Shown piece by piece: positions 1 to 64,000 of a DNA stretch of 64,000 nucleotides. This DNA comes from an uncultured Selenomonadales bacterium (lineage in GTDB: Bacteria > Bacillota > Negativicutes > Selenomonadales > Selenomonadaceae). Position 1 is the stretch's first letter, and each line of letters begins with the position of its first letter. A program made the position numbers and the translations under genes. Location: the NCBI GenBank assembly GCA_946536925.1, contig CAMNFC010000002.1, positions 1-64,000 on the forward strand. Direction: 5' to 3'. A model generated the notes under the pieces. That model was not told the DNA's origin. It made no database searches and worked only from the letters and a program-made list of their open reading frames with translations.

Positions 1-20
1 AAAATTACGGGACCAATCAT
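1..20 (-). CDS. dctM: TRAP transporter large permease, first six codons only
   Basis: Reading leftward, ATG at 20 opens a frame coding M-I-G-P-V-I before the window ends. The ATG overlaps the TGA stop of the upstream small-permease gene (ATGA), the usual translational coupling of dctQ and dctM. The identity rests on gene order (P-Q-M) rather than on residues, because only six codons are visible. The full protein would be a membrane permease of about 430 residues forming the substrate path of a sodium-driven TRAP importer. Confidence 0.6.
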
Positions 21-493
21 TTTGCGTCGCCCTCCTCGCCTTTAATCGTGTCAATTAACATGAACAGAAATTCAATCGTGATGAAGAACGCGCCGATTGG
101 GACGAACGAGCCGAAAATCCATTCCGGCCACTGCATGCCCGCCGTCACTTGCCCGTGAAAAATTTGGCTCTGCACCATGCTGATTCCGTACCAGAAAAGT
201 GCGGCGGAGAAAAAAGTTGCCAGCGCATAGCTCATCACTTGAATCCCGCGCTTTAAACCTTTGGGCATCAAATCCAAAATCGCGGTGAAACCCAAGTGAG
301 CTTTGCGTCTGGCCGCGGCCGCCGAGCCGATCAAACTAAGCAGAACGAAAAGATAAGTTGTGATCTCTTCCGAAAAAGAGAACGACGCGCTGAAGACGTA
401 ACGGGCGATGACGTTTGCGAAGGTTAAAGCCGTCATGACGATGAGGCAGATCGCGCAGATTATGTCTTCGATTTTTCCCAAAATGTATCGCAT
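17..493 (-). CDS. dctQ: TRAP transporter small permease (DctQ)
   Basis: Membrane subunit that joins the large permease in a tripartite ATP-independent periplasmic importer for organic acids. The 158-residue protein has four hydrophobic segments (roughly residues 10-33, 45-62, 85-107 and 125-147). It carries the family features: an early 'ANVIARYVF' and a 'RRKAHLGF' loop. The ATG at 493 follows AAGGAGG at good spacing. It lies 13 bases after dctP and overlaps dctM by four bases, so P-Q-M form one operon. The substrate cannot be read from this subunit. Confidence 0.9.
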   Translation of the reverse strand: MRYILGKIEDIICAICLIVMTALTFANVIARYVFSASFSFSEEITTYLFVLLSLIGSAAAARRKAHLGFTAILDLMPKGLKRGIQVMSYALATFFSAALFWYGISMVQSQIFHGQVTAGMQWPEWIFGSFVPIGAFFITIEFLFMLIDTIKGEEGDAK

Positions 494-506
494 GCCGATT
501 GCCTCC

Positions 507-1541
507 TTACTTCATGCGGAAGGCCTTGCAAGCCTCGTCGCCGTATTTTTCCATGAGCTCCTGGCGCACGCCCTGAACTTTGTCTTGGAAAGGTTTCAAC
601 TGTTCGGGCGTGAGGACGATGACTTCCATGCCGCCCTGCTCGAATTTTTTGCGCAGATTTTCTTCGTCGTTCTCAACCAAGTCGCGCCCCCACTCGCAAG
701 CCTCTTTTGCCTTCGCGCGGATAAGTTCCTGAGTCTTGGGCTCCAGGCTCTCGAAAATCTTTGTGTTGGCGACGAACAGATAATTTTCGTAAGTGTAATT
801 CCAAACGGTCATGTACTGCTGAATCTCGTTGACTTTGGCGGAGTTGGTGACGGAGAAACCGTTTTCCTGTCCGTCGATCGTTCCCTGTTGAATCGCGGTG
901 AAAGCTTCCGACCAGCTCATTGCCACGGGGTCTGCGCCGAACGCCCGCCAAAACTTAAAATAAACCTCGCCGCCGGGCACGCGGATTTTCAGGCCGGCAA
1001 CGTCTTCCGGCTTGAGCACGGGGTGTTTGCCGTTTGTAATTTGTCTGAAACCGTTGTGCGCCGAGGCGAGGAAAGTCATTCCCTGTTGAGCGAGAATTTT
1101 TTTGTAGTATTCGCCGCCCGTCGTGTCGATAATTTCACGAGCCTCTTGATAGTTGTTAAAAGTCCAAGGAATCGTGGCAATCAAAAGATGTTCGTCCATG
1201 ACCGCCATAACGCCCGCCGCATACGCCGCCAAATCAACTGCGCCGTCGGCAATCATTTCGATACCCTTCGAGGCGTTGCCGCCCGCAAGCTGGTCGTTCG
1301 GGAAAACGTCGATTGTGATATTCCCGCCGCTCTCTTTTTCCATAAGCTCGGCAAATTTCATAGCAACTTTCGTATCAGTCGCAATGTTCGTGCCGTTGAC
1401 GCTCATGACGAGTTTGATTTTCTGATATTCGCCTTCTTTGCGTTCGGTTTGGGCTCCTTGTTCGCCGCAACCTGTCACGGCAAGCAAAGCGCAAACGAGC
1501 AACACCGACATCAGAATTTTTTTCCACATCGGCATTTTCAA
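507..1541 (-). CDS. dctP: TRAP transporter substrate-binding lipoprotein (DctP)
   Basis: Periplasmic receptor of the TRAP importer, 344 residues, the normal family length. A signal peptide ends in a lipobox-like 'AVTGCGEQ', so it is probably a lipoprotein. Family motifs include 'FPNDQLAGG' (residues about 80-90), 'LKIRVPGGEVYFKFWRAFG' and 'QQGTIDGQENG', which bear the conserved Arg and Gln/Asn that hold a carboxylate. Best start is TTG at 1541, nine bases after GGAGG; an ATG two codons later is the alternative. First gene of the operon, behind a strong promoter at 1613-1642. The ligand (a C4-dicarboxylate or other organic acid) is not determinable from sequence. Confidence 0.92.
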   Translation of the reverse strand: MKMPMWKKILMSVLLVCALLAVTGCGEQGAQTERKEGEYQKIKLVMSVNGTNIATDTKVAMKFAELMEKESGGNITIDVFPNDQLAGGNASKGIEMIADGAVDLAAYAAGVMAVMDEHLLIATIPWTFNNYQEAREIIDTTGGEYYKKILAQQGMTFLASAHNGFRQITNGKHPVLKPEDVAGLKIRVPGGEVYFKFWRAFGADPVAMSWSEAFTAIQQGTIDGQENGFSVTNSAKVNEIQQYMTVWNYTYENYLFVANTKIFESLEPKTQELIRAKAKEACEWGRDLVENDEENLRKKFEQGGMEVIVLTPEQLKPFQDKVQGVRQELMEKYGDEACKAFRMK

Positions 1542-1612
1542 ATCAGCTCCCCTCCTCTAAAAAACCCTTTGAACTTCCTAAACCAACATAGGACGTTGAT
1601 TGAGTTGCGCGT

Positions 1613-1642
1613 ATATTATCATTGACGCGGTTAATCTGTCAA
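1613..1642 (-). promoter_or_regulatory. sigma-70-type promoter of the dctPQM operon
   Basis: On the minus strand a perfect TTGACA (1642-1637) is separated by 18 bases from TAATAT (1618-1613). It faces dctP, whose start lies about 70 bases further on. Confidence 0.75.
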
Positions 1643-1665
1643 CTGCCTGCAAAAATTTTTTTGGG

Positions 1666-1690
1666 CAAAAAAAAATCCGCCGAAGCGGAA
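1666..1690 (-). terminator. intrinsic terminator of the exporter operon
   Basis: The stem TCCGC/GCGGA (1676-1680 with 1685-1689, loop CGAA) sits just after the TolC stop codon. On the minus strand it is followed by nine T residues. It separates the exporter operon from the dctP promoter. Confidence 0.8.
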
Positions 1691-1698
1691 AAAATTTT

Positions 1699-3156
1699 TT
1701 ACTTGTCGAAGGGTTCGGGCGACTCTTTCGGCTCGGCGTAGATGTTTTCGACGGCGGCCGCCTCCAAAGATTTTGGCGAGGATTTTCCGCTCTGTTCGGC
1801 TTCGGCGTAAAGTTTGGCGTCAATCGTCACGGGAACACCCATTGCCTTTTCCAGCTGCGCGCGGCTCGTGTTGAAGTTGTAAATCGCGGCGTAGTAATTG
1901 TTGCGCGTCTCGACGACTTTTTCCTGCGCGTTCATGACGTTCAAGTTTGTGTCGACGCCTTCGACGTAACGGACTTGGGCGATGGCATATTCTTCTTCGG
2001 CTTTGTCCACGGCGGAGGCAGTCACCTCGATATTTTTTTCTGCGGTCTTGAGGGCGATGTACGCGCTGTGAACTTCAAGCTGAATCGTTTCGATCTGTTG
2101 CTTGGCCAGGCTCTCTGCGCGGGCTTGAGCGGCTTTGGCTTGATTGACGTTGGCGGAAGTTATGCCGTTGTCAAAAATATTCCATTGCATTTGCAGGCCG
2201 ACCGACCATTGCTCGGCGTTGTGGTTGGAGCCGAAAACATTTTCGCCGGACATGTTCCCTTGCACCACGGCACTCACTTGCGGGCGATATCCGCTCTTTG
2301 CGGCGTTGGTTTGAGCTTGAGCCTGTTTGAGCGCGTAGACCGCGGCGATTCCGTCGGGGCGATGAGCCAGCGCGTATTCCATGCAAGTTTCCTCGCTGAA
2401 GTTGTAGCGGACGAATTCGGGGTCGTCGCCGGTTGCAATCTCCGTGTTGACCGGCAAGCCCAAAATGTTGTTGAGTTGCGCCACGGCCGTTTGATAATTT
2501 CCTTGCGCGGTGTTCAAACTTTGGCGGCTGTTTGCAAGCTGAACGTTGGTGGCCAGCACGTCGGATTTTGCCACGGTTCCGACCTCATATTGAATCGTGA
2601 CGGTGTCCAAATGCTCCTGCAAAAGTCGAACGGCTTCTTCCTGAACGTTGACCAAAGACGCCTGCTGAAGAACTTGATAGTAAGCTTGCGCCGCCCGAAA
2701 CTTCACCGTCTGCCGAGAATTTTCCAAACTCAAGTCCGCCGAATTCAGAGCATAACGCGCCGCTTCCCGCTGATTTTCAAGCCGCCCGCCCGTATACAAC
2801 GGAAAGGACAAACTCGCGCTGTTGTAGTTTTCAAATTCGTAGGAAGGAAACAAATCTTGCCACGGCGAGCCTTTGTATTGGTCGTGCTGATCGCGTCGGC
2901 CGCTCCTGCGATAATATCTGCCGCCGATTCGATTTAGATTCGTCGACCAGCTGAATTGCAGACCCGACTGCCTGCGCACCGACGACAAATTCCAACGCGC
3001 GGACTCTCTCTCTTGTGTCGACTGTTCGATCAATCGATTGTTTTTCAACGCAAGGGCGATCGCCTCATCGCGCGTCAACGTCAAGCCTTCGGCGGCAAAA
3101 GTCGAGGAGGGGAGAAAGACACTCGCCGCCGCCAATGCCGCAAAAAATTTTTTCAT
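1699..3156 (-). CDS. TolC-family outer membrane efflux channel
   Basis: Outer-membrane and periplasmic tunnel through which type I secretion systems export their cargo. The 485-residue protein starts with a Sec signal peptide (ATG at 3156 after GAGGAG). It contains two copies of the outer-membrane efflux repeat, rich in Ala/Gln/Asn heptads (about residues 20-230 and 250-450). Typical phrases are 'SLSFPLYTGGRLENQREAARY' (trimmed: SLSFPLYTGG) and 'MQWNIFDNGI'. It is the last gene of the exporter operon, 12 bases after the second ABC gene, and is followed by a terminator. A TolC gene is strong evidence for an outer membrane in this Firmicute. The C-terminal tail after residue 440 is poorly conserved and charged. 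Confidence 0.92.
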   Translation of the reverse strand: MKKFFAALAAASVFLPSSTFAAEGLTLTRDEAIALALKNNRLIEQSTQERESARWNLSSVRRQSGLQFSWSTNLNRIGGRYYRRSGRRDQHDQYKGSPWQDLFPSYEFENYNSASLSFPLYTGGRLENQREAARYALNSADLSLENSRQTVKFRAAQAYYQVLQQASLVNVQEEAVRLLQEHLDTVTIQYEVGTVAKSDVLATNVQLANSRQSLNTAQGNYQTAVAQLNNILGLPVNTEIATGDDPEFVRYNFSEETCMEYALAHRPDGIAAVYALKQAQAQTNAAKSGYRPQVSAVVQGNMSGENVFGSNHNAEQWSVGLQMQWNIFDNGITSANVNQAKAAQARAESLAKQQIETIQLEVHSAYIALKTAEKNIEVTASAVDKAEEEYAIAQVRYVEGVDTNLNVMNAQEKVVETRNNYYAAIYNFNTSRAQLEKAMGVPVTIDAKLYAEAEQSGKSSPKSLEAAAVENIYAEPKESPEPFDK

Positions 3157-3168
3157 AAGTAATTCTCC

Positions 3169-5862
3169 TCAAGCAGTTTGTCTTTTGACCAAGTTTGCAA
3201 AAATTCCGCCGCGAGTAACCAGCTCGTCAAAGCCGCCGCTCTCGACGATTCGCCCCGCGTCCATGACCAAAATTCTGTCGCAATTTCGAATTGTGGAAAG
3301 TCTGTGCGCCACGATGATTCTCGTCGCGTTGAGGTTGTCCAAACTTTTCGTGACGATTGATTGCGTGCGATTGTCCAGGGCGGAGGTTGCCTCGTCGAAA
3401 ATCAAAATCGCGGGCTTGGTGACGAGTGCGCGGGCGATCAAAATTCTTTGTCGTTGTCCGCCGGAAATATTCGTTGAGCCTTCGCTGATAACGGTTTGCA
3501 TGCCCATTGGCATCATTGCGATATCGTCGGCAATTCCCGCGGCGGCTGCGGCTTCCCAGGCGTCTTCTTGAGTTAAAGGATTTGTGCCAATGATGTTTGT
3601 GAAGATGTCGCCCTGCATGAGCTGGCCGTTTTGGAGGACGACGCCCATTTGAGTTCTCACGGACGGCAAATTCAATTCGGCCAAGTCTTGTCCGTCGAAA
3701 TAAATTGAACCTTTGCGGGGGGTCTCGAAGCCCAAAAGAAGTCTGACGAGCGTGGACTTGCCGCAACCCGAACGCCCGACGATTGCCACGTTCTCACCGG
3801 CAGAAATTTTAAAGCTCACGTCGTGCAAAACGTCTCGACCTTCCGCGTAGCCGAACGTCACGTTGCTGACTTCAATCGCGCCGCTCAAAATTCCGGAGTC
3901 TGCTTTGTCGCCGACGCTTTCGGGAATTTCTTTGAGGATCGGGCGCAAATTTTCGATGTGCGGCTGAATCGCGAAGTATTGGCCGACGAGAGGAATGATT
4001 CCGTTGATCGTGGCGTTGAAAGATGAAAAGGCACCTTGGAAGGCGATGAACTGCGCGTAGGTTATGCCCTGAATCTGTTGGCCGTTGGGACCGACCTCGT
4101 TCATGCCGTAGACCGCGATGTAATAAAGGCACATGGTCAAGATAAACGGTTGGACGGAGCCGATGATCGAGTTGTAGTTTCCTTGCCAGCGCAATTTTAA
4201 ATTCCACTTCCACGTTTCGCCGAAAACTTCGCTCCACAACCAGAACGCTTGATTTTCCGCGCCGTGCTCACGGAACTTTGCGAGGCCTTTAAAAATTTGT
4301 TGGACGAGGCCGGCCTCTCGGTTGTTCGCGTCGATTAATTTTCTTTGGAAGCCGATGACGCGCCGATAAATAAAAGCGGTGATGATTGCATAGATAAACC
4401 AGACGACGACGGCCGCGGCCGTGAGCTTGAGGCTGTAGTAGCACATCAAAAAAATGCTCCAGAAGCTGAAGACGAAACCGAACAGCCCGCCGATAAAATC
4501 CGCGCTGACCAAACCTTTGATGACGTTGATGCCGCCCATGCGCGAGGCCAGTTCGCCGGAAGTAAATCGTCGGAAAAAACCCGTCGGCAAAGTGAGCAGT
4601 CGTCCCCAAAGCGCGGCCTCGGTCGCCATGTTCATTCGCGTGGTGATTCTCATCACGGCGATTGTTCGGACGATACCCAAGCTTGCCGTCGTGAAAGATG
4701 TGACCATGATGACTTGCGTGACGGTCGCCAAACCTTGTCGGTCGAGAATGGGGATGATGTCCGCGAAAATTGTTTCCGTAACCAGCGGCATTGCCAACGG
4801 AATAATTCCCGAAATTAAACTGATGACGATGACCGTGCGATAATCGGCGAACCAACACTGCTTGAAGATAAATTTCATCAGGTCGAGAATTTTTAACTCT
4901 TTGGCGGGGAAGCCCGCATAACATTCAAACGCGCTCTTGTCGATTTTTTTTGCGAGGTCGTCGGTGAGGGCGATACCTTCGGGGTGTTGGAGGTTGACGA
5001 GTTTATATTTGCCGGCGGCCAGAGGAATGAACGCCGACAAAATTTTTTCTTCGCCGAAGTAGCCGATGATGACGCCGCTGTCGTTTTTGTGCCAGTCCTC
5101 GACGAGTTCAATCAAGCGCATCTGCATGTTGCCCTTTTGAATCAAGCGACGAATCAAACGGATTTGGTCAAGCTTGCGCACGAGTTCCGCTTCGAGTTTG
5201 ATGTTGTCGGTCGGCATGTTCAACGCGACGGCCGCCCGCCGCACGATGAAGGTTGCCTCTTCCAAACGCACGGCGCGTTCGGTCGTCTCAGAATAAGTCG
5301 TGGTCTCTTCGCCGAGCAAATTTGAAATGGAGCTGTCCAAAAGTCTGCGTTGGTTGCGGGCGCGAACTTCGACGCGATTTGAAAATCTTTTGTCTTCGGC
5401 CGCGAACCGAACGCCCAGGAGCATTGAAAAAATTTCTTCGTTTTGACGGAAAGCCGCGGTCAAATCGATTGCGTCCTCCAAAACGGTGCCTTCCAGCCAC
5501 GTGATTAAAATATCGTCGCCCTTGTCCGCCAAAAGTCTGAGCCAGGGCAACTTTATCAGCTCGAAGAACCAGCGGCGCATGAAATTTTTTAATTCGTCGG
5601 GAGAAACTTCATCGAACGCAAAAAATTTTATCTGCGTGTCTTCGGCGGCATAGATTAGCGTTTCGGTCTCCTCGAATTCGTCAAGCAGAGGGAAGGCCGC
5701 TTCGCCCGCCGTCAGCTCAACCAAAAATTGTTGGCGGAAGGAACCCGCGGCTCTCGTCACGGCGTAAACTTCGACTTTGCCCGAATCAATCAGCGCGAGG
5801 CGTTCCACGTCCTGCAGCCGAAGTCGTTCGCCCGCCGTCAAAAATTTTTCAAAGCGGCTCAA
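3169..5862 (-). CDS. NHLM-type peptide exporter, second ABC permease/ATPase
   Basis: Second ABC half of an NHLM (nitrile hydratase leader microcin) peptide exporter. From the chosen start the protein is 897 residues. About 300 N-terminal residues have no recognised motif and may match the cyclic-nucleotide-binding-like region of this subfamily. A membrane domain follows, then an ATPase domain with Walker A 'GRSGCGKST', signature 'NISGGQRQR' and Walker B 'ILIFDEATSAL'. It has no C39 peptidase. The annotated start is TTG at 5862, eight bases after AAAGGAG (5871-5877). A longer frame opens at TTG 5883 but lacks a ribosome site. It overlaps the upstream peptidase/ABC gene by 14 bases. It probably pairs with that protein as a heterodimer. 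Confidence 0.88.
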   Translation of the reverse strand: MSRFEKFLTAGERLRLQDVERLALIDSGKVEVYAVTRAAGSFRQQFLVELTAGEAAFPLLDEFEETETLIYAAEDTQIKFFAFDEVSPDELKNFMRRWFFELIKLPWLRLLADKGDDILITWLEGTVLEDAIDLTAAFRQNEEIFSMLLGVRFAAEDKRFSNRVEVRARNQRRLLDSSISNLLGEETTTYSETTERAVRLEEATFIVRRAAVALNMPTDNIKLEAELVRKLDQIRLIRRLIQKGNMQMRLIELVEDWHKNDSGVIIGYFGEEKILSAFIPLAAGKYKLVNLQHPEGIALTDDLAKKIDKSAFECYAGFPAKELKILDLMKFIFKQCWFADYRTVIVISLISGIIPLAMPLVTETIFADIIPILDRQGLATVTQVIMVTSFTTASLGIVRTIAVMRITTRMNMATEAALWGRLLTLPTGFFRRFTSGELASRMGGINVIKGLVSADFIGGLFGFVFSFWSIFLMCYYSLKLTAAAVVVWFIYAIITAFIYRRVIGFQRKLIDANNREAGLVQQIFKGLAKFREHGAENQAFWLWSEVFGETWKWNLKLRWQGNYNSIIGSVQPFILTMCLYYIAVYGMNEVGPNGQQIQGITYAQFIAFQGAFSSFNATINGIIPLVGQYFAIQPHIENLRPILKEIPESVGDKADSGILSGAIEVSNVTFGYAEGRDVLHDVSFKISAGENVAIVGRSGCGKSTLVRLLLGFETPRKGSIYFDGQDLAELNLPSVRTQMGVVLQNGQLMQGDIFTNIIGTNPLTQEDAWEAAAAAGIADDIAMMPMGMQTVISEGSTNISGGQRQRILIARALVTKPAILIFDEATSALDNRTQSIVTKSLDNLNATRIIVAHRLSTIRNCDRILVMDAGRIVESGGFDELVTRGGIFANLVKRQTA

Positions 5863-8062
5863 CTTCTCGGCTCCTTTCTTCAATCAATCTGCGATACGCT
5901 CCGTCGTGTTGAATCATTTCTTTGTGGGTGCCGCGCTCGACGACGACGCCTTTTTCCAAAACGATGATCTCGTCGCAATCGCGAATGGTGGAAAGTCTGT
6001 GAGCAACGATCAAGCACGAACAGCCGCGCCGACGAATATTTTCCAAGACGGTTTGCTCGGTCATCGGGTCGAGGGCTGAAGTTGCCTCGTCCAAAACCAA
6101 CAGCGACGGATTGTTGGCCAAAGCCCGCGCGATTTCCAAACGTTGACGCTGGCCGCCCGAAAAGTTCAAGCCGCCCTCCGAAACTTCAGAATCGTAGCCT
6201 TTGTCGAGCTGCAAAATGTCTTCGTGGATGCAAGCGTCTTTGGCGGCCTGAATGATATCGCTGCGGCGGACGGAATCGTCGAAGAGCGAAAGATTTTGCG
6301 CAATCGTCCCGGTGATTTGGAAAACGTCCTGGTCGACGGCGGAAATTGAATTGACGATGACGGCGCGGGAAAGCTCGCGACGTTTGATACCGTCGAAACG
6401 AACTTCACCGCTCCATTCCTCGTAAATGCCCGTGACGATTTTTGAAACGGTGGACTTGCCCGAACCGCTCGCACCGACGACAGCCACCCAATGCCCCGGC
6501 TCGATGTGCAGAGAAAATTTATTTATCAGCGGCTTTTCCAGCGGGCTGTAGCCGAAATCGATATCTTTGAGTTCAAGTTCGCCGTTCAAGCGGGCGACAG
6601 GCTCGTCGGAAATTTTTTCTTCGCGGCAATTCAAATCGTCAATCTCATATTTGCGCACGTCGTTCAATCTTTGCATTTGCATTTCGGTTGATTGAAGAGT
6701 TGAGCCCAAACCGAGCAGCGCGTTGACGGGAGCCTGGAAACTTCCCATTAAAGATTGGAACGCGGTGAACATGCCGGCCGTCAGCGCACCTTCCATTATC
6801 GAGAAGCCGCCCAGCGTCATAATCAGCGCGCCGTTGATTCCTCCCAAAAGTGTGGGGATAATCGTTGCGGTCATCTGCCAGAGCGCGACGTCTTGGCCGG
6901 CCTTCAAAACTTTTGCACGATAGCCCGCCCACTTCGCGAAAAAATCTGCCTCGTTGCCGTTAGCTTTAATCGTCTCAATCATCATCAAGCCGTTCATCGC
7001 CGTGCCGTATTCTTTGCCCGCGTCCTGCTGAATCTTCATGTTCATATCGGTCAAATGTCGGCGGAGCGCGAAGAACATGACGATATTGATGCTCGAAAAA
7101 AATACGCCAATCAAAGTCAGCGTCACGTCATATTGGAGAAGCAAGAGCAAATAAAAAATCGCGACGAGGAAATTTAAAATTGCCAAGGCCGCCGGCCCGG
7201 ACAAAACGCCCGCGATCGATTCGTTGTAGTTGACGCGAGAGGCAACCTCGCCCGCGAAACGCTGATTAAAAAATTGCATGGGCAGACGGAGCAAATGCCA
7301 GAAGAAACTCGACGAATCGGCCAGCGTCAATTTTTGTTGCCAGCGCGTCAAGATAACGGCCTGCAACCATGTCATCACGCCGCAAACGACCCAAGAGACC
7401 GTCATGGCCAAGCAGAAGTTGAACATCCAGTCCGTGTGCTTTTTGGCGAGAATGTCGTCCAAAAAAATTTGACTGAAGACGGGCGACGCCAGCCCCGGAA
7501 TTATCATGCCGAAGTTGAGGAGCAAAATAAAAAACACCGCCCATTTGTCGCGGGAAAGTTTTATGGCAACGTCTTTAAAAATGTTGTAGCGTTCGCCTTC
7601 GGGTTTAAAATTTTCGTTCGGGACGACGCGCAGAGCCACGCCCGTGTACGACGTGCGGAACTCGTCCCATTTGACGGTGCGCCTGCCCATGGCCGGGTCG
7701 TTTAGATAAACCGTGTCGCCTTTGATGCCTTCGAGCACGACGAAGTGATTAAATTCCCAGTGAATGATCAGCGGGAAAACCATCAGCTCTTTTAATCTGT
7801 CGGCCGTCCAACGATAGCCGTTTGCGTCGCAGCCGCGGTTCCTGGCCGCACGAATGACGCAACTGGCTTTGGAGCCGTCGCGATTGACGCCGCACTCTTG
7901 ACGGAGTTTTTCCAGCGGCAACCAAAGATTGTAATGCGAAAAAATCATCGACAGGGAGGCCGCGCCGCATTCGGTCGCTTCCATCTGCAAAATCGTCGGG
8001 ACTTTGACGCGCGTGGTCGTCAGCCCGAAAAAATTTTTTATCTTATCAATGAAACTCATCAT
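5849..8062 (-). CDS. NHLM-type peptide exporter, C39 peptidase/ABC transporter
   Basis: Cuts the leader peptide after Gly-Gly and exports the core peptide using ATP. The 737-residue protein begins with a C39 peptidase domain, with catalytic Cys32 ('ATECGAAS'), His106 ('NHFVVL') and Asp122 ('NDPAMGRR'), so the triad is intact. A six-helix membrane domain (about 160-440) and an ABC ATPase follow, with 'GASGSGKST', 'NFSGGQRQR' and 'LLVLDEATSALD'. ATG at 8062 overlaps the adaptor stop codon (ATGA); a GTG at 8077 and an ATG at 8059 are alternatives. Being a functional leader peptidase, it predicts a double-glycine substrate somewhere in the genome; see the gene at 60483. Confidence 0.93.
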   Translation of the reverse strand: MMSFIDKIKNFFGLTTTRVKVPTILQMEATECGAASLSMIFSHYNLWLPLEKLRQECGVNRDGSKASCVIRAARNRGCDANGYRWTADRLKELMVFPLIIHWEFNHFVVLEGIKGDTVYLNDPAMGRRTVKWDEFRTSYTGVALRVVPNENFKPEGERYNIFKDVAIKLSRDKWAVFFILLLNFGMIIPGLASPVFSQIFLDDILAKKHTDWMFNFCLAMTVSWVVCGVMTWLQAVILTRWQQKLTLADSSSFFWHLLRLPMQFFNQRFAGEVASRVNYNESIAGVLSGPAALAILNFLVAIFYLLLLLQYDVTLTLIGVFFSSINIVMFFALRRHLTDMNMKIQQDAGKEYGTAMNGLMMIETIKANGNEADFFAKWAGYRAKVLKAGQDVALWQMTATIIPTLLGGINGALIMTLGGFSIMEGALTAGMFTAFQSLMGSFQAPVNALLGLGSTLQSTEMQMQRLNDVRKYEIDDLNCREEKISDEPVARLNGELELKDIDFGYSPLEKPLINKFSLHIEPGHWVAVVGASGSGKSTVSKIVTGIYEEWSGEVRFDGIKRRELSRAVIVNSISAVDQDVFQITGTIAQNLSLFDDSVRRSDIIQAAKDACIHEDILQLDKGYDSEVSEGGLNFSGGQRQRLEIARALANNPSLLVLDEATSALDPMTEQTVLENIRRRGCSCLIVAHRLSTIRDCDEIIVLEKGVVVERGTHKEMIQHDGAYRRLIEERSREVEPL

Positions 8063-9021
8063 CTGCTCCGTAGCCACTGGCTCAGCTTGTAGAAAACTTT
8101 TTCAATCGGCGGTTTGCGTTCGATGATGATTGAGCCCGTGCAAAAGGAGCCGGCCGTCACGGGTTTGTGTTCGCCGACTTTGGAAGTCCAAAGGTAGCCG
8201 CTCTTGTCCGCGGGATCTTTGACGAGATCGAAGACGACTTCCATCACCGAAGAGTTTTGAGCCTGAATAATCCATTGAGCAAGTTGCGCGTTGCCCAGGT
8301 GCTGTTGGATTCCGTTGATCGTTATGGGATATTGAGAGACGGAACGCACGACGCCGATCAAAGAGCCCGTTTGCGAAATGTCCGCGCCGTTGGGGGCAAG
8401 TTGAATCGACATGCCGCTTTGAACGCGTTTGCCTTTGTCGAGGGGAATGTACAAAAGCCCCGTCAAGTCCCCGCGATTTTGAGTGATGCGCACGGAACAA
8501 ATCGGCGAGCCGGGAGAAAGCATCGTGCCCACGTCGACCATAACCTCGTCGACAATTCCGTCGTAATCGCTGTAGACATCTTCGGCCACGTCCTGCTGAT
8601 ATCTTTTGGCGTCGTATTGATAGGCGCGACCCATTGCGTCTTTGTCGCCGGAAGCCAGACCCATTCCGTATTGAGCCATGCGAGTATCTGCGGCTTGAGC
8701 GGCCTGTTCCATGTGCGCTATCAAGTCACCTTTTTTAATCATCATGCCGGGGCGAACGTAAAGCCTGCCGATTTTTCCGCCGGCCGTGTGCGTCACGTTC
8801 ATAACGCCCGCCGAATCCATGATTAAACCCATGCCGTCCGCTTTGACGGTGAACGCGCCGTAAATCGACCAGAGGACAACCGCGAACAAAAGCACGAGCA
8901 CCGCAATCAACGCAATCCAGCTGACGGGCGTCGTTATTGGCAACATCGTATCGAGCTTTTCGGGCGAGCGAAGTTTATCGAGAGCTTCTTGGCTGAAAAT
9001 TTGACTGTTCTGCTGTCTCAT
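8059..9021 (-). CDS. NHLM exporter HlyD-family periplasmic adaptor
   Basis: Membrane-fusion protein bridging the ABC exporter and TolC. The 320-residue protein has one N-terminal transmembrane segment (about 36-58, 'WIALIAVLVLLFAVVLW'), then a lipoyl half-domain ('GKIGRLYVRPGMMIKKGD') and a second half ('YDGIVDEVMVDVGTMLSPGSP'). The hairpin between them is very short, as in the NHLM HlyD subfamily and unlike classical HlyD. It overlaps the upstream adaptor by four bases (ATGA at 9018-9021) and the downstream peptidase/ABC gene by four. It therefore belongs to a tightly coupled operon. Confidence 0.88.
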   Translation of the reverse strand: MRQQNSQIFSQEALDKLRSPEKLDTMLPITTPVSWIALIAVLVLLFAVVLWSIYGAFTVKADGMGLIMDSAGVMNVTHTAGGKIGRLYVRPGMMIKKGDLIAHMEQAAQAADTRMAQYGMGLASGDKDAMGRAYQYDAKRYQQDVAEDVYSDYDGIVDEVMVDVGTMLSPGSPICSVRITQNRGDLTGLLYIPLDKGKRVQSGMSIQLAPNGADISQTGSLIGVVRSVSQYPITINGIQQHLGNAQLAQWIIQAQNSSVMEVVFDLVKDPADKSGYLWTSKVGEHKPVTAGSFCTGSIIIERKPPIEKVFYKLSQWLRSR

Positions 9022-10190
9022 TTGCCGTCGCCTCCCGCAAAGGTCACTTCAACTTTTGTTCCGACTTCCAGGCCTTCTGCGTCCGAGGTAACGACAGTTT
9101 CGCCTTCGCGCAAGCCGGAAATAATTTCAACGTAGCGACCGTCATCCGCGCCCGTTCTGACCTGTCGACGTTCCAAAGTGTTTTCCGCCGTCACGACGAA
9201 GACTTCCGTCCGTTTTGTATCGATCATCGCGGAAAGAGGTGCCGTCAAAAATTTTCGCGTCTTGGAGGAAGTCAGAACCGCGCCGTTGTATGTTTGCTGC
9301 TCCAAAAGTCCGACGCGATTGTCAATTTCCAAAACGACTTTGCGCAAGCTCGCGGGCTCGTCCAAGGACGGCATGATTTCCTTGACAGTCACGTCAAAAA
9401 TTTGAGCGTCGCCGCGGTTGCCGGCCGCGTATTCCGTGTCGTAAGCTTTGCGCAAAATTTGGTTGTTCGTGAAGGTGAGCTGAGCCGTGTCGCCGACGGA
9501 AAATCTTTGCGCGTTTTTGTCGTCAACGGGCATGGAGAAAAGTAATCTGGAAAAATTTCCGACGAGAGCAAGCGGCGTGCCGGCCTGAACGTACGCGCCC
9601 TGCTGACGATAGACGATTAAAATTTCGCCGTCGATTGGAGCCAAAACTTCTTGCCGCGCGGACTGAACCAATAATTGCTCCTTAATCGTTTTCGCTTCTT
9701 TGAGAGCCGCTTCGGAGGCAAAATACGCAGCCTCGGCCTCGTCGAATTTTTCAATGGAAGTTGCGTCGCGTTCGCGCAGCCGGGTGTAACGTTTGTAATT
9801 ATTTTTTGCGTTGGCCAGTTGCGCTTCGGCCTTGGCGATGGAGCTGTCCGCCTGCTGAATTTTTAAAGGGATATCGTCGTTGACGAGCGTGAAGATGACT
9901 TCGCCGCTCTCGACGTGGGAATTTTTTGAGACGGAAACTTTTTCGATTCGCCCGTCGATGAGCGCGATTGCGTCGGCCATATCTTCCGAATAAAGATTGA
10001 TCGCGTCCAAAAATAATTTCGGGTGCATGTCGCGCATTTGAACTTTGTCGCCCTGCAGAGGGATTGTCCGTTGCTCCATGCGCTCGGTGATTTGATTTTC
10101 GCCGGTTTTGTTGAGCCACGCGCCGTAACCAATCATCGCAATAGCAAAAAGCAAAATCAGCACGAGCCCGACGATGTAAAGTCTTTTCAT
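9018..10190 (-). CDS. periplasmic adaptor (HlyD/RND-type membrane fusion protein)
   Basis: Second adaptor of the exporter operon, 390 residues from ATG at 10190 (seven bases after GGGAGG). It has one N-terminal membrane anchor (about 5-24), a lipoyl domain split by a coiled-coil hairpin rich in Ala, Glu and Lys (about 95-150), a beta-barrel ('PVDDKNAQRFSVGDTAQLTF') and a membrane-proximal domain ending in 'GLREGETVVTSDAEGLEVG'. That layout is closer to RND/MacA adaptors than to NHLM HlyD. Two adaptors in one exporter operon is uncommon. This longer one may be the true contact to TolC, which is inference. First gene of the operon behind the promoter at 10223-10251. Confidence 0.87.
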   Translation of the reverse strand: MKRLYIVGLVLILLFAIAMIGYGAWLNKTGENQITERMEQRTIPLQGDKVQMRDMHPKLFLDAINLYSEDMADAIALIDGRIEKVSVSKNSHVESGEVIFTLVNDDIPLKIQQADSSIAKAEAQLANAKNNYKRYTRLRERDATSIEKFDEAEAAYFASEAALKEAKTIKEQLLVQSARQEVLAPIDGEILIVYRQQGAYVQAGTPLALVGNFSRLLFSMPVDDKNAQRFSVGDTAQLTFTNNQILRKAYDTEYAAGNRGDAQIFDVTVKEIMPSLDEPASLRKVVLEIDNRVGLLEQQTYNGAVLTSSKTRKFLTAPLSAMIDTKRTEVFVVTAENTLERRQVRTGADDGRYVEIISGLREGETVVTSDAEGLEVGTKVEVTFAGGDGK

Positions 10191-10222
10191 CCGCGCGCCT
10201 CCCTTCAAGAAATTTTCAGTTT

Positions 10223-10251
10223 AGTATAAATCATCGCCAAAACTTTTTCAA
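10223..10251 (-). promoter_or_regulatory. promoter of the exporter operon
   Basis: On the minus strand TTGAAA (10251-10246) is separated by 17 bases from TATACT (10228-10223). The -35 box lies across the stop codon of the radical SAM gene. The exporter operon can thus be transcribed independently of the maturase gene, although no terminator separates them. Confidence 0.7.
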
Positions 10252-11594
10252 TCGAGAAAATTTTCTTCGGCGAGCTTGGCCTGAACGTAGATGGCGCACT
10301 CCAAACGTTTCTTTTGAATTTCGCAGCCGACCTCGTAAGGCTGACGGATGTCCCCGTGAAAAAGATCCGCGTTGGCGTGGCAGCCGCCGGAACAAAAAAA
10401 TTTCGCCCAACACGAGCGGCACTTGGGCTTGTTCAAAACGTGCGACTCGCGAAAATATTTCAGCCAGTGCCGAGAATTTTTTTCCACGCCGTCAAAAATA
10501 TTTCCGAGCTTGTAACGTTCGCGGCCGACGAATTGGTGGCAAGGATACAGGTCGCCGTTTTCCGCCACGGCAAAATATTCGTGACCCGCGCCGCAGCCCG
10601 CCAGTCTTTTGGCGACGCAAGGGCCGTTGGACAAATCAACGTTGAAGTGGAAGAAAAAAAATCCGCGGCCTTCTCTTCGACGAGCAAGATAAGCTTCAGT
10701 CAGGCGATCGTATTCGGCAAAAATTTTCGGCAGATCTTCTTCCGTCAACGCGAGCGGCGAATCTTTCAGGACGACGGGCTCGACGGAGATGATGTCAAAG
10801 CCCGCGTCGTGAATGCTCAAGACGTCGGCGGTGAAGTCCAAATTTTTTTTCGTGTACGTGCCGCGCAGATAATAATTTTCTCCGTTGCGGCTCTCGACGA
10901 ATTTTTTAAAATTTTTCAGCACGCGGTCGTAACTTCCTCGGCCGGCGATGTCGGGTCTCATCGCGTCGTGAATTTTTTTTCGGCCGTCCAAACTCAGCAC
11001 GAGTGAAATTTTATTTTCGTTGAGCCAGGCAGAAATTTTTTCGTCGAGCAAAATTCCGTTGGTCGTCAGCGTCAGCTTGAAAATTTTTCCCGTGTCGCGC
11101 TCGCGTTGACGGACGTATTCGGTTACGGCTTTGACCGTGCGGAAATTTATCAGAGGTTCGCCGCCGAAAAAATCAATCTCGCAGTGTTTGCGCAAGCCCG
11201 AATTTTTGATGATGAAATCGACGGCCGCGCGCCCGACTTCCTCCGACATAATCGCGCGATGCCCGAAACTTCCTCCGTCGCCGAAACAATATTTGCAGCG
11301 CAGGTTGCAATCTTGGGCGACCATGAGGCAAAGACTTTTCACCACGCCGCGCGCCGCAAAAGTCGGAGGCACGTCGATATCCTCGGCAAAAAGTTCGCCC
11401 GCGTCAATCAGCTCGTGAAGTTCGGACAAAATTTCGGCGGTGTCGACGTCGGGATATTTCGCCAAAATTTTTTCGTCGTTGGAGCCGTCGAAGTCGTCCA
11501 AAATTTTGAAAGTCTTTTCGTCGACGAGATGAACCGCGCCGCTGTTTACGTCGAGCAAAATAAAATCGTCGCCCTGCTTAAATTTGTGGATCAT
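10248..11594 (-). CDS. SCIFF-type radical SAM/SPASM peptide maturase
   Basis: Radical S-adenosylmethionine enzyme of the family that forms Cys thioether (sactionine-like) bonds in SCIFF (six Cys in forty-five) peptides. The 448-residue length matches the family. The N-terminal peptide-binding region 'MIHKFKQGDDFILLDVNSGA' (residues 1-20) is highly characteristic. The SAM cluster is C96-x3-C100-x2-C103, followed by 'DFFGGEPLINF'. The C-terminal SPASM domain carries two further Fe-S clusters ('GPCVAKRLAGCG', 'LYPCHQF', 'KCRSCWAKFFCSGGC', 'GCEIQKKRLEC'). ATG at 11594 follows GAGGAG. Upstream are an HD-domain gene and hisZ; downstream is the peptide exporter. No SCIFF precursor is visible next to it, which is unusual for the family. 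Confidence 0.88.
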   Translation of the reverse strand: MIHKFKQGDDFILLDVNSGAVHLVDEKTFKILDDFDGSNDEKILAKYPDVDTAEILSELHELIDAGELFAEDIDVPPTFAARGVVKSLCLMVAQDCNLRCKYCFGDGGSFGHRAIMSEEVGRAAVDFIIKNSGLRKHCEIDFFGGEPLINFRTVKAVTEYVRQRERDTGKIFKLTLTTNGILLDEKISAWLNENKISLVLSLDGRKKIHDAMRPDIAGRGSYDRVLKNFKKFVESRNGENYYLRGTYTKKNLDFTADVLSIHDAGFDIISVEPVVLKDSPLALTEEDLPKIFAEYDRLTEAYLARRREGRGFFFFHFNVDLSNGPCVAKRLAGCGAGHEYFAVAENGDLYPCHQFVGRERYKLGNIFDGVEKNSRHWLKYFRESHVLNKPKCRSCWAKFFCSGGCHANADLFHGDIRQPYEVGCEIQKKRLECAIYVQAKLAEENFLD

Positions 11595-11605
11595 TTAATC
11601 GCTCC

Positions 11606-12115
11606 TCAGTTTTCGTTGTCCGCCAAGCGCAAAAGTTTGAGCTCAAGCGGGTCGTCGGGCTTGGGCGGTGCGTGGTGCCTGGCGATAATTTTTGCCTCTT
11701 TGAACAGCCCGATCTTTTGAAGTTTTCGCCCGCCGATTTCCGCGTGATTATGATAGACGTAAAGCGAGCGGTTGCCGTTGACTTCCAAACGTTCGGCGAG
11801 CTTGGGTGCAAGGCCGGTGATGAGCACGGCAAAAATTTTCCCGCGAATCGTCAAATCGCCGGCGCGTCTTCCGACGTCGTGGAGGAGCGCGCAACGAATC
11901 AAAAATTCTCGGTCGACGCCGCGTTTATCCTCGATGACGAGCCGTTCAATCGTGTAGGCCGTGCGCAGGCTGTGAACTTGGTCGGCGACGCTCATCGCGA
12001 AAAAAATTTTCTGCTCCTCGGCGTTCAGGTGCGCGGAAATATATTTTCCGTCGTCGACGCTGACTTTTGCCGTCACAGCCCGAACGAACTGCAAAATTCT
12101 TTTTAAAACACTCAT
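11606..12115 (-). CDS. HD-domain (HDIG-like) phosphohydrolase
   Basis: Small 169-residue protein of the HD metal-dependent phosphohydrolase superfamily. Candidate metal ligands are H48, H79-D80 ('LLHDVG'), H122/H124 ('YHNHAEIG') and H147-H148, with a late Asp ('RLADNEN'). The real start is ATG at 12115, which overlaps the hisZ stop codon (ATGA); a much longer frame running back to 12781 is only hisZ read in another phase. It is followed after 11 bases by the radical SAM gene. The substrate is unknown. Many such stand-alone HD proteins act on nucleotides or signalling nucleotides, but nothing here shows which. Confidence 0.8.
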   Translation of the reverse strand: MSVLKRILQFVRAVTAKVSVDDGKYISAHLNAEEQKIFFAMSVADQVHSLRTAYTIERLVIEDKRGVDREFLIRCALLHDVGRRAGDLTIRGKIFAVLITGLAPKLAERLEVNGNRSLYVYHNHAEIGGRKLQKIGLFKEAKIIARHHAPPKPDDPLELKLLRLADNEN

Positions 12116-13257
12116 GCCAAATAAATTAACTCCGTACAACTTTTTTCTGTGCAAGATTTTTCCGCGTCGGATTTTTTTTGCGACGTTAAAGACAGCTCGA
12201 CGATTTTTCCGTCCGCGCGAAGGGAGGCAGCTTTTTTGATCGCCGAGTCCTGGAAGCCCGCCGCGAAGCTCACGTAAAATTTTTTTGCTTGAGAATTTTC
12301 TTCGACGCCCTGAAATTTTCTCGCGTCCAAAATCCGTTCGATGCCGAGTGCAAAACCCGTCGCCGGACACGCCGCGCCAAAATCTTTGAGCATGTTGTCG
12401 TATCGGCCGCCGCCCGCAAGAGAGTAGCCGACGCCGGGCGCGTACGCCTCGAAGACCATGCCGGTGTAATATTCGAAGTCGCGAATCAGTCCGAGGTCGA
12501 AGGTAATTTTTTCCGCGACGCCGTAAACTTCCAGCAGACGATAAATTTCTTTCAAGTTGTCGAGGGCGCGACGTGAGCGATCGTTTTTGGCGAGAGCTTC
12601 GGCCGCGGATAAAATTTCTCGTCCGCCCTGCAACGTCGGAATTTTTTTGAACGCGTCGTCCGTCTCCAAATTTTTCAGCGCGACGAGATCGTGGCGTTCG
12701 ATTGCCGATTTGATTTGCGTTTGAAGTTCGGGCGAAAGATTTTCCACGAGAGAGCCGACAAATTCCGCTTGGCCGAGACAAATTTTAAAATCTTTGAGCC
12801 CCGCGACGGTCAGAGCTTGAGCAGCGAGCGCGACGATCTCCGCGTCGGCCAAAGCGTTTGAAATCCCGATGAGCTCGACGCCGGCTTGATAAAATTCACA
12901 TTGGCGGCCGGGCTGATTTTTTCTGAATCGGAAGACGTTCGTGTTGTAGGAGAGTTTGAGCGGCAGCGGCTTATCTTTCAGGCGGCTGACGGCCAGGCGC
13001 GCAATGGGCGTTGTCATCTCGTGGCGCAAGGCCAGCGTTCGATTGAGCCCGTCGAACATTTTAAAAAGGTGCGGCTCGATGATTCGCCCGCCCGAAGTTG
13101 TCAGCGTCTCCAAAAATTCCATCGTCGGCGTGACGACTTCCTCGTAGCCGAAGAGCGCGAAGAGTTTAAAAATTTTTTGTTCGATCTCGCGTTTGGCGGC
13201 CGCTTCCGCCGGCAAAAAATCTCGCGTGCCGTACGGCGTCTCTAAAAGTCCCGTCAT
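12112..13257 (-). CDS. hisZ: ATP phosphoribosyltransferase regulatory subunit (HisZ)
   Basis: Histidyl-tRNA-synthetase-like regulatory subunit that activates short-form HisG, the first enzyme of histidine synthesis. The 381-residue protein from ATG 13257 (after AGGAGG) begins 'GLLETPYGTRDFLP'. It keeps class II synthetase-like motifs such as 'ALRHEMTTPIARL' and 'GGGRYDNML', but lacks a HisRS C-terminal anticodon domain. No hisG is visible beside it. The C-terminus has a near-duplicate 'EKSCTEKSCTEL' tail that looks unlike the family and precedes the overlap with the HD gene. A true HisRS is less likely given the length and the missing anticodon domain. Confidence 0.85.
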   Translation of the reverse strand: MTGLLETPYGTRDFLPAEAAAKREIEQKIFKLFALFGYEEVVTPTMEFLETLTTSGGRIIEPHLFKMFDGLNRTLALRHEMTTPIARLAVSRLKDKPLPLKLSYNTNVFRFRKNQPGRQCEFYQAGVELIGISNALADAEIVALAAQALTVAGLKDFKICLGQAEFVGSLVENLSPELQTQIKSAIERHDLVALKNLETDDAFKKIPTLQGGREILSAAEALAKNDRSRRALDNLKEIYRLLEVYGVAEKITFDLGLIRDFEYYTGMVFEAYAPGVGYSLAGGGRYDNMLKDFGAACPATGFALGIERILDARKFQGVEENSQAKKFYVSFAAGFQDSAIKKAASLRADGKIVELSLTSQKKSDAEKSCTEKSCTELIYLA

Positions 13258-13381
13258 AAAAAAACCTCCTCTTATCCGCGCAATTTTACAGGAGATTTTT
13301 ATTTTGAGCAAGCGGGCTCAATTGACGCAAAAAATTTTTCAAGGTAAAATATTTTTCAAAACGACGGAGGGGAAATTTTTC

Positions 13382-14158
13382 ATGAGCAAGATAAAAGAGG
13401 CCTTCGCCCGCGGCAAAGCTTTCATTCCGTTTATCACTTGCGGCGATCCGAATTTGGAGACGACAGCCGCCGTTGTGCGAGCAGCCGTCAAAAACGGTGC
13501 CGACCTCGTCGAGCTGGGCATTCCTTTTTCCGACCCGACGGCCGAGGGCGTCGTCATTCAAGCGGCAAATCTTCGTGCGCTTCAAGCCGGCGTGACGACC
13601 GAAAAAATTTTTGACATGGTGAAAGACCTGCGCCGCGATGTAAAAATTCCGCTCGTCTTCATGACTTACGCGAACGTCGTCTTCTCTTACGGCGCGGAAA
13701 AATTTTTGTCGAATTGCGCGGCTCTGGGTATCGACGGATTGATTTTGCCCGACGTTCCTTTCGAGGAGAAGGAAGAATTTTTTTCGACGTGCAAAAAGTT
13801 CGGCGTCGATTTAATTTCGATGATCGCTCCCACTTCCGAAGACCGAATCGCCATGATCGCCCGCGAGGCTGAAGGTTTCGTTTATATCGTGTCGAGTTTG
13901 GGCGTGACGGGCGTGCGCAGCGAAATCAAAACCGATTTGAAATCAATCGTCGCCTCCGTCCGAGCCAACACAAAAATTCCGTGCGCTATCGGTTTCGGAA
14001 TCTCGACGCCCGCGCAGGCTCGGCAGATGGCAAAAATTTCTGACGGCGTGATCGTCGGCTCGGCGATCATAAAAATTTTGGCGGCTCACGGCGCGGCGGC
14101 TCCACCTTTTGTCGGGGAATACGTCCGCGAAATGAAAAATGCTTTGACGGAGGATTGA
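13382..14158 (+). CDS. trpA: tryptophan synthase alpha subunit
   Basis: Splits indole-3-glycerol phosphate to indole, which passes to TrpB. The 258-residue TIM barrel has the catalytic Glu44 in 'LVELGIPFSDPTAEG'; the second acidic residue (Asp60 in E. coli) is Glu55 here. 'AIGFGISTPAQA' and 'VGSAIIKI' form the phosphate site. The start is ATG 13382 with GGAGGG upstream; the frame is open further back but without a ribosome site. No other trp gene is in the window, so it is separated from trpB here. It is followed four bases later by a solute-binding lipoprotein gene. Confidence 0.92.
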   Translation: MSKIKEAFARGKAFIPFITCGDPNLETTAAVVRAAVKNGADLVELGIPFSDPTAEGVVIQAANLRALQAGVTTEKIFDMVKDLRRDVKIPLVFMTYANVVFSYGAEKFLSNCAALGIDGLILPDVPFEEKEEFFSTCKKFGVDLISMIAPTSEDRIAMIAREAEGFVYIVSSLGVTGVRSEIKTDLKSIVASVRANTKIPCAIGFGISTPAQARQMAKISDGVIVGSAIIKILAAHGAAAPPFVGEYVREMKNALTED

Positions 14159-14162
14159 GGTC

Positions 14163-15185
14163 ATGTTCAAAAAAATTTTTGCACTGCTGACGATTTGCTC
14201 GCTGATTTTTTTGACGGGCTGCGGCTCAGAAAAATCTGCCGACAAAAACGCTGACAAAAAAAATCCGGCCAACAAACTCGTCATCTACACGTCCATGAAA
14301 GAATCGCTCATCGGCGGAATCGTCGAAGGTTTTAAGGCGAAAAATCCCGATATCGACGTTGACTGGCAATCGGCGGGCGCGGGAAAAATTATGGCAAAAC
14401 TCGAAGCCGAACGACAAAGCGGGCACCTCATGGCGGACATAATTTGGACGAGCGAAGTCCCCGACTTTTACCAGATGAAAAACGACGGCTTGCTGGAAAA
14501 ATATCAGCCCGCGGGCTTCGACGAACTTTTGAATCCCTTCGACGATTATGACGGCTCGTTCACCGCCGCGCGACTCGGAACGCTGGGCATCGTCGTCAAT
14601 ACCAGCAAAGTCACGACCGACCCGACCGGCTGGGAGACGATTGCCACCGATCCGCTTTACAAAAATTCTTTCGGCATCGCAGACCCCGCACTAAGCGGCA
14701 CGGCGTTCATGAGCATTGCGCTTCTGGAAAAACAATTCGGCTGGGATTACATCGTCCGCCTGCACGACAACGGCGCGACTAAAAGCAAAGGTTCAGGACG
14801 AGTCATCGACGACACAGCCGACGGAGCACTCAACGCTTGCTTGGGCGTCGACTACATCACCGCCGGAAAAATCGACAAGGGCGCGCCGCTCAAAATGGTT
14901 TATCCCAAAGAACTTTTGATGGTGCCCAGCCCCGTTGCAATCTTCAAAGACGCCGAACACAAAGACGCCGCCAAAAAATTTGTCGACTATCTCATGACGC
15001 AAGAAGCTCAACAAAAAGTCGCCGAGGCCGGAACCGTGCCCGTTCGCCGCGACGTGAAGATGCCCGAACGTTACAACTTGCCCGCGCCCGAAGACGCCCT
15101 CAAAAACGGAATCAAAATAAATTATTCCGAAGTCCTCGAACAAAAGGACGACATCGTAAAAAAATTTTCCAACCTGTTCAAATAA
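14163..15185 (+). CDS. ABC transporter substrate-binding lipoprotein (AfuA/FutA-like)
   Basis: Extracellular solute-binding protein, 340 residues. A lipoprotein signal peptide ends 'LIFLTGCGSE', with Cys at about residue 20. The fold pattern is that of the family 1 binding proteins used for ferric iron or small phosphonates ('LVIYTSMKESLIGGIVEGF', 'WTSEVPDFYQMK', 'LGIVVNTSKV', 'TAGKIDKGAPLKMVYPKE'). No permease or ATPase gene follows; a strong terminator does. The partner transporter must be elsewhere. It directly follows trpA with a GAGG site overlapping the trpA stop, so the two may be co-transcribed. The ligand is not determinable. Confidence 0.85.
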   Translation: MFKKIFALLTICSLIFLTGCGSEKSADKNADKKNPANKLVIYTSMKESLIGGIVEGFKAKNPDIDVDWQSAGAGKIMAKLEAERQSGHLMADIIWTSEVPDFYQMKNDGLLEKYQPAGFDELLNPFDDYDGSFTAARLGTLGIVVNTSKVTTDPTGWETIATDPLYKNSFGIADPALSGTAFMSIALLEKQFGWDYIVRLHDNGATKSKGSGRVIDDTADGALNACLGVDYITAGKIDKGAPLKMVYPKELLMVPSPVAIFKDAEHKDAAKKFVDYLMTQEAQQKVAEAGTVPVRRDVKMPERYNLPAPEDALKNGIKINYSEVLEQKDDIVKKFSNLFK

Positions 15186-15206
15186 TTTTTCTCGCAAAAA
15201 AAATTT

Positions 15207-15240
15207 TCCCGCAAGAATTTTTGCGGGATTTTTTTTTGAC
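15207..15240 (+). terminator. intrinsic terminator after the solute-binding protein gene
   Basis: Inverted repeat TCCCGCAAGAATTTTTGCGGGA followed by a run of eight or more T residues (stem arms trimmed here to CCCGCAA and TTGCGGG). The opposite strand also has an A/T-rich tail, so it could stop the small minus-strand gene that ends at 15251. Confidence 0.8.
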
Positions 15241-15250
15241 GCGGAAGAGC

Positions 15251-15427
15251 TCATTTGTCTTTCCTGAAAAAGTTGCGGACAAATTTCACGACGCCCGCCA
15301 AACCGCCCGCGGCGAACGGCGCAATCAACGGCAAATAATTTGAGACCGCGCTCAGCAACGCACCCGAATGCGCGGAGCAAACCGAAGTAACACTGCACGA
15401 TACAAAAACCAATGCAAGAACTCTCAT
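15251..15427 (-). CDS. small secreted or membrane peptide of unknown function (58 aa)
   Basis: ATG at 15427 sits eight bases after a perfect AAAAGGAG, downstream of a consensus promoter. The 58-residue product has a hydrophobic, Cys-containing signal-like start with a possible cleavage site after 'SVCSA' (about residue 19). A hydrophobic Gly/Ala-rich segment follows (about 31-50, 'YLPLIAPFAAGGLAGVV'), then a basic tail 'KFVRNFFRKDK'. No family is recognised. The short hydrophobic helix with a cationic tail resembles small holin-like or toxin-like peptides, but that is only a likeness. It stands alone between convergent terminators. Confidence 0.6.
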   Translation of the reverse strand: MRVLALVFVSCSVTSVCSAHSGALLSAVSNYLPLIAPFAAGGLAGVVKFVRNFFRKDK

Positions 15428-15450
15428 CTCAATCACTCCTTTTGCCGGGG

Positions 15451-15479
15451 AGTATATCCCCCATACAGGGATATGTCAA
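15451..15479 (-). promoter_or_regulatory. strong promoter with internal palindrome, for the 58-aa peptide gene
   Basis: On the minus strand TTGACA (15479-15474) and TATACT (15456-15451) are exactly 17 bases apart. The spacer and -10 edge hold a perfect inverted repeat TATCCC-N7-GGGATA (15455-15473), a likely repressor site. Confidence 0.75.
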
Positions 15480-15529
15480 GATATCTTGTCGCAATCGGAA
15501 AAATTTTGTATGCCGCAGAGGGGGATAAA

Positions 15530-15561
15530 TCAAAAAGCGATCGGCGATTAACCGACCGCTT
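15530..15561 (-). terminator. terminator of the infC-rpmI-rplT operon
   Basis: Nine-base stem AGCGATCGG (15536-15544) with CCGACCGCT (15552-15560), including one G-T pair. On the minus strand it is followed by T residues. It lies just past the rplT stop. Confidence 0.75.
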
Positions 15562-15576
15562 AATTTTTTCAACGTT

Positions 15577-15927
15577 TCAAATATTTTCTTTGGCGACTGC
15601 GACGAGTTTTGCAAAGGCCGCCGCGTCGTTGACTGCAAGTTCTGCCATCATTTTTCTGTCGACGGCAACGCCCGCTTTGGTCAGGCCGCAGATCAATTTG
15701 CTGTAAGAAATTCCGTTTATGCGAGCCGCCGCGTTGATTCGGGCGATCCACAGGCGGCGGAATTCGCGCTTTTTGACACGACGGTCGCGGTGCGCGTATT
15801 GGCCGGCCTTCATGATTGATTCGTTTGCTTTTTTAAATTGTTTGCTCCTCGCGCCGCGATAACCTTTGGCGAGCTTGAGGATTTTTTTATGGCGTTTGTG
15901 AGCCGTGACGCCCGTCTTTATTCTCAA
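15577..15927 (-). CDS. rplT: 50S ribosomal protein L20
   Basis: Large-subunit assembly protein of 116 residues, normal length. Typical N-terminus '[21 protein letters not shown]' (trimmed: [20 protein letters not shown]) and core '[13 protein letters not shown]'. The start residue aligns with the family. Third gene of infC-rpmI-rplT. In many Firmicutes L20 also represses its own operon by binding the infC leader, and an attenuator-like leader is present here. Confidence 0.97.
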
Positions 15928-15954
15928 GATAATCTCCTCCGTTCAAAAAATTTT

Positions 15955-16152
15955 TCAAGCGTAGGGAAGCATTTTCCTCACGCGCGCTTTGTCCGCTGCC
16001 GAAGCAAGCGTCGCCTTGCGGAGATTTCTCTTGCGTTTGCGGGTCTTCTTTTCCAAGATGTGGCTCTTGTATGCTTTATTGCGTTTGAATTCGCCGCTGC
16101 CGGTCACGTGGAAACGTTTAGCTGCTGCGCGGTGTGTCTTGATTTTGGGCAA
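15955..16152 (-). CDS. rpmI: 50S ribosomal protein L35
   Basis: 65-residue basic ribosomal protein beginning '[20 protein letters not shown]', which is the family signature. The initiation codon is TTG at 16152, six to eight bases after AAGGAGGGG. Its first 35 bases overlap the end of infC in another frame, so the two genes are tightly coupled. The usual rpmI start is ATG. Confidence 0.96.
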
Positions 16153-16714
16153 CGTTGTCCCCTCCTTTTGTCTGAGTAGTTTTCTTTGTCTTTTGCGCCT
16201 TTTGTGCCTTAGGAGAGAGAATCATCGTCATGTTTTTGCCTTCCAATTTGGCGGCACGCTCGACCGTCACGACATCTTCCAGAGCCTTGGCAAGTTTGTT
16301 CAAGACTTCGGCGCCCAATTCGGGGTGAGAGAGCTCGCGCCCGCGGAACATGATCGTCACTTTGACTTTGTTGCCTTCTTCAATGAAACGCTGAGCGTTT
16401 TTTAATTTGACTTCAAAGTCGTGCTGTTCGATGTTGGGGCGGAGTTTGACTTCTTTGACCGTGATGATTTTTTGCTTCTTGCGAACTTCCTTTTCGCGTT
16501 TTTGCTGCTCATAACGATACTTGCCGAAGTCCATGATGCGGCAAACGGGCGGTCTGGCTTTGGGCGCGACTTCGACCAAATCCAAATGTTTTTCTTCGGC
16601 CAATCTGAGCGCGTCCCGCGTGAGCATGACGCCGAGCTGTTCGCCGTTTGCGTCGGTTACTCTGACTTCGCGGATACGAATCTCTTCATTGATTCTCAAA
16701 GTGTCCCTGCTAAT
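16118..16714 (-). CDS. infC: translation initiation factor IF-3, probable AUU start
   Basis: Binds the 30S subunit and checks the start codon during initiation. The conserved body runs from '[20 protein letters not shown]' through '[19 protein letters not shown]' and '[10 protein letters not shown]', with a 25-residue Lys/Gln/Thr tail. No ATG, GTG or TTG lies at a usable distance from AGGAGG (16724-16729). Nine bases after it is ATT (16714-16712), giving M-S-R-D-T-L-R-I-N and a 198-residue product. An AUU start is the classic self-control feature of infC in other bacteria. A TTG at 16699 is the alternative, but it is too far from the ribosome site. A frame open to 16927 crosses the leader and is not credible. 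Confidence 0.9.
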
Positions 16715-16741
16715 CGAAATACACCTCCTGCGGCGCGTCGG

Positions 16742-16830
16742 AAAAAAATTAAAGGCGGCCGATAAGCCACCCGCGATTCCCACAGAAAAATTCGTTGCAA
16801 CCGCGCCAACACATTCAAGGTCGGCGGGTG
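16742..16830 (-). promoter_or_regulatory. infC leader with terminator/antiterminator structure (L20-leader type)
   Basis: On the minus strand, arms at 16766-16772 and 16754-16760 (GGTGGCT with GGCCGCC) form a stem followed by TTTAATTTTTTT, a terminator placed about 30 bases before the infC ribosome site. Upstream, CACCCGC (16830-16824) is exactly complementary to GCGGGTG (16774-16768), which overlaps one terminator arm. The two pairings exclude each other, as expected for attenuation. L20-mediated control of infC operons is known in Firmicutes; that L20 is the ligand here is inference. Confidence 0.6.
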
Positions 16831-16860
16831 AGAAGCGCAGGCTCCTGCTTAACGCGCCAA

Positions 16861-16890
16861 AGTTTATCACAGCGGCTTTGATTCTGTCAA
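16861..16890 (-). promoter_or_regulatory. promoter of infC-rpmI-rplT
   Basis: On the minus strand TTGACA (16890-16885) is followed after 18 bases by TAAACT (16866-16861). It gives a leader of about 140 bases before infC. Confidence 0.6.
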
Positions 16891-16957
16891 TAAAATTTTT
16901 TTTATCATACTTTCTTTGCTTGCCCAAAGACGGGCGGCCTGAAAAATTTCGTTGAAT

Positions 16958-18397
16958 TTATTTTTTGTTCCAAGCGTGAATGCCTTCTTGGTTCGGCAAA
17001 ATTTTTTCGTCAAAAACGGGCTCTTCCACGCCGCGATTTTTTTGAGCAACGTAATCGTCCAGAGCAATGAAAGCGTATTTGCCCAGGCGAGCGACGGCGT
17101 AAAGGTTCGTCAAGCACAAAAAGCCCATGAACAAGTCGGCCGAATCCCAAACCAAACCGAGCTCCGCGAAAGCCCCGACCAAAACCATCACCACGACACC
17201 CACGCGGAAAAGATTCATGGCGTGGCTGGCAACGGAGCTGGGCAAGAAGCCGGACTCATCACCTTCAAAAAATGCAATGTTGACTTCGCCGTAAAAATAG
17301 TTGCCGACGATTGAACTGAACGCGAACAGGAAAACGATGATCGCCAAAATGTGCGGCGCGTAAGTTCCGTAGACACTTGCCAAAGACATTTGAACGAGAG
17401 AGACGCCGGTGAGTTCGCCGCCGACGGAATATTCGCCCGTGAGCAGAACGGAAAAAGCCGTCGCCGAGCAAACGAGCCACGTGTCGACATAGACGCCGAA
17501 ACTTTGAATCAGACCTTGACGCACGGGGTGTTTGCCGCTGGCGGTTGCCGCAGCGTTCGGGACGGAACCTTCGCCCGCCTCGTTGGAGAAAAGCCCGCGA
17601 CGCACGCCCGTCATGAAGACAGCACCGAATCCGCCGCCGACCGCAGCTTGAGGCTCGAAAGCGTCGTGAATGATGAGCGCGAACACCGCCGGCAATTGAT
17701 CGAAATTCATCACGATAATTATCAGCGCGGACAGAAGATAGAGCCCGGCCATGGACGGCACGAGCATTTCCGCGAACTTTGCAATTCTGGTCACGCCGCC
17801 GAAAATTACCAGAGCAGTCAAAGCGGCCACGACGACCGCGGTTATCGCGTGATCGATTCCAAAGGCAGTTTCGACCGCACCGACGATTGTGTTTGCTTGA
17901 ACGGAAACATAAATCCAACCGAACGTGACGGAAATTAAAATCGCGAAAAGTTTTGCCAAGCCCGTCATGTGCAAGGCGTTCTTCATGTAGTAAGCGGGGC
18001 CGCCGAAGAATGCTCCGTCGCCTCTGGGGATTTTATAAATTTGAGCGAGCGTGCTCTCGACAAAACCCGTGGCACACCCGATGAAAGCAATCAGCCACAT
18101 CCAAAAGACTGCGCCGGGGCCGCCCGTGACGATGGCAATGGCGACGCCCGCAATATTTCCGACGCCCACGCGCGAAGCCGTCGACACGCAAAAAGCCTGA
18201 AAACCGCTGATTTCTTTGCCGCCGGTTTTTTGTCCCGCGCTCTTGAAAATTAATTTAATCATTTCACCGATGAGCCGCAGCTGAACAAATTTTGTCCGCA
18301 ACGTGTAGATGACGCCCGAACCGATTAGCGCGATGATGATTATGTACGTCCAAAGGAATGAGTTGATGTCGTTGATCACGCCGTGCAATGCTTCCAT
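16958..18397 (-). CDS. alanine/glycine:sodium symporter (AgcS family)
   Basis: Inner-membrane sodium-coupled carrier for alanine or glycine, 479 residues with about eleven hydrophobic segments. Family phrases are visible: 'QAFCVSTASRVGVGNIAGVA' (residues about 65-85), 'FGGPAYYMKNAL' and 'RGLFSNEAGEGSVPNAAATA', the last being the signature of this family. ATG 18397 follows GGAGG. It is the last gene of a minus-strand run that includes a secreted FlgT_N-like protein 15 bases upstream. No convincing terminator was found after it. Confidence 0.93.
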   Translation of the reverse strand: MEALHGVINDINSFLWTYIIIIALIGSGVIYTLRTKFVQLRLIGEMIKLIFKSAGQKTGGKEISGFQAFCVSTASRVGVGNIAGVAIAIVTGGPGAVFWMWLIAFIGCATGFVESTLAQIYKIPRGDGAFFGGPAYYMKNALHMTGLAKLFAILISVTFGWIYVSVQANTIVGAVETAFGIDHAITAVVVAALTALVIFGGVTRIAKFAEMLVPSMAGLYLLSALIIIVMNFDQLPAVFALIIHDAFEPQAAVGGGFGAVFMTGVRRGLFSNEAGEGSVPNAAATASGKHPVRQGLIQSFGVYVDTWLVCSATAFSVLLTGEYSVGGELTGVSLVQMSLASVYGTYAPHILAIIVFLFAFSSIVGNYFYGEVNIAFFEGDESGFLPSSVASHAMNLFRVGVVVMVLVGAFAELGLVWDSADLFMGFLCLTNLYAVARLGKYAFIALDDYVAQKNRGVEEPVFDEKILPNQEGIHAWNKK

Positions 18398-18412
18398 AAA
18401 ATTTCCTCCCGT

Positions 18413-19351
18413 TTAAATTTTTATATAGCCCGCGCGAGCCTCCAAAATTTTTATTGCGGCGGCCTCCAACATTTGCGCGAAGTCGGCGGTCGTCCCGTCG
18501 AAGTCAACGTCGAGTTCCAAGCTTGCGTCCAGTTTGCGGGTGAAGATGTCGTTCACGCCCGAAATATTTTTTATCCGTTCGCAAACGCCGCTCAACGTCC
18601 CGCCCAGTCGCTCGAAAGTTTCTTCCGTTATCATCAACGTCAAATGATTTTCAACCTGCGCGGCAAATTTTATCGCGGCCAAAGAAAGATCGTAGCCCGC
18701 ACGTCGCCCGGCCAAGACAAGCGCGTCGTCGAGAGAAAAAAATCCTCCGCCGCCCGAAGAAGTGCCCGCAAAAATAATTTCACCCGTGTTGCACTGAATC
18801 ATTCGGCTCGCGACGTTGACCTCGTTGTCAGAAAAAAATTTTATATCGGCGACGACAAGATAATCTGCGGCCTGAGCGATGTCGACCGTGCGCGTGAAGC
18901 CCTGACGTTTGAGCGCGGAAATAATTTCGTTTTCAATCTGCGTGAAGCGTCGACCGCTCGAATCTTTCGCCACGACCGCCACGCGCGGAGAGCCCGCGTT
19001 GAAGTCGACGAGAGATTTTTTGTCCGCATGAGCAGAAATTTTTTTGTCGTCGAGCTCGGCCAAGATTTCCACGAAAAAAATTCCATTCTCGACGCGGCTT
19101 GAAAGAATTTTCCAGCCGGAAACGAAGCCCGAGCTGTCGACAGAATTTTCATCGGAGACGAGCACAAAATTTTTCACGAAAGTTTTTGAGCGGACGTGCG
19201 CCCCGAATTTTTGTTCAATCGCAGAGCGCAACGCGTCGTGAATCGCCATGCGTTCGGTGTTGCCGTGCCCGAATGCTCGAACATTTTGCGCCGAACACAT
19301 TCCGAAATTTATCAGCGTGAAAAAAATCATCGACGTAAAAAAAATTTTCAT
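18413..19351 (-). CDS. secreted protein with FlgT_N/LPP20-like N-terminal domain
   Basis: 312-residue protein from ATG 19351 (nine bases after GGAGG) with a Sec signal peptide (about residues 1-20, ending 'FGMCSA'). The mature N-terminus 'VRAFGHGNTERMAIHDALRS' resembles the LPP20/FlgT N-terminal domain, where a short strand-helix unit precedes a periplasmic fold. A second alpha/beta unit (about 110-230) has a 'GSPRVAVVAKDSSGRRF' strand and resembles CsgG/FlgT middle domains. It may be a periplasmic or outer-membrane-associated protein. No flagellar gene is near, so a flagellar role is unsupported. The longer open frame upstream to 19546 lacks a ribosome site. Confidence 0.6.
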   Translation of the reverse strand: MKIFFTSMIFFTLINFGMCSAQNVRAFGHGNTERMAIHDALRSAIEQKFGAHVRSKTFVKNFVLVSDENSVDSSGFVSGWKILSSRVENGIFFVEILAELDDKKISAHADKKSLVDFNAGSPRVAVVAKDSSGRRFTQIENEIISALKRQGFTRTVDIAQAADYLVVADIKFFSDNEVNVASRMIQCNTGEIIFAGTSSGGGGFFSLDDALVLAGRRAGYDLSLAAIKFAAQVENHLTLMITEETFERLGGTLSGVCERIKNISGVNDIFTRKLDASLELDVDFDGTTADFAQMLEAAAIKILEARAGYIKI

Positions 19352-19467
19352 AGCTTCATTCCTCCGCAAGCATATTGTAAAAAATTTTCCCGTCAACGTC
19401 AAATTCGTCGCAAAAAAAATTGCCGCAGACATTTTCGCCCGCGACAAAATTCTTTGAATCGCTCGCT

Positions 19468-19797
19468 TCACGTGCCGAAGTCGCGGTTCATGTCCACGAA
19501 CTCGACGAGCTCGTCGACGCTGTAGCATTCGATGACCGTGCGGCAAATTTTTTTGAGCAGCTGTTGAAGTTTATGAAAATCTTCGTTCGGCGGAAAAGGT
19601 TCCTCGGCGTTGAGGACGGCGGTCAAAGTTTCGGGGCGAATGTATGCCGCGGGATAAAAATTTTTGTAGAGGATCAAATTGCCGACCACGCCCGTGCCCG
19701 CGATTAAAATTTCGCCGTAAGTTTCGTCGTTCAAAGCTCGGCACGTTCCAACTTGAAAATTTTCCGTCAACGCGGCTCGAAGTTCGTCTTCAGTCAC
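19468..19797 (-). CDS. hypothetical protein (109 aa)
   Basis: Starts at GTG 19797, nine bases after GGAGGG, 21 bases downstream of the GltD-like gene. The product is soluble, acidic and has no signal peptide. It contains 'GEILIAGTGVVGNLILYKNF' (about 28-47) and a helical C-terminal half with 'FHKLQQLLKKICRTVIECYS'. No family is recognised. Its place suggests co-expression with the GltD-like flavoprotein; a partner role is only a guess. Confidence 0.65.
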   Translation of the reverse strand: MTEDELRAALTENFQVGTCRALNDETYGEILIAGTGVVGNLILYKNFYPAAYIRPETLTAVLNAEEPFPPNEDFHKLQQLLKKICRTVIECYSVDELVEFVDMNRDFGT

Positions 19798-19818
19798 GGC
19801 TTTTCCCTCCGCAAAAAT

Positions 19819-21054
19819 TTATTGGGCGTTGCGTTTGGCGGTCAAGTATTCGTCCATGGCCTTTGCAACGATTTTTGAATACTTGACGGCGAGCACAACA
19901 TTTTTCGCGCCGATGACGACGTCGCCGCTGGAGAAGACGCCTTCGCGGGTGGTGCGGCCTTGCTCGTCGACGACGATCAATCCTTTGTCGCTGACTTTCA
20001 AATCGTGCGTGGTGTTGACGATTTTGTCTTTGGGGCCTTGACTGATGGCGATGATCGTTGAGTCGGCTTTCATGAGGACGGGCTCTTCCTCGCGAATCAA
20101 ATTTCCTTCGTCGTCATAAATTCGCGGGGTGAGGAGCGGGCCTTCCTCGGTGAATTCTTTTATCGCCATGCCCTGTTGAATTTCAATTCCGTCGACGGCC
20201 GCATAATCGAGTTCGCGTTGGCTGGCTGCGATTCTTCTTCGGCGGGCGTAAAGCGTGACGTTGCCCGAACCTTGACGGACGACGGTGCGCGCCACGTCGA
20301 TAGCAGAGTTTCCCGCGCCGATGATAGCCACGGTGTCGCCCAAATCGTACGCGTCGGGGTTTTGCAGATAATCAATGGCGTAGTGGACGTTGCCGAGCGA
20401 TTCGCCTTTGACGTGCGGTCGACGCGGCCGCCAAACGCCCGTGCCGATAAAAATTGCGTCGTAGCCGTCGTTGAAAAGATCGTCCAGGTGGAGCGCGCCG
20501 CCGATTGCCGTGTTCGGGCGGAAGTGAATTCCCATTTCGCGCAGCTTGACTTGATAGCGGTCTAAAATTTTTTTCGACAGACGGAAAGCCGGAATCCCGT
20601 AGCGCATCATCCCGCCGACTTTGTCCATGCGTTCAAAGATTGTGATTCGATAGCCGAGCGCGGCGAGCTTGACGGCGATTGTAATTCCCGCGGGACCCGA
20701 ACCGATTATCGCGACTCTTTGGCCGGTGTCGGGCGCGCGTTCAATTTTTATCTTGTCAAAATAAAATTCGGAGATGTAATGTTCGATGCTGGGGATTTGG
20801 ACGGCGGCCGCGTCCTTTCTTTTGCCTTGAATGCAATTTCCCTCGCACTGATTTTCGTGGTCGCAAACAAGAGAGCAGACGACGCTGAGCGGATTGTTTT
20901 CAAAGAGCATGCGCCCGGCCTCCACGGTTTGCCCCGCCAAGAACAGGCGAATCATTTCGGGAATGTTCGTTTCAATCGGACAGCCTTTGAGCCGGCAAAG
21001 CGGCTTCTTGCATTGCAGACAGCGGCGAGCCTCTTCGATGACGTGTGCAGCCAT
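19819..21054 (-). CDS. GltD-like NAD(P)-dependent oxidoreductase (glutamate synthase small subunit family)
   Basis: Iron-sulfur flavoprotein that moves electrons between NAD(P)H and a partner through FAD and 4Fe-4S clusters. Two cysteine groups near the N-terminus fit the cluster domain ('CLQCKKPLCRLKGCPI', 'CSLVCDHENQCEGNC'). An FAD Rossmann motif 'VAIIGSGPAGITIAVKLA' (about 113-130) and an NAD(P) motif 'VAIIGAGNSAIDVA' follow, then 'VFSSGDVV'. At 411 residues it is shorter than GltD or NfnB (about 460-490). No large glutamate synthase subunit is adjacent, so the partner and true reaction are uncertain. It lies 19 bases after the HAD phosphatase gene. Confidence 0.85.
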   Translation of the reverse strand: MAAHVIEEARRCLQCKKPLCRLKGCPIETNIPEMIRLFLAGQTVEAGRMLFENNPLSVVCSLVCDHENQCEGNCIQGKRKDAAAVQIPSIEHYISEFYFDKIKIERAPDTGQRVAIIGSGPAGITIAVKLAALGYRITIFERMDKVGGMMRYGIPAFRLSKKILDRYQVKLREMGIHFRPNTAIGGALHLDDLFNDGYDAIFIGTGVWRPRRPHVKGESLGNVHYAIDYLQNPDAYDLGDTVAIIGAGNSAIDVARTVVRQGSGNVTLYARRRRIAASQRELDYAAVDGIEIQQGMAIKEFTEEGPLLTPRIYDDEGNLIREEEPVLMKADSTIIAISQGPKDKIVNTTHDLKVSDKGLIVVDEQGRTTREGVFSSGDVVIGAKNVVLAVKYSKIVAKAMDEYLTAKRNAQ

Positions 21055-21073
21055 ATTTTTTCCCTCCTAAAAT

Positions 21074-21577
21074 TTATCTGATTAAAAAATTTTTTATCGC
21101 GTCCAAAAGATTTCCTCCGTTGAAAAAAATTCCCGCGTGAAGTCCGGCCGCTTCAGCCGCTTGAATATCTCGGTCGGTGTCGCCGAACAAAATTGCCTGC
21201 GACGGATCGATTTTAAAATCTTGACACGCGCGAAGAATCAAACCGGGCTTGGGCTTGCGACAATCACACGCGACGGAAAATTTTTCGACGATGCCTTCGG
21301 GGTGGTGCGGACAAAAATAAAATGCGTCGAGGTGCGCGCCGATTTGAGCCAAACTTTTTTGCATGAAGCCGTGAAGATTTTCGACGTCCTCAATCGTGTA
21401 AAGCCCGCGAGCAATTCCGCCCTGATTTGTGACGACGACGGTTAAAATCGAATGCTCGTTGCAAAATTTAACGGCCTCGCGCGCGCCGTCAATCCATTTA
21501 AATTTTTCAATCTCCCAAAGGTAACCGACTTCCTCGTTTAGGACGCCGTCCCTGTCAAAAAAAATCGCTCGAATCAT
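21074..21577 (-). CDS. GmhB-like D-glycero-manno-heptose bisphosphate phosphatase
   Basis: HAD phosphatase of the histidinol-phosphate/heptose-bisphosphate group, 167 residues from ATG 21577 behind GGGAG. The nucleophile motif is 'FFDRDGVLNEEVGYL' (D8, D10). 'VVVTNQGGIARGLYT' is motif II. The 'CPHHPEG' and 'CDCRKPKPG' pair is the zinc-binding insertion of GmhB. 'LFGDTDRDIQAAEAAGL' is motif IV. GmhB makes heptose for lipopolysaccharide core, which fits an outer membrane. First gene of the run 21577-16958. A longer open frame to 21967 crosses the ctsR promoter and is rejected. Confidence 0.85.
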   Translation of the reverse strand: MIRAIFFDRDGVLNEEVGYLWEIEKFKWIDGAREAVKFCNEHSILTVVVTNQGGIARGLYTIEDVENLHGFMQKSLAQIGAHLDAFYFCPHHPEGIVEKFSVACDCRKPKPGLILRACQDFKIDPSQAILFGDTDRDIQAAEAAGLHAGIFFNGGNLLDAIKNFLIR

Positions 21578-21639
21578 GTGACCAACTCCCGAAAGATTTT
21601 TTCTGCCCGCGCAAAAAATTTCCTGCCGAAAAAAAAAGC

Positions 21640-21668
21640 TTGCCGATTTGATTTTTTGAAAGTATAAT
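21640..21668 (+). promoter_or_regulatory. ctsR promoter
   Basis: TTGCCG (21640-21645), 17-base spacer, TATAAT (21663-21668). GTCAAAATATCAA lies just downstream and resembles part of the CtsR heptad repeat (GGTCAAA), but a complete tandem site is not present, so self-repression cannot be asserted. Confidence 0.75.
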
Positions 21669-21694
21669 GTCAAAATATCAAGAGGTGATAAATC

Positions 21695-22171
21695 ATGTTG
21701 AACAACAAGGCGGACACGATTGAAGAATATATTTTGAAACTGCTGGCGCAAAACGCCGACAAGCAAATCGAACTCAAGCGGACGGCTCTGGCCGACGAGA
21801 TAAGTTGTGCGCCGTCGCAGATAAGTTACGTTTTGAGCACGCGCTTCACCGCCGACAGAGGTTTCGTCGTGGAGTCGCGCCGAGGCTTGGGCGGTTATAT
21901 CCGAATCGCGCTGGTGAACGAGGATCTCGACCGCAAACAGCTTTTGTTCCAAGAAATGCTCGACCAAATCAACGAGGCAACGCCTTTCGAGGACGTCAAG
22001 TCGATGCTCGATTTTCTTTTGAGCAACAGATTAATCACGCGGCGCGAAGCAGAACTCGTCGCGCAAATGTCGCTCAATCTTTACAAATCTGAAGCGGCCG
22101 GAAAAATTCAAGCTGCCGAACGGGCACGATTGATTCGTTCGGTCTTCGTCACGCTGGCCAAAATAACCTGA
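21695..22171 (+). CDS. ctsR: CtsR-family transcriptional repressor
   Basis: Repressor of class III heat-shock (clp) genes in Firmicutes. The 158-residue product has the typical winged-helix N-terminus, 'ADTIEEYILKLLAQN' and 'EISCAPSQISYVLSTRFTA', then 'ESRRGLGGYIRI', which is the glycine-rich wing that senses heat in B. subtilis. The C-terminal dimer domain ends 'RLIRSVFVTLAKI'. ATG 21695 follows AGAGGTG. The usual partners mcsA, mcsB and clpC are absent; a strong terminator follows and the next gene is carA. It is therefore a monocistronic regulator here. Confidence 0.93.
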   Translation: MLNNKADTIEEYILKLLAQNADKQIELKRTALADEISCAPSQISYVLSTRFTADRGFVVESRRGLGGYIRIALVNEDLDRKQLLFQEMLDQINEATPFEDVKSMLDFLLSNRLITRREAELVAQMSLNLYKSEAAGKIQAAERARLIRSVFVTLAKIT

Positions 22172-22185
22172 CGCAAAAAAATTTT

Positions 22186-22221
22186 CGTCACGAGAAAAAA
22201 TTTCTTGTGGCGATTTTTTTT
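22186..22221 (+). terminator. ctsR terminator
   Basis: Twelve-base stem between 22186-22197 (CGTCACGAGAAA) and 22201-22212 (TTTCTTGTGGCG), including two G-T pairs, followed by ATTTTTTTT. Confidence 0.85.
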
Positions 22222-22256
22222 CGCCGCCCGAAGCTTGATTGTATACAGAAAATTAT

Positions 22257-22285
22257 TTGCAAAGCCGGCGGGCGTGTGCTAAACT
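22257..22285 (+). promoter_or_regulatory. carA promoter
   Basis: TTGCAA (22257-22262), 17-base spacer, TAAACT (22280-22285), about 40 bases before the carA start. No PyrR-type attenuator was seen in the short leader. Confidence 0.6.
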
Positions 22286-22323
22286 TTTTTCGACGTATAA
22301 CAAAAAAATTTAGGAATCAGCAG

Positions 22324-23412
22324 GTGAGAACTTTGAAAGGAAAATTGGTTCTGCAAGACGGCACGGTATTTCGCGGGCAACTATTCGGCGGCGCGAACGC
22401 CACGACCGAGGGCGAAGTCGTCTTCAACACGGGCATGACCGGCTATCAGGAAATTTTGACAGACCCGTCGTATTGCCGGCAAATCGTCACGTTGACTTAT
22501 CCTTTGATAGGCAATTACGGCACGGCGAAGCAATTTAATCAGAGCCGCAAAAGTTTTGTCGGGGGATTGATTGTCGGGGAAGTTTGCGAAAAACCGTCGA
22601 GCTCGTCCATGCAAAAGACTTTGGCAGAATTTTTAATCGCGGAAAAAATTTCTTGCCTCTACGAAGTGGACACGCGCGCCTTGACCAGAAAAATTCGTTC
22701 GTCGGGCACGATGAAAGGCGTAATCGTCAGCGAATACACCTCGCAGGGCACGATTGACGAGATGATGGCTCTGCCGATTCGCAAAAATGTCGTGGAAATG
22801 GTGACTACGCCCGTTAGCTACACGCTCGACGCCCCCGACGGCGCACCTTACGTCGTGACGGTGGACTTTGGAATCAAAAAAAATATCCTCGACGCGCTAC
22901 GCAAGTTGGGTTGCAAAATCACGGTCGTCCCCGCCAAGGCCACGGCTGAAGAAATCCTCGCGCTCAATCCCGACGGAATTTTTCTTTCCAACGGCCCCGG
23001 CGACCCAAAGGACGTCCCAAATGCTATCCGCGAAGTCAAAAAACTCATCGGGCAACGGCCAATCTTCGGAATCTGTCTGGGGCATCAGATTTTGGCTCTG
23101 GCAATGGGTGCCGACACTTACAAATTAAAATTCGGGCACCGCGGCTCCAATCAGCCCGTGAAAAATTTGGAGACTGGCAAAGTCGCAATCACCGCGCAAA
23201 ATCACGGCTACGCAATCGACGAAAAATCTTTGGCAGGCCTTCCCGTCAAAGTCACGCACATTTCTTTGAATGACGGCACGGTCGAAGGTTTCCGCCACAC
23301 ACAGCTGCCCATATCGAGCGTGCAATATCACCCCGAAGCCGCGCCCGGCCCCAACGACAGCGTTCATCTCTTCGACGAATTTATTTTCAACATGCAGAGG
23401 TTCAAGCCATGA
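22324..23412 (+). CDS. carA: carbamoyl phosphate synthase small subunit
   Basis: Glutaminase subunit that supplies ammonia for carbamoyl phosphate in arginine and pyrimidine synthesis. From GTG 22324, eight bases after AGGA, it is 362 residues, the family norm. A longer frame to 22207 covers the promoter and is rejected. The N-terminal domain has 'TGYQEILTDPSY'. The class I amidotransferase domain has the nucleophile in 'FGICLGHQILALAMGA', 'KFGHRGSNQPV' and the His/Glu pair in 'QYHPEAAPGP'. Its stop overlaps the start of a histidine phosphatase gene (ATGA), which separates it from carB. Confidence 0.96.
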   Translation: MRTLKGKLVLQDGTVFRGQLFGGANATTEGEVVFNTGMTGYQEILTDPSYCRQIVTLTYPLIGNYGTAKQFNQSRKSFVGGLIVGEVCEKPSSSSMQKTLAEFLIAEKISCLYEVDTRALTRKIRSSGTMKGVIVSEYTSQGTIDEMMALPIRKNVVEMVTTPVSYTLDAPDGAPYVVTVDFGIKKNILDALRKLGCKITVVPAKATAEEILALNPDGIFLSNGPGDPKDVPNAIREVKKLIGQRPIFGICLGHQILALAMGADTYKLKFGHRGSNQPVKNLETGKVAITAQNHGYAIDEKSLAGLPVKVTHISLNDGTVEGFRHTQLPISSVQYHPEAAPGPNDSVHLFDEFIFNMQRFKP

Positions 23413-24593
23413 AAAAATTTTTTTCGATCCTCGCGATTTTATTTTTAATCAGTGTCTCCTATGCTCAAGCCGCAGATTACAAAATGACGGGCGTGGTCGT
23501 CCTCAGCCGCCACAACATCCGCTCGCCCCTCGTCGACAAAAATTCTGCTCTCGCCAAACCGCACAACCGGTTCAAATGGACTTCCGCACCCGCTGAACTT
23601 TCCCTGCGCGGCGCAGAGGACGAAACGATTATGGGGCAATATTTCCGGCGGTGGCTGGTCAGCGAAAATCTCATCACCGAAAATTATTTTCCAAAGGACG
23701 GCGAAGTCCGCTTCTACGCAAACTCCCGGCAACGCACAATCGCGACCGCAAAATTTTTTTCGAGCGGGCTGTTCCCCGTCGCCAACGTCCAAGTCGAGCA
23801 CAAATTTGATTCGTTCGATAAAATTGACCCCGTCTTCAAACCGCGGCTGACTTTGGTCAACGACAAATTCATCGCTCTGGCCGACGCGCAGATTAAAGAA
23901 AAGTTCGCCGATAAAATCCCGACGCAAAGTTATCGTTTGATTGAAAAAGTTACGCAAAAACATTTCCCCGCCGCCAATCTCGACGTGACTTTTGAACTCG
24001 GCAAAGAGCCCGCCGCCCACGGAACGTTGAAGCTGGCCAACCAAGCCGCCGACGCTCTCACGCTGCAATATTACGAGGAAGATTTCGGGCACAAGATAAG
24101 TTTTAATGACCGCCAAAAAATCGCCGACGCCGTGACTTTTTACGCTCAAGTTCTTTTCACCGCGCCGGCAGTCGCAACCAACATCGCTCACCCGCTCCTG
24201 CAAGTCATAAACGACGAACTTTCCCTCGACAGAAAATTTACCTTCCTTTGCGGTCACGATTCCAACATCGCAAGCGTCTTGGCCGCCCTCGACGTCGAAG
24301 ATTATTCTTTGCCGCAAACGTTGGAGAGGAAAACTCCAATCGGCGTGAAGTTCGTCATAGAAAAATGGCGCGGCGCGGACGGTGTCGATTACGCCAAAAC
24401 AAAATTGATTTACGCGTCTTCGGAGCAGTTGCGCAACAAAACCACGCTGACTTTGGAAAACCCGCCGATGATTTATCCGATAAAGTTCAAAGGCCTCTCT
24501 CAAAACGCCGACGGCTTTTATCGACTGGAAGATTTGCAGAAACGTTTCCAAAAAGCTTTCGACGCTTACAATGATTTGCCGGCGGGAAATTAA
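23409..24593 (+). CDS. secreted histidine acid phosphatase (phytase/glucose-1-phosphatase type)
   Basis: Periplasmic phosphomonoesterase of histidine phosphatase clade 2. A signal peptide (residues 1-21, ending 'SYAQA') precedes the catalytic motif '[10 protein letters not shown]' (family RHGxRxP, here RHNIRSP). The C-terminal proton-donor motif '[16 protein letters not shown]' (HD) is intact. '[16 protein letters not shown]' fits the second arginine site. 394 residues is close to AppA/Agp length. ATG 23409 overlaps the carA stop and carB follows 32 bases later. It thus sits inside the carA-carB operon, an odd place for a periplasmic enzyme. Substrate (phytate, sugar phosphate, other) is unknown; the Gly-to-Asn change in the first motif may matter. 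Confidence 0.85.
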
Positions 24594-24625
24594 AAATTTC
24601 TTCACGACGAAGGGAGCAGATTTAT

Positions 24626-27600
24626 TTGCCAAAGAAAAAAAATCTGAATAAAATACTCGTCATCGGTTCGGGCCCGATAATCATCGGACAGGCCGCCGAG
24701 TTCGATTACGCGGGCTCGCAGGCTTGTCGTTCGCTCAAAGAGGAAGGCTTGGAAGTCGTCCTCGTCAATTCAAATCCCGCGACGATTATGACCGACGTCA
24801 ACATTGCCGACAGAGTTTACATTGAGCCGCTGACTGTGGAATTTTTGACGGCGATAATCGAGAAGGAACGCCCCGACGGATTGCTTGCGACCCTCGGCGG
24901 GCAGGCGGGCTTGAATTTGGCGGTGCAGCTGGCGGAGAGCGGCGCGCTGGAAAAATTCAACGTCGAACTCCTCGGCACGTCGATTAAAGCGATAAAGAAA
25001 GCTGAAGACCGCGAGCTTTTCAAAGAGACCATGGAGAAAATCGGCGAGCCCATCCCCGAATCGACAATCGTCGAGGACATCCACGCGGCGATTGATTTCG
25101 CGAACAAAATCGGTTACCCGCTCATCGTGCGCCCCGCCTACACTCTCGGCGGCACGGGCGGCGGCATTGCCAACAACGAGGAAGAACTTTTCGAGATAAC
25201 TCTGCGCGGCTTGAAATATTCAATGATTGGCCAAGTTTTGATTGAACGTTCAATCGCCGGCTGGAAAGAGATTGAATATGAAGTCATGCGCGACGGCAAC
25301 GACACCTGCATAACGATTTGCTCAATGGAAAATTTCGACCCCGTCGGCGTCCACACGGGCGACTCAATCGTCGTGGCTCCAACGCAAACCTTGACCGACC
25401 AAGAATATCAACTTCTCCGTTCGGCAAGCTTAAAAATTATTCGTGCGTTGGAAATCGAAGGCGGCTGCAACATTCAATTCGCCCTCGACCCCAAGAGCCA
25501 AAATTATTACGTCATCGAAGTCAACCCGCGCGTCAGCCGTTCGTCAGCGTTGGCAAGTAAGGCCACGGGTTATCCAATCGCAAAAGTCAGCGTCAAAATC
25601 GCTGTCGGCTACACGCTCGACGAAATCGTAAACGCCGTCACCAAAAAAACCAAAGCTTGCTTCGAGCCGTCTGTCGATTATATCGTCGTGAAGTTCCCGC
25701 GCTGGCCGTTCGATAAATTTGTTTACGCCGACACGACGCTTGGCACGCAGATGAAGGCGACGGGCGAAGTCATGAGCCTTGACCGTTCGTTCGAGGGCGC
25801 GATACTCAAAGCCGTCCGCAGTTTGGAAATCGGCGTCAACCGCCTGCACATGGACAAGATGGACGAGTGGGACGACGAAAAAATTAGGAAACGCCTCAGC
25901 CGCATTGACGACGAAAGACTTTTCCTTATCGCCGAGGCACTGCGCAGAAATATCGCCACGCCCGAAGAAATTTCCGACATCACAAAGATTGACCGCTGGT
26001 TTATCGACAAGATAAAAAATATTACGGATATGGAAGTTCGTTTGCAGAAGGGCGAACTCAACGCAAAAACTCTGCGCGAGGCAAAACTTATCGGCTTGGC
26101 GGACAAATCAATTTCTGAACTCACGGGCGTTCACGTCGACGAAATCCGCAACATGCGCAAGCAATTTAAAATTCTTCCCGTGTATAAAATGGTTGACACG
26201 TGCGCGGCCGAATTTGAAGCGGCGACACCTTATTACTACTCAACTTATCGCGGCGAAGTCGACGAGGTTGAAGTCAGCAACAAAAGAAAAATTCTCGTGC
26301 TCGGCTCCGGCCCGATAAGAATCGGTCAAGGCGTCGAGTTCGATTATTGCTCAGTACATTCGGTTTGGGCACTGCGCGAGGCCGGAATCGAAGCGATAAT
26401 CATCAACAACAACCCCGAAACAGTCTCGACCGACTTTGATATCTCCGACAAACTTTATTTCGAGCCGCTCACCACCGAAGACGTCTTGAATATCATCGAC
26501 AAGGAAAAACCCGAAGGCGTCATCGTTCAGTTCGGCGGTCAGACCGCGATTAATCTTGCGGCTTCTTTGGCCGAAGCCGGCGTGAAAATTTTTGGCACGA
26601 GCGTCGACGATATCGACCGCGCAGAAGACCGCGAACGCTTCGACGAAATGTTGACCGAATTAAAAATCGCGCGGCCAAAAGGAATCAGCGTGACGAATTT
26701 GGACGACGCGATAATCGGCGCACAAAATATCGGCTACCCCGTCATGGTACGCCCTTCTTACGTGTTGGGGGGCCGAGCAATGGAAATCGTTTACAACGAG
26801 GAAGAACTCCGCGATTACATGAGCCGAGCCGTCAAAGTCACGCCCGACCACCCCGTCCTCGTCGACAGGTACATGCAAGGCACCGAGGTTGAAGTTGACG
26901 CGATAAGTGACGGGGTTGATGTGGTTATCCCCGGAATTATGGAGCACGTCGAACGCGCGGGCGTCCACAGCGGAGATTCAATCGCCGTTTATCCGCCGCA
27001 AACTCTTCCGTCAAAAGTAATTTACACCATCACCGATTACACAAAACGTCTCGCGCTCGCCCTCAACGTCAAAGGCCTGCTCAACATTCAATACGTCGTG
27101 GCGGACGGAAAAGTTTACGTCATCGAAGTCAATCCGCGTTCAAGCCGCACCGTCCCGTTCCTCAGCAAAGTCACCGATATAAAAATGGTCAACGTTGCAA
27201 CGCGCGTGGCTTTGGGCAAAACTTTAAAAGAGTTGGGCTACTATTCGGGTCTCGTCGAGCCCAAGCCTTACGTCGCGGTGAAAGCTCCCGTCTTCTCTTT
27301 TGCCAAAATGCAGGACGTGGATATCTCTCTCGGCCCGGAAATGAAGTCCACCGGCGAAGTCATGGGCATCGATTATCATTACGCCCGCGCACTTTACAAG
27401 GCGATAACAGGTGCCGGCATGAACATTCCCAAGCACGGCTGCATTCTCTTCACCGTGGCCGACAAAGACAAAGAGGAGATGAAGCAACTGGCGCGCGCTT
27501 TCTCCGAACTGGGCTTTAAAATCGTGGCGACCGAAGGAACCGCCAAAGCCTTGCACTCAATCGGTATCGACGCGGAAATCGTCGGCAAAGTTCATCAGCG

Positions 27601-27853
27601 TTCCACCGACATCATCCAAATGATTAAGCTCGGAAAAATTCACATGGTCGTCAACACTCAAGCCCCCGGCAAACACATCGCCAAAGACGGATTCAGAATT
27701 CGCCGCGCCACGGTCGAGCTGGGCGTCCCCTGCCTGACGAGCCTTGATACCGCTTGGGAAGTCATGCGCGTTTTAACTTTCATGCGCGACAGACGTTTGG
27801 TATATTCCCTGGCCATTCAAGATTACGTCGGCGGCGGCGATGCTCTGGCATGA
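24626..27853 (+). CDS. carB: carbamoyl phosphate synthase large subunit
   Basis: Makes carbamoyl phosphate from bicarbonate, ammonia and two ATP. The 1075-residue protein is full length, with two ATP-grasp halves. The first begins '[20 protein letters not shown]' (shown as [20 protein letters not shown]) and the second at about residue 555 with '[18 protein letters not shown]'. A C-terminal MGS regulatory domain lies at about 940-1075. The start is TTG at 24626, ten bases after AGGGAG. The AAAAATTTT words common in neighbouring genes are nearly absent here, suggesting different codon constraints. A broken brnT gene begins five bases after the stop. Confidence 0.97.
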
Positions 27854-27857
27854 ACGC

Positions 27858-28160
27858 ATGGAAAAAGTTATCGAAGAGCAGCTCGTCGAGTGGGACGACA
27901 AAAAAGCCGCCATAAATTTTCAAAAGCACGGCGTAAGTTTTGAAACGGCCGCATTGGTTTTCGCTGATGAAAATTGAATCGAACGGCGCGACAAAAAACA
28001 TTCGCAAGACGAAGAGCGTTGGCAAGTTATCGGAATGGTTGAAGATGTTTTGTTCGTCGTTTACACCGAACGCGGCGAAGCTGTTCGATTAATCACTGCT
28101 CGCGCCGCCACGCCAAACGAAAGAAGGGAATATTATGATTGTGCGACGAGTTATTTATAA
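27858..28160 (+). pseudogene. BrnT-family toxin, interrupted by an in-frame TGA
   Basis: From ATG 27858 the frame codes a BrnT-like ribonuclease toxin: 'VEWDDKKAAINFQKHGVSF', then 'ALVFADEN', a TGA stop at 27975-27977, and on in the same frame 'IERRDKKHSQDEERWQVIG', 'LFVVYTERGEAVRLITARAA' and 'ERREYYDCATSYL' to TAA at 28158. All BrnT landmarks are present on both sides, including the Arg and Tyr residues near the C-terminus. One C-to-T change in a CGA codon would explain the stop. Its 3' end overlaps the partner gene by 26 bases. Full length would be 100 residues. A sequencing error or readthrough is the alternative. Confidence 0.75.
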
Positions 28161-28314
28161 AGGTCAAAAACCGACGCCCGAACAAATCGAGGAAATAAAA
28201 AAATTGAAAGACCGGCCGATAATTTTTGACGAAGATTGCCCCGAACTCACCGACGAACAGTTAAAACAATTCAAGCGCGTGAATCCTCGGCGGAAAGAAA
28301 AGGAAGTCGGCTGA
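28135..28314 (+). CDS. BrnA-like antitoxin partner (59 aa)
   Basis: ATG 28135 lies seven bases after AAGAAGGGAA, within the 3' end of the brnT frame, the usual toxin-then-antitoxin order. The 59-residue product begins 'MIVRRVIYKGQKPTPEQIEE' and continues 'PIIFDEDCPELTDEQLKQF'. That matches the N-terminal half seen in proteins encoded after BrnT in related bacteria. It lacks the ribbon-helix-helix DNA-binding C-terminus of classical BrnA and ends 'NPRRKEKEVG', so it may bind toxin but not operator DNA. It is followed directly by a terminator. Confidence 0.65.
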   Translation: MIVRRVIYKGQKPTPEQIEEIKKLKDRPIIFDEDCPELTDEQLKQFKRVNPRRKEKEVG

Positions 28315-28323
28315 AAAAAATTT

Positions 28324-28348
28324 TCCCTCCAACGCGGAGGGATTTTTT
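28324..28348 (+). terminator. bidirectional terminator between carB-brnTA and comEC
   Basis: Stem CCCTCC/GGAGGG (28325-28330 with 28336-28341, loop AACGC) with ATTTTTTT on the plus side. The minus side has AAAATTTTTTT, so it can serve the convergent comEC gene too. Confidence 0.85.
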
Positions 28349-30660
28349 TATTGATTGAAGGTTTCGACGCGAAGATTTTTTCCGTCGGTTTTGAATTTTA
28401 TCAGGCCGTGGCGGTCGGTGCGAAAAATTTTCGTCGGGAGATTTTCCAGCCGCTGCAAAACTTCGGCGCGCGGGTGCCCAAAATTATTTCCGTAGCCGAC
28501 GCTGATGACGGAGCATTTGGGATTGACGGCTCGCAAAAATTCTTCGCTCGAAGAAGTGGCTGAGCCGTGGTGGCCGACTTTCAAAACGGTGGCGGAAACG
28601 TCGACGCCCTCGCGCAAAATTTCCGCCTCAATCTCTTTGACCAAATCGCCCGTGATCAGAAAAGTCACGTCGCCGCAACGGACACGATAGACGTTGGAAA
28701 TTTCGTTGCCCGACCCGACTTTCGGCGCGAAAAGAATTTCGACTTGCACGCCGTCGACAGAAAAAATTTCGCCCGTTTGAGCGGCTCTCATCGGCGGCAA
28801 AAATTTTTCGGCGATACCGAAGACCGCCGCGTATTCGGATTTATTTTCACTCGCGGTGATGATTTCGCCGACGGGAAAATTTTTTATCACGGAGCCCGCG
28901 CCGCCCGAATGATCTTCGTGGACGTGAGTCAAAAAAATTTTTTCGACCGCGCGAATATTTTCGTGCTTGAGATAGGGGACGACGACGCGCCCGCCGACGT
29001 CGAACATTTTTTCGCGGACGCCGCCCGTGTCGAAGAGCAAACATTTTCCGTGGGGCGTGACGACGACCGCGCAATCGCCCTGGCCGACATCGACGAAACT
29101 GACTTCAACATCGCCAGCCTTGAAAAAATTTATCGCGAAGAAAAAAATTATCGGCAACAAAATTATCGGGCGACGGAAAATCAGCGCGACGTAATAAAAA
29201 AATCCCGCGGCAAAACCGAGCGTCGGCACTTGCACGGAACTTAGCGGCAGGCTCGCGAAAATTCGATTGAGTTCCGCGCCCGCCCCGAAGATTAAAGCCT
29301 CGCCCGCGAAAAAAATTTTTCCGACGAGAGGGACGACCGCCGCGATTAATCCGCCCAAAAGCCCGCCGACGATGACGATTTCCAACAGCGGCATGACGAA
29401 GACGTTGGCCAAGACCGAGCTCAAAGAAATTCTGTTGAAGTACCACACGACGATTGGCAGGCTCGCGACTTGCGCGGCGATTGTCATTGACGCGGGCACG
29501 GAAAAAAATTTCGGGAAGCGTTCAAATTTTTCTTGCAGGTCTTGCGACAAATACATCAGCCCGGCCGTCGACGAAAAGCTCAACTGGAAACTCACGTCGA
29601 AGAGGAGCAGCGGCTGATTGATGAGCATTGCCAAGGCCGTCAACGTCAGGAGGCGCGCGCCTTCCGCTTCCGCGTCCAAAGTTTTTGCGAAGAAAATTAA
29701 AATTCCCATGGACGCCGAACGCAAAACTTGCGGCAAAAGCCCGCTCAAGATTGCGTAAGTTCCGATGACGAAGAAGCCGACTGCGAACGTCAATTTTTTT
29801 GGAAGGCGGAGCAAAAGACAAAGCCAGGCCGTCGCCATCGCCAACATGCTCATGTGCGAGCCACTGACCGACAAGATGTGGATTATCCCCGTCGTTGCAA
29901 AATCTTCGACGAGTTCGGGGTTCAGTCCCGCGTAGCCGCCGAAAAGCATTGCAAAAATCGCCGCAGCGTCCTCCGTCGACATGCCCCGCGCCATCGATTC
30001 GCGATAGTGTTCGCGGATTGAGGCGACGACCCGCAAAAATTTTGTCCAAAGGTTGCCGTCGACTTGCTCAATAAAAATTCCTTGCTTGCCGGCCGACATT
30101 CGCGCGGTGATTGAATTGGCCTTCATGCGCGTGACGCCGTCGATTTGCCCGGGGTTGTTGTAGTTCGTCAAAAGTTTCAGGTTGCCGCCCGCAGAAATTT
30201 TGTCGCCGATTCGTGCCGTCGGGAAAGTTTCGTTCGGATAGAAAGTCACGATCAGCCCGCCGGAAATTTTTTTCTCCTCGCCTTTGAGCTTGACAGATTC
30301 TGCGTCGACTACGAAGCGCACTTGAGTTAATCCGTTCGGCAAAATTTTTTTCTGAGGATCCTCGCGCACCGTGCCCGTCAAAAAAATTTGTTGCCCCGCG
30401 AATTTTGAAATGTCATCGGGCGGCAAGCTGTCCGCGGAAAAAAATCTGAGGCCGCCGAGCGCAAAAAAAATTATCGGGCAGAGGATACATGCTGTCAAAT
30501 TTTTTCGCCGCCACGTGAAAATTATTCCGCCGATCATCAGAGCCGCGCAGATTCCGATAAAAAATTTCGGCAAGCGAAGAAAATTTTCCGTGAAAAAAAT
30601 TCCCGCCGCCAGAGCCGCCAGCAGCACGTTCAAAAAGGCGTTCGAGATTTTCGGTTTCAT
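28348..30660 (-). CDS. comEC: DNA internalization protein ComEC/Rec2
   Basis: Inner-membrane channel carrying single-stranded DNA into the cell during transformation. The 770-residue protein has an N-terminal DUF4131 region with two or three membrane helices. The Competence domain follows (about 220-480, with 'IIHILSVSGSHMSMLAM' and 'RSASMGILIFF'). A C-terminal metallo-beta-lactamase-like domain has 'VDVGQGDCAVVVTPHGK' and 'LTHVHEDHSGGAGSV' (metal ligands HxHxDH), then 'LKVGHHGSATSSS'. The metal motif is intact, suggesting an active nuclease domain. ATG 30660 is used. It implies competence, or its remnant, in this organism. Confidence 0.93.
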   Translation of the reverse strand: MKPKISNAFLNVLLAALAAGIFFTENFLRLPKFFIGICAALMIGGIIFTWRRKNLTACILCPIIFFALGGLRFFSADSLPPDDISKFAGQQIFLTGTVREDPQKKILPNGLTQVRFVVDAESVKLKGEEKKISGGLIVTFYPNETFPTARIGDKISAGGNLKLLTNYNNPGQIDGVTRMKANSITARMSAGKQGIFIEQVDGNLWTKFLRVVASIREHYRESMARGMSTEDAAAIFAMLFGGYAGLNPELVEDFATTGIIHILSVSGSHMSMLAMATAWLCLLLRLPKKLTFAVGFFVIGTYAILSGLLPQVLRSASMGILIFFAKTLDAEAEGARLLTLTALAMLINQPLLLFDVSFQLSFSSTAGLMYLSQDLQEKFERFPKFFSVPASMTIAAQVASLPIVVWYFNRISLSSVLANVFVMPLLEIVIVGGLLGGLIAAVVPLVGKIFFAGEALIFGAGAELNRIFASLPLSSVQVPTLGFAAGFFYYVALIFRRPIILLPIIFFFAINFFKAGDVEVSFVDVGQGDCAVVVTPHGKCLLFDTGGVREKMFDVGGRVVVPYLKHENIRAVEKIFLTHVHEDHSGGAGSVIKNFPVGEIITASENKSEYAAVFGIAEKFLPPMRAAQTGEIFSVDGVQVEILFAPKVGSGNEISNVYRVRCGDVTFLITGDLVKEIEAEILREGVDVSATVLKVGHHGSATSSSEEFLRAVNPKCSVISVGYGNNFGHPRAEVLQRLENLPTKIFRTDRHGLIKFKTDGKNLRVETFNQ

Positions 30661-30694
30661 TCAATACCTCAATCGCTTGCAAAATTCTTTAGCG

Positions 30695-30723
30695 TTGAAA
30701 ATTTTTGCCGTCAATGATATATT
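30695..30723 (+). promoter_or_regulatory. promoter of the secreted 185-aa protein gene
   Basis: TTGAAA (30695-30700), 17-base spacer, TATATT (30718-30723) with an upstream TG (extended -10). Confidence 0.7.
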
Positions 30724-30751
30724 GATTAAAAATTTTTGGGAGGTTTCGGCC

Positions 30752-31309
30752 GTGACTTATCTGAAAAAAATTTTTGCAATGGCGATCTTTCTCGTCTTGT
30801 CAGTCGCTTCCGTTTGCAGTGCCGTCGACAGGAACGAATTCAGCTTGGGCGGCATTTATCTCAACATGCCTTATAACGACGTTTTGAAAATGTACGGGCA
30901 ACCGACAAGCCGGCCGGGCGGTTATGCGCAACTGGTCACGGACGTCATCAAATACGGCTCCGACGTGGAGATCGGTTTTCTCGGAAAGAACGTGCGTTAC
31001 GTCGTGACGACCGCGAACAACGGCTGGAAAACTCCGTCGGGTCTTCACGTCGGCATGACGATTGACGAGGCAATAAGAATTTATGGAACGGATTACAAAA
31101 TTTCGACGCGCTCTCAATCCGACATTTACGATTGGATGAAAAGCCAACCGTATTTCCCTCTTACATGGACGGGAAAAAAATACAGCTGGTCTCGCGTCGC
31201 GGAAACTTATGGATACAATCCCGGCGACACGATTTTTGTTTTGTCCGTCGTTGAAAAGGGCGGCCGAGTCTCGGCGATAGAGCTGGATCAAATCACGCCC
31301 GAATATTAA
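30752..31309 (+). CDS. secreted protein of unknown function (185 aa)
   Basis: Starts at GTG 30752 after GGGAGG; the frame is open further back into the comEC region, but without a ribosome site. A Sec signal peptide (about residues 1-24, ending 'VCSA') precedes two similar-looking segments: 'FSLGGIYLNMPYNDVLKMYG' (about 29-48) and 'PSGLHVGMTIDEAIRIYGTD' (about 92-111). This 'GIxLxMxxxxVLxxYG' pattern resembles SmpA/BLIP-type periplasmic repeats, so the protein may be a small two-repeat periplasmic fold. It ends by overlapping the convergent kinase gene by four bases. Function unknown. Confidence 0.75.
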   Translation: MTYLKKIFAMAIFLVLSVASVCSAVDRNEFSLGGIYLNMPYNDVLKMYGQPTSRPGGYAQLVTDVIKYGSDVEIGFLGKNVRYVVTTANNGWKTPSGLHVGMTIDEAIRIYGTDYKISTRSQSDIYDWMKSQPYFPLTWTGKKYSWSRVAETYGYNPGDTIFVLSVVEKGGRVSAIELDQITPEY

Positions 31310-32727
31310 TTTTTCAGCGGGATTTTCAGCGTGAAGGTCGTGCCGCGTCCGAGCTCGCTTTCGACGGAAATTTTTATGCCGTGGCGGTCGGCAATCCACT
31401 TTGCAATCGACAGGCCGAGCCCGCTGCCGTTTGCCTCGCTGACCAAATCCTCGCTGTCGATTCGGACGAAGCGGTCGAAAATTTTTTCAAGGTTCTCCGC
31501 GGCGATTCCGATGCCCGAATCCGAAATCTTCAGCAAAATATTTTTCCCGTCGCGCGCGGACGAAACTTTTATGGAGCCGCCTTCAGGCGTGTATTTTACG
31601 GCGTTGTCCAAAAAAATTCTGATCATCTGGCGGACGGTCGTCTCGTCGCCGAAAATTTTTGCCGGCTCATTTTTTTCCAGCGTGACGTTGTGGGTTTTGA
31701 CGACGGTTTTCATTTTGCTCATCACGTCGCCGACGATATCGTCCAAGTCCAAATCTTTTTTGTGAAGTTTTTGGCGGTGCTGGTCTGTGCGCGAGAGGAA
31801 CAAAAGATTTTCCAGTAGAGCCTGCATGTTTTGCGCCTCGGAGCCGATGACTTTTAAATTTTCTTTGAGGAGAGCCTCGTCAGCCGTGCCGTAAGTCTCG
31901 ATGAAGTCGATGTAACCTTTGATGACGGCGGCGGGCGTGCGCAGCTCGTGCGAGGCGTCGGAGACAAATTTTTGCTGCTGATTTATTCCGCCCTGCAAAC
32001 GATCCAACATTTCGTTCAAAGTTTTTGCCAGCTGATTAAGTTCGTCTTCGGTCTCGGAAATCGGAATGCGCCCGCTCATCTTCTCGAAGGCAATTTCCCG
32101 CGCCAACTCGTTCATGGTTTTTATCGGCGTCAAAACTCTGCGGCTCATCACGTAACCGAGCCCGATTGAAAGAAGAATCCCGAAGAAGTCGAGCATCAGC
32201 AAAATTCTATCCAGGTTCTCGAAGAGATTGACCTCGGCGGTTATCGTGCGGAAAAAATACAGCGTGACGGTCTCGCCGTCGTGAGTGTATTCCATTTTCG
32301 CGCGATAAATCAGCCCGGAGCCGACCCGCGCGACATCAAATTCGTCAAAGGAAAAAAGCGGCGGGTCGCGCAAAATTCCCGCGTCAAATTTTTCCAGCGA
32401 CGGATATTTTTCGTCCGTGTCGATAAAAACTTTTCCGTCAGCGTCCGTGACACGCAACACCACGCCCGCCACCAACGCCCCGCGAAAAGCATTCGGGTTG
32501 AAAGTCACGTAATGTTCTTCCAGCTCGACGAAAACTTTTTTCACCCGCTCCATGCTGAAGAGAATTGCTTTTTCGGCCGGGACGTAAAGCGCGTTCATGA
32601 CGCCGAGCCACATGGCGAAATTTATCACGCCGAGCAAAATCGTAAAGCAGGCCGCGTAAGCCAAAGTGATTTTCGTGGAGATGCCGAAGCTGCCGATTTT
32701 GCGTTTGATTTTTTCTGTGACGCTCAT
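31306..32727 (-). CDS. membrane sensor histidine kinase (HAMP type)
   Basis: Two-component sensor, 473 residues. Two membrane helices (about 19-42 and 172-193) flank an extracytoplasmic domain, followed by a HAMP linker ('SRRVLTPIKTMNELAREIAF'). The HisKA box 'KFVSDASHELRTPAAVIKGY' has the phospho-accepting His. The ATPase domain shows N ('FLDNAVKYTPEG'), G1 ('ISDSGIGI') and G2 ('GSGLGLSIA') boxes, all intact. No response regulator is next to it; the gene upstream faces away. A regulator may lie elsewhere. Overall like the ArlS/CssS class. Confidence 0.9.
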   Translation of the reverse strand: MSVTEKIKRKIGSFGISTKITLAYAACFTILLGVINFAMWLGVMNALYVPAEKAILFSMERVKKVFVELEEHYVTFNPNAFRGALVAGVVLRVTDADGKVFIDTDEKYPSLEKFDAGILRDPPLFSFDEFDVARVGSGLIYRAKMEYTHDGETVTLYFFRTITAEVNLFENLDRILLMLDFFGILLSIGLGYVMSRRVLTPIKTMNELAREIAFEKMSGRIPISETEDELNQLAKTLNEMLDRLQGGINQQQKFVSDASHELRTPAAVIKGYIDFIETYGTADEALLKENLKVIGSEAQNMQALLENLLFLSRTDQHRQKLHKKDLDLDDIVGDVMSKMKTVVKTHNVTLEKNEPAKIFGDETTVRQMIRIFLDNAVKYTPEGGSIKVSSARDGKNILLKISDSGIGIAAENLEKIFDRFVRIDSEDLVSEANGSGLGLSIAKWIADRHGIKISVESELGRGTTFTLKIPLKN

Positions 32728-32762
32728 AAAAAGTGCCTTTCCGTTTTAAAAATTGTATTCGT

Positions 32763-32791
32763 ATAATAAACAATCGGCGGCGGAATGTAAA
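32763..32791 (-). promoter_or_regulatory. promoter of the sensor kinase gene
   Basis: On the minus strand TTTACA (32791-32786), 17 bases, TATTAT (32768-32763). Confidence 0.65.
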
Positions 32792-32827
32792 GTCATAAAC
32801 CCACAGAAAATTTTCATAAAACTTTGC

Positions 32828-32858
32828 TTGACACGAGTCGACTCCCGTGCGGTATAAT
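32828..32858 (+). promoter_or_regulatory. promoter of the aldehyde dehydrogenase gene
   Basis: Perfect TTGACA (32828-32833) and TATAAT (32853-32858), but with a long 19-base spacer containing the palindrome GAGTCGACTC (32835-32844). The spacing and palindrome suggest an activator- or repressor-controlled promoter; that is inference. Confidence 0.65.
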
Positions 32859-32889
32859 ATGTGAAATTATTTTTGAGAGGGATTCTTCA

Positions 32890-34377
32890 ATGGCATCGGT
32901 TCCGAAGAAAATTTGGCAGGATTCGTACCAGCTTTACATCGGCGGACAGTGGCGCGACGCTGAAGGCGGCAAAACTTTCGACGTGTACAATCCGGCCAAC
33001 GGCTCCTTCATGTGCAAGGTCGCAGCCGCAAGCAAACAAGACGTCGACGAGGCGGTCAAAGCGGCCTGGAAAGCTTTCCCCGAATGGAAGAAAACTTCCA
33101 TAACCGAGCGCGCGACCATTCTCCTCAAAATCGCAGACATCATCGACGCGAACAAAGAGCACCTGGCAATGATCGAGACGCTCGACAACGGCAAACCTAT
33201 CCGCGAGACAATGAACATCGATATCCCCATGGGCTCGGATCATTTCCGCTACTTCGCGGGCGTCATTCGTTCCGAAGAAGGCTCGGCCAACATGATCAAC
33301 GAAAATACTTTGAGCCTCATCCTCAACGAACCAATCGGTGTCGTCGGACAAATCGTCCCATGGAATTTCCCGTATCTCATGGCGGCGTGGAAATTGGCAC
33401 CGGCTTTGGGCGCGGGCGACTGCATCGTCTTCAAGCCGTCGAGCACAACTTCTTTGAGCGTCCTGGAACTCATGAAGCTCATCGAAAAAGAATTGCCGCC
33501 CGGCGTTTTGAACATCGTCACGGGCAGCGGCGGCAAAACCGGCCAATATCTCCTCGATCATCCCGACATTTGCAAGTTGGCGTTCACCGGCTCGACGGAG
33601 GTCGGTTATTCCGTGGCGGACGCGGCGGCAAAAAAACTCATTCCCGCGACGCTCGAACTCGGCGGCAAATCCGCGAACATTTATTTCGACGACATGCCTT
33701 GGGAAAAAGGCGTCGAGGGCGCGTGCCTCGGAATTCTTTTCAATCAAGGTCAAGTTTGTTGCGCGGGCTCCAGAATTTTTGTGCAGGATACAATCTACGA
33801 CAAATTCCTCGCGGCGATCAAAGAAAAATTCGAGAGCGTCAAAGTCGGTCTGCCTTGGGAACCCGAAACTCAAATGGGTAGCCAAATCGACAACCGCCAG
33901 CTTGAAAAAATTTTGAACTACGTCGAGATCGGCAAGGCTGAAGGTGCACAAGTCATCACGGGCGGAAAGAAAGCCAACGTCGCGGGCGGCGAGAACGGAG
34001 CTTTCATGCAGCCGACGATTCTGGCCGACGTGAACAACAACATGCGCGTTGCCTGCGAAGAAATTTTCGGCCCCGTGGCCGTCGTCGTCAAATTCCACGA
34101 CGAAGAAGAAGTCATCCAAATGGCAAACGACAGCGAATACGGTTTGGGCGGCGCGGTCTGGACGAAAGACATCAATCGTGCGCTCAGGGTCGCTCGTGCA
34201 ATCGAGACGGGCAGAATGTGGATCAATACTTACAACGAACTGCCCGCGGGCGCACCTTTCGGCGGCTACAAAAAATCCGGCATCGGGCGCGAAACCCACA
34301 AGCTCATCATGAACGCTTACACGCAGAAGAAAAATATTTTTATCAGCCTCGGCGAAAAACCCACGGGACTTTACTGA
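32890..34377 (+). CDS. NAD(P)-dependent aldehyde dehydrogenase
   Basis: Oxidises an aldehyde to its acid. The 495-residue protein starts at ATG 32890 behind AGAGGG. Family motifs in order: 'GQIVPWNFPYLMAAWKLAPA' (about 155-175), 'FTGSTEVGYSVA' (cofactor loop), 'LELGGKSANI' with the general-base Glu, and 'FNQGQVCCAGSRIFV' with the catalytic Cys. 'EIFGPVAVVVKF' follows, then 'PFGGYKKSGIGRE'. Closest in pattern to the AldA/ExaC-type acetaldehyde dehydrogenases of Firmicutes. The substrate is not fixed by sequence. Monocistronic, ending at a strong terminator. Confidence 0.93.
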   Translation: MASVPKKIWQDSYQLYIGGQWRDAEGGKTFDVYNPANGSFMCKVAAASKQDVDEAVKAAWKAFPEWKKTSITERATILLKIADIIDANKEHLAMIETLDNGKPIRETMNIDIPMGSDHFRYFAGVIRSEEGSANMINENTLSLILNEPIGVVGQIVPWNFPYLMAAWKLAPALGAGDCIVFKPSSTTSLSVLELMKLIEKELPPGVLNIVTGSGGKTGQYLLDHPDICKLAFTGSTEVGYSVADAAAKKLIPATLELGGKSANIYFDDMPWEKGVEGACLGILFNQGQVCCAGSRIFVQDTIYDKFLAAIKEKFESVKVGLPWEPETQMGSQIDNRQLEKILNYVEIGKAEGAQVITGGKKANVAGGENGAFMQPTILADVNNNMRVACEEIFGPVAVVVKFHDEEEVIQMANDSEYGLGGAVWTKDINRALRVARAIETGRMWINTYNELPAGAPFGGYKKSGIGRETHKLIMNAYTQKKNIFISLGEKPTGLY

Positions 34378-34417
34378 TCCTTCGGCGCGGAGAAAATTTT
34401 CTTCGCAAAAAAAAATT

Positions 34418-34451
34418 TGACCGGCAGTCATCGACCGTCGGTCATTTTTTT
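34418..34451 (+). terminator. bidirectional terminator after the aldehyde dehydrogenase gene
   Basis: Arms TGACCG (34418-34423) and CGGTCA (34439-34444) with TTTTTTT after on the plus side. On the minus side there is a T-rich tail as well, serving the convergent SGNH gene. Confidence 0.8.
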
Positions 34452-35706
34452 ATTTCAAGTTCAAATATTTGTCGAGCCACGCGGCCACAGCCTCGCCGAT
34501 GAAACGTTTGCCGTCAGCGTCGGGGTGCAAGCCGTCAATCGACAGAGTTTCAATCAGATTTCCTTTGTCGTCGGTGAGCTTTTCGTTCACGTCGATGAAA
34601 TATTTTCGGGAGCGAACCCAATCGCAGATGATGCGTCGGTTTTCTTGCCAATCGGCGGGCGGAACCTCGATGAAATTTACTTTTTGGATTTGCGCGGGAT
34701 TTAGCGGCGTCGGCGTGAGGAACACGGGCTTGATTCCGTTTTGCTCGCATTTGTATTCCAGAGCCGCCAAATTTTCTACGGATTCGCGGCCGCCGATGTT
34801 CGCACGATAATCGTTGACGCCGGCCATGATGAAAAGAATTTCGGGGCGGAAAGGCAAAACGTCGTTGTCGAAGCGTTCCAAAATTTCGGCGGTGGTGTCG
34901 CCGCTGCGTCCGAGATTTTTTATCGGAATGGCGCAATACGTTTCCCAGTTGTAAATGACTGTCGAGGGCGGGACGGAAATTGATCCGCCGCCGTGAGTTA
35001 TGCTGTCGCCCAAAGCGCAAAATCTGACTTGGTGCTTGACGGTGAAGCTGTTCGCGGAATTTTTTTCCGACCAACGAGTGAGCGGCTGACCGTCCGCCGT
35101 GAACGCGCGCAACCGCCAAAAATATTCGCCCTCGTCGAGCACGGGCTGCTTGTCATAAAAATCAAAGTCGTCGTCCTGCTCCTTCGAATGCGTAAAATAT
35201 CGGCGAACAATTTTTCCGTCCTTGATGAGTTCAATTTCATAATAATCCGCGCCGCTCGTCGGAATCCACGAATACACGGGATAAATCGGCGGATAATTCA
35301 TTTTGTCAAATTCTGTCGTCGTGCGCGGGGAATTCGGGTTGGTGTCCAGCGCGACGATCGGCAATTTTTTTTCAAGCGTCGTTCCTTCCAGCGAAAGAGC
35401 GTTGACTTGAAATTTCGCGTTCAAATTTTTTACGGGCAACTCGATTCCGTTGGTGTACGAGTAAAAAGTTTCGCCCTCGATAAAAATTTCGTACTTGACG
35501 GCACCGGGCACGATATCCCAACATAAACGCAAAATTTTTTCTTCGCGAGGAACAATTTCTTCGTTCGTGTCGTAAAGTTCGTCGACGGCGGCGGCTTGCG
35601 TTTGTGCGACGTGAATTTTTTTTTCCGAGCGGTCGCCGAAATTTATAAAGCCGAAATTGGAAATGCAAAGGATGACGGCCAAAACAATCGGCGCAAATTT
35701 CAGCAT
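34450..35706 (-). CDS. secreted SGNH/GDSL-family hydrolase
   Basis: Exported esterase-like protein, 418 residues from ATG 35706 after GGGAGG. A signal or anchor segment lies at residues 3-24. The N-terminal half (about 60-225) looks like fibronectin-like or beta-rich domains describing 'PVYSWIPTSGADYYEIELIK'. The SGNH domain follows: block I 'FCALGDSITHGGG' (catalytic Ser), block II Gly in 'KNLGRSGDTTAEIL', block III 'IMAGVNDYRAN' (Asn), block V 'SIDGLHPDADGKRF' (Asp and His). All catalytic residues are intact. The start overlaps the stop of the ABC-F gene, so it is probably co-transcribed with it. The substrate may be an acetylated sugar or peptidoglycan; unknown. Confidence 0.85.
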   Translation of the reverse strand: MLKFAPIVLAVILCISNFGFINFGDRSEKKIHVAQTQAAAVDELYDTNEEIVPREEKILRLCWDIVPGAVKYEIFIEGETFYSYTNGIELPVKNLNAKFQVNALSLEGTTLEKKLPIVALDTNPNSPRTTTEFDKMNYPPIYPVYSWIPTSGADYYEIELIKDGKIVRRYFTHSKEQDDDFDFYDKQPVLDEGEYFWRLRAFTADGQPLTRWSEKNSANSFTVKHQVRFCALGDSITHGGGSISVPPSTVIYNWETYCAIPIKNLGRSGDTTAEILERFDNDVLPFRPEILFIMAGVNDYRANIGGRESVENLAALEYKCEQNGIKPVFLTPTPLNPAQIQKVNFIEVPPADWQENRRIICDWVRSRKYFIDVNEKLTDDKGNLIETLSIDGLHPDADGKRFIGEAVAAWLDKYLNLK

Positions 35707-37337
35707 TGCAATTCCTCCCACCGCAAATAAAGTCCGTCGATCTCCGCGATTTTTTCTGCGTGCGCGGCCGCCAATTCCGTCAATTTTTCCGGCAAACTCG
35801 CGCGGTTTATCTCGTGCTCTATCATCTTCAGCTCCATCTCCGCCATTTTTATTTGCGCCTCGACTTTTGCGATTGCCTGCTCGTTCGGTTTGGGCGCGGA
35901 AGATTTTTTTTCAACGGCGGTTTTCGTTTTCGGCGGGGAAATTTTTTTCTCCGTCGCCGCGGCAAATTCTATTATTCGCGTCGCCACTTTGTCAAGCAGG
36001 TATCGATCGTGCGTCACGATTAAAATTGTCCCGTCGAAATTTTTCAGCGCGTCCTCGATTGCTTCGCGTGCCGGCAAATCCAAATGATTCGTCGGCTCGT
36101 CCAAAATTAAAAAGTTTGCGCCCGTCAAAATTAATTTCGTCAACGCAACGCGGGTTTTTTCTCCGCCCGACAAATCAGCTATCGGTTTCTCGACGACTTG
36201 CGCGAACAAATTCAATTTTGCCAGCTCCGAACGCGCCCGGCCTTCCGTCAAACCAAATTCGTTGTTCAATTCTTCCAGCGGCGTGAAATTTTCGTTCAAT
36301 TCCTCGTGGCCTTGAGAAAGATAGCCGATTTTCACGCGGTTGCCGATTTTTATTTCGCCCGAATCAGCTTTGAGCTCGCCGACGATAATTTTCAGCAGCG
36401 TGGACTTTCCGACGCCATTTCGACCGATGAGCCCGATTTTTTCGCCTTTGAAAATTTCCGCGCCAAAATTTTTTATCACGTCCTTGAAGAAAATTTTTTC
36501 CAAGATAAGCACGCGATTTGCCGATTCCGAAGCGTCACCCAAATTTATTGAAGATTTTTCTGTCGACGGCGGCTTTTCCAGGCGTTGCATTCGGTCGAGA
36601 AGAGTTTGTCGCCCGCGAGCCTGCTTTGCTTTGACGCCCGCTTTATTTCGTCGCACAAAATCTTCCAGCTTCGCGATTTCTTCCTGCTGTTTTTCGTAAG
36701 CTTTGAGTTCTGCCTCGCGTTTTTCACGTTTGAGCCGCACAAATTTTTCGTAGTTGCCGGGATAGAGCGTCGCGCGAAAATTTTCCATGTCTAAAATTTT
36801 TTCGACGCAATTTTGGAGGAAATGTCGGTCGTGGGTGACGGCGATGACCGTTCCGCGATAATTTTTCACGAAATCCTCCAGAAATTCAATCGAGTAGATG
36901 TCCAGATGATTTGTCGGCTCGTCGAGAATCAAAATTCGCGGTTCATGCAACAAAGCTTTGGCCAGAGAAATTTTTGCACCCTCGCCGCCGCTGAAATGGT
37001 TCGGATTCTTTTCAAGGTCGCTTTCCGTGAATCCAAGGCCGAATAAAATTTTTCGCGCCTGAAATTTTTCTACGCCGACCAAAAGCATCTCGTCAAGGAG
37101 AGTTTCGGCAAAAAATTTCGGTATTTGCTCGACGAAGCCGATATCTTCCGCGCGAAGCCCAAAAATTGTTCCCGCGTCAAAATTTTCCGCGCCCGTCATG
37201 ATTTTTACCAGCGTGGACTTTCCCGCGCCGTTTTTGCCGACGATTCCGACTTTTTCGCCGTCAACGATCTTAAAAGTCACGTCGCGGAAAATTAATCGTT
37301 CGCCATAAAATTTTGTAACGTTGTCGAGTTGAATCAT
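35700..37337 (-). CDS. ABC-F family ATP-binding protein (ribosome-associated)
   Basis: Soluble twin-ATPase protein of the ABC-F group, which act on the ribosome rather than in membranes. From ATG 37337 it has 545 residues. The first ATPase has 'GKNGAGKST', 'FSGGEGAKISLAKALL' and 'LILDEPTNHLD'. A charged linker (about 225-270) precedes the second ATPase, with 'GRNGVGKST', 'LSGGEKTRVALTKLIL' and 'LILDEPTNHLD'. A Lys/Ala-rich C-terminal coiled coil follows (about 475-545). The linker is shorter than in antibiotic-resistance ABC-F proteins, so it may be a housekeeping type such as EttA/YdiF/Uup. The longer frame upstream to 37790 is antisense to the next gene and is rejected. Confidence 0.9.
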   Translation of the reverse strand: MIQLDNVTKFYGERLIFRDVTFKIVDGEKVGIVGKNGAGKSTLVKIMTGAENFDAGTIFGLRAEDIGFVEQIPKFFAETLLDEMLLVGVEKFQARKILFGLGFTESDLEKNPNHFSGGEGAKISLAKALLHEPRILILDEPTNHLDIYSIEFLEDFVKNYRGTVIAVTHDRHFLQNCVEKILDMENFRATLYPGNYEKFVRLKREKREAELKAYEKQQEEIAKLEDFVRRNKAGVKAKQARGRQTLLDRMQRLEKPPSTEKSSINLGDASESANRVLILEKIFFKDVIKNFGAEIFKGEKIGLIGRNGVGKSTLLKIIVGELKADSGEIKIGNRVKIGYLSQGHEELNENFTPLEELNNEFGLTEGRARSELAKLNLFAQVVEKPIADLSGGEKTRVALTKLILTGANFLILDEPTNHLDLPAREAIEDALKNFDGTILIVTHDRYLLDKVATRIIEFAAATEKKISPPKTKTAVEKKSSAPKPNEQAIAKVEAQIKMAEMELKMIEHEINRASLPEKLTELAAAHAEKIAEIDGLYLRWEELQC

Positions 37338-37387
37338 TGCTTGGCCTCTAAAGTTTTTTTTCATGATAGCAGAAAAAATCTTCCGCG

Positions 37388-37415
37388 TCGACAAAATTTT
37401 TCCTCGTGATATAAT
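37388..37415 (+). promoter_or_regulatory. promoter of the DUF3298 protein gene
   Basis: TCGACA (37388-37393), 16 bases, TATAAT (37410-37415) with an extended -10 TG. Confidence 0.65.
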
Positions 37416-37433
37416 TTCAGCGAGGTGATGACG

Positions 37434-38072
37434 ATGAAAAAGATTTTTTTGAGCACACTGGCCGTTTTTATCCTCTGCGTCCAAAATTTTTGCTGCGCGG
37501 CGACGATTGAGAGCAAAAACTTCAACGGAAACGAAAATTTGATTTATCCCGTCGTGCACGTCGCAGATTCTTCCGCCGAAAAAAAAATTAACGTCGCGAT
37601 TGTCGCCGAGATCGACAGATTTTTGACGGGAATTTATCGAAACGCGCAAGTCAACGGTTTTCAAGTCGCCGATGTCCGCACAAATTTTGAAATCGCCTGC
37701 AATGAGGCCAGAAATACCGTGATTTTGAGTTTGCTTTTGACGGAGAGCAATTATTACAAGGGCGCGGCTCATCCGTCGACTTTTTTGCACGCGATGAACT
37801 TCAATTTGTCGAACGGCGAGCTGATCGACAAAAATTATTTGCTTGATGTCGGCTCAGGCGTCCCCGAAAGTCATTTCGTCGCCAAATTGGAGAAAAAATT
37901 GCGCGAAAAGGTCGAGCGCGAAAAAATTTTCCTTTTCGATAACGTTTTTCCGCTAAAAAAGCTCCCAGAAAACTTTTATTGGGACGAAAACCTTCATTTG
38001 CATTTTATTTTCCAACAATACGATATCGCGCCGTACGCAGCGGGAATTATCGACGTGGATATCGACGCTTGA
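37434..38072 (+). CDS. secreted DUF3298/RsiV-like protein
   Basis: 212 residues from ATG 37434, eight bases after GAGG. A signal peptide (about 1-24, ending 'NFCCA') is followed by a DUF4163/DUF3298-like fold. Signs are 'KINVAIVAEIDRFLTGIY' (helix), 'HPSTFLHAMNFNLSNGELID' (the family 'F....G..l.' stretch) and the C-terminal 'FYWDENLHLHFIFQQYDIAPYAAG' (shown as LHLHFIFQQYDIAPYAAG). This domain is the extracellular part of RsiV and of PdaC, and binds lysozyme or glycan in those. Here it stands alone without a membrane anchor or sigma factor, so its role is unknown. Confidence 0.75.
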   Translation: MKKIFLSTLAVFILCVQNFCCAATIESKNFNGNENLIYPVVHVADSSAEKKINVAIVAEIDRFLTGIYRNAQVNGFQVADVRTNFEIACNEARNTVILSLLLTESNYYKGAAHPSTFLHAMNFNLSNGELIDKNYLLDVGSGVPESHFVAKLEKKLREKVEREKIFLFDNVFPLKKLPENFYWDENLHLHFIFQQYDIAPYAAGIIDVDIDA

Positions 38073-38082
38073 GCAAAAAAAT

Positions 38083-38115
38083 GGAGCCGTTCGAGTTGAA
38101 CAGCTCCTTTTTTTT
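38083..38115 (+). terminator. bidirectional terminator between DUF3298 and hexokinase genes
   Basis: Nested stem GGAGC-c-GTTC (from 38083) with GAAC-a-GCTCC (to 38107), then eight T residues. A T-run also lies on the minus side. Confidence 0.85.
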
Positions 38116-38131
38116 GTTTCCGAATGAAAAA

Positions 38132-39436
38132 TTACTTTTGAACAGCCATTGCAGCCGCGATTGCCGCACCGAGACCCGATCCGCCGTTGTCAAGTATCGT
38201 ATCAACCTGCGCGGCGTCTTCTCCGAGTAATTCGCTCAAAGCTTTTGTGATATTTTCTTTTGCAAGCGGCATTTTTTCATAAACTGAGCCGTCAACAGCC
38301 ACGTGTTGGTGAACAATCTTGCCTTTGCCAGCGCGTTGCCAGATAATCGCGACGAATGACGCCGCAACCAGCCTTGCAGAACGAATTACGATAACTTTTG
38401 CAAGTTCGCGGACTTTTTTCACGTCTTCAAGGTCAAGTTCGCGTCCAACCTTCGCCATAATGATATCCGAAGCCTTCGTGAGCTTTTCCGAGTCGTCAAG
38501 AATCATCATCGACATATCAACGGAGGTCAGAGCGTATTTTTTGCCTTTTTCGCCCAAAAGTTCGGCAATCGCCATGCCAAAAAGCTCTCCCATGTAACGA
38601 CCCGATACCATTTTCTCAAAACGCTGCTCACCGGGCTTTTCGGAGCCTTCATCGTACTCTTTATCGAAACGATTGGGCATCAACTTCATAAAATTGCCGC
38701 ATTCGAGGTTCAAAATCATTCCGCCGAGGCCTACGCCGTTCGGATCGTGGATTGAAGGCTCAAGATAGCAAGTATTGTGCCCCGTAGCGTAAATTGAGCC
38801 GATAAAAATGTCCGGAGTCTTGTAAGCCGCGCTCAAAAGGACTGCAACGGTGTCATTTAGGACTGCAACGGGCACAATGTTATCCGCGCCGCGACGTTTG
38901 AGGGCTTCGACGAGCAAATCGTTTGCAATTTCGCCTTCAACGCCTTGAGTGGCAAATTCTTTCGTCCAAATGATTAAACGCGCGTTATAAAGGTTACTTT
39001 GCGTCGACGGGAAAGAAAAAGTGTGTCCGAGATAAAATTTTGTCTCGTGATCGCCGTCAACAGCCTCGTCAATCAGTTCTGCGATGAAATCGAACATCTG
39101 TTCGGCGGTTGCGTCCTTGCAAATGTAATCGTATTCGCCGGGAACGATTAAAGGGCGTCCGACGCGCTTAATAATCTCATATTTGCCGCCGCCGTCCAAT
39201 TTGATCCGAAAAACGCGAACATTTGTGCCTCCGAAGTCCAAAGCGAGGTATTCGCCCGTTTCTTTGCCGCTCGGAAGGCCAACATACGATTTGAGCATGC
39301 GCATGGACGAAAGAGACACGTCGCGGAGCCCCAACTGCAAATCTTGACGGAAACTGGCCGCAATTTCGTGGAGACGCTCGCCGCCGATTGTAAATTCCGC
39401 CAAAATCTCTTTGAATTGCTGTTCGTTAAACGCCAT
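38132..39436 (-). CDS. eukaryotic-type hexokinase
   Basis: Phosphorylates glucose or related hexoses with ATP. The 434-residue protein belongs to the hexokinase_1/_2 family common in eukaryotes and rare in bacteria, not to the ROK glucokinases. Visible motifs: phosphate 1 'YLALDFGGTNVRVFRI' (about 63-78), the sugar-site 'LGHTFSFPSTQ', 'PVAVLNDTVAVLLSAAY' (catalytic Asp), 'IYATGHNTCYLE' and 'LNLECGNFMKLMP'. The C-terminal 'LDNGGSGLGAAIAAAMA' closes the ATP site. ATG 39436 follows a GGGGGAAA site. Like metK beyond the repeat array, it lacks the local AAAAATTTT bias. Its promoter must lie in or next to the 39-bp repeat array. Confidence 0.9.
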   Translation of the reverse strand: MAFNEQQFKEILAEFTIGGERLHEIAASFRQDLQLGLRDVSLSSMRMLKSYVGLPSGKETGEYLALDFGGTNVRVFRIKLDGGGKYEIIKRVGRPLIVPGEYDYICKDATAEQMFDFIAELIDEAVDGDHETKFYLGHTFSFPSTQSNLYNARLIIWTKEFATQGVEGEIANDLLVEALKRRGADNIVPVAVLNDTVAVLLSAAYKTPDIFIGSIYATGHNTCYLEPSIHDPNGVGLGGMILNLECGNFMKLMPNRFDKEYDEGSEKPGEQRFEKMVSGRYMGELFGMAIAELLGEKGKKYALTSVDMSMMILDDSEKLTKASDIIMAKVGRELDLEDVKKVRELAKVIVIRSARLVAASFVAIIWQRAGKGKIVHQHVAVDGSVYEKMPLAKENITKALSELLGEDAAQVDTILDNGGSGLGAAIAAAMAVQK

Positions 39437-39489
39437 AGAAGATTTCCCCCTTCAACACTCAAAAAAATCCCACAAACGAATTATAACAC

Positions 39490-39665
39490 GTCAAAAAAAA
39501 TTTTACAGCGTCAAAACATTTTTACGGCGAAAAAAACATTTTTACAGCCTCAAAACAGTTTTACGGCGAAAAAAACATTTTTACAGCCTCAAAACATTTT
39601 TACGGCCAAAAAATCATTTTTTCAGCCTCAAAACACTTTTACGGCGTCAAAATATTTTTTCAATC
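39490..39665. repeat. tandem repeat array, 39-bp unit, about four and a half copies
   Basis: The markers ACGGCG/ACGGCC occur at 39524, 39563, 39602 and 39641, exactly 39 bases apart. Each unit is two 19-20 base half-units, TTTTACAGCCTCAAAACA and TTTTACGGCGAAAAAAACA, so eight or nine half-copies alternate. Because 39 is divisible by 3, the array stays open in several frames, but the implied Phe/Lys/Gln-rich peptides have no start signal. The array fills most of the 307-base gap (39437-39743) between the divergent hexokinase and metK genes. Confidence 0.85.
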
Positions 39666-39743
39666 CGCAAAGTGACGATTGACAGGCAAGATTAAACGTG
39701 ATAGCTTTGAAAAAACAATTTTTAACAGTGGAGGCCTAAAAAA

Positions 39744-40907
39744 ATGCGCAAAACTTTGTTTACAAGCGAATCTGTGACGGAAGGACACCCCGATAAGGTC
39801 GCGGACAGGATTTCAGACAGTATTTTGGACGAAATTATAGAAAAAGACCCGATTGCCCGCGTGGCGTGCGAAACTTTGGTCACAACCGGCCAAGTTCACG
39901 TCGTCGGCGAAATTTCCACCCATTGCTACGTTGATATCCCGAAAATCATCAGAAATGCCATTCGAGACATCGGTTACACGAATTCTGCTTACGGTTTCGA
40001 CGCGGATACCGTCGGAGTGCTCGTTTCTCTCGATGAACAGTCGCCCGATATCGCTCAAGGCGTAAATAATGCCTTTGACGACAAAAATGAGATCGGCGCG
40101 GGCGATCAAGGCATGATGTTTGGCTACGCAACCAACGAAACGCCCGAATTTATGCCTTTGCCCATATCTTTGGCGCATAAACTCGCTCGTCGGCTTGCTG
40201 AAGTCCGAAAAGTCACCCGCGAGGTCGATTATCTGCGTCCCGACGGAAAAACTCAAGTTACAATCGCTTATGAAGGCAGAAAACCCGTTTCAGTCGACAC
40301 AATCGTCATTTCAACGCAACATAACCCCGAAATTTCGCTTGAACAGATAAAATCGGATATGATCGAGCACGTCATTAAAAAAATCGTTCCGAATGAACTT
40401 TTGACGGCTGAAACAAAAATTTTCGTCAATCCGACGGGAAAATTCGTTATTGGAGGCCCGCAAGGCGACAGCGGCTTGACAGGCAGAAAAATCATCGTCG
40501 ACACGTACGGAGGCTGGGCTCGGCACGGCGGCGGTGCTTTCAGCGGCAAAGATCCCACAAAAGTCGACAGAAGTGCGAGTTATGCCGCTCGATACGTCGC
40601 AAAAAACATTGTGGCCGCAAATTTGGCCGATGAATGCGAAATTCAGCTCGCTTACGCTATCGGAGTCGCCGAACCCGTCAGTATTCGCGTTGACAGCTTC
40701 GGAACCGCAAAAATCGACGAAAAACTCATCGAAAAGCTCGTAAAAGAGAATTTTGACCTTCGTCCCGCAGGAATTATCAAAATGCTCGACTTGAGACGCC
40801 CGATTTACAAAAAAACTTCCGCTTACGGGCATTTCGGCCGCACTGACGTCGATTTTCCATGGGAACGCACCGATAAAGCCGACGTTTTGAAAAAATTTAG
40901 GAGTTGA
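39744..40907 (+). CDS. metK: S-adenosylmethionine synthase
   Basis: Makes S-adenosylmethionine from methionine and ATP. 387 residues, full length, with '[19 protein letters not shown]' (residues 7-25), the ATP motif '[12 protein letters not shown]' and the P-loop-like '[17 protein letters not shown]'. ATG 39744 follows GTGGAGG. No SAM riboswitch was recognised upstream; instead the 39-bp repeat array occupies that space. The next gene's ribosome site lies in the metK stop region, so metK and the M50 protease gene form an operon. It would supply SAM for the radical SAM and methylase proteins in this window as for all others. Confidence 0.97.
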
Positions 40908-40911
40908 GACA

Positions 40912-41547
40912 ATGTTTGATGATATCGGCGGATTTTTGACTGGAATTGTCGCGGGATTGCCTGGAATCGTCATCGCAATGGTAATTCACGAATATTCTCA
41001 CGCACGCATGGCAGATTTCCTCGGAGACTTCACGCCGCGAATGCAAGGACGTTTAACGCTCAATCCGGCCGCTCACGTCGATCCAATCGGGCTTTTAATG
41101 CTTTTTCTCGTGCATTTCGGCTGGGCAAAGCCCGTTCAGATAAATCCGACGAATTTTTCCAATCCGAGACGCGACGATATCTTAGTTTCGCTCGCAGGCC
41201 CCGCTTCAAACTTAATTACAGCGTTTTTCGCGCTGATTTTGCTGGTTTTGCTGGCGAAATTCGATTTTCCGCTGTCTGAAGGGCTTTTGGTCGTCTTTAA
41301 CCTGATAATCGTCTACAATATCAACTTCGCGATATTCAATATGCTGCCAATCCCGCCTTTGGACGGCTCACACATACTTAGAAACCTTTTGCCGTACGAA
41401 ATGGCGCGCGTTTATGAGCAACTCGAACGTTACAGCTTCATTTTCCTGATTATTATCCTCATGACGCCGATTTTAAGCTATATTTTCGTGCCGCTGCAAA
41501 AATTAATCTTCGGAATCTTCCAAAGCGTGGTAAATATCCTGCTTTGA
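40912..41547 (+). CDS. site-2 protease family (M50) membrane metalloprotease
   Basis: Intramembrane zinc protease homologue, 211 residues with about five membrane helices. Zinc motif 'MVIHEYSHARMADFLGD' (HExxH at about 24-28) and the second ligand motif 'NMLPIPPLDGSHI' (Asp) are intact. 'NPAAHVDPIGLLML' fits the SpoIVFB/YwhC-like short form without a PDZ domain. ATG 40912 lies eight bases after AGGAG, which overlaps the metK stop. Substrate unknown. It ends at a strong terminator. Confidence 0.9.
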   Translation: MFDDIGGFLTGIVAGLPGIVIAMVIHEYSHARMADFLGDFTPRMQGRLTLNPAAHVDPIGLLMLFLVHFGWAKPVQINPTNFSNPRRDDILVSLAGPASNLITAFFALILLVLLAKFDFPLSEGLLVVFNLIIVYNINFAIFNMLPIPPLDGSHILRNLLPYEMARVYEQLERYSFIFLIIILMTPILSYIFVPLQKLIFGIFQSVVNILL

Positions 41548-41555
41548 GCAAAAAA

Positions 41556-41590
41556 AATCCTCTGCACGCCGCGGAGGATTATTTTTTTTT
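41556..41590 (+). terminator. bidirectional terminator after the M50 protease gene
   Basis: Arms AATCCTC (41556-41562) and GAGGATT (41574-41580), then a run of T residues. The minus strand also has a T-run, serving the convergent gene ending at 41589. Confidence 0.85.
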
Positions 41591-42479
41591 ACAAAAGGCG
41601 ATTTCCCGTGTCAAAATCGTACAAACTTTCCGCCTCGTCGATAATTTCTTCCAATTCGGCGCGTGCGGAATATTTTTTCATGTTCAACCAGAAATTTTCG
41701 CGGTGAACGACGACCGAACGAATGAAAGCCGCCGCATAATCGGGAAAAATCCCTTCCGAGTCGAAAATTTGCCAAAAATCCTTCACGCTGTCCTCAATCG
41801 CCACGTCATATTCGATTCTGTGGAGGATTCTCGAAAAATCTGCACGGATTTCGTGCGAAAACATCGATTTTAGCAGCGCAAGCTCCGGCATCGACCGTTC
41901 AGCCCGCACCAACCAAAATTCTGTCTGTAAATCATCGTCGAAGTTGTCAAAACCGCAATTTATCAGTCGTTCGAGCATTTCGGGCGGCGATTTTTTTTTC
42001 AGCGGCAAAAATTTCACGTTTTTGTAGAACGATGCGTATAAAAGTCGCTCAAATTCGATTCGCGTGTACAATCTCGACACAATTCCGCCGAAAACGCCGC
42101 GCATGAGCTTTTCCAGGATTTTCCAGTGCCGAATGTTGCGAAAACTCGTAATCCAACAGCCGGTTTGCTTAATAAACGTCGAAAAGCCCGCCGCGATATC
42201 CTGAGGATTGGTTACGACCTCCAAAGTCAAATCGCCGATGATTGCGTCGAAAAATTCTTGGTCGAAAGGCAATTTTTCCTCGCGATAGTCCAAAATGAAA
42301 ATTTTCGCGTCAAAAACGTTTTCAAAGTCGATTTCTTTGTCTGAAACGAAAAAAATGTTTGCGGAAGGGAATTTTTGGCGCAGAGGCTCAAGATAAGCAA
42401 AACTTTCGACGACCAAAACGTTTTTCCAGAAATCTTCGCCGGAAACGAAGTCAATCAAGCTCGGTTTAATGTCATCCAT
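41589..42479 (-). CDS. methyltransferase-like protein of unknown function (296 aa)
   Basis: Cytoplasmic 296-residue protein from ATG 42479 after GGAGG. The N-terminal half has a class I SAM-methyltransferase pattern, though without the glycine-rich SAM loop. 'NVLVVESFAYLEPLRQKF' stands for motif I, 'ANIFFVSDKEIDFENVFDA' for motif II, and 'FDAIIGDLTLEVVTNPQDI' for motif IV. The C-terminal half (about 190-296) is charged and helical and matches nothing recognised. Such divergent proteins often sit with glycosyltransferases and may modify sugars or surface polymers, but the next gene upstream is on the far side of a terminator and repeats. SAM binding is doubtful. Confidence 0.6.
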   Translation of the reverse strand: MDDIKPSLIDFVSGEDFWKNVLVVESFAYLEPLRQKFPSANIFFVSDKEIDFENVFDAKIFILDYREEKLPFDQEFFDAIIGDLTLEVVTNPQDIAAGFSTFIKQTGCWITSFRNIRHWKILEKLMRGVFGGIVSRLYTRIEFERLLYASFYKNVKFLPLKKKSPPEMLERLINCGFDNFDDDLQTEFWLVRAERSMPELALLKSMFSHEIRADFSRILHRIEYDVAIEDSVKDFWQIFDSEGIFPDYAAAFIRSVVVHRENFWLNMKKYSARAELEEIIDEAESLYDFDTGNRLL

Positions 42480-42503
42480 GATAAAACCTCCGATTTTTTG
42501 GAA

Positions 42504-42509
42504 ATTATA
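42504..42509 (-). promoter_or_regulatory. extended -10 promoter element of the methyltransferase-like gene
   Basis: TGATATAAT on the minus strand, with no clear -35 box. The same TGATATAAT element precedes fabF (48114-48121) and the DUF3298 gene, so extended -10 promoters seem common here. Confidence 0.5.
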
Positions 42510-42547
42510 TCACATGCGCCGAAAATTTTTGAGTTTGGACAAAAAAA

Positions 42548-42625
42548 ATGGTTTGAAACGATTTTTCGGCTTGAAACTGATTTTTTCGGCTCAAAACGAA
42601 TTTTTTTGCTCAAAATACGTTTTCC
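42548..42625. repeat. short tandem repeat array related to the one at 39.5 kb
   Basis: About four 19-20 base units: GGTTTGAAACGAT, TTTTCGGCTTGAAACTGAT, TTTTTCGGCTCAAAACGAAT and TTTTTTGCTCAAAATACGT. They share the TTTTxCGGC-xCAAAAC pattern of the larger array 3 kb away. They lie in the 209-base gap before a terminator and belong to no reading frame with a start. Confidence 0.7.
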
Positions 42626-42634
42626 GCGTGCATG

Positions 42635-42663
42635 GAAAAAAAAATCGCCCGCGCAGGCGATTT
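42635..42663 (-). terminator. terminator of the aroE-pulE-glycosyltransferase operon
   Basis: Eight-base stem AAATCGCC (42642-42649) with GGCGATTT (42656-42663). On the minus strand it is followed by a run of T residues (42644-42635). Confidence 0.85.
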
Positions 42664-42688
42664 GAGCTTCAAAAACTGATTTTTACAA

Positions 42689-43372
42689 TCAAACTTCGGG
42701 ATTTAGTTCGTTTCCGTACTCTTTCAGGAAAATTTTTTGATATCGGCGATATTTTGGATCGAGGGGCTTTTCTTTGGGGCAATGAATGCACCAAAAATCG
42801 TTTGATTGGTTCGGAATGACGATTTTATAGCCTGCGCGGCTCATTTCTTTGCAAATTGACGTGTCGTAGAGGTGCCAGCCGTCAAATAAGTCTTCTCGCC
42901 AGGTTAAATCGTATTGAGTGGCCAAAAAAAGCCCGTCAACCGCCTCAACGACCTGATAATCGCCTTCAGGCTCGTTGCATTCGGAATCAACGACGCTTTC
43001 GGGCTCGCAAGCGTGCAAAACGCGGCCGTAAGTGCGCAAACCGTCCCACCAAACGCCTGTAGCGGGCAAATTCACGCAACCGATCACTCCGACGACGCCG
43101 ATTGACTTATCGGAGAAAATTTTGAGCAAATCGGCGATCAAATTCTTATTTACGACGAAAGTATCCTGGTGAAGGTAGATTTTGTACTTTGCATTGGAAT
43201 TTTTCATGGCAAAATTGTATCCGGCGGTCATTGAAGCGGCATTTCGCACGTCAATGAACTCTGCGGACATATTTTCGGGGATTTTAAGGTGTTTGAGATA
43301 CAATTTGCACTCATCGTACCACCAATCGCTGTTTACGCAGGTTATAAAGGCGATTTTTCGTTCATCAAGCAA
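42689..43372 (-). CDS. StrF-like family 2 glycosyltransferase domain protein
   Basis: 227-residue protein of the 'glycosyltransferase like' family found in the streptomycin protein StrF. N-terminal 'KIAFITCVNSDWWYDECKLY' (shown as IAFITCVNSDWWYDECKLY), then 'AASMTAGYNFAM' and the DxD-like 'IYLHQDTFV'; 'VDGLFLATQYD' and 'FDGWHLYDTSICKEMSRAGY' are typical. The initiation codon is TTG at 43372, seven bases after GGAGG. It overlaps the upstream ATPase gene by 31 bases. It likely transfers a sugar in surface glycan synthesis; donor and acceptor are unknown. Confidence 0.8.
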   Translation of the reverse strand: MLDERKIAFITCVNSDWWYDECKLYLKHLKIPENMSAEFIDVRNAASMTAGYNFAMKNSNAKYKIYLHQDTFVVNKNLIADLLKIFSDKSIGVVGVIGCVNLPATGVWWDGLRTYGRVLHACEPESVVDSECNEPEGDYQVVEAVDGLFLATQYDLTWREDLFDGWHLYDTSICKEMSRAGYKIVIPNQSNDFWCIHCPKEKPLDPKYRRYQKIFLKEYGNELNPEV

Positions 43373-44523
43373 AATTTTTCCTCCGTTCCATTCAAAACGC
43401 GGCGAACTTCTTTAATCGTCGTCAAACCTGCGCGAATTTTTTCCGTTGCGTCGTCCGCCAAAGTTTTCAAGCCCGACTCAAGCGCAAAATTTTTCATCTC
43501 GTCGAGATTGCGATTATTCCTGATGAGCTGGCGAAAATTTTTGTCGACGCGCAAAATTTCGTGCAAGGCAATTCGTCCGCGATAACCCGTGCCTCTGCAA
43601 TTTTCACAGCCTTTTCCGCCGCAATGAGTACAAATTTTTCTGATCAATCGTTGAGCAACGACGCAATTAAGAGTTGCGGCCAAAAGATACGGTTCCACGC
43701 CCATTTCCAACATTCGGAAGACCGCGCTGCAAGAATCGTTTGCGTGGAGCGTCGTGAAAAGCAAATGACCCGTGAGGGCGGCGCGCACCGCAATTTTTGC
43801 AGTCTCGGCGTCGCGAACCTCCCCGACCATCAAAACGTTGCAATCCATGCGCAACATCGAGCGCAAACCCGCCGCAAAAGTCAAACCCGTCTTCTCGTTG
43901 ACTTGCACCTGGCTGATTCCTTCCACGCGCTGTTCAATCGGATCTTCGAGCGTCATTATCGAGCGCGTCGGCTGATTCAATTCTCTGAGCGCGGCGTAAA
44001 GTGTCGTCGACTTGCCCGAATTCATCGGCCCCGTCAAAATTATCATTCCAGACGCAGAATTTATCATCTGCCGAAAAATTTTTTCGTTCGCCGCAGAAAA
44101 TCCCAGCTCTTTCAAGTTGTGAAGTTCCGACGACAAATTCAACAGTCTGATCGTCAAACTTTCCGCGCCGTCGGAGGGCATGGACGCCACGCGCATTTCC
44201 ACGTTGTCCAGGCGGATTGCTCCGTCCAGCGGCAAGAAAGCGGCCGTCGTGTCCATTCGCGCCAAAATTTTTATCCGCGACGTCAAAGCTTCGGCCAAAT
44301 TGAGCGGCAACGATTGATGAAGTTCTTGCAGTTGCCCGTCGATTCGATAGCGCACGCGCAAAGATTTTTCAAACGGCTCGATGTGCAAATCCGACGCCCG
44401 CATTTTTATCGCGACGTCAAAAAGAAAATTCACCAGCTCGACAATCGCCCGCGACGAGGAGCCCGCAAAGTTGTGCCGCTCCATGTGAATCAATTTTCTT
44501 ATCTGCTCGTCGAAATCGTTCAT
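43342..44523 (-). CDS. GspE/PulE-type secretion or pilus ATPase, short form
   Basis: Hexameric ATPase of type II secretion or type IV pilus assembly. At 393 residues it lacks the long N-terminal docking domain of usual GspE/PilB (about 500-570). Core motifs are present: 'DLHIEPFEKSLRVRYRIDG' (arginine region), Walker A 'TGPMNSGKSTTLYAAL', Asp box 'IMTLEDPIEQRVEG', Walker B 'GLRSMLRMDCNVLMVGEVRD' and His box 'TGHLLFTTLHAND'. The zinc-binding 'CTHCGGKGCENCRGTGYRGR' is intact. Walker A has GPMNSGKS in place of GPTGSGKT. ATG 44523 overlaps the aroE stop (ATGA). No other pilus gene is near. With comEC in the window a role in DNA uptake is possible. Confidence 0.85.
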   Translation of the reverse strand: MNDFDEQIRKLIHMERHNFAGSSSRAIVELVNFLFDVAIKMRASDLHIEPFEKSLRVRYRIDGQLQELHQSLPLNLAEALTSRIKILARMDTTAAFLPLDGAIRLDNVEMRVASMPSDGAESLTIRLLNLSSELHNLKELGFSAANEKIFRQMINSASGMIILTGPMNSGKSTTLYAALRELNQPTRSIMTLEDPIEQRVEGISQVQVNEKTGLTFAAGLRSMLRMDCNVLMVGEVRDAETAKIAVRAALTGHLLFTTLHANDSCSAVFRMLEMGVEPYLLAATLNCVVAQRLIRKICTHCGGKGCENCRGTGYRGRIALHEILRVDKNFRQLIRNNRNLDEMKNFALESGLKTLADDATEKIRAGLTTIKEVRRVLNGTEEKFCLMNEKSPL

Positions 44524-45377
44524 TTTGTCGAGAGAAATTTTTTCAAAGTCTTTTCCATAATTTTCATGTCGGGGAGCTCGCCCGTGTACAGTCGATAAGC
44601 CTCGCGCCCTTGGAGCAAAAGCATCGACAGGCCGTCCAGCGTCGGGTAGCCCAGCTCTTTGGCCGTGCGCAAAAGTTTCGTTTCGACGGGGTTGTAGATG
44701 ATGTCGTAGACGAGTGCACCTTCCGGCAAAAGTTTCAGTTCAACGGGCGGCATGTCGTCAACTTCCGGGAACATTCCAAGCGGCGTCGTGTTGATTAAAA
44801 TGTCCGCGGTCTGAAGCATTTCCTTGAACTCGTCCGAAAGCCAATCGAAGCCTTCAACATTTCCGTAGGACAAAAAATCGTTCGCCAAAGCTTGAGCCTT
44901 TTGCGGGTTGCGCGCGCCGATTGCGACGAATTCGGCACGACGTTTGCATAAGCCCCAAAGAACCGCACGAGCCGCACCGCCTGCACCCAACATCACCGCG
45001 TGACAATCTTCCGGCAAAAAATTCGCTTCGGCCAGAGCAGCCAAAAATCCCGAAACGTCCGTGTTGTAGCCCGTCAACATTCCGCCGTCGTTTACGACCG
45101 TGTTGACCGCGCCGATTACAAGGGCGTCCGCGTCGATGGCGTCCAGATATTTTGCAATAGTCGTTTTGTGCGGAATCGTCACGTTCACGCCGCGAAAGTC
45201 CAAACCTTTAATCGCCTCGACCGCCATGAAAAGTTTTCCCGCGTGAACCTGCAGAGGAATGTAATTGTAGTTGACGAAACCCGCCGCCGTGAAAGCTGCT
45301 TTGTACATTTGCGGCGACAGCGAGTGACCGACGGGGTAGCCCATGATTCCGAAATTTTTTATCTCCAAAGAATTCAT
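44520..45377 (-). CDS. aroE: shikimate dehydrogenase
   Basis: Reduces 3-dehydroshikimate with NADPH in aromatic amino acid synthesis. 285 residues from ATG 45377, eight bases after AAAGGAG. Motifs: 'GIMGYPVGHSLSPQMYKAAF' (substrate Ser pair), 'GVNVTIPHK' (catalytic Lys), 'GYNTDVSGF' (Asp), 'MLGAGGAARAVLWGL' (NADP loop) and 'YDIIYNPVETKLL'. Full length and intact. First gene of the operon aroE-pulE-glycosyltransferase, an unrelated set of functions joined by short overlaps. Confidence 0.95.
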   Translation of the reverse strand: MNSLEIKNFGIMGYPVGHSLSPQMYKAAFTAAGFVNYNYIPLQVHAGKLFMAVEAIKGLDFRGVNVTIPHKTTIAKYLDAIDADALVIGAVNTVVNDGGMLTGYNTDVSGFLAALAEANFLPEDCHAVMLGAGGAARAVLWGLCKRRAEFVAIGARNPQKAQALANDFLSYGNVEGFDWLSDEFKEMLQTADILINTTPLGMFPEVDDMPPVELKLLPEGALVYDIIYNPVETKLLRTAKELGYPTLDGLSMLLLQGREAYRLYTGELPDMKIMEKTLKKFLSTK

Positions 45378-45406
45378 TTCCAAATCTCCTTTCGTTAAGC
45401 GGCGTC

Positions 45407-45435
45407 ATTCTATCACAAGCGGCTTTGAGTGACAA
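45407..45435 (-). promoter_or_regulatory. aroE operon promoter
   Basis: On the minus strand TTGTCA (45435-45430), 17 bases, TAGAAT (45412-45407). Confidence 0.65.
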
Positions 45436-45467
45436 TCAAATTAAGCCGACGGAAATTTTTTTGAAAT

Positions 45468-45482
45468 TGTCCCCGCGGGACA
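45468..45482. promoter_or_regulatory. palindrome between aroE and the zinc-ribbon-like peptide gene
   Basis: Perfect inverted repeat TGTCCC-CGC-GGGACA in the divergent intergenic region. It lies about 30 bases upstream of a TATAAT (45507-45512) that faces the 45553 gene. It could be an operator for either gene. Confidence 0.45.
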
Positions 45483-45552
45483 CCACACGAAAATTTTTTC
45501 GCGCTATAATTCTCCCAAAAGTTTCAAAAATATTTTTCTGGAGGTAATCATC

Positions 45553-45759
45553 TTGAAAAAGTTCGCAGCAATTTCAATCGGAGTTCTCACGGCGTTCCTC
45601 GCAGCGTTCGTCGCGCCTGTTGTCACCGACGCAAATGTTGCACACGCCGCCTTCTACAAATGCAACAAATGCGGGCGCGGCACCAGTGCTTCGAATCCGC
45701 ACAAAGGCAACCAAAGCTGTCCGAAAGGCGGTTCTCATAATTGGGTTCGTGAAGGCTGA
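45553..45759 (+). CDS. small secreted zinc-ribbon-like protein (68 aa)
   Basis: TTG start at 45553 behind GGAGGT. Residues 1-32 form a Sec signal peptide ending 'VAHAA'. The mature part, about 36 residues, is 'YKCNKCGRGTSASNP' followed by 'GNQSCPKGGSHNWVREG'. Its CxxC...C...H arrangement looks like a tiny zinc ribbon. Similar short CxxC/CPxGGxHxW proteins occur widely without assigned function, often without a signal peptide. It has its own TATAAT and a G/C-rich palindrome upstream, and a terminator downstream, so it is a free-standing gene. Its three Cys and one His could alternatively form disulfides outside the cell. Confidence 0.75.
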   Translation: MKKFAAISIGVLTAFLAAFVAPVVTDANVAHAAFYKCNKCGRGTSASNPHKGNQSCPKGGSHNWVREG

Positions 45760-45819
45760 TTAATCAGCGCGCTCGATTCCCTTGCCTTCGACGCGCCAAA
45801 AAATTTTGTTCGAAAAATT

Positions 45820-45852
45820 TCCTCCGTTCATCGCGGGGGATTATTTTTTTTT
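45820..45852 (+). terminator. terminator after the small secreted protein gene
   Basis: TCCTCC (45820-45825) with GGGGGA (45835-45840), one G-T pair, then a T-rich run. Confidence 0.6.
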
Positions 45853-47127
45853 CAGCAGAGAAAAGATTGGAATCAGCCAGAGATACCACGCGGCCAGGAT
45901 TGAAATTTTCGGGGCGGCAACGGGCATCAAAACTATCACGCCGGCTATCGACCAGGGAATCAGAGGCGAAATCACCACGGCGGAATTTTCAATTTGGATC
46001 GCGAAGACTTCCGCGCGCGGCTCAACTTTTTTGCAGAGACGGTGCGTCAACATTATGGCCAGCGTTTGGTTGCAGGCGATCATGCTCGTTAGGACGGCCG
46101 CGATTAAAATTCCCGCGAACGACGAAAATTTTTTTCCGAGGCGCACGAAAAATTTTTCAGGGCGATTCAAAAATCCCGTCGCTTGAAAAATTCCCGCGTA
46201 GCAGCTCGACAGGCAGACGATAGCGATGACGTTTGCCATTGAAAAAATTCCGCCGCCGCTCAAAATTTTTGCAAGCACTTCGTCCGACGGATAAAAGCCG
46301 AACAGCGCGATTTTTATCAGCTCGAAAAAGTTTGCGCCTTGAAAAAAAATTGCGACCGCCGCACACGCCAAAATGCTGGCCGTCATCATCAGCCGAACTT
46401 TTAATTTGAACAGCGACAACACGACGATTAAAATTGCGGGGACGAGCACGAAGAAATTTATCTCGAACGCGCGCGAAAAAATTTCTTTTGCGTCGACGGC
46501 GGAGGCTCCTTCGCCCGCGAAAAAAATTCCCGCCGCCAAATAAAGTGCGCTCGACAAAATCAGCGGGACGATTGAAGTTTTCATCATGCCGACGAGATTT
46601 TTAAAAATGTCCGTGCCGGTGAGAGTCGCAACGAGAAGTGCGCTCGTCGACATCGGCGAACACCTGTCACCCATATAACAGCCCGACAAAATCGCGCCGC
46701 CCGTCAGCCAAATCGGGACGCCCAAGCTGTCGGCCATCGAACCGCAAATAATTCCCATGGTCGCGGCCGTGCCAAACGCCGTGCCCGTCAAAGTCGAGAT
46801 CAATCCGCAAAGCCAAAACGACATGAGCAAAATTATTGCGGGCGAAAAAAAATCTGCCGTGAAAAAAATTATCGCGGGGATGACGCCGGCCGCCCGCCAA
46901 TACGCCGTGACGATTCCGATTAAAATTAAAGTTATCAAAATCGATTTGACGGGGCGCACGCCTTCGAGCCACATGGAAAAAATTTTTCGCGGCGAGTGTC
47001 CGGCTTCGGCGGCGTAAAAAGAAAAAATCATCAGCCCGAAGACCAGCGCGAACAAAATCGACACGCCCGACAAAACGCACGCCAAAAGTGCGGCAGAAAA
47101 AATTCCGAGCAAAAAAATTTCCGTCAT
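45841..47127 (-). CDS. NhaC-family sodium/proton antiporter
   Basis: Inner-membrane exchanger, 428 residues with about eleven hydrophobic segments. Family phrases: 'GVRPVKSILITLILIGIVTA' (about 57-76), 'LTGTAFGTAATMGIICGSMA' (about 118-137), 'GCYMGDRCSPMSTSALLVA' and 'MIACNQTLAIMLTHRL'. These fit NhaC, which exchanges Na+ for H+ and in some relatives malate or lactate. ATG 47127 is used. Convergent with the small secreted gene; alone in its transcript. Confidence 0.88.
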   Translation of the reverse strand: MTEIFLLGIFSAALLACVLSGVSILFALVFGLMIFSFYAAEAGHSPRKIFSMWLEGVRPVKSILITLILIGIVTAYWRAAGVIPAIIFFTADFFSPAIILLMSFWLCGLISTLTGTAFGTAATMGIICGSMADSLGVPIWLTGGAILSGCYMGDRCSPMSTSALLVATLTGTDIFKNLVGMMKTSIVPLILSSALYLAAGIFFAGEGASAVDAKEIFSRAFEINFFVLVPAILIVVLSLFKLKVRLMMTASILACAAVAIFFQGANFFELIKIALFGFYPSDEVLAKILSGGGIFSMANVIAIVCLSSCYAGIFQATGFLNRPEKFFVRLGKKFSSFAGILIAAVLTSMIACNQTLAIMLTHRLCKKVEPRAEVFAIQIENSAVVISPLIPWSIAGVIVLMPVAAPKISILAAWYLWLIPIFSLLKKK

Positions 47128-47197
47128 AAAAATCCTCCCGAAAAAATTTTAGCACTTTCGTCAAGCTTGTGATAAAATCTTCGCGGGAGGTTTTGAA

Positions 47198-48010
47198 ATG
47201 AAGTACAAACTTTTGGCTCTGGACATGGACGGCACGCTTTTGAATTCGGAGAAAAAAATTTCTTCGCGAACGAAGGCTGCCCTCGAAAATCTTTCTGCGC
47301 GGAGAATTTTTATCGTGGCGAGCACGGGTAGAAATTTGGCCGAGCTTTCCGAGTACCGCGACGATTTGAAATCGATGAGCTGCGGGATTTTGATCAGCGG
47401 CGGAATGATTTACGACTTCGTGAACGACGCGCCGATAAAAATTCACGCCATGGACGAGCCGACGATTTTTAAATTGATTGACTTCGGGCTGGAAACTCGC
47501 GCGATGATTCATCTGCACACGATAAAAAAATCCGTCGCCCGCCAAGAAGACATTCAAAACATGGCGGCCTTTGACATGGGCGTCTATCAAAATATGTTCG
47601 ACAAAATTTGTGAACGTTGCGCCGACCCGAAAGAATACGTGCGCTCTCACCCCGGCTCCGTCATCAAGGTCAATCTTTATCACCGCGACAAAATTTCTCG
47701 CGACAAAAATTTCGAGCGAATAAAAAAAATGAATCTGTCGATAAGTTTCGCCGAGGCTTTCAACCTGGAGATGTCGCCCGCGAACATCACGAAGGCTTCC
47801 GGCTTGAAAGAGCTTTGCGATTTTTTGAAAATTGATTTGAGCGAGGCGGTGGCGATTGGTGACGCAGACAACGACCGAGAAATTTTGCAGACGGCGGGCT
47901 TTTCCGTGGCCATGGGAAATTCTTCCGACGAGATAAAAAGTTTGGCGGATCTCGTCACGCTCGACAACGACAACGACGGAGTGGCCGCGGCGATCGAAAA
48001 AATATTTTAA
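47198..48010 (+). CDS. Cof-type HAD phosphatase
   Basis: Cytoplasmic HAD subfamily IIB phosphatase, 270 residues. Motif I 'LLALDMDGTLLNSEKKIS' (Asp10, Asp12 region), motif II 'IVASTGRN', a large C2B cap, the Lys motif near 'NITKASGLKELCDFL' and motif IV 'VAIGDADNDREILQTAGFSV'. ATG 47198 follows GGGAGG. Family members hydrolyse sugar phosphates, pyridoxal phosphate or FMN; the substrate is open. A perfect palindrome lies after its stop. Confidence 0.9.
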   Translation: MKYKLLALDMDGTLLNSEKKISSRTKAALENLSARRIFIVASTGRNLAELSEYRDDLKSMSCGILISGGMIYDFVNDAPIKIHAMDEPTIFKLIDFGLETRAMIHLHTIKKSVARQEDIQNMAAFDMGVYQNMFDKICERCADPKEYVRSHPGSVIKVNLYHRDKISRDKNFERIKKMNLSISFAEAFNLEMSPANITKASGLKELCDFLKIDLSEAVAIGDADNDREILQTAGFSVAMGNSSDEIKSLADLVTLDNDNDGVAAAIEKIF

Positions 48011-48067
48011 ATTGTTTTGTCTTTGCGTGGTGAAAAATTTTTATCGCTTAAAAGCAGACCAGCTGGA

Positions 48068-48084
48068 TGCAACGTCACGTTGCA
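48068..48084. repeat. 17-bp perfect palindrome between HAD and fabF genes
   Basis: TGCAACGT-C-ACGTTGCA, followed by A/T-rich DNA. It lies about 30 bases before the fabF -10 box and 57 bases after the HAD gene stop. It could be a terminator stem with a poor tail, or an operator for fabF. Confidence 0.5.
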
Positions 48085-48115
48085 AAAAATATTTTAAAAA
48101 ATTTTTCCCGCGTGA

Positions 48116-48121
48116 TATAAT
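48116..48121 (+). promoter_or_regulatory. fabF promoter, extended -10
   Basis: TGATATAAT (-10 hexamer at 48116-48121) with a weak TTTAAA 17 bases upstream (48093-48098). Confidence 0.55.
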
Positions 48122-48160
48122 TTGCGTCGAAAAAATTTCAGGCAGAGGAGGCCGATAAAT

Positions 48161-49405
48161 TTGATTCAAGAAAACAGAGTTGTGGTCACGGGTTTGGGCG
48201 TGGTCACTCCAATCGGTATCGGCAAAGAAAATTTTTGGTCGGCGGCCAAAGCCGGCACAAACGGAATCGGCAGGATAACTCGCTTCGACCCGACGGGTTA
48301 CACCTGTCAAATCGCCGGCGAAGTTTTGGATTTCGACCCCGTGCAATTCATCGACAAAAAAGAAACCAAACGCATGGATCGCTACACTCAATTTGCTTTG
48401 GCGGCGGCGCGGCTGGCACTCGACGACGCGAACTTAAAAAATTTTGACAGCTCTCGTGCGGGAGTTTTCGTCGGCGCGGGTATCGGCGGAATGGAAACTC
48501 TGCACAATCAATACGAAAAACTTTTCACCAAGGGTCCTTCGCGAATCAGTCCGTTCTTTATCCCGATGATGATTGCGAACATGGCCGCGGGCAACATCGC
48601 CATTGCCTTCAAACTTCAAGGACCTTGCGAATGTATCGTGACGGCCTGCGCTTCGGGAACAAATTCAATCGGCGACGCATACCGCTCGATTCAGCGCGGC
48701 GAGGCTGACGTGATGTTGGCGGGCGGCTCCGAGGCTGCGATTTCTCCTGCGGGCGTTGCGGGTTTTGCGTCCATGAAAGCTCTTTGCTCCGACCACAACG
48801 ACGACCCGGCTCACGCGTCCCGTCCGTTTGATAAAAATCGTTCGGGCTTTGTCATGGGCGAAGGTGCCGGAATTGTCGTCCTGGAAAAATTGGAACACGC
48901 TCTGGAGCGCGGCGCACACATCTACGCGGAAATCGTCGGCTACGGCAGAAACGACGACGCTTATCACATCACCACGCCCGCGCCCGGCGGCACAACTCAA
49001 GCAAAATGTATGCAGCTCGCGCTCGAAGACGCAAACCTCAAGCCCGAAGACATCGACTACATTAACGCCCACGGAACGTCAACGCAATTCAATGACCGCG
49101 GCGAAACCGAAGCCATTAAAATTCTTTTCGGCGACCACGCAAAAAATCTGGCCGTCTCGTCGACAAAATCAATGACGGGGCACATGCTCGGCGCGGCCGG
49201 AGGTGTCGAAGCGGTCGCAACCGTTCTTTCAATCGAAGAAAACATCGTTCACCCCACAATCAACTACGAAACGCAAGACGAAGGCTTGGATTTGAATTAC
49301 GTGCCCAATTTCGCCCAAAAAAAACAAATTTTCGCCGCGCTGACAAATTCTTTCGGCTTCGGCGGACACAATGCGTGCCTGGCCTTCAAAAAATTCGTCG
49401 AATGA
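48161..49405 (+). CDS. fabF: beta-ketoacyl-ACP synthase II
   Basis: Condensing enzyme of type II fatty acid synthesis. 414 residues from TTG 48161, ten bases after GAGGAGG. Catalytic Cys in 'IVTACASGTNSIGDAYRSI', first His in 'INAHGTSTQFNDRGET', second His in 'KSMTGHMLGAAGGVEA', and 'TNSFGFGGHNACLAF' near the end. All active-site residues are intact. It stands alone, away from other fab genes, with its own promoter and terminator. Confidence 0.95.
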   Translation: MIQENRVVVTGLGVVTPIGIGKENFWSAAKAGTNGIGRITRFDPTGYTCQIAGEVLDFDPVQFIDKKETKRMDRYTQFALAAARLALDDANLKNFDSSRAGVFVGAGIGGMETLHNQYEKLFTKGPSRISPFFIPMMIANMAAGNIAIAFKLQGPCECIVTACASGTNSIGDAYRSIQRGEADVMLAGGSEAAISPAGVAGFASMKALCSDHNDDPAHASRPFDKNRSGFVMGEGAGIVVLEKLEHALERGAHIYAEIVGYGRNDDAYHITTPAPGGTTQAKCMQLALEDANLKPEDIDYINAHGTSTQFNDRGETEAIKILFGDHAKNLAVSSTKSMTGHMLGAAGGVEAVATVLSIEENIVHPTINYETQDEGLDLNYVPNFAQKKQIFAALTNSFGFGGHNACLAFKKFVE

Positions 49406-49432
49406 TAAAAAAATCGACTTGAAAGGAAATTT

Positions 49433-49460
49433 TTCCCGTCAAAGCGGCGGGAATTTTTTT
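49433..49460 (+). terminator. fabF terminator
   Basis: Arms TTCCCG (49433-49438) and CGGGAA (49448-49453), then a T-run. Confidence 0.8.
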
Positions 49461-49473
49461 TGGAGGAAAAATT

Positions 49474-50091
49474 ATGGACGAAATTAAAATCATAAGAAGC
49501 GAATACGTGACCTCGGCGGTGAGCAAAAAAACTTGCCCCGAAGAAATTTTGCCGGAAATTGTTTTCGTCGGTCGCTCGAACGTCGGCAAGTCCTCGCTGA
49601 TAAATTCTCTGACGAACAGAAAATCTTTGGCGCGAACGAGCGGCACGCCCGGCAAAACTCAGACGATAAATTTTTTTCGCGTGACGTTGAAACTTCCCGC
49701 TGACGAGAGCCGCGAAATTTTTTTTGTCGATCTGCCCGGCTACGGCTACGCAAAAACTTCCAAGACGAACAGAAAACTTTGGGCGAAATTCATCGACGAA
49801 TATCTTTCGAGCCGCCGCGACATAAAATTTGTCTGCCAGCTCATCGACATGCGCCACGAGCCCCAAGAGAGCGATTTGAAATCTTTTGCCGGCCTCGTCG
49901 AAAAAAATTTGCCCGTGCTAATCGTGGCGACCAAGTCAGACAAAATCGGCAAGACGCAGCGACAAAAACATCTCGACGCGATAAAAAAATCTTTGGGCGT
50001 CGACGATGAATCCGTGCTACCCTACTCGTCGACAAAAAATGAAGGCCGTTCAGAATTGCTTGACGTTATCGCAAACTCTTTGATAAAATAA
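49474..50091 (+). CDS. engB: ribosome biogenesis GTPase (EngB/YsxC)
   Basis: Small GTPase for 50S subunit assembly, 205 residues. G1 'FVGRSNVGKSSLINSL' (residues about 29-44), G2 'RTSGTPGKTQTINFF', G3 'FVDLPGYGYAK', G4 'VATKSDK', G5 near 'LPYSSTKNEG'. ATG 49474 follows TGGAGG. Probably co-transcribed with the ahbAB genes 54 bases downstream, since no terminator lies between. Confidence 0.95.
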   Translation: MDEIKIIRSEYVTSAVSKKTCPEEILPEIVFVGRSNVGKSSLINSLTNRKSLARTSGTPGKTQTINFFRVTLKLPADESREIFFVDLPGYGYAKTSKTNRKLWAKFIDEYLSSRRDIKFVCQLIDMRHEPQESDLKSFAGLVEKNLPVLIVATKSDKIGKTQRQKHLDAIKKSLGVDDESVLPYSSTKNEGRSELLDVIANSLIK

Positions 50092-50145
50092 TCGCAGAAA
50101 ATTTTGCGCCGTTGAGCGTTGTGCGGCGCAGAGGGAGAGTTTGAA

Positions 50146-50604
50146 ATGACGAGGCTTTCAACTTTCGACAAAGCACTGCTCAATCTTTTGCAGGGCTCCA
50201 TCCCGATTTGTTCGCACCCGTTCGCGGAAATGGCAAACCGTTTGGGCACGGACGAAGAAACGCTTTTGATACGGTTGCGCGAACTGAAGGCGGCGGGTTT
50301 TCTTCGGCGAATCGGGACGTTCTTTGATTCAAATCGGCTGGGCTATCAAGGGACGCTCGTGGCTCTCAAAGTCGCTCCGTCGGAACTTTGCGCGGTGGCC
50401 GAGGCAGTCAATCGATATCCGGGCGCAACACACAATTACGAGCGCGAAGGAGCCTACAATCTTTGGTTCACTCTTTTAACGCCGAACGCACAATACGAAT
50501 CGAAAATTTTGGCGGAGATCGGAAAACTGCGCGGCGTGGAAGAAATGCTCAAGCTCAAAGCGAACAAGAAGTACAAAATCAACGTGCAGTTCAAATTGAT
50601 GTGA
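50146..50604 (+). CDS. ahbA: siroheme decarboxylase subunit AhbA (Lrp/AsnC-like)
   Basis: One subunit of the enzyme turning siroheme into didecarboxysiroheme in the alternative heme pathway. 152 residues from ATG 50146 after GGGAGAG. An N-terminal winged helix ('STFDKALLNLLQGSIPICSH', 'RLGTDEETLLIRLRELKAAG', 'RRIGTFFDSNRLGYQGTLVA') is followed by an AsnC-type ligand domain with 'GATHNYEREGAYNLWFTL', which bears the His and Tyr of the family. The paired second subunit follows 15 bases later. Without the pair it would be called an Lrp/AsnC regulator. Confidence 0.88.
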   Translation: MTRLSTFDKALLNLLQGSIPICSHPFAEMANRLGTDEETLLIRLRELKAAGFLRRIGTFFDSNRLGYQGTLVALKVAPSELCAVAEAVNRYPGATHNYEREGAYNLWFTLLTPNAQYESKILAEIGKLRGVEEMLKLKANKKYKINVQFKLM

Positions 50605-50619
50605 CGCGGAGGGAAGGAG

Positions 50620-51096
50620 TTGGAAATTTTAAGTCAGCGGGACAAAGAAATCGTCAAAGCGTTGCAAGAAGATTTTCCGCTGTGCGAGGAGCCGTACAAA
50701 ATTTTGGCCGCGCGAGCCGGAATGAGCGAAGAAGAATTTTTGCAGCGCGTCAAGGAGTTGGTCGACGAAAAAAAAATTCGCAAGATGGGAGCGGTGCTCC
50801 GTCATCGCGAAGTAGGTTTCAATGCAAATGCTTTGTGCGCCTGGCACGTCCCGCCCGAAAAAATCGACGAGATCGCGCAGGTGATGATCTCTCACGCGGC
50901 GGTTTCTCACTGCTACGACAGGACGCCCGCGCCGAACTGGAATTATAATCTTTATACGATGATTCACGCCAAAACCCGCGACGAGTGCGAAAAAATTATC
51001 GGCGAACTTTCAAACCTCACGGGCGTCACAAATTTTAAAATCCTTTACACGAAAAAAGAATGGAAGAAAACCGGAATGAAATATTTTTGCGAATGA
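50620..51096 (+). CDS. ahbB: siroheme decarboxylase subunit AhbB (Lrp/AsnC-like)
   Basis: Second subunit of siroheme decarboxylase, 158 residues, paralogous to AhbA. TTG start at 50620, seven bases after GGAGG. It has 'DKEIVKALQEDFPLCEEPY', 'KKIRKMGAVLRHREVGFNAN' and the characteristic 'AVSHCYDRTPAPNWNYNLY' (His/Tyr/Arg of the heme-precursor site). It implies a route from siroheme to heme or to d1-type heme; ahbC and ahbD are not in this window. The C-terminus ends 'TGMKYFCE'. Confidence 0.88.
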   Translation: MEILSQRDKEIVKALQEDFPLCEEPYKILAARAGMSEEEFLQRVKELVDEKKIRKMGAVLRHREVGFNANALCAWHVPPEKIDEIAQVMISHAAVSHCYDRTPAPNWNYNLYTMIHAKTRDECEKIIGELSNLTGVTNFKILYTKKEWKKTGMKYFCE

Positions 51097-51146
51097 CGGC
51101 AGGAAATTTTTTCCTGCTTAATTTTTTTTGCGCGGGAGGCGTCTCC

Positions 51147-53516
51147 ATGAAGAAAAAACTTTTCCAAATTTTATCCGAGGCCGAAAACGAGGAAGAACTC
51201 AAAAATTTTTTCGCGAAATTTTTCAAGCTCAAACTCTCCACGAAAAATTTTATCGACCTGTACACGCCGCAAATTCTTTTCGAGTTCAAATTTGATTCAA
51301 ATCTTTCAAATCCGCAAGTCCTGGCAAAAATCGTCGCGCAAACTCTTTATTACGTTCGCAGATTAAAATTCGGCTCAGATTTCCGACCCGTAAGCCAAAA
51401 TATTTGCGTCGTCACAAAAAATTCTGCCGCGCTCTTCCCGACCGAAGCTTTTGCCGAATTTTACAACGACGAAAATTACGATTGGGATTTGGCTCCGTCG
51501 TCGCCGTGCAAAAAATTAATCGCCGCGCTGACAAATTTTGACGCCGTAAAAAATTCTCGCGTCTTCGATTTTTCCGTCGTCCAAGAAGAAATTTCTTTTG
51601 CCACGCTCCTCAACAACACGCTCGACAAAAAATCTTTCGCCGCGAAAAAAATTTCCGCAAAAAATTTCGAGCAGATCTTTTTCTACTGGAAAAAACTTTT
51701 CGGGGCGGCCGTCGCCAACGGCAGAAAACCTTCCGAATATTTTATCACCGACATTGAGCAGGGAAAATCCGAGGATTTGCGCCACAGCGTCCTTTTCCGC
51801 ATGGCCGGCGGCGAGCTCGTCGAAAAATCTATCACGCCGAAAAAATATCACGACTTCTGGGATTTTTACGAGAAAATTCAAAACGTCCAAGACATCATCG
51901 CCATTCGCCAGAGGATGGACAGGATGACCGAAGAAAATTTGCGGCGGCGCACGGGTGAATTTTACACGCCGATTCCTTTTGCCGATAAAGCCTTCGATTA
52001 TTTGAAACGCACGCTCGGCCAATGGTGGACGCAAAAAAATTTCCGCCTCTGGGATATGGCCGCGGGCACCGGCAACATCGAATATAATTTCCCGCCCGAA
52101 GTCCTCAAACATTGCTACATTTCCACGCTGCTCAAGGACGACGCCGATTATTGCAAAAAAATTTTCCCCGAAGCCGCCGCCGTCTTCCAATTCGACTTCC
52201 TCAACGACGACGAAAAAAATTTGCCCAAAAATCTCCGCGCCGATTTGAACGACCCCGACGTCCGCTGGATTATTTTTATCAACCCGCCATACGCCACCGC
52301 CAACAACTACGAACGCGACAAAACCAACATAAAAAAAGACGGCGTGGCAGACACCGCGATTAGAAAACTTATGACGGCCGAAGATTTGGGTCAAGCCAGC
52401 CAAGAATTATTTTCCCAGTTCATTTATCGAATCAGCAAAGATTTTTCCAATCGTCAGGCGTGGCTCGGAATGTTTTCAAAGGTTAAATATATCAACGCGA
52501 ACGCCGATCAAAAATTTCGCGACAAAATTTTTTCTTATAAGTTTGAGCGCGGCTTTGTCTTCAACTCGAAAAATTTTCACGGCTGCAAAGCTCAATTCCC
52601 CGTCGGATTTTTGATTTGGAATCTCGCGGAAAAAATTCCTCTCGAAGCTCAAGAAATTTCTTTGGACGTCTTCAACTCGGCCGCAGAAAAAGTTGCCGAA
52701 AAAATTTTTCACGCCGCGAATCAAAAAGAAACTTTAAACAAATGGATTGATCGCCCGCGCAGGACAAAAAAATTTCCGCCGATGTCGAGCGGAATAAATA
52801 TTAATCGCGGCAAAGTTCATTGCGACACAGTTTCAGAAAATTTTTTGGCTGATTTAATGAGTTTGGGAAATGATTTTCTTCACCAAAATTATACAGCGAT
52901 TTTGTCTGGCGTTTATTCGGACGGACACGACATTTCAATCACGCCGGAAAATTTCGAGCAGGCAATGGTGGTGCACATGGTGCGGCGTTTGCCCAAGGCG
53001 ACGTGGCTCAACGACCGCGATCAGTTCATGCAGCCGACGAAAAAATTATCGGCGGAATTTATTTCGGACGCGGTGATTTGGTCATTGTTCGCGCCGTCCA
53101 ACGCCACGGTTTCTTTGCGCAACGTGGAATATGAGGGCGAAATTTATCGCATACCGAATAATTTTTTCCCGTTCACTTTGTCGGAGATAAAAACTTGGCC
53201 GTGCACATCGCCCGAAATCCGAATGCAAATCGCGCGGGCGACCGAAGACCGATTCGCGGCTCTGTGGATAAAAAATCACGCGTTGAGCGCGGAGGCCTCG
53301 GAAATTTTTTCGGCGGCACGAGAGATCTACAAAAAATTTTTCGCGGAGATTGAGCGATTGGACTTGCACCGTTGGAAGATTGAAGACTGGGACGCGGGCT
53401 GGTATCAAATTCGCATGAGCTTGGACGCAAAATTGAGCTTGAAAAAACTTTCGGCGAAATTGGAACCGCAAATTTATGAGCTGGGATTTTTGCGCGACGA
53501 AGTAAAATATTTCTAA
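51147..53516 (+). CDS. type IIG-like restriction/DNA adenine methylase protein
   Basis: 789-residue single-chain protein from ATG 51147, seven bases after GGGAGG; the frame opens earlier but without a ribosome site. The N-terminus has 'FIDLYTPQILFEFKFDSNL' with D37, E46 and K48, a plausible PD-(D/E)xK nuclease core, followed by 'AQTLYYVRRLKFG'. The methylase part has 'TGEFYTPIPFADKAFDYL' (motif X, near 310), 'LWDMAAGTGNIEYNFP' (motif I, SAM) and 'IIFINPPYAT' (motif IV NPPY, N6-adenine). The C-terminal 250 residues would be target recognition. No separate restriction or specificity gene is near. Alternatively an orphan methylase with a dead nuclease domain. Confidence 0.75.
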   Translation: MKKKLFQILSEAENEEELKNFFAKFFKLKLSTKNFIDLYTPQILFEFKFDSNLSNPQVLAKIVAQTLYYVRRLKFGSDFRPVSQNICVVTKNSAALFPTEAFAEFYNDENYDWDLAPSSPCKKLIAALTNFDAVKNSRVFDFSVVQEEISFATLLNNTLDKKSFAAKKISAKNFEQIFFYWKKLFGAAVANGRKPSEYFITDIEQGKSEDLRHSVLFRMAGGELVEKSITPKKYHDFWDFYEKIQNVQDIIAIRQRMDRMTEENLRRRTGEFYTPIPFADKAFDYLKRTLGQWWTQKNFRLWDMAAGTGNIEYNFPPEVLKHCYISTLLKDDADYCKKIFPEAAAVFQFDFLNDDEKNLPKNLRADLNDPDVRWIIFINPPYATANNYERDKTNIKKDGVADTAIRKLMTAEDLGQASQELFSQFIYRISKDFSNRQAWLGMFSKVKYINANADQKFRDKIFSYKFERGFVFNSKNFHGCKAQFPVGFLIWNLAEKIPLEAQEISLDVFNSAAEKVAEKIFHAANQKETLNKWIDRPRRTKKFPPMSSGININRGKVHCDTVSENFLADLMSLGNDFLHQNYTAILSGVYSDGHDISITPENFEQAMVVHMVRRLPKATWLNDRDQFMQPTKKLSAEFISDAVIWSLFAPSNATVSLRNVEYEGEIYRIPNNFFPFTLSEIKTWPCTSPEIRMQIARATEDRFAALWIKNHALSAEASEIFSAAREIYKKFFAEIERLDLHRWKIEDWDAGWYQIRMSLDAKLSLKKLSAKLEPQIYELGFLRDEVKYF

Positions 53517-53524
53517 AAAAAATT

Positions 53525-53552
53525 TCCCCCGCAAGTCGCGAGGGATTTTTTT
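53525..53552 (+). terminator. terminator after the methylase gene, shared with the hybrid kinase gene
   Basis: CCCCGC (53527-53532) with GCG-a-GGG (53538-53544), a stem with one bulge, then TTTTTTTT. Confidence 0.65.
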
Positions 53553-56500
53553 TATTCCTTGATGAGTTCCTGCAAAGCCTTGTAAAGTTGTTCGGGGTCG
53601 GCGGGCTTGGTCAAGTGCGCGTTCATTCCGGCCTTGAGCGAGCGTTGGACGTCCTCATCGAAGGCGTTGGCTGTCATTGCGATAATCGGGACGGTTTTTG
53701 CGTCGGGGTGATTGAGCTTGCGAATTTCTTCCGTGGCTTTGAGGCCGTCCATCACCGGCATGCGGATATCCATGAGCACGGCGTCATAAAATCCTGGCGG
53801 CGAGGCAGCGAATTTTTCCACGGCGATTTTCCCGTTCTCCGCGTGATCGGAAATCATTCCGCGCATTTCCAAAATCATCATCATAATCTCAGCGTTGACG
53901 GGCATATCCTCGACGACGAGAATTTTTCTGCCTTCCAGCTCGACAAATTTTTTTTCGGGGACGGTCTGCCGCTTGCGATTGAAAGCCTGTTGGAATTCGT
54001 AAAGGACGTTGGCCGAAGAGAGCGGCTTGGACATGAAGGTATCGACGCCGGCCTTTGTCGCGCGCTCCTCGACCTCGTACCAGTCGTAAGCCGTCAAGAC
54101 GATGACAGCGGTCTCCTCGCCGAGAATGGAACGAATTTTCCCCGCGAGTTCGATTCCGTCCATTTCTGGCATCAACCAGTCGACGATTATCAAGTTGTAA
54201 TCTTCGCGGCGACCGTGGCGCAAATTTATCAGCTCCAAAGCTTCCTTGCCGCCGGCGCACGTCTCGGATTTTATGCCGACTTCTTCCAGCACGGATTTGG
54301 CATGTTCGCGGGCGAGCGGTTCGTCGTCGACGATGAGCACGGAAAAATCTTGCGGGCGCATTTCGTGGGATTCGTCGCCTTCGGTTCGCGCGGAATCTTT
54401 CAGCGGGACGTTCACGACAAAAGTTGTGCCGACACCTTTTTCCGAATCGACGCTGATTGAGCCGTTCATCATCTCGACGATATTTTTTGTTATCGCCAAG
54501 CCCAAACCGGAGCCGCCGTATTTTGAAGTGGTCGTGTCGTCTTCCTGGCTGAAGGGCTCAAAAATTCTCGGCAGATAATCGCGGCTCATGCCTATTCCCG
54601 TGTCTTTTATCGTGAAGCGGAAATTTGATTGGCCGTCGAATTGCGCGGTGCACTCGATAATCAGCGTGACTTTTCCGCCCGCGTCCGTGAACTTGACGGC
54701 GTTGCCCAAAATATTTATCAGCACCTGCTCAAGCTTGGTGTCGTCGCCGATGTAATATTTTCCGATGTCGCCTTTGAGCTCGCACTCGTACGTTAAATTT
54801 TTTTCGTTGCATTGGCCGTCGACGAGGCTGTTAATCTGATAAATAAACGACGTGAAAGAAAATTCTTCGTTGCGGAAAGACATGCGGCCGCTCTCAATCC
54901 TGCTCATGTCCAAGATGTCGTTGATGATTGACAGGAGGTAGCGCGCGCTCGTCCCGATTTGTTCCAGGTAACTTTTTAGCGTCGGCGTCAAATCTTTGTC
55001 GTGCAGGGCGATGTTGTCCAGGCCGATGATAGCGTTCATTGGCGTGCGGATTTCGTGGCTCATTCGCGAGAGGAAAGCTGTTTTGGCGACGTTGGCCTGC
55101 TTTGCGACGTTGAGCGCGTCTTTCAATCTTGCGTTCTGTTGAATTTGTTTTTGCTGAATCTCGGTCGTGTCGCTTTTGAGCAAAATAAAAAATTCCGCGC
55201 GGGGATCAATCGTGTAGAAGTCGAAGCGTTTATAAAAAGTTTCGCCGCCGATGTTGCAGGCGATGTTGACGACGTACGGCTCGGAAATTTTGAGCTTGTC
55301 TTTAATCGTCGAGAGGCTCAAAGCTTCCGCCAAATTTTTTTTCAACGCGTCGTCACCTTCCAGCACGGGGAAAACTTGATTCTTAAAATATTCGTCGTAA
55401 TTTCCTTCGCGGGTTATCGGGAAGATTGAACCTTTGCCGATGAGCGAAGCGTCGCCGACGACCACGCTGTATTTGTCGTTGACGAGGTAGGCGACCATAT
55501 CGAATTGCCGCGCCAAAATTTTATCGAGCAGAGCACCTTCGACTTTTTCTTTGCCGGCTTCCTGCTCGGAAATAAAAATTATAATTTCGTTCGAGATTGG
55601 GTGGCGCGTGAAGACCGCACGATAATTCACGTAACAATAATGGCCGTCACGTCGACGAGAGAAAAGATACATTGAAAGTTGAGTTTCGCCGCGCAGAAAA
55701 CGGGCTTTGATATTTTCCGCGTCGAAATTTTCCAGGAAAGCTTCGCGCTCCTCGTCAATCGGATAATTTTTTGAACGCAGATTGATCAGCTCGGAATAGG
55801 GGCGAATGACCGAATCGGTGCCGAACAAATCTTTGCCTTGGACGTCCTCGACTTTGTTGCGCGTGACGTTTGCTCTGAACATGGAAAGCGTCCGCTCGTT
55901 TGCGCGATAAAAATTGTCGGCGATGGACATGTACGTGCGTTGAAGTCGTTGCGCATAAACTTTGGCGGCCGTCACGTCGAAAAAATTGCAACAGACGTAA
56001 TGCTCGTTGAAATCGTCGATGAACGTGAAGCTGACGAGGCACCAAACAATTTCACCGCTCCCCGTCGTCTGCCGAATCGTCAAATCTTTCGTGCTCTCTT
56101 CGGACACGCGGCGGCGCAGCATTCTTTTTACGGCAAGGCGGTCGTCTGCGTGCGTGAAGGCGATGATTCCGTTTGCGTTCAAATTTTTTTGGGCGTCCTC
56201 CACGGAGCAATTCATCAGCCGCGCAAAACTTTTCGACACGAAGACGGCTTCAAACTTCCCGTAATCTTTTTCGCGCAAAAGAATTATCGCGCCCTCCATT
56301 TTGCGAATCGAACGGAGAAAATGATTGCGCGCGGAAAGTTTTTCGTGCTCAGAAATTTTCATCAACGTGAAGCCGACGTACGGCGCGGGGAAATTTTCAA
56401 TCGGTGCGGACAAAAATTTTTCTCCGTCGACGATTTGGCTGACGAGGGAGCCGACGAAATTTTTTTTGCCCAAGAGGCCGGCGAACGGCTCATTACCGAA

Positions 56501-56614
56501 GACAATACGATAATCGCGCGCGGAACCGTCCGCATTCAAAACGGGCGTGCAGATAAAAATTGCCAGTGGCAGTTCTTCAAACTTCGTCGTATCGAACGGC
56601 AATGAACTGTTCAT
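53552..56614 (-). CDS. hybrid sensor histidine kinase with PAS domains and two receiver domains
   Basis: 1020-residue cytoplasmic phosphorelay protein with no clear membrane helix. PAS-like regions lie at about 10-110 and 110-225 ('IVWCLVSFTFIDDFNEHYVC'). A third unit is at about 380-500. HisKA has 'TAFLSRMSHEIRTPMNAIIG' (phospho-His). The ATPase has 'NILGNAVKFTDAGG', 'IKDTGIGMS' and 'GSGLGLAITK'. Two receivers follow: the first with Asp in 'LIIVDWLMPEMDG', the second in 'AVLMDIRMPVMDG'. No output or Hpt domain is present. ATG 56614 follows GAGAGG. The signal and the downstream partner are unknown. It is alone in its transcript. Confidence 0.93.
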   Translation of the reverse strand: MNSSLPFDTTKFEELPLAIFICTPVLNADGSARDYRIVFGNEPFAGLLGKKNFVGSLVSQIVDGEKFLSAPIENFPAPYVGFTLMKISEHEKLSARNHFLRSIRKMEGAIILLREKDYGKFEAVFVSKSFARLMNCSVEDAQKNLNANGIIAFTHADDRLAVKRMLRRRVSEESTKDLTIRQTTGSGEIVWCLVSFTFIDDFNEHYVCCNFFDVTAAKVYAQRLQRTYMSIADNFYRANERTLSMFRANVTRNKVEDVQGKDLFGTDSVIRPYSELINLRSKNYPIDEEREAFLENFDAENIKARFLRGETQLSMYLFSRRRDGHYCYVNYRAVFTRHPISNEIIIFISEQEAGKEKVEGALLDKILARQFDMVAYLVNDKYSVVVGDASLIGKGSIFPITREGNYDEYFKNQVFPVLEGDDALKKNLAEALSLSTIKDKLKISEPYVVNIACNIGGETFYKRFDFYTIDPRAEFFILLKSDTTEIQQKQIQQNARLKDALNVAKQANVAKTAFLSRMSHEIRTPMNAIIGLDNIALHDKDLTPTLKSYLEQIGTSARYLLSIINDILDMSRIESGRMSFRNEEFSFTSFIYQINSLVDGQCNEKNLTYECELKGDIGKYYIGDDTKLEQVLINILGNAVKFTDAGGKVTLIIECTAQFDGQSNFRFTIKDTGIGMSRDYLPRIFEPFSQEDDTTTSKYGGSGLGLAITKNIVEMMNGSISVDSEKGVGTTFVVNVPLKDSARTEGDESHEMRPQDFSVLIVDDEPLAREHAKSVLEEVGIKSETCAGGKEALELINLRHGRREDYNLIIVDWLMPEMDGIELAGKIRSILGEETAVIVLTAYDWYEVEERATKAGVDTFMSKPLSSANVLYEFQQAFNRKRQTVPEKKFVELEGRKILVVEDMPVNAEIMMMILEMRGMISDHAENGKIAVEKFAASPPGFYDAVLMDIRMPVMDGLKATEEIRKLNHPDAKTVPIIAMTANAFDEDVQRSLKAGMNAHLTKPADPEQLYKALQELIKE

Positions 56615-56635
56615 AAAAATTTCCTCTCTTCCAAA

Positions 56636-56681
56636 AAAAATCGGCGGTCGAGACTCTCTCGGAATCCCGCCGCCAATTATA
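56636..56681 (-). promoter_or_regulatory. extended -10 promoter overlapping a terminator-like hairpin
   Basis: On the minus strand TGCTATAAT (-10 hexamer 56681-56676) faces the hybrid kinase gene. Immediately after it is a stem between 56674-56668 and 56648-56642 (GGCGGCG with ACCGCCG) followed by ATTTTTTTT. Transcripts from this promoter would start inside the stem. The hairpin therefore more likely ends transcripts coming from further upstream. Confidence 0.5.
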
Positions 56682-56700
56682 GCAGGTCTGAACTTTTTGT

Positions 56701-56870
56701 GCGAATTTTTTTTCGCGTTGAAGGCTAATCGGACTAATCAACCGATTAGGCGAAAACGAAAACCCCCGTACAGTTAATCACTCTGCGCGGGGGTTCTTCG
56801 TTTGTGTACACGATGCCTAGTCACACTCTTTAAATAGTTTTACGCTCGTGACGAAAATTTATCACACGGA
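56701..56870. other. structured intergenic region of unknown role
   Basis: Two hairpins lie in tandem: CTAATCGG/CCGATTAG (about 56725-56749), and a long stem joining AACGAA-AACCCCCG to CGGGGGTT-CTTCGTT (about 56755-56802). On the minus strand the second stem is followed by TTTTCGTTTT, a possible terminator for the Asp23-type gene ending at 56885. The flanking stretch to 56870 has no reading frame. The size and stacking suggest a small RNA or a double terminator. Confidence 0.5.
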
Positions 56871-56884
56871 AAAAATTTTGTCAA

Positions 56885-57727
56885 TCAGAAAAATTTTCGG
56901 CGTTGCTCGACGTAAAGAGCTCGCACGCTGATATCCACGGCGTGAACGATCATTCCCGTTGTGAACTCGACGGCGTCGCGGATGTGGCTTTGCGTCTGGC
57001 GAATGAGCGTGGGAATGTGGCTACCGTAGCTCAAGACGACTTCGCAAGAAATTTTCAGGCCGCGGTCTTCGTTGCCCTTGAAGACGTGATGAACCGTGAC
57101 GCTTTTCAAACTTTTGACGAGCGGGCGGATAATTTTTTCGACGATGGCCTGGACAACTTTGTCTTCGATGATCAATTTGCCGTAGTAGCTGAAGACGGGG
57201 CGCACGATTGATTTTTCACCGAGCTTGCGGCGGCGAACGGGCGATTGCTTGAAGAAAGATTGCAGCGGGTTGACCAGGAAGCCCGAAAAGTGCGGCTTGA
57301 GTTCAATCGTCGGGACGGGGATTATGTGCTTGCCTTCTTTTAGGCGGTGGAATTGTGCCGTTTCAATTTCCGTTCGAGAGGCGATGTCTTCTATGCGCAC
57401 GATTTGTTGGATGGGCGGCAGTTCGAGCGTCTTGGCGATTTTTTGAACCATGTTCTCGCTCGTGCCGATGACCAAAATTCTGTGCGGCTGAACTTCCTTT
57501 ATCGCCTTGGAGACCTGTTCGGCGTGGCCGGGCAAGACAAAAATCGCGCGACGCACCGCCATGATTTTGCTTTTTTCAGTCTTGGCAGATTCGCCTGCCA
57601 CGATGTGCCCGTCCTTGATTAAAATTCCGTCGTCGATAATCGTGTCGGCTCCGTGTTCGCGTGCCACCTGCAGGGCGCGATGACTTTTGCCCGTGCCGCT
57701 CGGTCCGACCAGTGCAATCACGTCCAT
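56885..57727 (-). CDS. P-loop protein with Asp23/Gls24-like C-terminal domain
   Basis: 280 residues from ATG 57727, eight bases after AAAGGAG. The N-terminus has a Walker A loop 'IALVGPSGTGKSHRALQVA' (G8-S15) and 'ADTIIDDGILIKDGHIVAGE'. The C-terminal 100 residues ('GLKISCEVVLSYGSHIPTLI' to 'GMIVHAVDISVRALYVEQ') look like the Asp23/alkaline shock family, which forms membrane-associated envelope-stress assemblies in Gram-positive bacteria. Joining a nucleotide-binding domain to Asp23 is the known form of a Firmicute family without a clear function. It is the third gene after argG-argH, 28 bases downstream. Confidence 0.7.
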   Translation of the reverse strand: MDVIALVGPSGTGKSHRALQVAREHGADTIIDDGILIKDGHIVAGESAKTEKSKIMAVRRAIFVLPGHAEQVSKAIKEVQPHRILVIGTSENMVQKIAKTLELPPIQQIVRIEDIASRTEIETAQFHRLKEGKHIIPVPTIELKPHFSGFLVNPLQSFFKQSPVRRRKLGEKSIVRPVFSYYGKLIIEDKVVQAIVEKIIRPLVKSLKSVTVHHVFKGNEDRGLKISCEVVLSYGSHIPTLIRQTQSHIRDAVEFTTGMIVHAVDISVRALYVEQRRKFF

Positions 57728-57755
57728 AAAAATTTCTCCTTTAAAAATAATTTCG

Positions 57756-59144
57756 TCAGGAATTTTTTTCGAGCCACGACCTCGCAAACTCAATTTGAAG
57801 CTCAATTTGCCGCGGAGAAGTCCCGCCTTGAGAATTTCTGGCTGCCACGCACGTTTCAGGCTTTATCGCGTCGAAAATGTCGGCTTCAAACAGCGGCGAA
57901 AACTTTTTGAACTCGTCGAGCGTCAAATCTTTGATGTAAAGCTCTTTTTCAATGCAATAACGAACAATTTTGCCCGAAACCTCGTGCGCGAGGCGAAAAG
58001 GCAAATTTTTTTTGACCAAATAGTCCGCAACGTCCGTCGCGTTGGAAAAATCCTCTTCAACGGCGCGGCGCATGTTTTTTTTGCGAATTTTCATGCCCGA
58101 AACGATTTGCGCGAACACTGACAGCGAAAATTTCACCGTATCGAGCGCGTCGAAGACTCCTTCCTTGTCTTCCTGCAAATCTTTGTTGTAAGCGAGCGGC
58201 AAGGCCTTTATCGTCGTCAAAAGTGCCGTTAAGTGTCCGAAAACTCTTCCAGCCTTCCCGCGAACCAATTCCGGCACGTCGGGATTTTTTTTCTGCGGCA
58301 TCATCGATGAGCCTGTGCAATGCGCGTCGTCCAGCTCAACGAACGAAAATTCGCGGCTGCACCAAAAAATTATCTCCTCGCTGAATCTCGACAGGTGAAT
58401 CATCAAAATTGACGCCGCAGACAAAAATTCCAGCAAATAATCGCGGTCACTCACGGCGTCGAGGCTGTTTTGATAAATTTCGCCGAATTTTAACTCGCGG
58501 GCGACAAAATTTCTATCAATCGGCAAAGTTGTGCCTGCCAACGCGCCCGCACCCAACGGCATGATGTCCGCGCGGGAATAAACGCCCTCGAATCGTTCAA
58601 AATCCCGTTTCAGCATGAAAAAATACGCCAGCAGGTGATGAGCAAACAAAATCGGTTGCGCGCGCTGCAAATGTGTGTAGCCGGGAAAAATTACGTCGGA
58701 ATTTTTTTCTGCCGCGTCCACGAGAGCCTTTTGAAGCTCCAAAATCAGTTTTTGAATCTCGCGAACCTGTTTTCTCATGTAAAGATGAGTGTCGAGCGCA
58801 ACTTGGTCGTTTCGAGAGCGTGCCGTGTGCAATTTCCCGCCGACCGCGCCGATTTCTTCCGTCAACGCCGCCTCAACGTTCATGTGGATATCTTCGAGCG
58901 CGATTTTAAATTCAAAGTCGCCCGAATCGATTTTTTTAAGGATTTTTTCCAAGCCCGCGCAGATTTTTTGCGAATCGTCCTCGGAAATGATTTTTTGAGC
59001 CGCCAACATCTTTGCGTGCGCGATTGAGCCTTCGATATCCTCGCGATACATGCGTTTATCAAAATTTATCGACGCCTGAAACTCATTTATCATCTCGTCG
59101 GTCGATTTCTCAAATCTTCCGCCCCAAAGTTGTTTGTTGCTCAT
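57756..59144 (-). CDS. argH: argininosuccinate lyase
   Basis: Last step of arginine synthesis, splitting argininosuccinate to arginine and fumarate. 462 residues, full length. '[20 protein letters not shown]' at the N-terminus, '[19 protein letters not shown]', '[12 protein letters not shown]' (catalytic His region) and the flexible signature loop '[16 protein letters not shown]' with the catalytic Ser. The ATG overlaps the argG stop (ATGA at 59141-59144). Confidence 0.97.
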
Positions 59145-60343
59145 TTTTTGTTCACCAAGGCGCGAACTTTCAGCGGCAGACCGAAAAGATTGATAAATCC
59201 GGTCGCGTCGGCCTGATTGTAAACGTCATCGTGCTCGAAAGTCACAAATTCTTGGCTGTAGAGCGAATACGGCGATTTTGAGCCCGCAGAAATGATATTT
59301 CCCTTGTAAAGTTTCAATTTGACCGTGCCCGTGACAGTTTTTTGAGTTTCGTCGACAAAAGCCGCCAAAGCTTCGCGCAAAGGAGCAAACCACATGCCGT
59401 CGTAGACCAATTCGCCATATTTAACCGCAACGTGCTGTTTGAAATGGAAAGTCGCGCGATCGAGGCAAAGATATTCCAATTCGCGGTGAGCGTAGTAAAG
59501 AATCGATCCTGCGGGATTTTCGTAAACTCCGCGGCTTTTCATGCCGACCAAACGATTTTCGCAGATATCGACGATGCCGACGCCGTTTCTCGCGCCAATT
59601 TCGTTCAATTTCGTCACGAGAGCCACCGAATCGAGTTTTTCGCCGTTAATTGCAATCGGAATGCCCTTTTCAAAGTCGATAGTGACTTCTTCGGGCTTAT
59701 CGGGGGCGTTTTCGGGCGCAACACTTATCAAAAACATTTTATTTTGCGGCGCATTCCACGGATCTTCCAAATCGGAGCCTTCGTGCGACAAATGCCAAAT
59801 ATTTCTGTCCATGCTGTAGGTTTTGTTCGCGGCGGCAATCGGAATGTCGTGTTTTTTCGCGTATTCAATCTCGGATTCGCGGCTGTCGAGTTCCCATTCG
59901 CGCCAAGGAGCGATAATTTTCAATTCGGGAGCCAAAGCCTTGACCGTGAGCTCAAAACGGACTTGATCATTGCCTTTTCCCGTCGCACCGTGAGCCACAG
60001 CGTCGCAACCTTCCGCCAAAGCCACTTCAACCAATTTTTTTGCGATAATCGGGCGAGCAAACGACGTTCCGAGCAAATATTTCTCCTCGTAAGTCGCTGA
60101 GGCCTTGAGCGTGGGGAAAATGTAGTTTTCGATGAAATCTTTCGTGAGATCGGCGATAAAAACCTTCGACGCGCCCGATTTCAAAGCTTTATCGTGCACA
60201 ACGTTGAGTTCGTCGCCCTGACCGACGTCCGCGCACACCGCAATGACTTCGCAGCCGTAATTTTCTTTGAGCCACGGGATAATAACCGAGGTATCGAGGC
60301 CGCCGCTGTATGCGAGCGCAACTTTTTTAACAGAATTCTTCAT
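59141..60343 (-). CDS. argG: argininosuccinate synthase
   Basis: Joins citrulline and aspartate with ATP. 400 residues, normal length. '[20 protein letters not shown]' is the ATP pyrophosphatase loop, '[14 protein letters not shown]' and '[20 protein letters not shown]' are family motifs. ATG 60343 follows AAGGAG. First gene of argG-argH and the Asp23-type gene. carAB at 22-28 kb supplies the carbamoyl phosphate for the same pathway. Confidence 0.97.
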
Positions 60344-60382
60344 TTTGATATCTCCTTCGAGAAAATTTTGTGTAACGCATGC

Positions 60383-60411
60383 ATTTTACCTTCGCAACCG
60401 AATATTGTCAA
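60383..60411 (-). promoter_or_regulatory. argG operon promoter
   Basis: On the minus strand perfect TTGACA (60411-60406), 17 bases, TAAAAT (60388-60383). The A/T-rich stretch around TGCATGCGTTA next to it could hold an ArgR site, but no clear ARG box pair is visible. Confidence 0.75.
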
Positions 60412-60482
60412 AAAATCCTGTAACAAATCCTTCTAATCAACATATAAGGAACAGAAAATAAATTTTAAAGGAGAAAACAGAA

Positions 60483-60803
60483 ATTAAGAACGAAATTTTG
60501 AATTTTGAGCCATTGGACGGCGTTTCGGGCGGAAATATTAACGACAGATCGCTTTTGGCACTTTTTTTTAAATGTTATTACGATGTCAACGGCGGAGTGC
60601 ACGGTTCCGTTATAGATTACTCCAAAACTGATTTTTTAAAAGTAATGCAGACTTTGTGCGATAAAGCCGGAATCGAATACAAACCGGACGAAAAAGTCCT
60701 CGATCAATACAAAATCAACGGTCAGTGGCGCGACGGCACCTGGATGATTAAAAATCAGCAAGAAACAATCGATTTCTTTGACAAAAAGCTCGGAATCAAA
60801 TAA
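60483..60803 (+). CDS. candidate double-glycine-leader secreted peptide, AUU start
   Basis: The frame begins nine bases after a perfect AAAGGAG (60467-60473) at ATT 60483; the nearest other start, TTG 60498, is 24 bases away. The product is 106 residues. Its first 17, MKNEILNFEPLDGVSGG, place Leu, Leu and Val at -12, -7 and -4 before Gly-Gly, the exact pattern cleaved by C39 peptidases. The core of about 89 residues is hydrophilic with 'LLALFFKCYYDVNGGVHGS', two Cys and 'WRDGTWMIKNQQETIDFFD'. No modification enzyme is adjacent. It is the best candidate in the window for cargo of the exporter at 3-10 kb. It has its own weak promoter (TATAAG at 60443-60448) and a terminator. Confidence 0.6.
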   Translation: MKNEILNFEPLDGVSGGNINDRSLLALFFKCYYDVNGGVHGSVIDYSKTDFLKVMQTLCDKAGIEYKPDEKVLDQYKINGQWRDGTWMIKNQQETIDFFDKKLGIK

Positions 60804-60816
60804 ATCAGCGAAAAAA

Positions 60817-60846
60817 AACCCTTCGGCGCGTGTCGGAGGGTTTTTT
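60817..60846 (+). terminator. terminator after the double-glycine peptide gene
   Basis: CCCTTCG (60819-60825) with CGGAGGG (60834-60840), one T-G pair, then six T residues. Confidence 0.8.
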
Positions 60847-60848
60847 CA

Positions 60849-60877
60849 TTGACGGAGATAAATTTTTTTGCTAAAGT
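60849..60877 (+). promoter_or_regulatory. promoter of the secreted HAD phosphatase gene
   Basis: TTGACG (60849-60854), 17 bases, TAAAGT (60872-60877). Confidence 0.6.
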
Positions 60878-60898
60878 TGCGTCGGAGGCGATAAAAAC

Positions 60899-61987
60899 AT
60901 GAAAAAAAAGATTTTAGCGGCACTCACGGCGGGATTTATCGCGTTTGGCACGTTCGGAGCGGTTGACGCCATGCCGCGCGACCAAATCGCAAAGATTCAA
61001 GTCAAAAAGGCCGCAGATTTCAAGTATTGGACGAAAAATTCCGTCGCGAATCGAAAATTAGTCGCTTACGTCGAGGACGTGACGAACAAAAAGAGCAAAA
61101 ACTTCATTCCGGTTGAAGATCGGCTGGCGGTTTTCGATATGGACGGAACTTTTATCGGCGAAACCATGCCCTGCTACTTCGAATGGATGCTTTATCTGGA
61201 TCGCGCGCTTCACGACCCGAATTTCACGCCGAATAAAGAAGATTTGGCCTATGCAAAGATGGTTGACGCCGAAATCCGCGCGGGACACTTCATGACGGGC
61301 AAATTTCCCAAAGGAATCGATTTGGGCGAGGCAAAATCGCAACAATCGGTTTTTTCGGGCATGACACCCAAAGATTACGAGGCTTACGTCAAAAAATTCA
61401 TGGAAAAGCCGGTTGAAGGCCTCACGAACTTAAAATGGGGCGAAGTTTTTTATTTGCCGATGGTTGAAGTGATAAAATACCTTCAGGCGAACGATTTTAA
61501 AGTTTACATCGTCACGGGCAGCGATCGGCCGGCAATGCGCGTTATGGCCTCGGAAATTTTGAAAATTCCCTACGACAACGTGATTGGAACGAATCCTGAG
61601 ATAAAAGCGGCTCATCAGGGCGAAATTTCCGCCGACGACTACGCTTACAAGCACGATGATTATCTGATTCGCGGTCAACTCACTCAAAAGAACTTGAAAA
61701 TGAACAAAGTCGTTGCGATTGAGCACGAAATCGGCAAACAACCCGTTTTGGCCTTCGGAAACAGCGGCGGCGACACTTCAATGCTGAATTACGCGATAAC
61801 GGGCAACAAATACAAGAGTTTGGCGTTTTTTGTCATCTGCGACGACACGGAGCGCGAATTTGGCAACGTCGACAAGGCAAACAAGAGCATAAAGCTGGCC
61901 GATCAAAACGGTTGGATAAAAATTTCGATGAAAAACGACTTCAAGACGATTTACGGCGACAAAGTTAAGCGCGAAATGAATTCTTGA
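60899..61987 (+). CDS. secreted HAD-superfamily phosphatase
   Basis: Periplasmic phosphatase-like protein, 362 residues, with signal peptide (1-24, ending 'AVDAM'). HAD motif I 'LAVFDMDGTFIGETMPCYFE' (nucleophile Asp near 81), motif II 'VYIVTGSDRPAMRVMA' and motif IV 'VLAFGNSGGDTSMLNYAI' are intact, so it is probably active. The arrangement resembles the secreted phosphoserine-phosphatase-like HAD proteins. Start ATG 60899, ten bases after GGAGG. The carA-carB insert also codes a periplasmic phosphatase, so this organism seems to invest in scavenging phosphate or phospho-compounds; that link is inference. Confidence 0.85.
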   Translation: MKKKILAALTAGFIAFGTFGAVDAMPRDQIAKIQVKKAADFKYWTKNSVANRKLVAYVEDVTNKKSKNFIPVEDRLAVFDMDGTFIGETMPCYFEWMLYLDRALHDPNFTPNKEDLAYAKMVDAEIRAGHFMTGKFPKGIDLGEAKSQQSVFSGMTPKDYEAYVKKFMEKPVEGLTNLKWGEVFYLPMVEVIKYLQANDFKVYIVTGSDRPAMRVMASEILKIPYDNVIGTNPEIKAAHQGEISADDYAYKHDDYLIRGQLTQKNLKMNKVVAIEHEIGKQPVLAFGNSGGDTSMLNYAITGNKYKSLAFFVICDDTEREFGNVDKANKSIKLADQNGWIKISMKNDFKTIYGDKVKREMNS

Positions 61988-62059
61988 ACGTCGGCAGGAA
62001 ATTTTGCGTCGGCAATAGAATAAATCCCGCGAAAAAATTTTACGGAGGGATTTTGCGGA

Positions 62060-64000
62060 ATGAAAGATTACAAAAGCGAAAATATCCGAAACGTAGCGTT
62101 CTGCGGTCACGGCCGCTCGGGCAAGACCACGTTGCTCGAAGCGGCTCTCTTCGACAGCGGCGCGACCACTCGTCTTGGCAACGTCGACTTGGGCACGGGC
62201 GTCCTCGACTTCGAACCCGAAGAGACCAAGCGCAAGATGTCAATCAGTGCGTCGCTGGCGGCTCTTGAGTGGAAAAATTTTAAAGTCAACGCGCTGGACG
62301 TGCCGGGCTTCCCCGATTTTGTCGCGGAAATGCACGGAGCGTTGGCTGCGGCCGATTCTGTCGTTATCGTCGTGAGTGCGAGTGCGGGCGTCGAAGTCGA
62401 GACGGAAAAAGCTTGGGCTCTGGCGGAAAGTTTGAATCTCCCGCGCGCATTTTTCATCAGCAAACTTGATCGCGAGCACGCGGACTTTGAAAAAGTTTTG
62501 GCCGAACTCAGAAGCAAATTCGGAAACGGCGTCGTGCCCGTGCAAGTTCCCGTCGGCAAAGAAGACAGCTTCAAGGGCGTCGTCGATCTGATTAAAGTTT
62601 TTTCCAAAGTCAACAACGACGACGAACAAATTGACGCGGCTCCCGTCGCCGATGAAGTGGAAGACATGCGCCTGGAAATGCTCGACACGGTCGCGGAATT
62701 CAATGACGACTTGATGGAAAAATATCTTGAAGGCGACGTCGAGGACTTGGACGAAAAAGAAATTTCCGAGGCGTTGGCTCTGGGCTTCAGCGAGGCAAAA
62801 GTTTTCCCGGTGTTCGTCGGCTCTGCGCTGAAAAATATCGGCGTGAAAAAATTCCTCAACAGCCTGGTCGAATTTTTCCCCGCGCCCTCGTCAAAAGTTT
62901 ACAGCGGAATCGACACCAAAACCGACGAGCTCGTCGAACGCAAAATTTCCGAGCCTTTCAGCGGACAAATTTTTAAAACAATGGTCGACCCGTTCGTCGG
63001 CAGAATGAGTTACGTGCGCGTCATCAGCGGCGACATGAAGGGCGACGCAACTTATCAACTCGTCGGCGCGGAAAACGAAGGCCGTGAACGTTTAAGCGGA
63101 CTTTTCACCATGCAGGGCAAAAAACAAATTCCCGTTGACGTGGCGCACGCGGGCGATATTGTCGTCACTTCCAAACTCGCAAACGCAAAAACCGGTGACA
63201 CTCTTTGCGACGCGGCCGCCCCGATCAAATACGAGCGCATTCAATATCCCGAACCGATGTTGGCGATGGCCGTCACGTCCGAAAAGAAAGGCGAGGAAGA
63301 TAAAGTTTTCGGCGCGATCACTCGCCAGCAAGACGAAGACCCGACGATTTGGCTGGAAAAGAAAGCCGAGACCAAACAGACAATCCTGCGCGGCATCGGC
63401 GAAGTTCACCTGGATATTTTGAGCGACAAAATTCAGCGCAAATTCGGCGTGAAAATGGTTTTGGGCGAACCGCGCGTGGCTTACCGCGAGACAATCCGCA
63501 AGCAAGTTGAAGTCCAAGGCAAACACAAAAAACAATCCGGTGGCCACGGACAATACGGCGACGTTTGGCTCCGAATCGGCCCGAACAAAGAAGCCAATAC
63601 CGAAGTCAACAACGGCAACGTTTGGTCGGAAAGCATCTTCGGCGGCTCCGTCCCGCGTCAATATTTCCCCGCCGTGGAGAAGGGCACGCAAGAAACTTTG
63701 GCGGAAGGTGTCATCGCGGGCTACCCCGTCGTCAACGTCAGCGTAAATCTTTTTGACGGCTCCTATCACGCGGTCGACAGCTCCGAGGCCGCTTTCAAAA
63801 TGGCAACGTCCATTGCAATCAAAAAAGGAATTCTTTCCGCCGATCCGATTTTGCTTGAGCCCATCGACGAGATAACCGTCCTCACGCCCGAAAATTACAT
63901 GGGCGACATCATCGGCAACCTTAACTCAAGACGCGGCAAAATCCTCGGCATGGATCCCAAAGGCAAAGGCATGACCGAAGTCAAAGCGTACGTTCCCGCC
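62060..64000 (+). CDS. elongation factor G paralogue, cut by the window end
   Basis: Ribosomal translocase-like GTPase. ATG 62060 follows GGAGGG, and 647 codons are open to the window end. G1 'AFCGHGRSGKTTLLEAAL' is normal. The switch I region reads 'KRKMSISASLA' instead of RGITI. G3 is 'LDVPGFPDF' where EF-G has DTPGH, so the catalytic His is Phe. G4 is 'SKLDRE' instead of NKxD. Domains II-IV follow ('GRMSYVRVISGDMKGDATY', 'GIGEVHLDILSDKIQRKFG', 'KQSGGHGQYGDVWLRIGP'). These changes mark the EF-G-like second type seen in many Firmicutes, not the main fusA. Role uncertain. Confidence 0.85.
   Translation, partial: MKDYKSENIRNVAFCGHGRSGKTTLLEAALFDSGATTRLGNVDLGTGVLDFEPEETKRKMSISASLAALEWKNFKVNALDVPGFPDFVAEMHGALAAADSVVIVVSASAGVEVETEKAWALAESLNLPRAFFISKLDREHADFEKVLAELRSKFGNGVVPVQVPVGKEDSFKGVVDLIKVFSKVNNDDEQIDAAPVADEVEDMRLEMLDTVAEFNDDLMEKYLEGDVEDLDEKEISEALALGFSEAKVFPVFVGSALKNIGVKKFLNSLVEFFPAPSSKVYSGIDTKTDELVERKISEPFSGQIFKTMVDPFVGRMSYVRVISGDMKGDATYQLVGAENEGRERLSGLFTMQGKKQIPVDVAHAGDIVVTSKLANAKTGDTLCDAAAPIKYERIQYPEPMLAMAVTSEKKGEEDKVFGAITRQQDEDPTIWLEKKAETKQTILRGIGEVHLDILSDKIQRKFGVKMVLGEPRVAYRETIRKQVEVQGKHKKQSGGHGQYGDVWLRIGPNKEANTEVNNGNVWSESIFGGSVPRQYFPAVEKGTQETLAEGVIAGYPVVNVSVNLFDGSYHAVDSSEAAFKMATSIAIKKGILSADPILLEPIDEITVLTPENYMGDIIGNLNSRRGKILGMDPKGKGMTEVKAYVPA

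What the first reader, a model, noticed from the sequence alone, without database searches (positions are those of the whole stretch)
60483..60803. Possible cargo of the C39 exporter: small gene with a double-glycine leader and AUU start
The leader MKNEILNFEPLDGVSGG matches the C39 recognition pattern (hydrophobic at -4, -7 and -12, then Gly-Gly). The window also encodes a C39 peptidase/ABC exporter with an intact triad. No leader-bearing gene lies in the exporter operon, so a remote gene may supply it. The start codon appears to be ATT, which gene finders would miss, truncating the leader. The core is larger (about 89 residues) than typical bacteriocins and matches nothing I recognise.
Basis: partly seen in the sequence, partly recalled or inferred. 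Interest (0 to 1): 0.75.

Follow-up and report, generated by a model that had tools for sequence, protein, structure and literature searches.

The report
Dispersed leader-tagged secreted proteins in Quinella
A small gene in an uncultured rumen bacterium belongs to a large scattered family of small proteins that share an export tag and often a promoter, and that are probably cut and exported by one dedicated transporter; this copy has an unusual start codon.

Summary
The gene is real. At 60483-60803 an open frame with AAAGGAG nine bases upstream begins with ATT and encodes a 17-residue double-glycine leader plus an 89-residue core. It is one of 16 leader ORFs in this Quinella-like genome. Of 85 distinct leader genes examined, 84 have ATG; this is the only exception. 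The start assignment is well supported, but ATT is a one-gene oddity: rare AUU initiation, early decay or an assembly error.

The link to the exporter is supported. It is an NHLM system with intact C39 Cys/His/Asp; the genome's other two C39-like ABC domains lack Cys and His. In three related genomes leader genes sit in or at the head of the exporter operon. Leader genes and exporter co-occur, with six counter-examples. New here: cargo genes share a TGTAAC-N18-TATAAG promoter of the kind ECF sigma factors use. A matrix from seven other promoters ranks 60420-60449 first in the window.

The core folds confidently (pLDDT 91) but matches no family or solved fold. Function is unknown; a secreted competition factor is my guess. 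New variant of a known kind.

The parts
60420..60449 (+). promoter: GTAACAAA ... CATATAAG, the motif shared by cargo genes of this genome; read as an ECF-sigma-type promoter
   Evidence: best matrix hit in the window, 27.8 bits, next 17.9; matrix made from 7 other promoters, this site not used
60467..60473 (+). Shine-Dalgarno AAAGGAG, 9 bases before the ATT
   Evidence: sequence; same motif and spacing in paralogues
60483..60485 (+). ATT start codon
   Evidence: stands where paralogues have ATG; 84 of 85 leader genes have ATG, this one not
60483..60533 (+). 17-residue double-glycine leader (M)KNEILNFEPLDGVSGG
   Evidence: profile E 4.9e-10; position-by-position match to 117 leaders
60534..60803 (+). 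89-residue core and stop; predicted compact helix-helix-hairpin-helix domain
   Evidence: AF2 pLDDT 91, pTM 0.82; homologues 36-49% identical over the core
60806..60852 (+). stem-loop with T run, probable terminator
   Evidence: fold -21.5 kcal/mol, z -4.5; the consensus scan did not list it
5849..8077 (-). NHLM ABC1: C39 peptidase / permease / ATPase, proposed to cut and export the protein
   Evidence: TIGR03796 975.8 bits, cut-off 853.3; catalytic residues
3169..5883 (-). NHLM ABC2 permease / ATPase
   Evidence: TIGR03797 733.2 bits, cut-off 709.4
8059..9021 (-). NHLM HlyD-type adaptor
   Evidence: TIGR03794 217.8 bits, cut-off 156.2
9018..10190 (-). periplasmic adaptor (RND_mfp family), first gene of the exporter operon
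   Evidence: TIGR01730 174.3 bits; ATG read
1699..3156 (-). TolC-like outer membrane channel
   Evidence: PF02321 217.3 bits

Best explanation
The gene encodes a small secreted protein, one of a scattered paralogous set in Quinella. Its own promoter, of ECF-sigma type, transcribes a single-gene message that ends at a terminator. The ribosome starts at AUU, placed by a good Shine-Dalgarno. The leader docks on the C39 domain of the NHLM exporter encoded 50 kb away, is cut after Gly-Gly, and the core passes through ABC transporter, adaptors and TolC-like channel and folds outside as a small helical/hairpin domain. Shown here by sequence: family, leader, promoter match, exporter with catalytic residues, operon linkage in three relatives. 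Inferred: cleavage, secretion, ECF control, use of AUU. Guess: the mature protein acts in competition with other rumen microbes, microcin-like.
For: 16 leader ORFs in the own genome. Leader profile hits at E<=1e-4 in 49 of 66 genus genomes, up to 25 per genome, and in 22 of the 123 other family genomes, mostly 1-2 and at most 6. Leader genes in or at the head of the exporter operon: G027, 161 bp after ABC2; G004, before the adaptor; G026, motif - leader gene - TolC - adaptor - HlyD - ABC1 - ABC2. Leader present in 39 of 46 genomes with full ABC1 against 10 of 20 without, Fisher p 0.005. Only C39 ABC with Cys and His seen in the genome. No NHLP precursor found in 66 genomes (no positive control). 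Promoter; 143 sites against 27 for the reversed pattern over 66 genomes, rank correlation with leader count 0.51. ECF sigma genes in or beside the exporter operon in G036, G037, G063, and next to a motif site in the own genome (the G036 and G037 genes named by eye).
Against: G011, G015, G018, G021, G045 and G061 have leader genes but no NHLM component in the assembly; G018 is rated 98% complete. Of the genomes with full ABC1, 7 of 46 lack such leaders at E<=1e-4. Genomes of one genus are not independent, so p values are optimistic. One homologue (L082) has no leader. In the window's -10 element CG is CA. 12 of 32 sampled motif sites have no leader match within 160 bases. No immunity-like gene was recognised next to this gene, which speaks against a classical bacteriocin.
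Confidence: 0.72

Rival explanations
1. The gene is an early pseudogene: a paralogue that lost its ATG and is no longer made in useful amounts, in a family with fast turnover.
For: Only 1 of 85 leader genes without ATG. Decayed relatives exist: a C-terminal remnant in G011, fragments at contig ends in G014, a leaderless copy in G026.
Against: Frame, leader, promoter, Shine-Dalgarno and terminator are intact. No excess of changes at columns conserved in the other four homologues (3 of 23; the others 2-5 of 22-25). infC in the same window also reads best with an ATT start.
Confidence: 0.3
2. ATT is a single-base assembly or consensus error and the living gene has ATG.
For: It is an assembly of 123 contigs rated 76% complete; 84 of 85 leader genes have ATG.
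Against: No direct evidence of error; the rest of the gene is clean. Reads were not available.
Confidence: 0.25
3. The protein is a colonisation or biofilm factor like the EbfG proteins of Synechococcus rather than an antibacterial.
For: EbfG1-4 are small double-glycine proteins secreted with the help of a C39 transporter and needed for biofilm (PMC4997328, abstract and passages). Folded core and no immunity gene fit.
Against: No sequence relation tested or shown; the many divergent cores per genome look more like an arsenal.
Confidence: 0.3
4. The core is a substrate for a peptide-modifying enzyme (RiPP), such as the radical SAM enzyme beside the exporter.
For: Window 10251-11594(-), directly upstream of the exporter operon, is a SCIFF-type radical SAM/SPASM maturase, TIGR03974 582 bits, cut-off 425. 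NHLM-type precursors belong to RiPP systems (PMC2887384, passages).
Against: SCIFF maturases act on their own Cys-rich peptide (recalled); the core has only two Cys and is predicted to fold as a domain. No such gene was recognised beside the exporters of the relatives listed, though those genes were not family-searched.
Confidence: 0.07

Closest known systems
NHLM export systems (TIGR03796, TIGR03797, TIGR03794)
   Same: The exporter in the window meets all three models.
   Different: No nitrile-hydratase-like (NHLP) precursor was found; the cargo carries a short GG leader on a roughly 90-residue folded core, mostly away from the exporter.
EbfG1-4 / PteB of Synechococcus elongatus (PMC4997328)
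   Same: Several small GG-leader proteins served by one C39 transporter.
   Different: ebfG1-4 are four cotranscribed genes; here up to 25 mostly dispersed genes per genome with an ECF-type promoter; no sequence relation shown.
Class II microcins and bacteriocins with double-glycine leader (PF10439)
   Same: Leader logic: hydrophobic -4, -7, -12 and GG; C39 exporter.
   Different: Family score not reached; core larger and predicted globular; no immunity gene recognised beside it.
CTB family bacteriocin (NF038167)
   Same: Weak match in 7 of 13 members, in the leader region where the range was shown.
   Different: 18.8 bits where seen, cut-off 32; the finding's own protein does not match.
infC and sigR genes with non-canonical starts under IF3 control (PMC5472188)
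   Same: ATT (or GTC) start codon.
   Different: Here it is a secreted cargo gene, and use of the codon is inferred.

Membership tests
C39-processed double-glycine precursor | leader with hydrophobic residues at -4, -7, -12 and GG at -2/-1 | tested here: met
   V -4, L -7, L -12, GG; 117 leaders compared
C39-processed double-glycine precursor | exporter with catalytic C39 domain in the same genome | tested here: met
   window 5849-8077(-), Cys, His, Asp present
C39-processed double-glycine precursor | cleavage after GG and secretion | not testable with these tools
   needs protein work
NHLM exporter | scores over TIGR03796, TIGR03797 and TIGR03794 cut-offs | tested here: met
   975.8/853.3, 733.2/709.4, 217.8/156.2 bits
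NHLP precursor (TIGR03793) | nitrile-hydratase-like leader region | tested here: not met
   hmmscan of the protein lists no such family at E<=1; 0 of 66 genomes, though the control rang nowhere
Class II bacteriocin, PF10439 | gathering score of the family | tested here: not met
   protein: no match at E<=1; 2 of 13 members match at best E 0.0098
Class II bacteriocin, PF10439 | killing activity and immunity gene | not testable with these tools
   neighbours are argG (divergent) and a HAD-type hydrolase
CTB family bacteriocin NF038167 | cut-off score | tested here: not met
   no match for the protein; 18.8 of 32 bits for one paralogue
ECF-sigma regulon | shared -35/-10 promoter of ECF type | tested here: met
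   shared motif; that AAC and CGT elements are typical of ECF promoters is recalled
ECF-sigma regulon | transcription by the named sigma factor | not testable with these tools
   genomic neighbourhood only
known fold | significant structural match of the core | tested here: inconclusive
   PDB and BFVD: none at E<=0.001; best Z 3.2

The most novel reading that the evidence does not exclude
Quinella carries an ECF-sigma-controlled secretome of small folded proteins with a new fold, served by one NHLM exporter that no longer handles RiPPs; the AUU start puts this one member under IF3 control, so that it is made only when initiation stringency drops.
Probability: 0.1. Interest if true: 0.8.

Novelty: new variant of a known kind. 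Interest (0 to 1): 0.55.

Why it matters
Quinella is uncultured and was found more abundant in some low-methane sheep (PMC9585023, start of abstract). A dedicated secretome of up to 25 detected leader genes per genome, many under one promoter type, would be a concrete, testable means by which it acts on other rumen microbes. It also gives NHLM exporters a class of cargo other than RiPPs, and shows that leader genes can be missed or mis-started by gene finders.

Tried and rejected
SUMO-like core: the profile of the five close homologues matched SUMO chains (one chain at E 2e-4, the others at E 0.28 or worse). The AF2 model and fold searches gave no support; treated as chance.

A TTG start at 60498 (the one an ORF caller gives): rejected, no Shine-Dalgarno at the right distance and the conserved Glu -14 would be lost.

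The other C39-like proteins as the processing enzyme: two ABC proteins on contig C97 lack Cys and His. The C39-like protein of G018, G021, G061, G056 and G057 has a signal-like N-terminus and lies in a housekeeping neighbourhood (both judged by eye).

Conserved gene neighbourhood of the cargo gene: not found; several homologues lie in arrays of leader genes beside unrelated genes.

Plasmid relatives: one weak partial hit, E 0.7. Fold search of a second core (L079 2664-2909, pLDDT 88, similar order of helices and hairpin): no match at E<=0.001.

Papers: searches. In PMC9585023 a word search found 'bacteriocin' 0 times; in PMC13289728 'Quinella' and 'Selenomonas' 0 times. I did not read these papers whole. 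That the family is undescribed rests on these searches and on Pfam and NCBIfam only.

Full report
What is there. The stop-to-stop frame 60462-60803 holds, from an ATT at 60483, a 106-residue protein: a 17-residue leader ending in GG and an 89-residue core. AAAGGAG ends nine bases before the ATT. No ATG or GTG lies in the frame before GG; a TTG at 60498 would cut the leader to 12 residues.

Is it more than chance? A search of the own genome finds paralogues, and a leader profile finds 19 matches at E<=10, 17 of them at E<0.003. Reading these out gives 16 distinct leader ORFs, this one included. Fifteen have ATG. Over all loci then held, 85 distinct leader genes scored over 20 bits; 84 have an ATG within 34 codons before GG and only this one has none. 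Paralogue C62 has AAAGGAG-N9-ATG and begins MKNE; the finding has AAAGGAG-N9-ATT and begins (M)KNE.

Organism. The nearest named relatives are Quinella sp. 1Q7 and Selenomonadaceae MAGs from rumen, reticulum and caecum of ruminants. That it is Quinella-like is an inference: locus L079 of Quinella sp. 1Q7 and the contig of genus member G004 have the same length and the same match.

Distribution. The finding's own core family occurs as full-length, leader-bearing genes in G023, G004, G017 and G014. G026 has a copy that starts at the core without a leader, behind a second leaderless core-like ORF. G011 has a C-terminal remnant. The leader profile at E<=1e-4 is found in 49 of 66 genus genomes (up to 25 genes) and in 22 of 123 other genomes of the family, mostly with one or two hits and at most six.

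Exporter. The window operon is adaptor, NHLM HlyD, ABC1, ABC2 and TolC-like protein. ABC1 has Cys, His and Asp of C39; the two other C39-like ABC domains of the genome have neither Cys nor His. Leader genes in the exporter operon: G027, 161 bases after ABC2; G004, ahead of the adaptor; G026, first gene of the operon, behind the shared promoter motif. I looked at the exporter neighbourhood of 11 relatives (L121, L122, L129, L170, L171, L172, L175-L180 being 12 stretches with part of an operon); only these three had a leader gene directly in line. Co-occurrence: leaders in 39 of 46 genomes with full ABC1 and in 10 of 20 without; counting fragments of the system, 43 of 52 and 6 of 14. The six exceptions are G011, G015, G018, G021, G045 and G061. 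Incomplete assemblies may explain some, but G018 is rated 98% complete. NHLP precursors: none in 66 genomes, though that search had no positive control.

Promoter. Upstream of the own leader genes a motif GTAACAAA-N13/14-GTATAAG recurs; later genes of arrays and three further genes (L084, L090, L093) do not show it. The stricter pattern has 5 sites in the own genome and none reversed: 4 precede leader genes, the fifth precedes a 62-residue ORF directly after a sigma factor gene (sigma-70 regions 2 and 4). With the looser pattern the own genome has 9 sites: 6 before leader genes, one before that ORF, one before a 186-residue lipoprotein-like ORF, one near a contig end. Over 66 genomes there are 143 sites against 27 for the reversed pattern. 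Of 32 sites in 30 sampled loci, 20 are followed within 160 bases by a leader match of at least 8 bits, four of these under 15 bits. A matrix from seven other own sites puts 60420-60449 first in the window by 10 bits. Sigma-factor-like genes lie in the exporter operon of G036 and G037 (named by eye) and beside it in G063. ECF promoters with AAC and CGT elements are recalled knowledge.

Core. AF2 on five homologues: pLDDT 91, pTM 0.82, helix 2-16, helix 34-45, hairpin 58-66, helices 68-73 and 75-86. A distant paralogue gives a similar order of elements; the two models were not superposed. No match in PDB or BFVD at E<=0.001, none in Pfam or NCBIfam over cut-off.

The start codon. In the same window infC reads best from ATT with AGGAGG nine bases before (my reading of the frame). 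E. coli infC starts with ATT and IF3 represses non-canonical starts (PMC5472188, passages). So AUU initiation is possible here, but the codon is unique among the 85 leader genes and may be decay or an error. The core shows no excess of changes.

Judgement. Exported GG-leader cargo of the NHLM exporter: likely. Function: open.

Noticed in passing
window 10251-11594 (-): SCIFF-type radical SAM/SPASM maturase (TIGR03974) directly upstream of the exporter operon; the one Cys-rich short ORF listed in the window (15933-16085) was not followed up.
   Followed up: partly
window 16121-16927 (-): infC (TIGR00168) whose best start is an ATT with AGGAGG nine bases upstream.
   Followed up: partly
L136 809-1750; L176 3009-3876; L162 1288-1476: a conserved 60-64 residue ORF ending like SLxxLDxVAAAGNP, behind a sigma factor gene and the cargo promoter motif in L136 and L176; possibly a second leader type or a partner of the sigma factor.
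   Followed up: partly
L082 9737-10276: two tandem cargo-like cores without leaders in G026; cytoplasmic use or decay unknown.
   Followed up: partly
L078 3752-8335 and 10419-11801: two RTX-repeat proteins before and a family-41-like glycosyltransferase after a cargo array.
   Followed up: no
L095 (contig C97): two ABC proteins with C39-like domains lacking Cys and His, with an adaptor-like gene between them.
   Followed up: partly
L124, L125, L126, L127, L128: a separate C39-like protein with a signal-like N-terminus in a conserved housekeeping neighbourhood.
   Followed up: no
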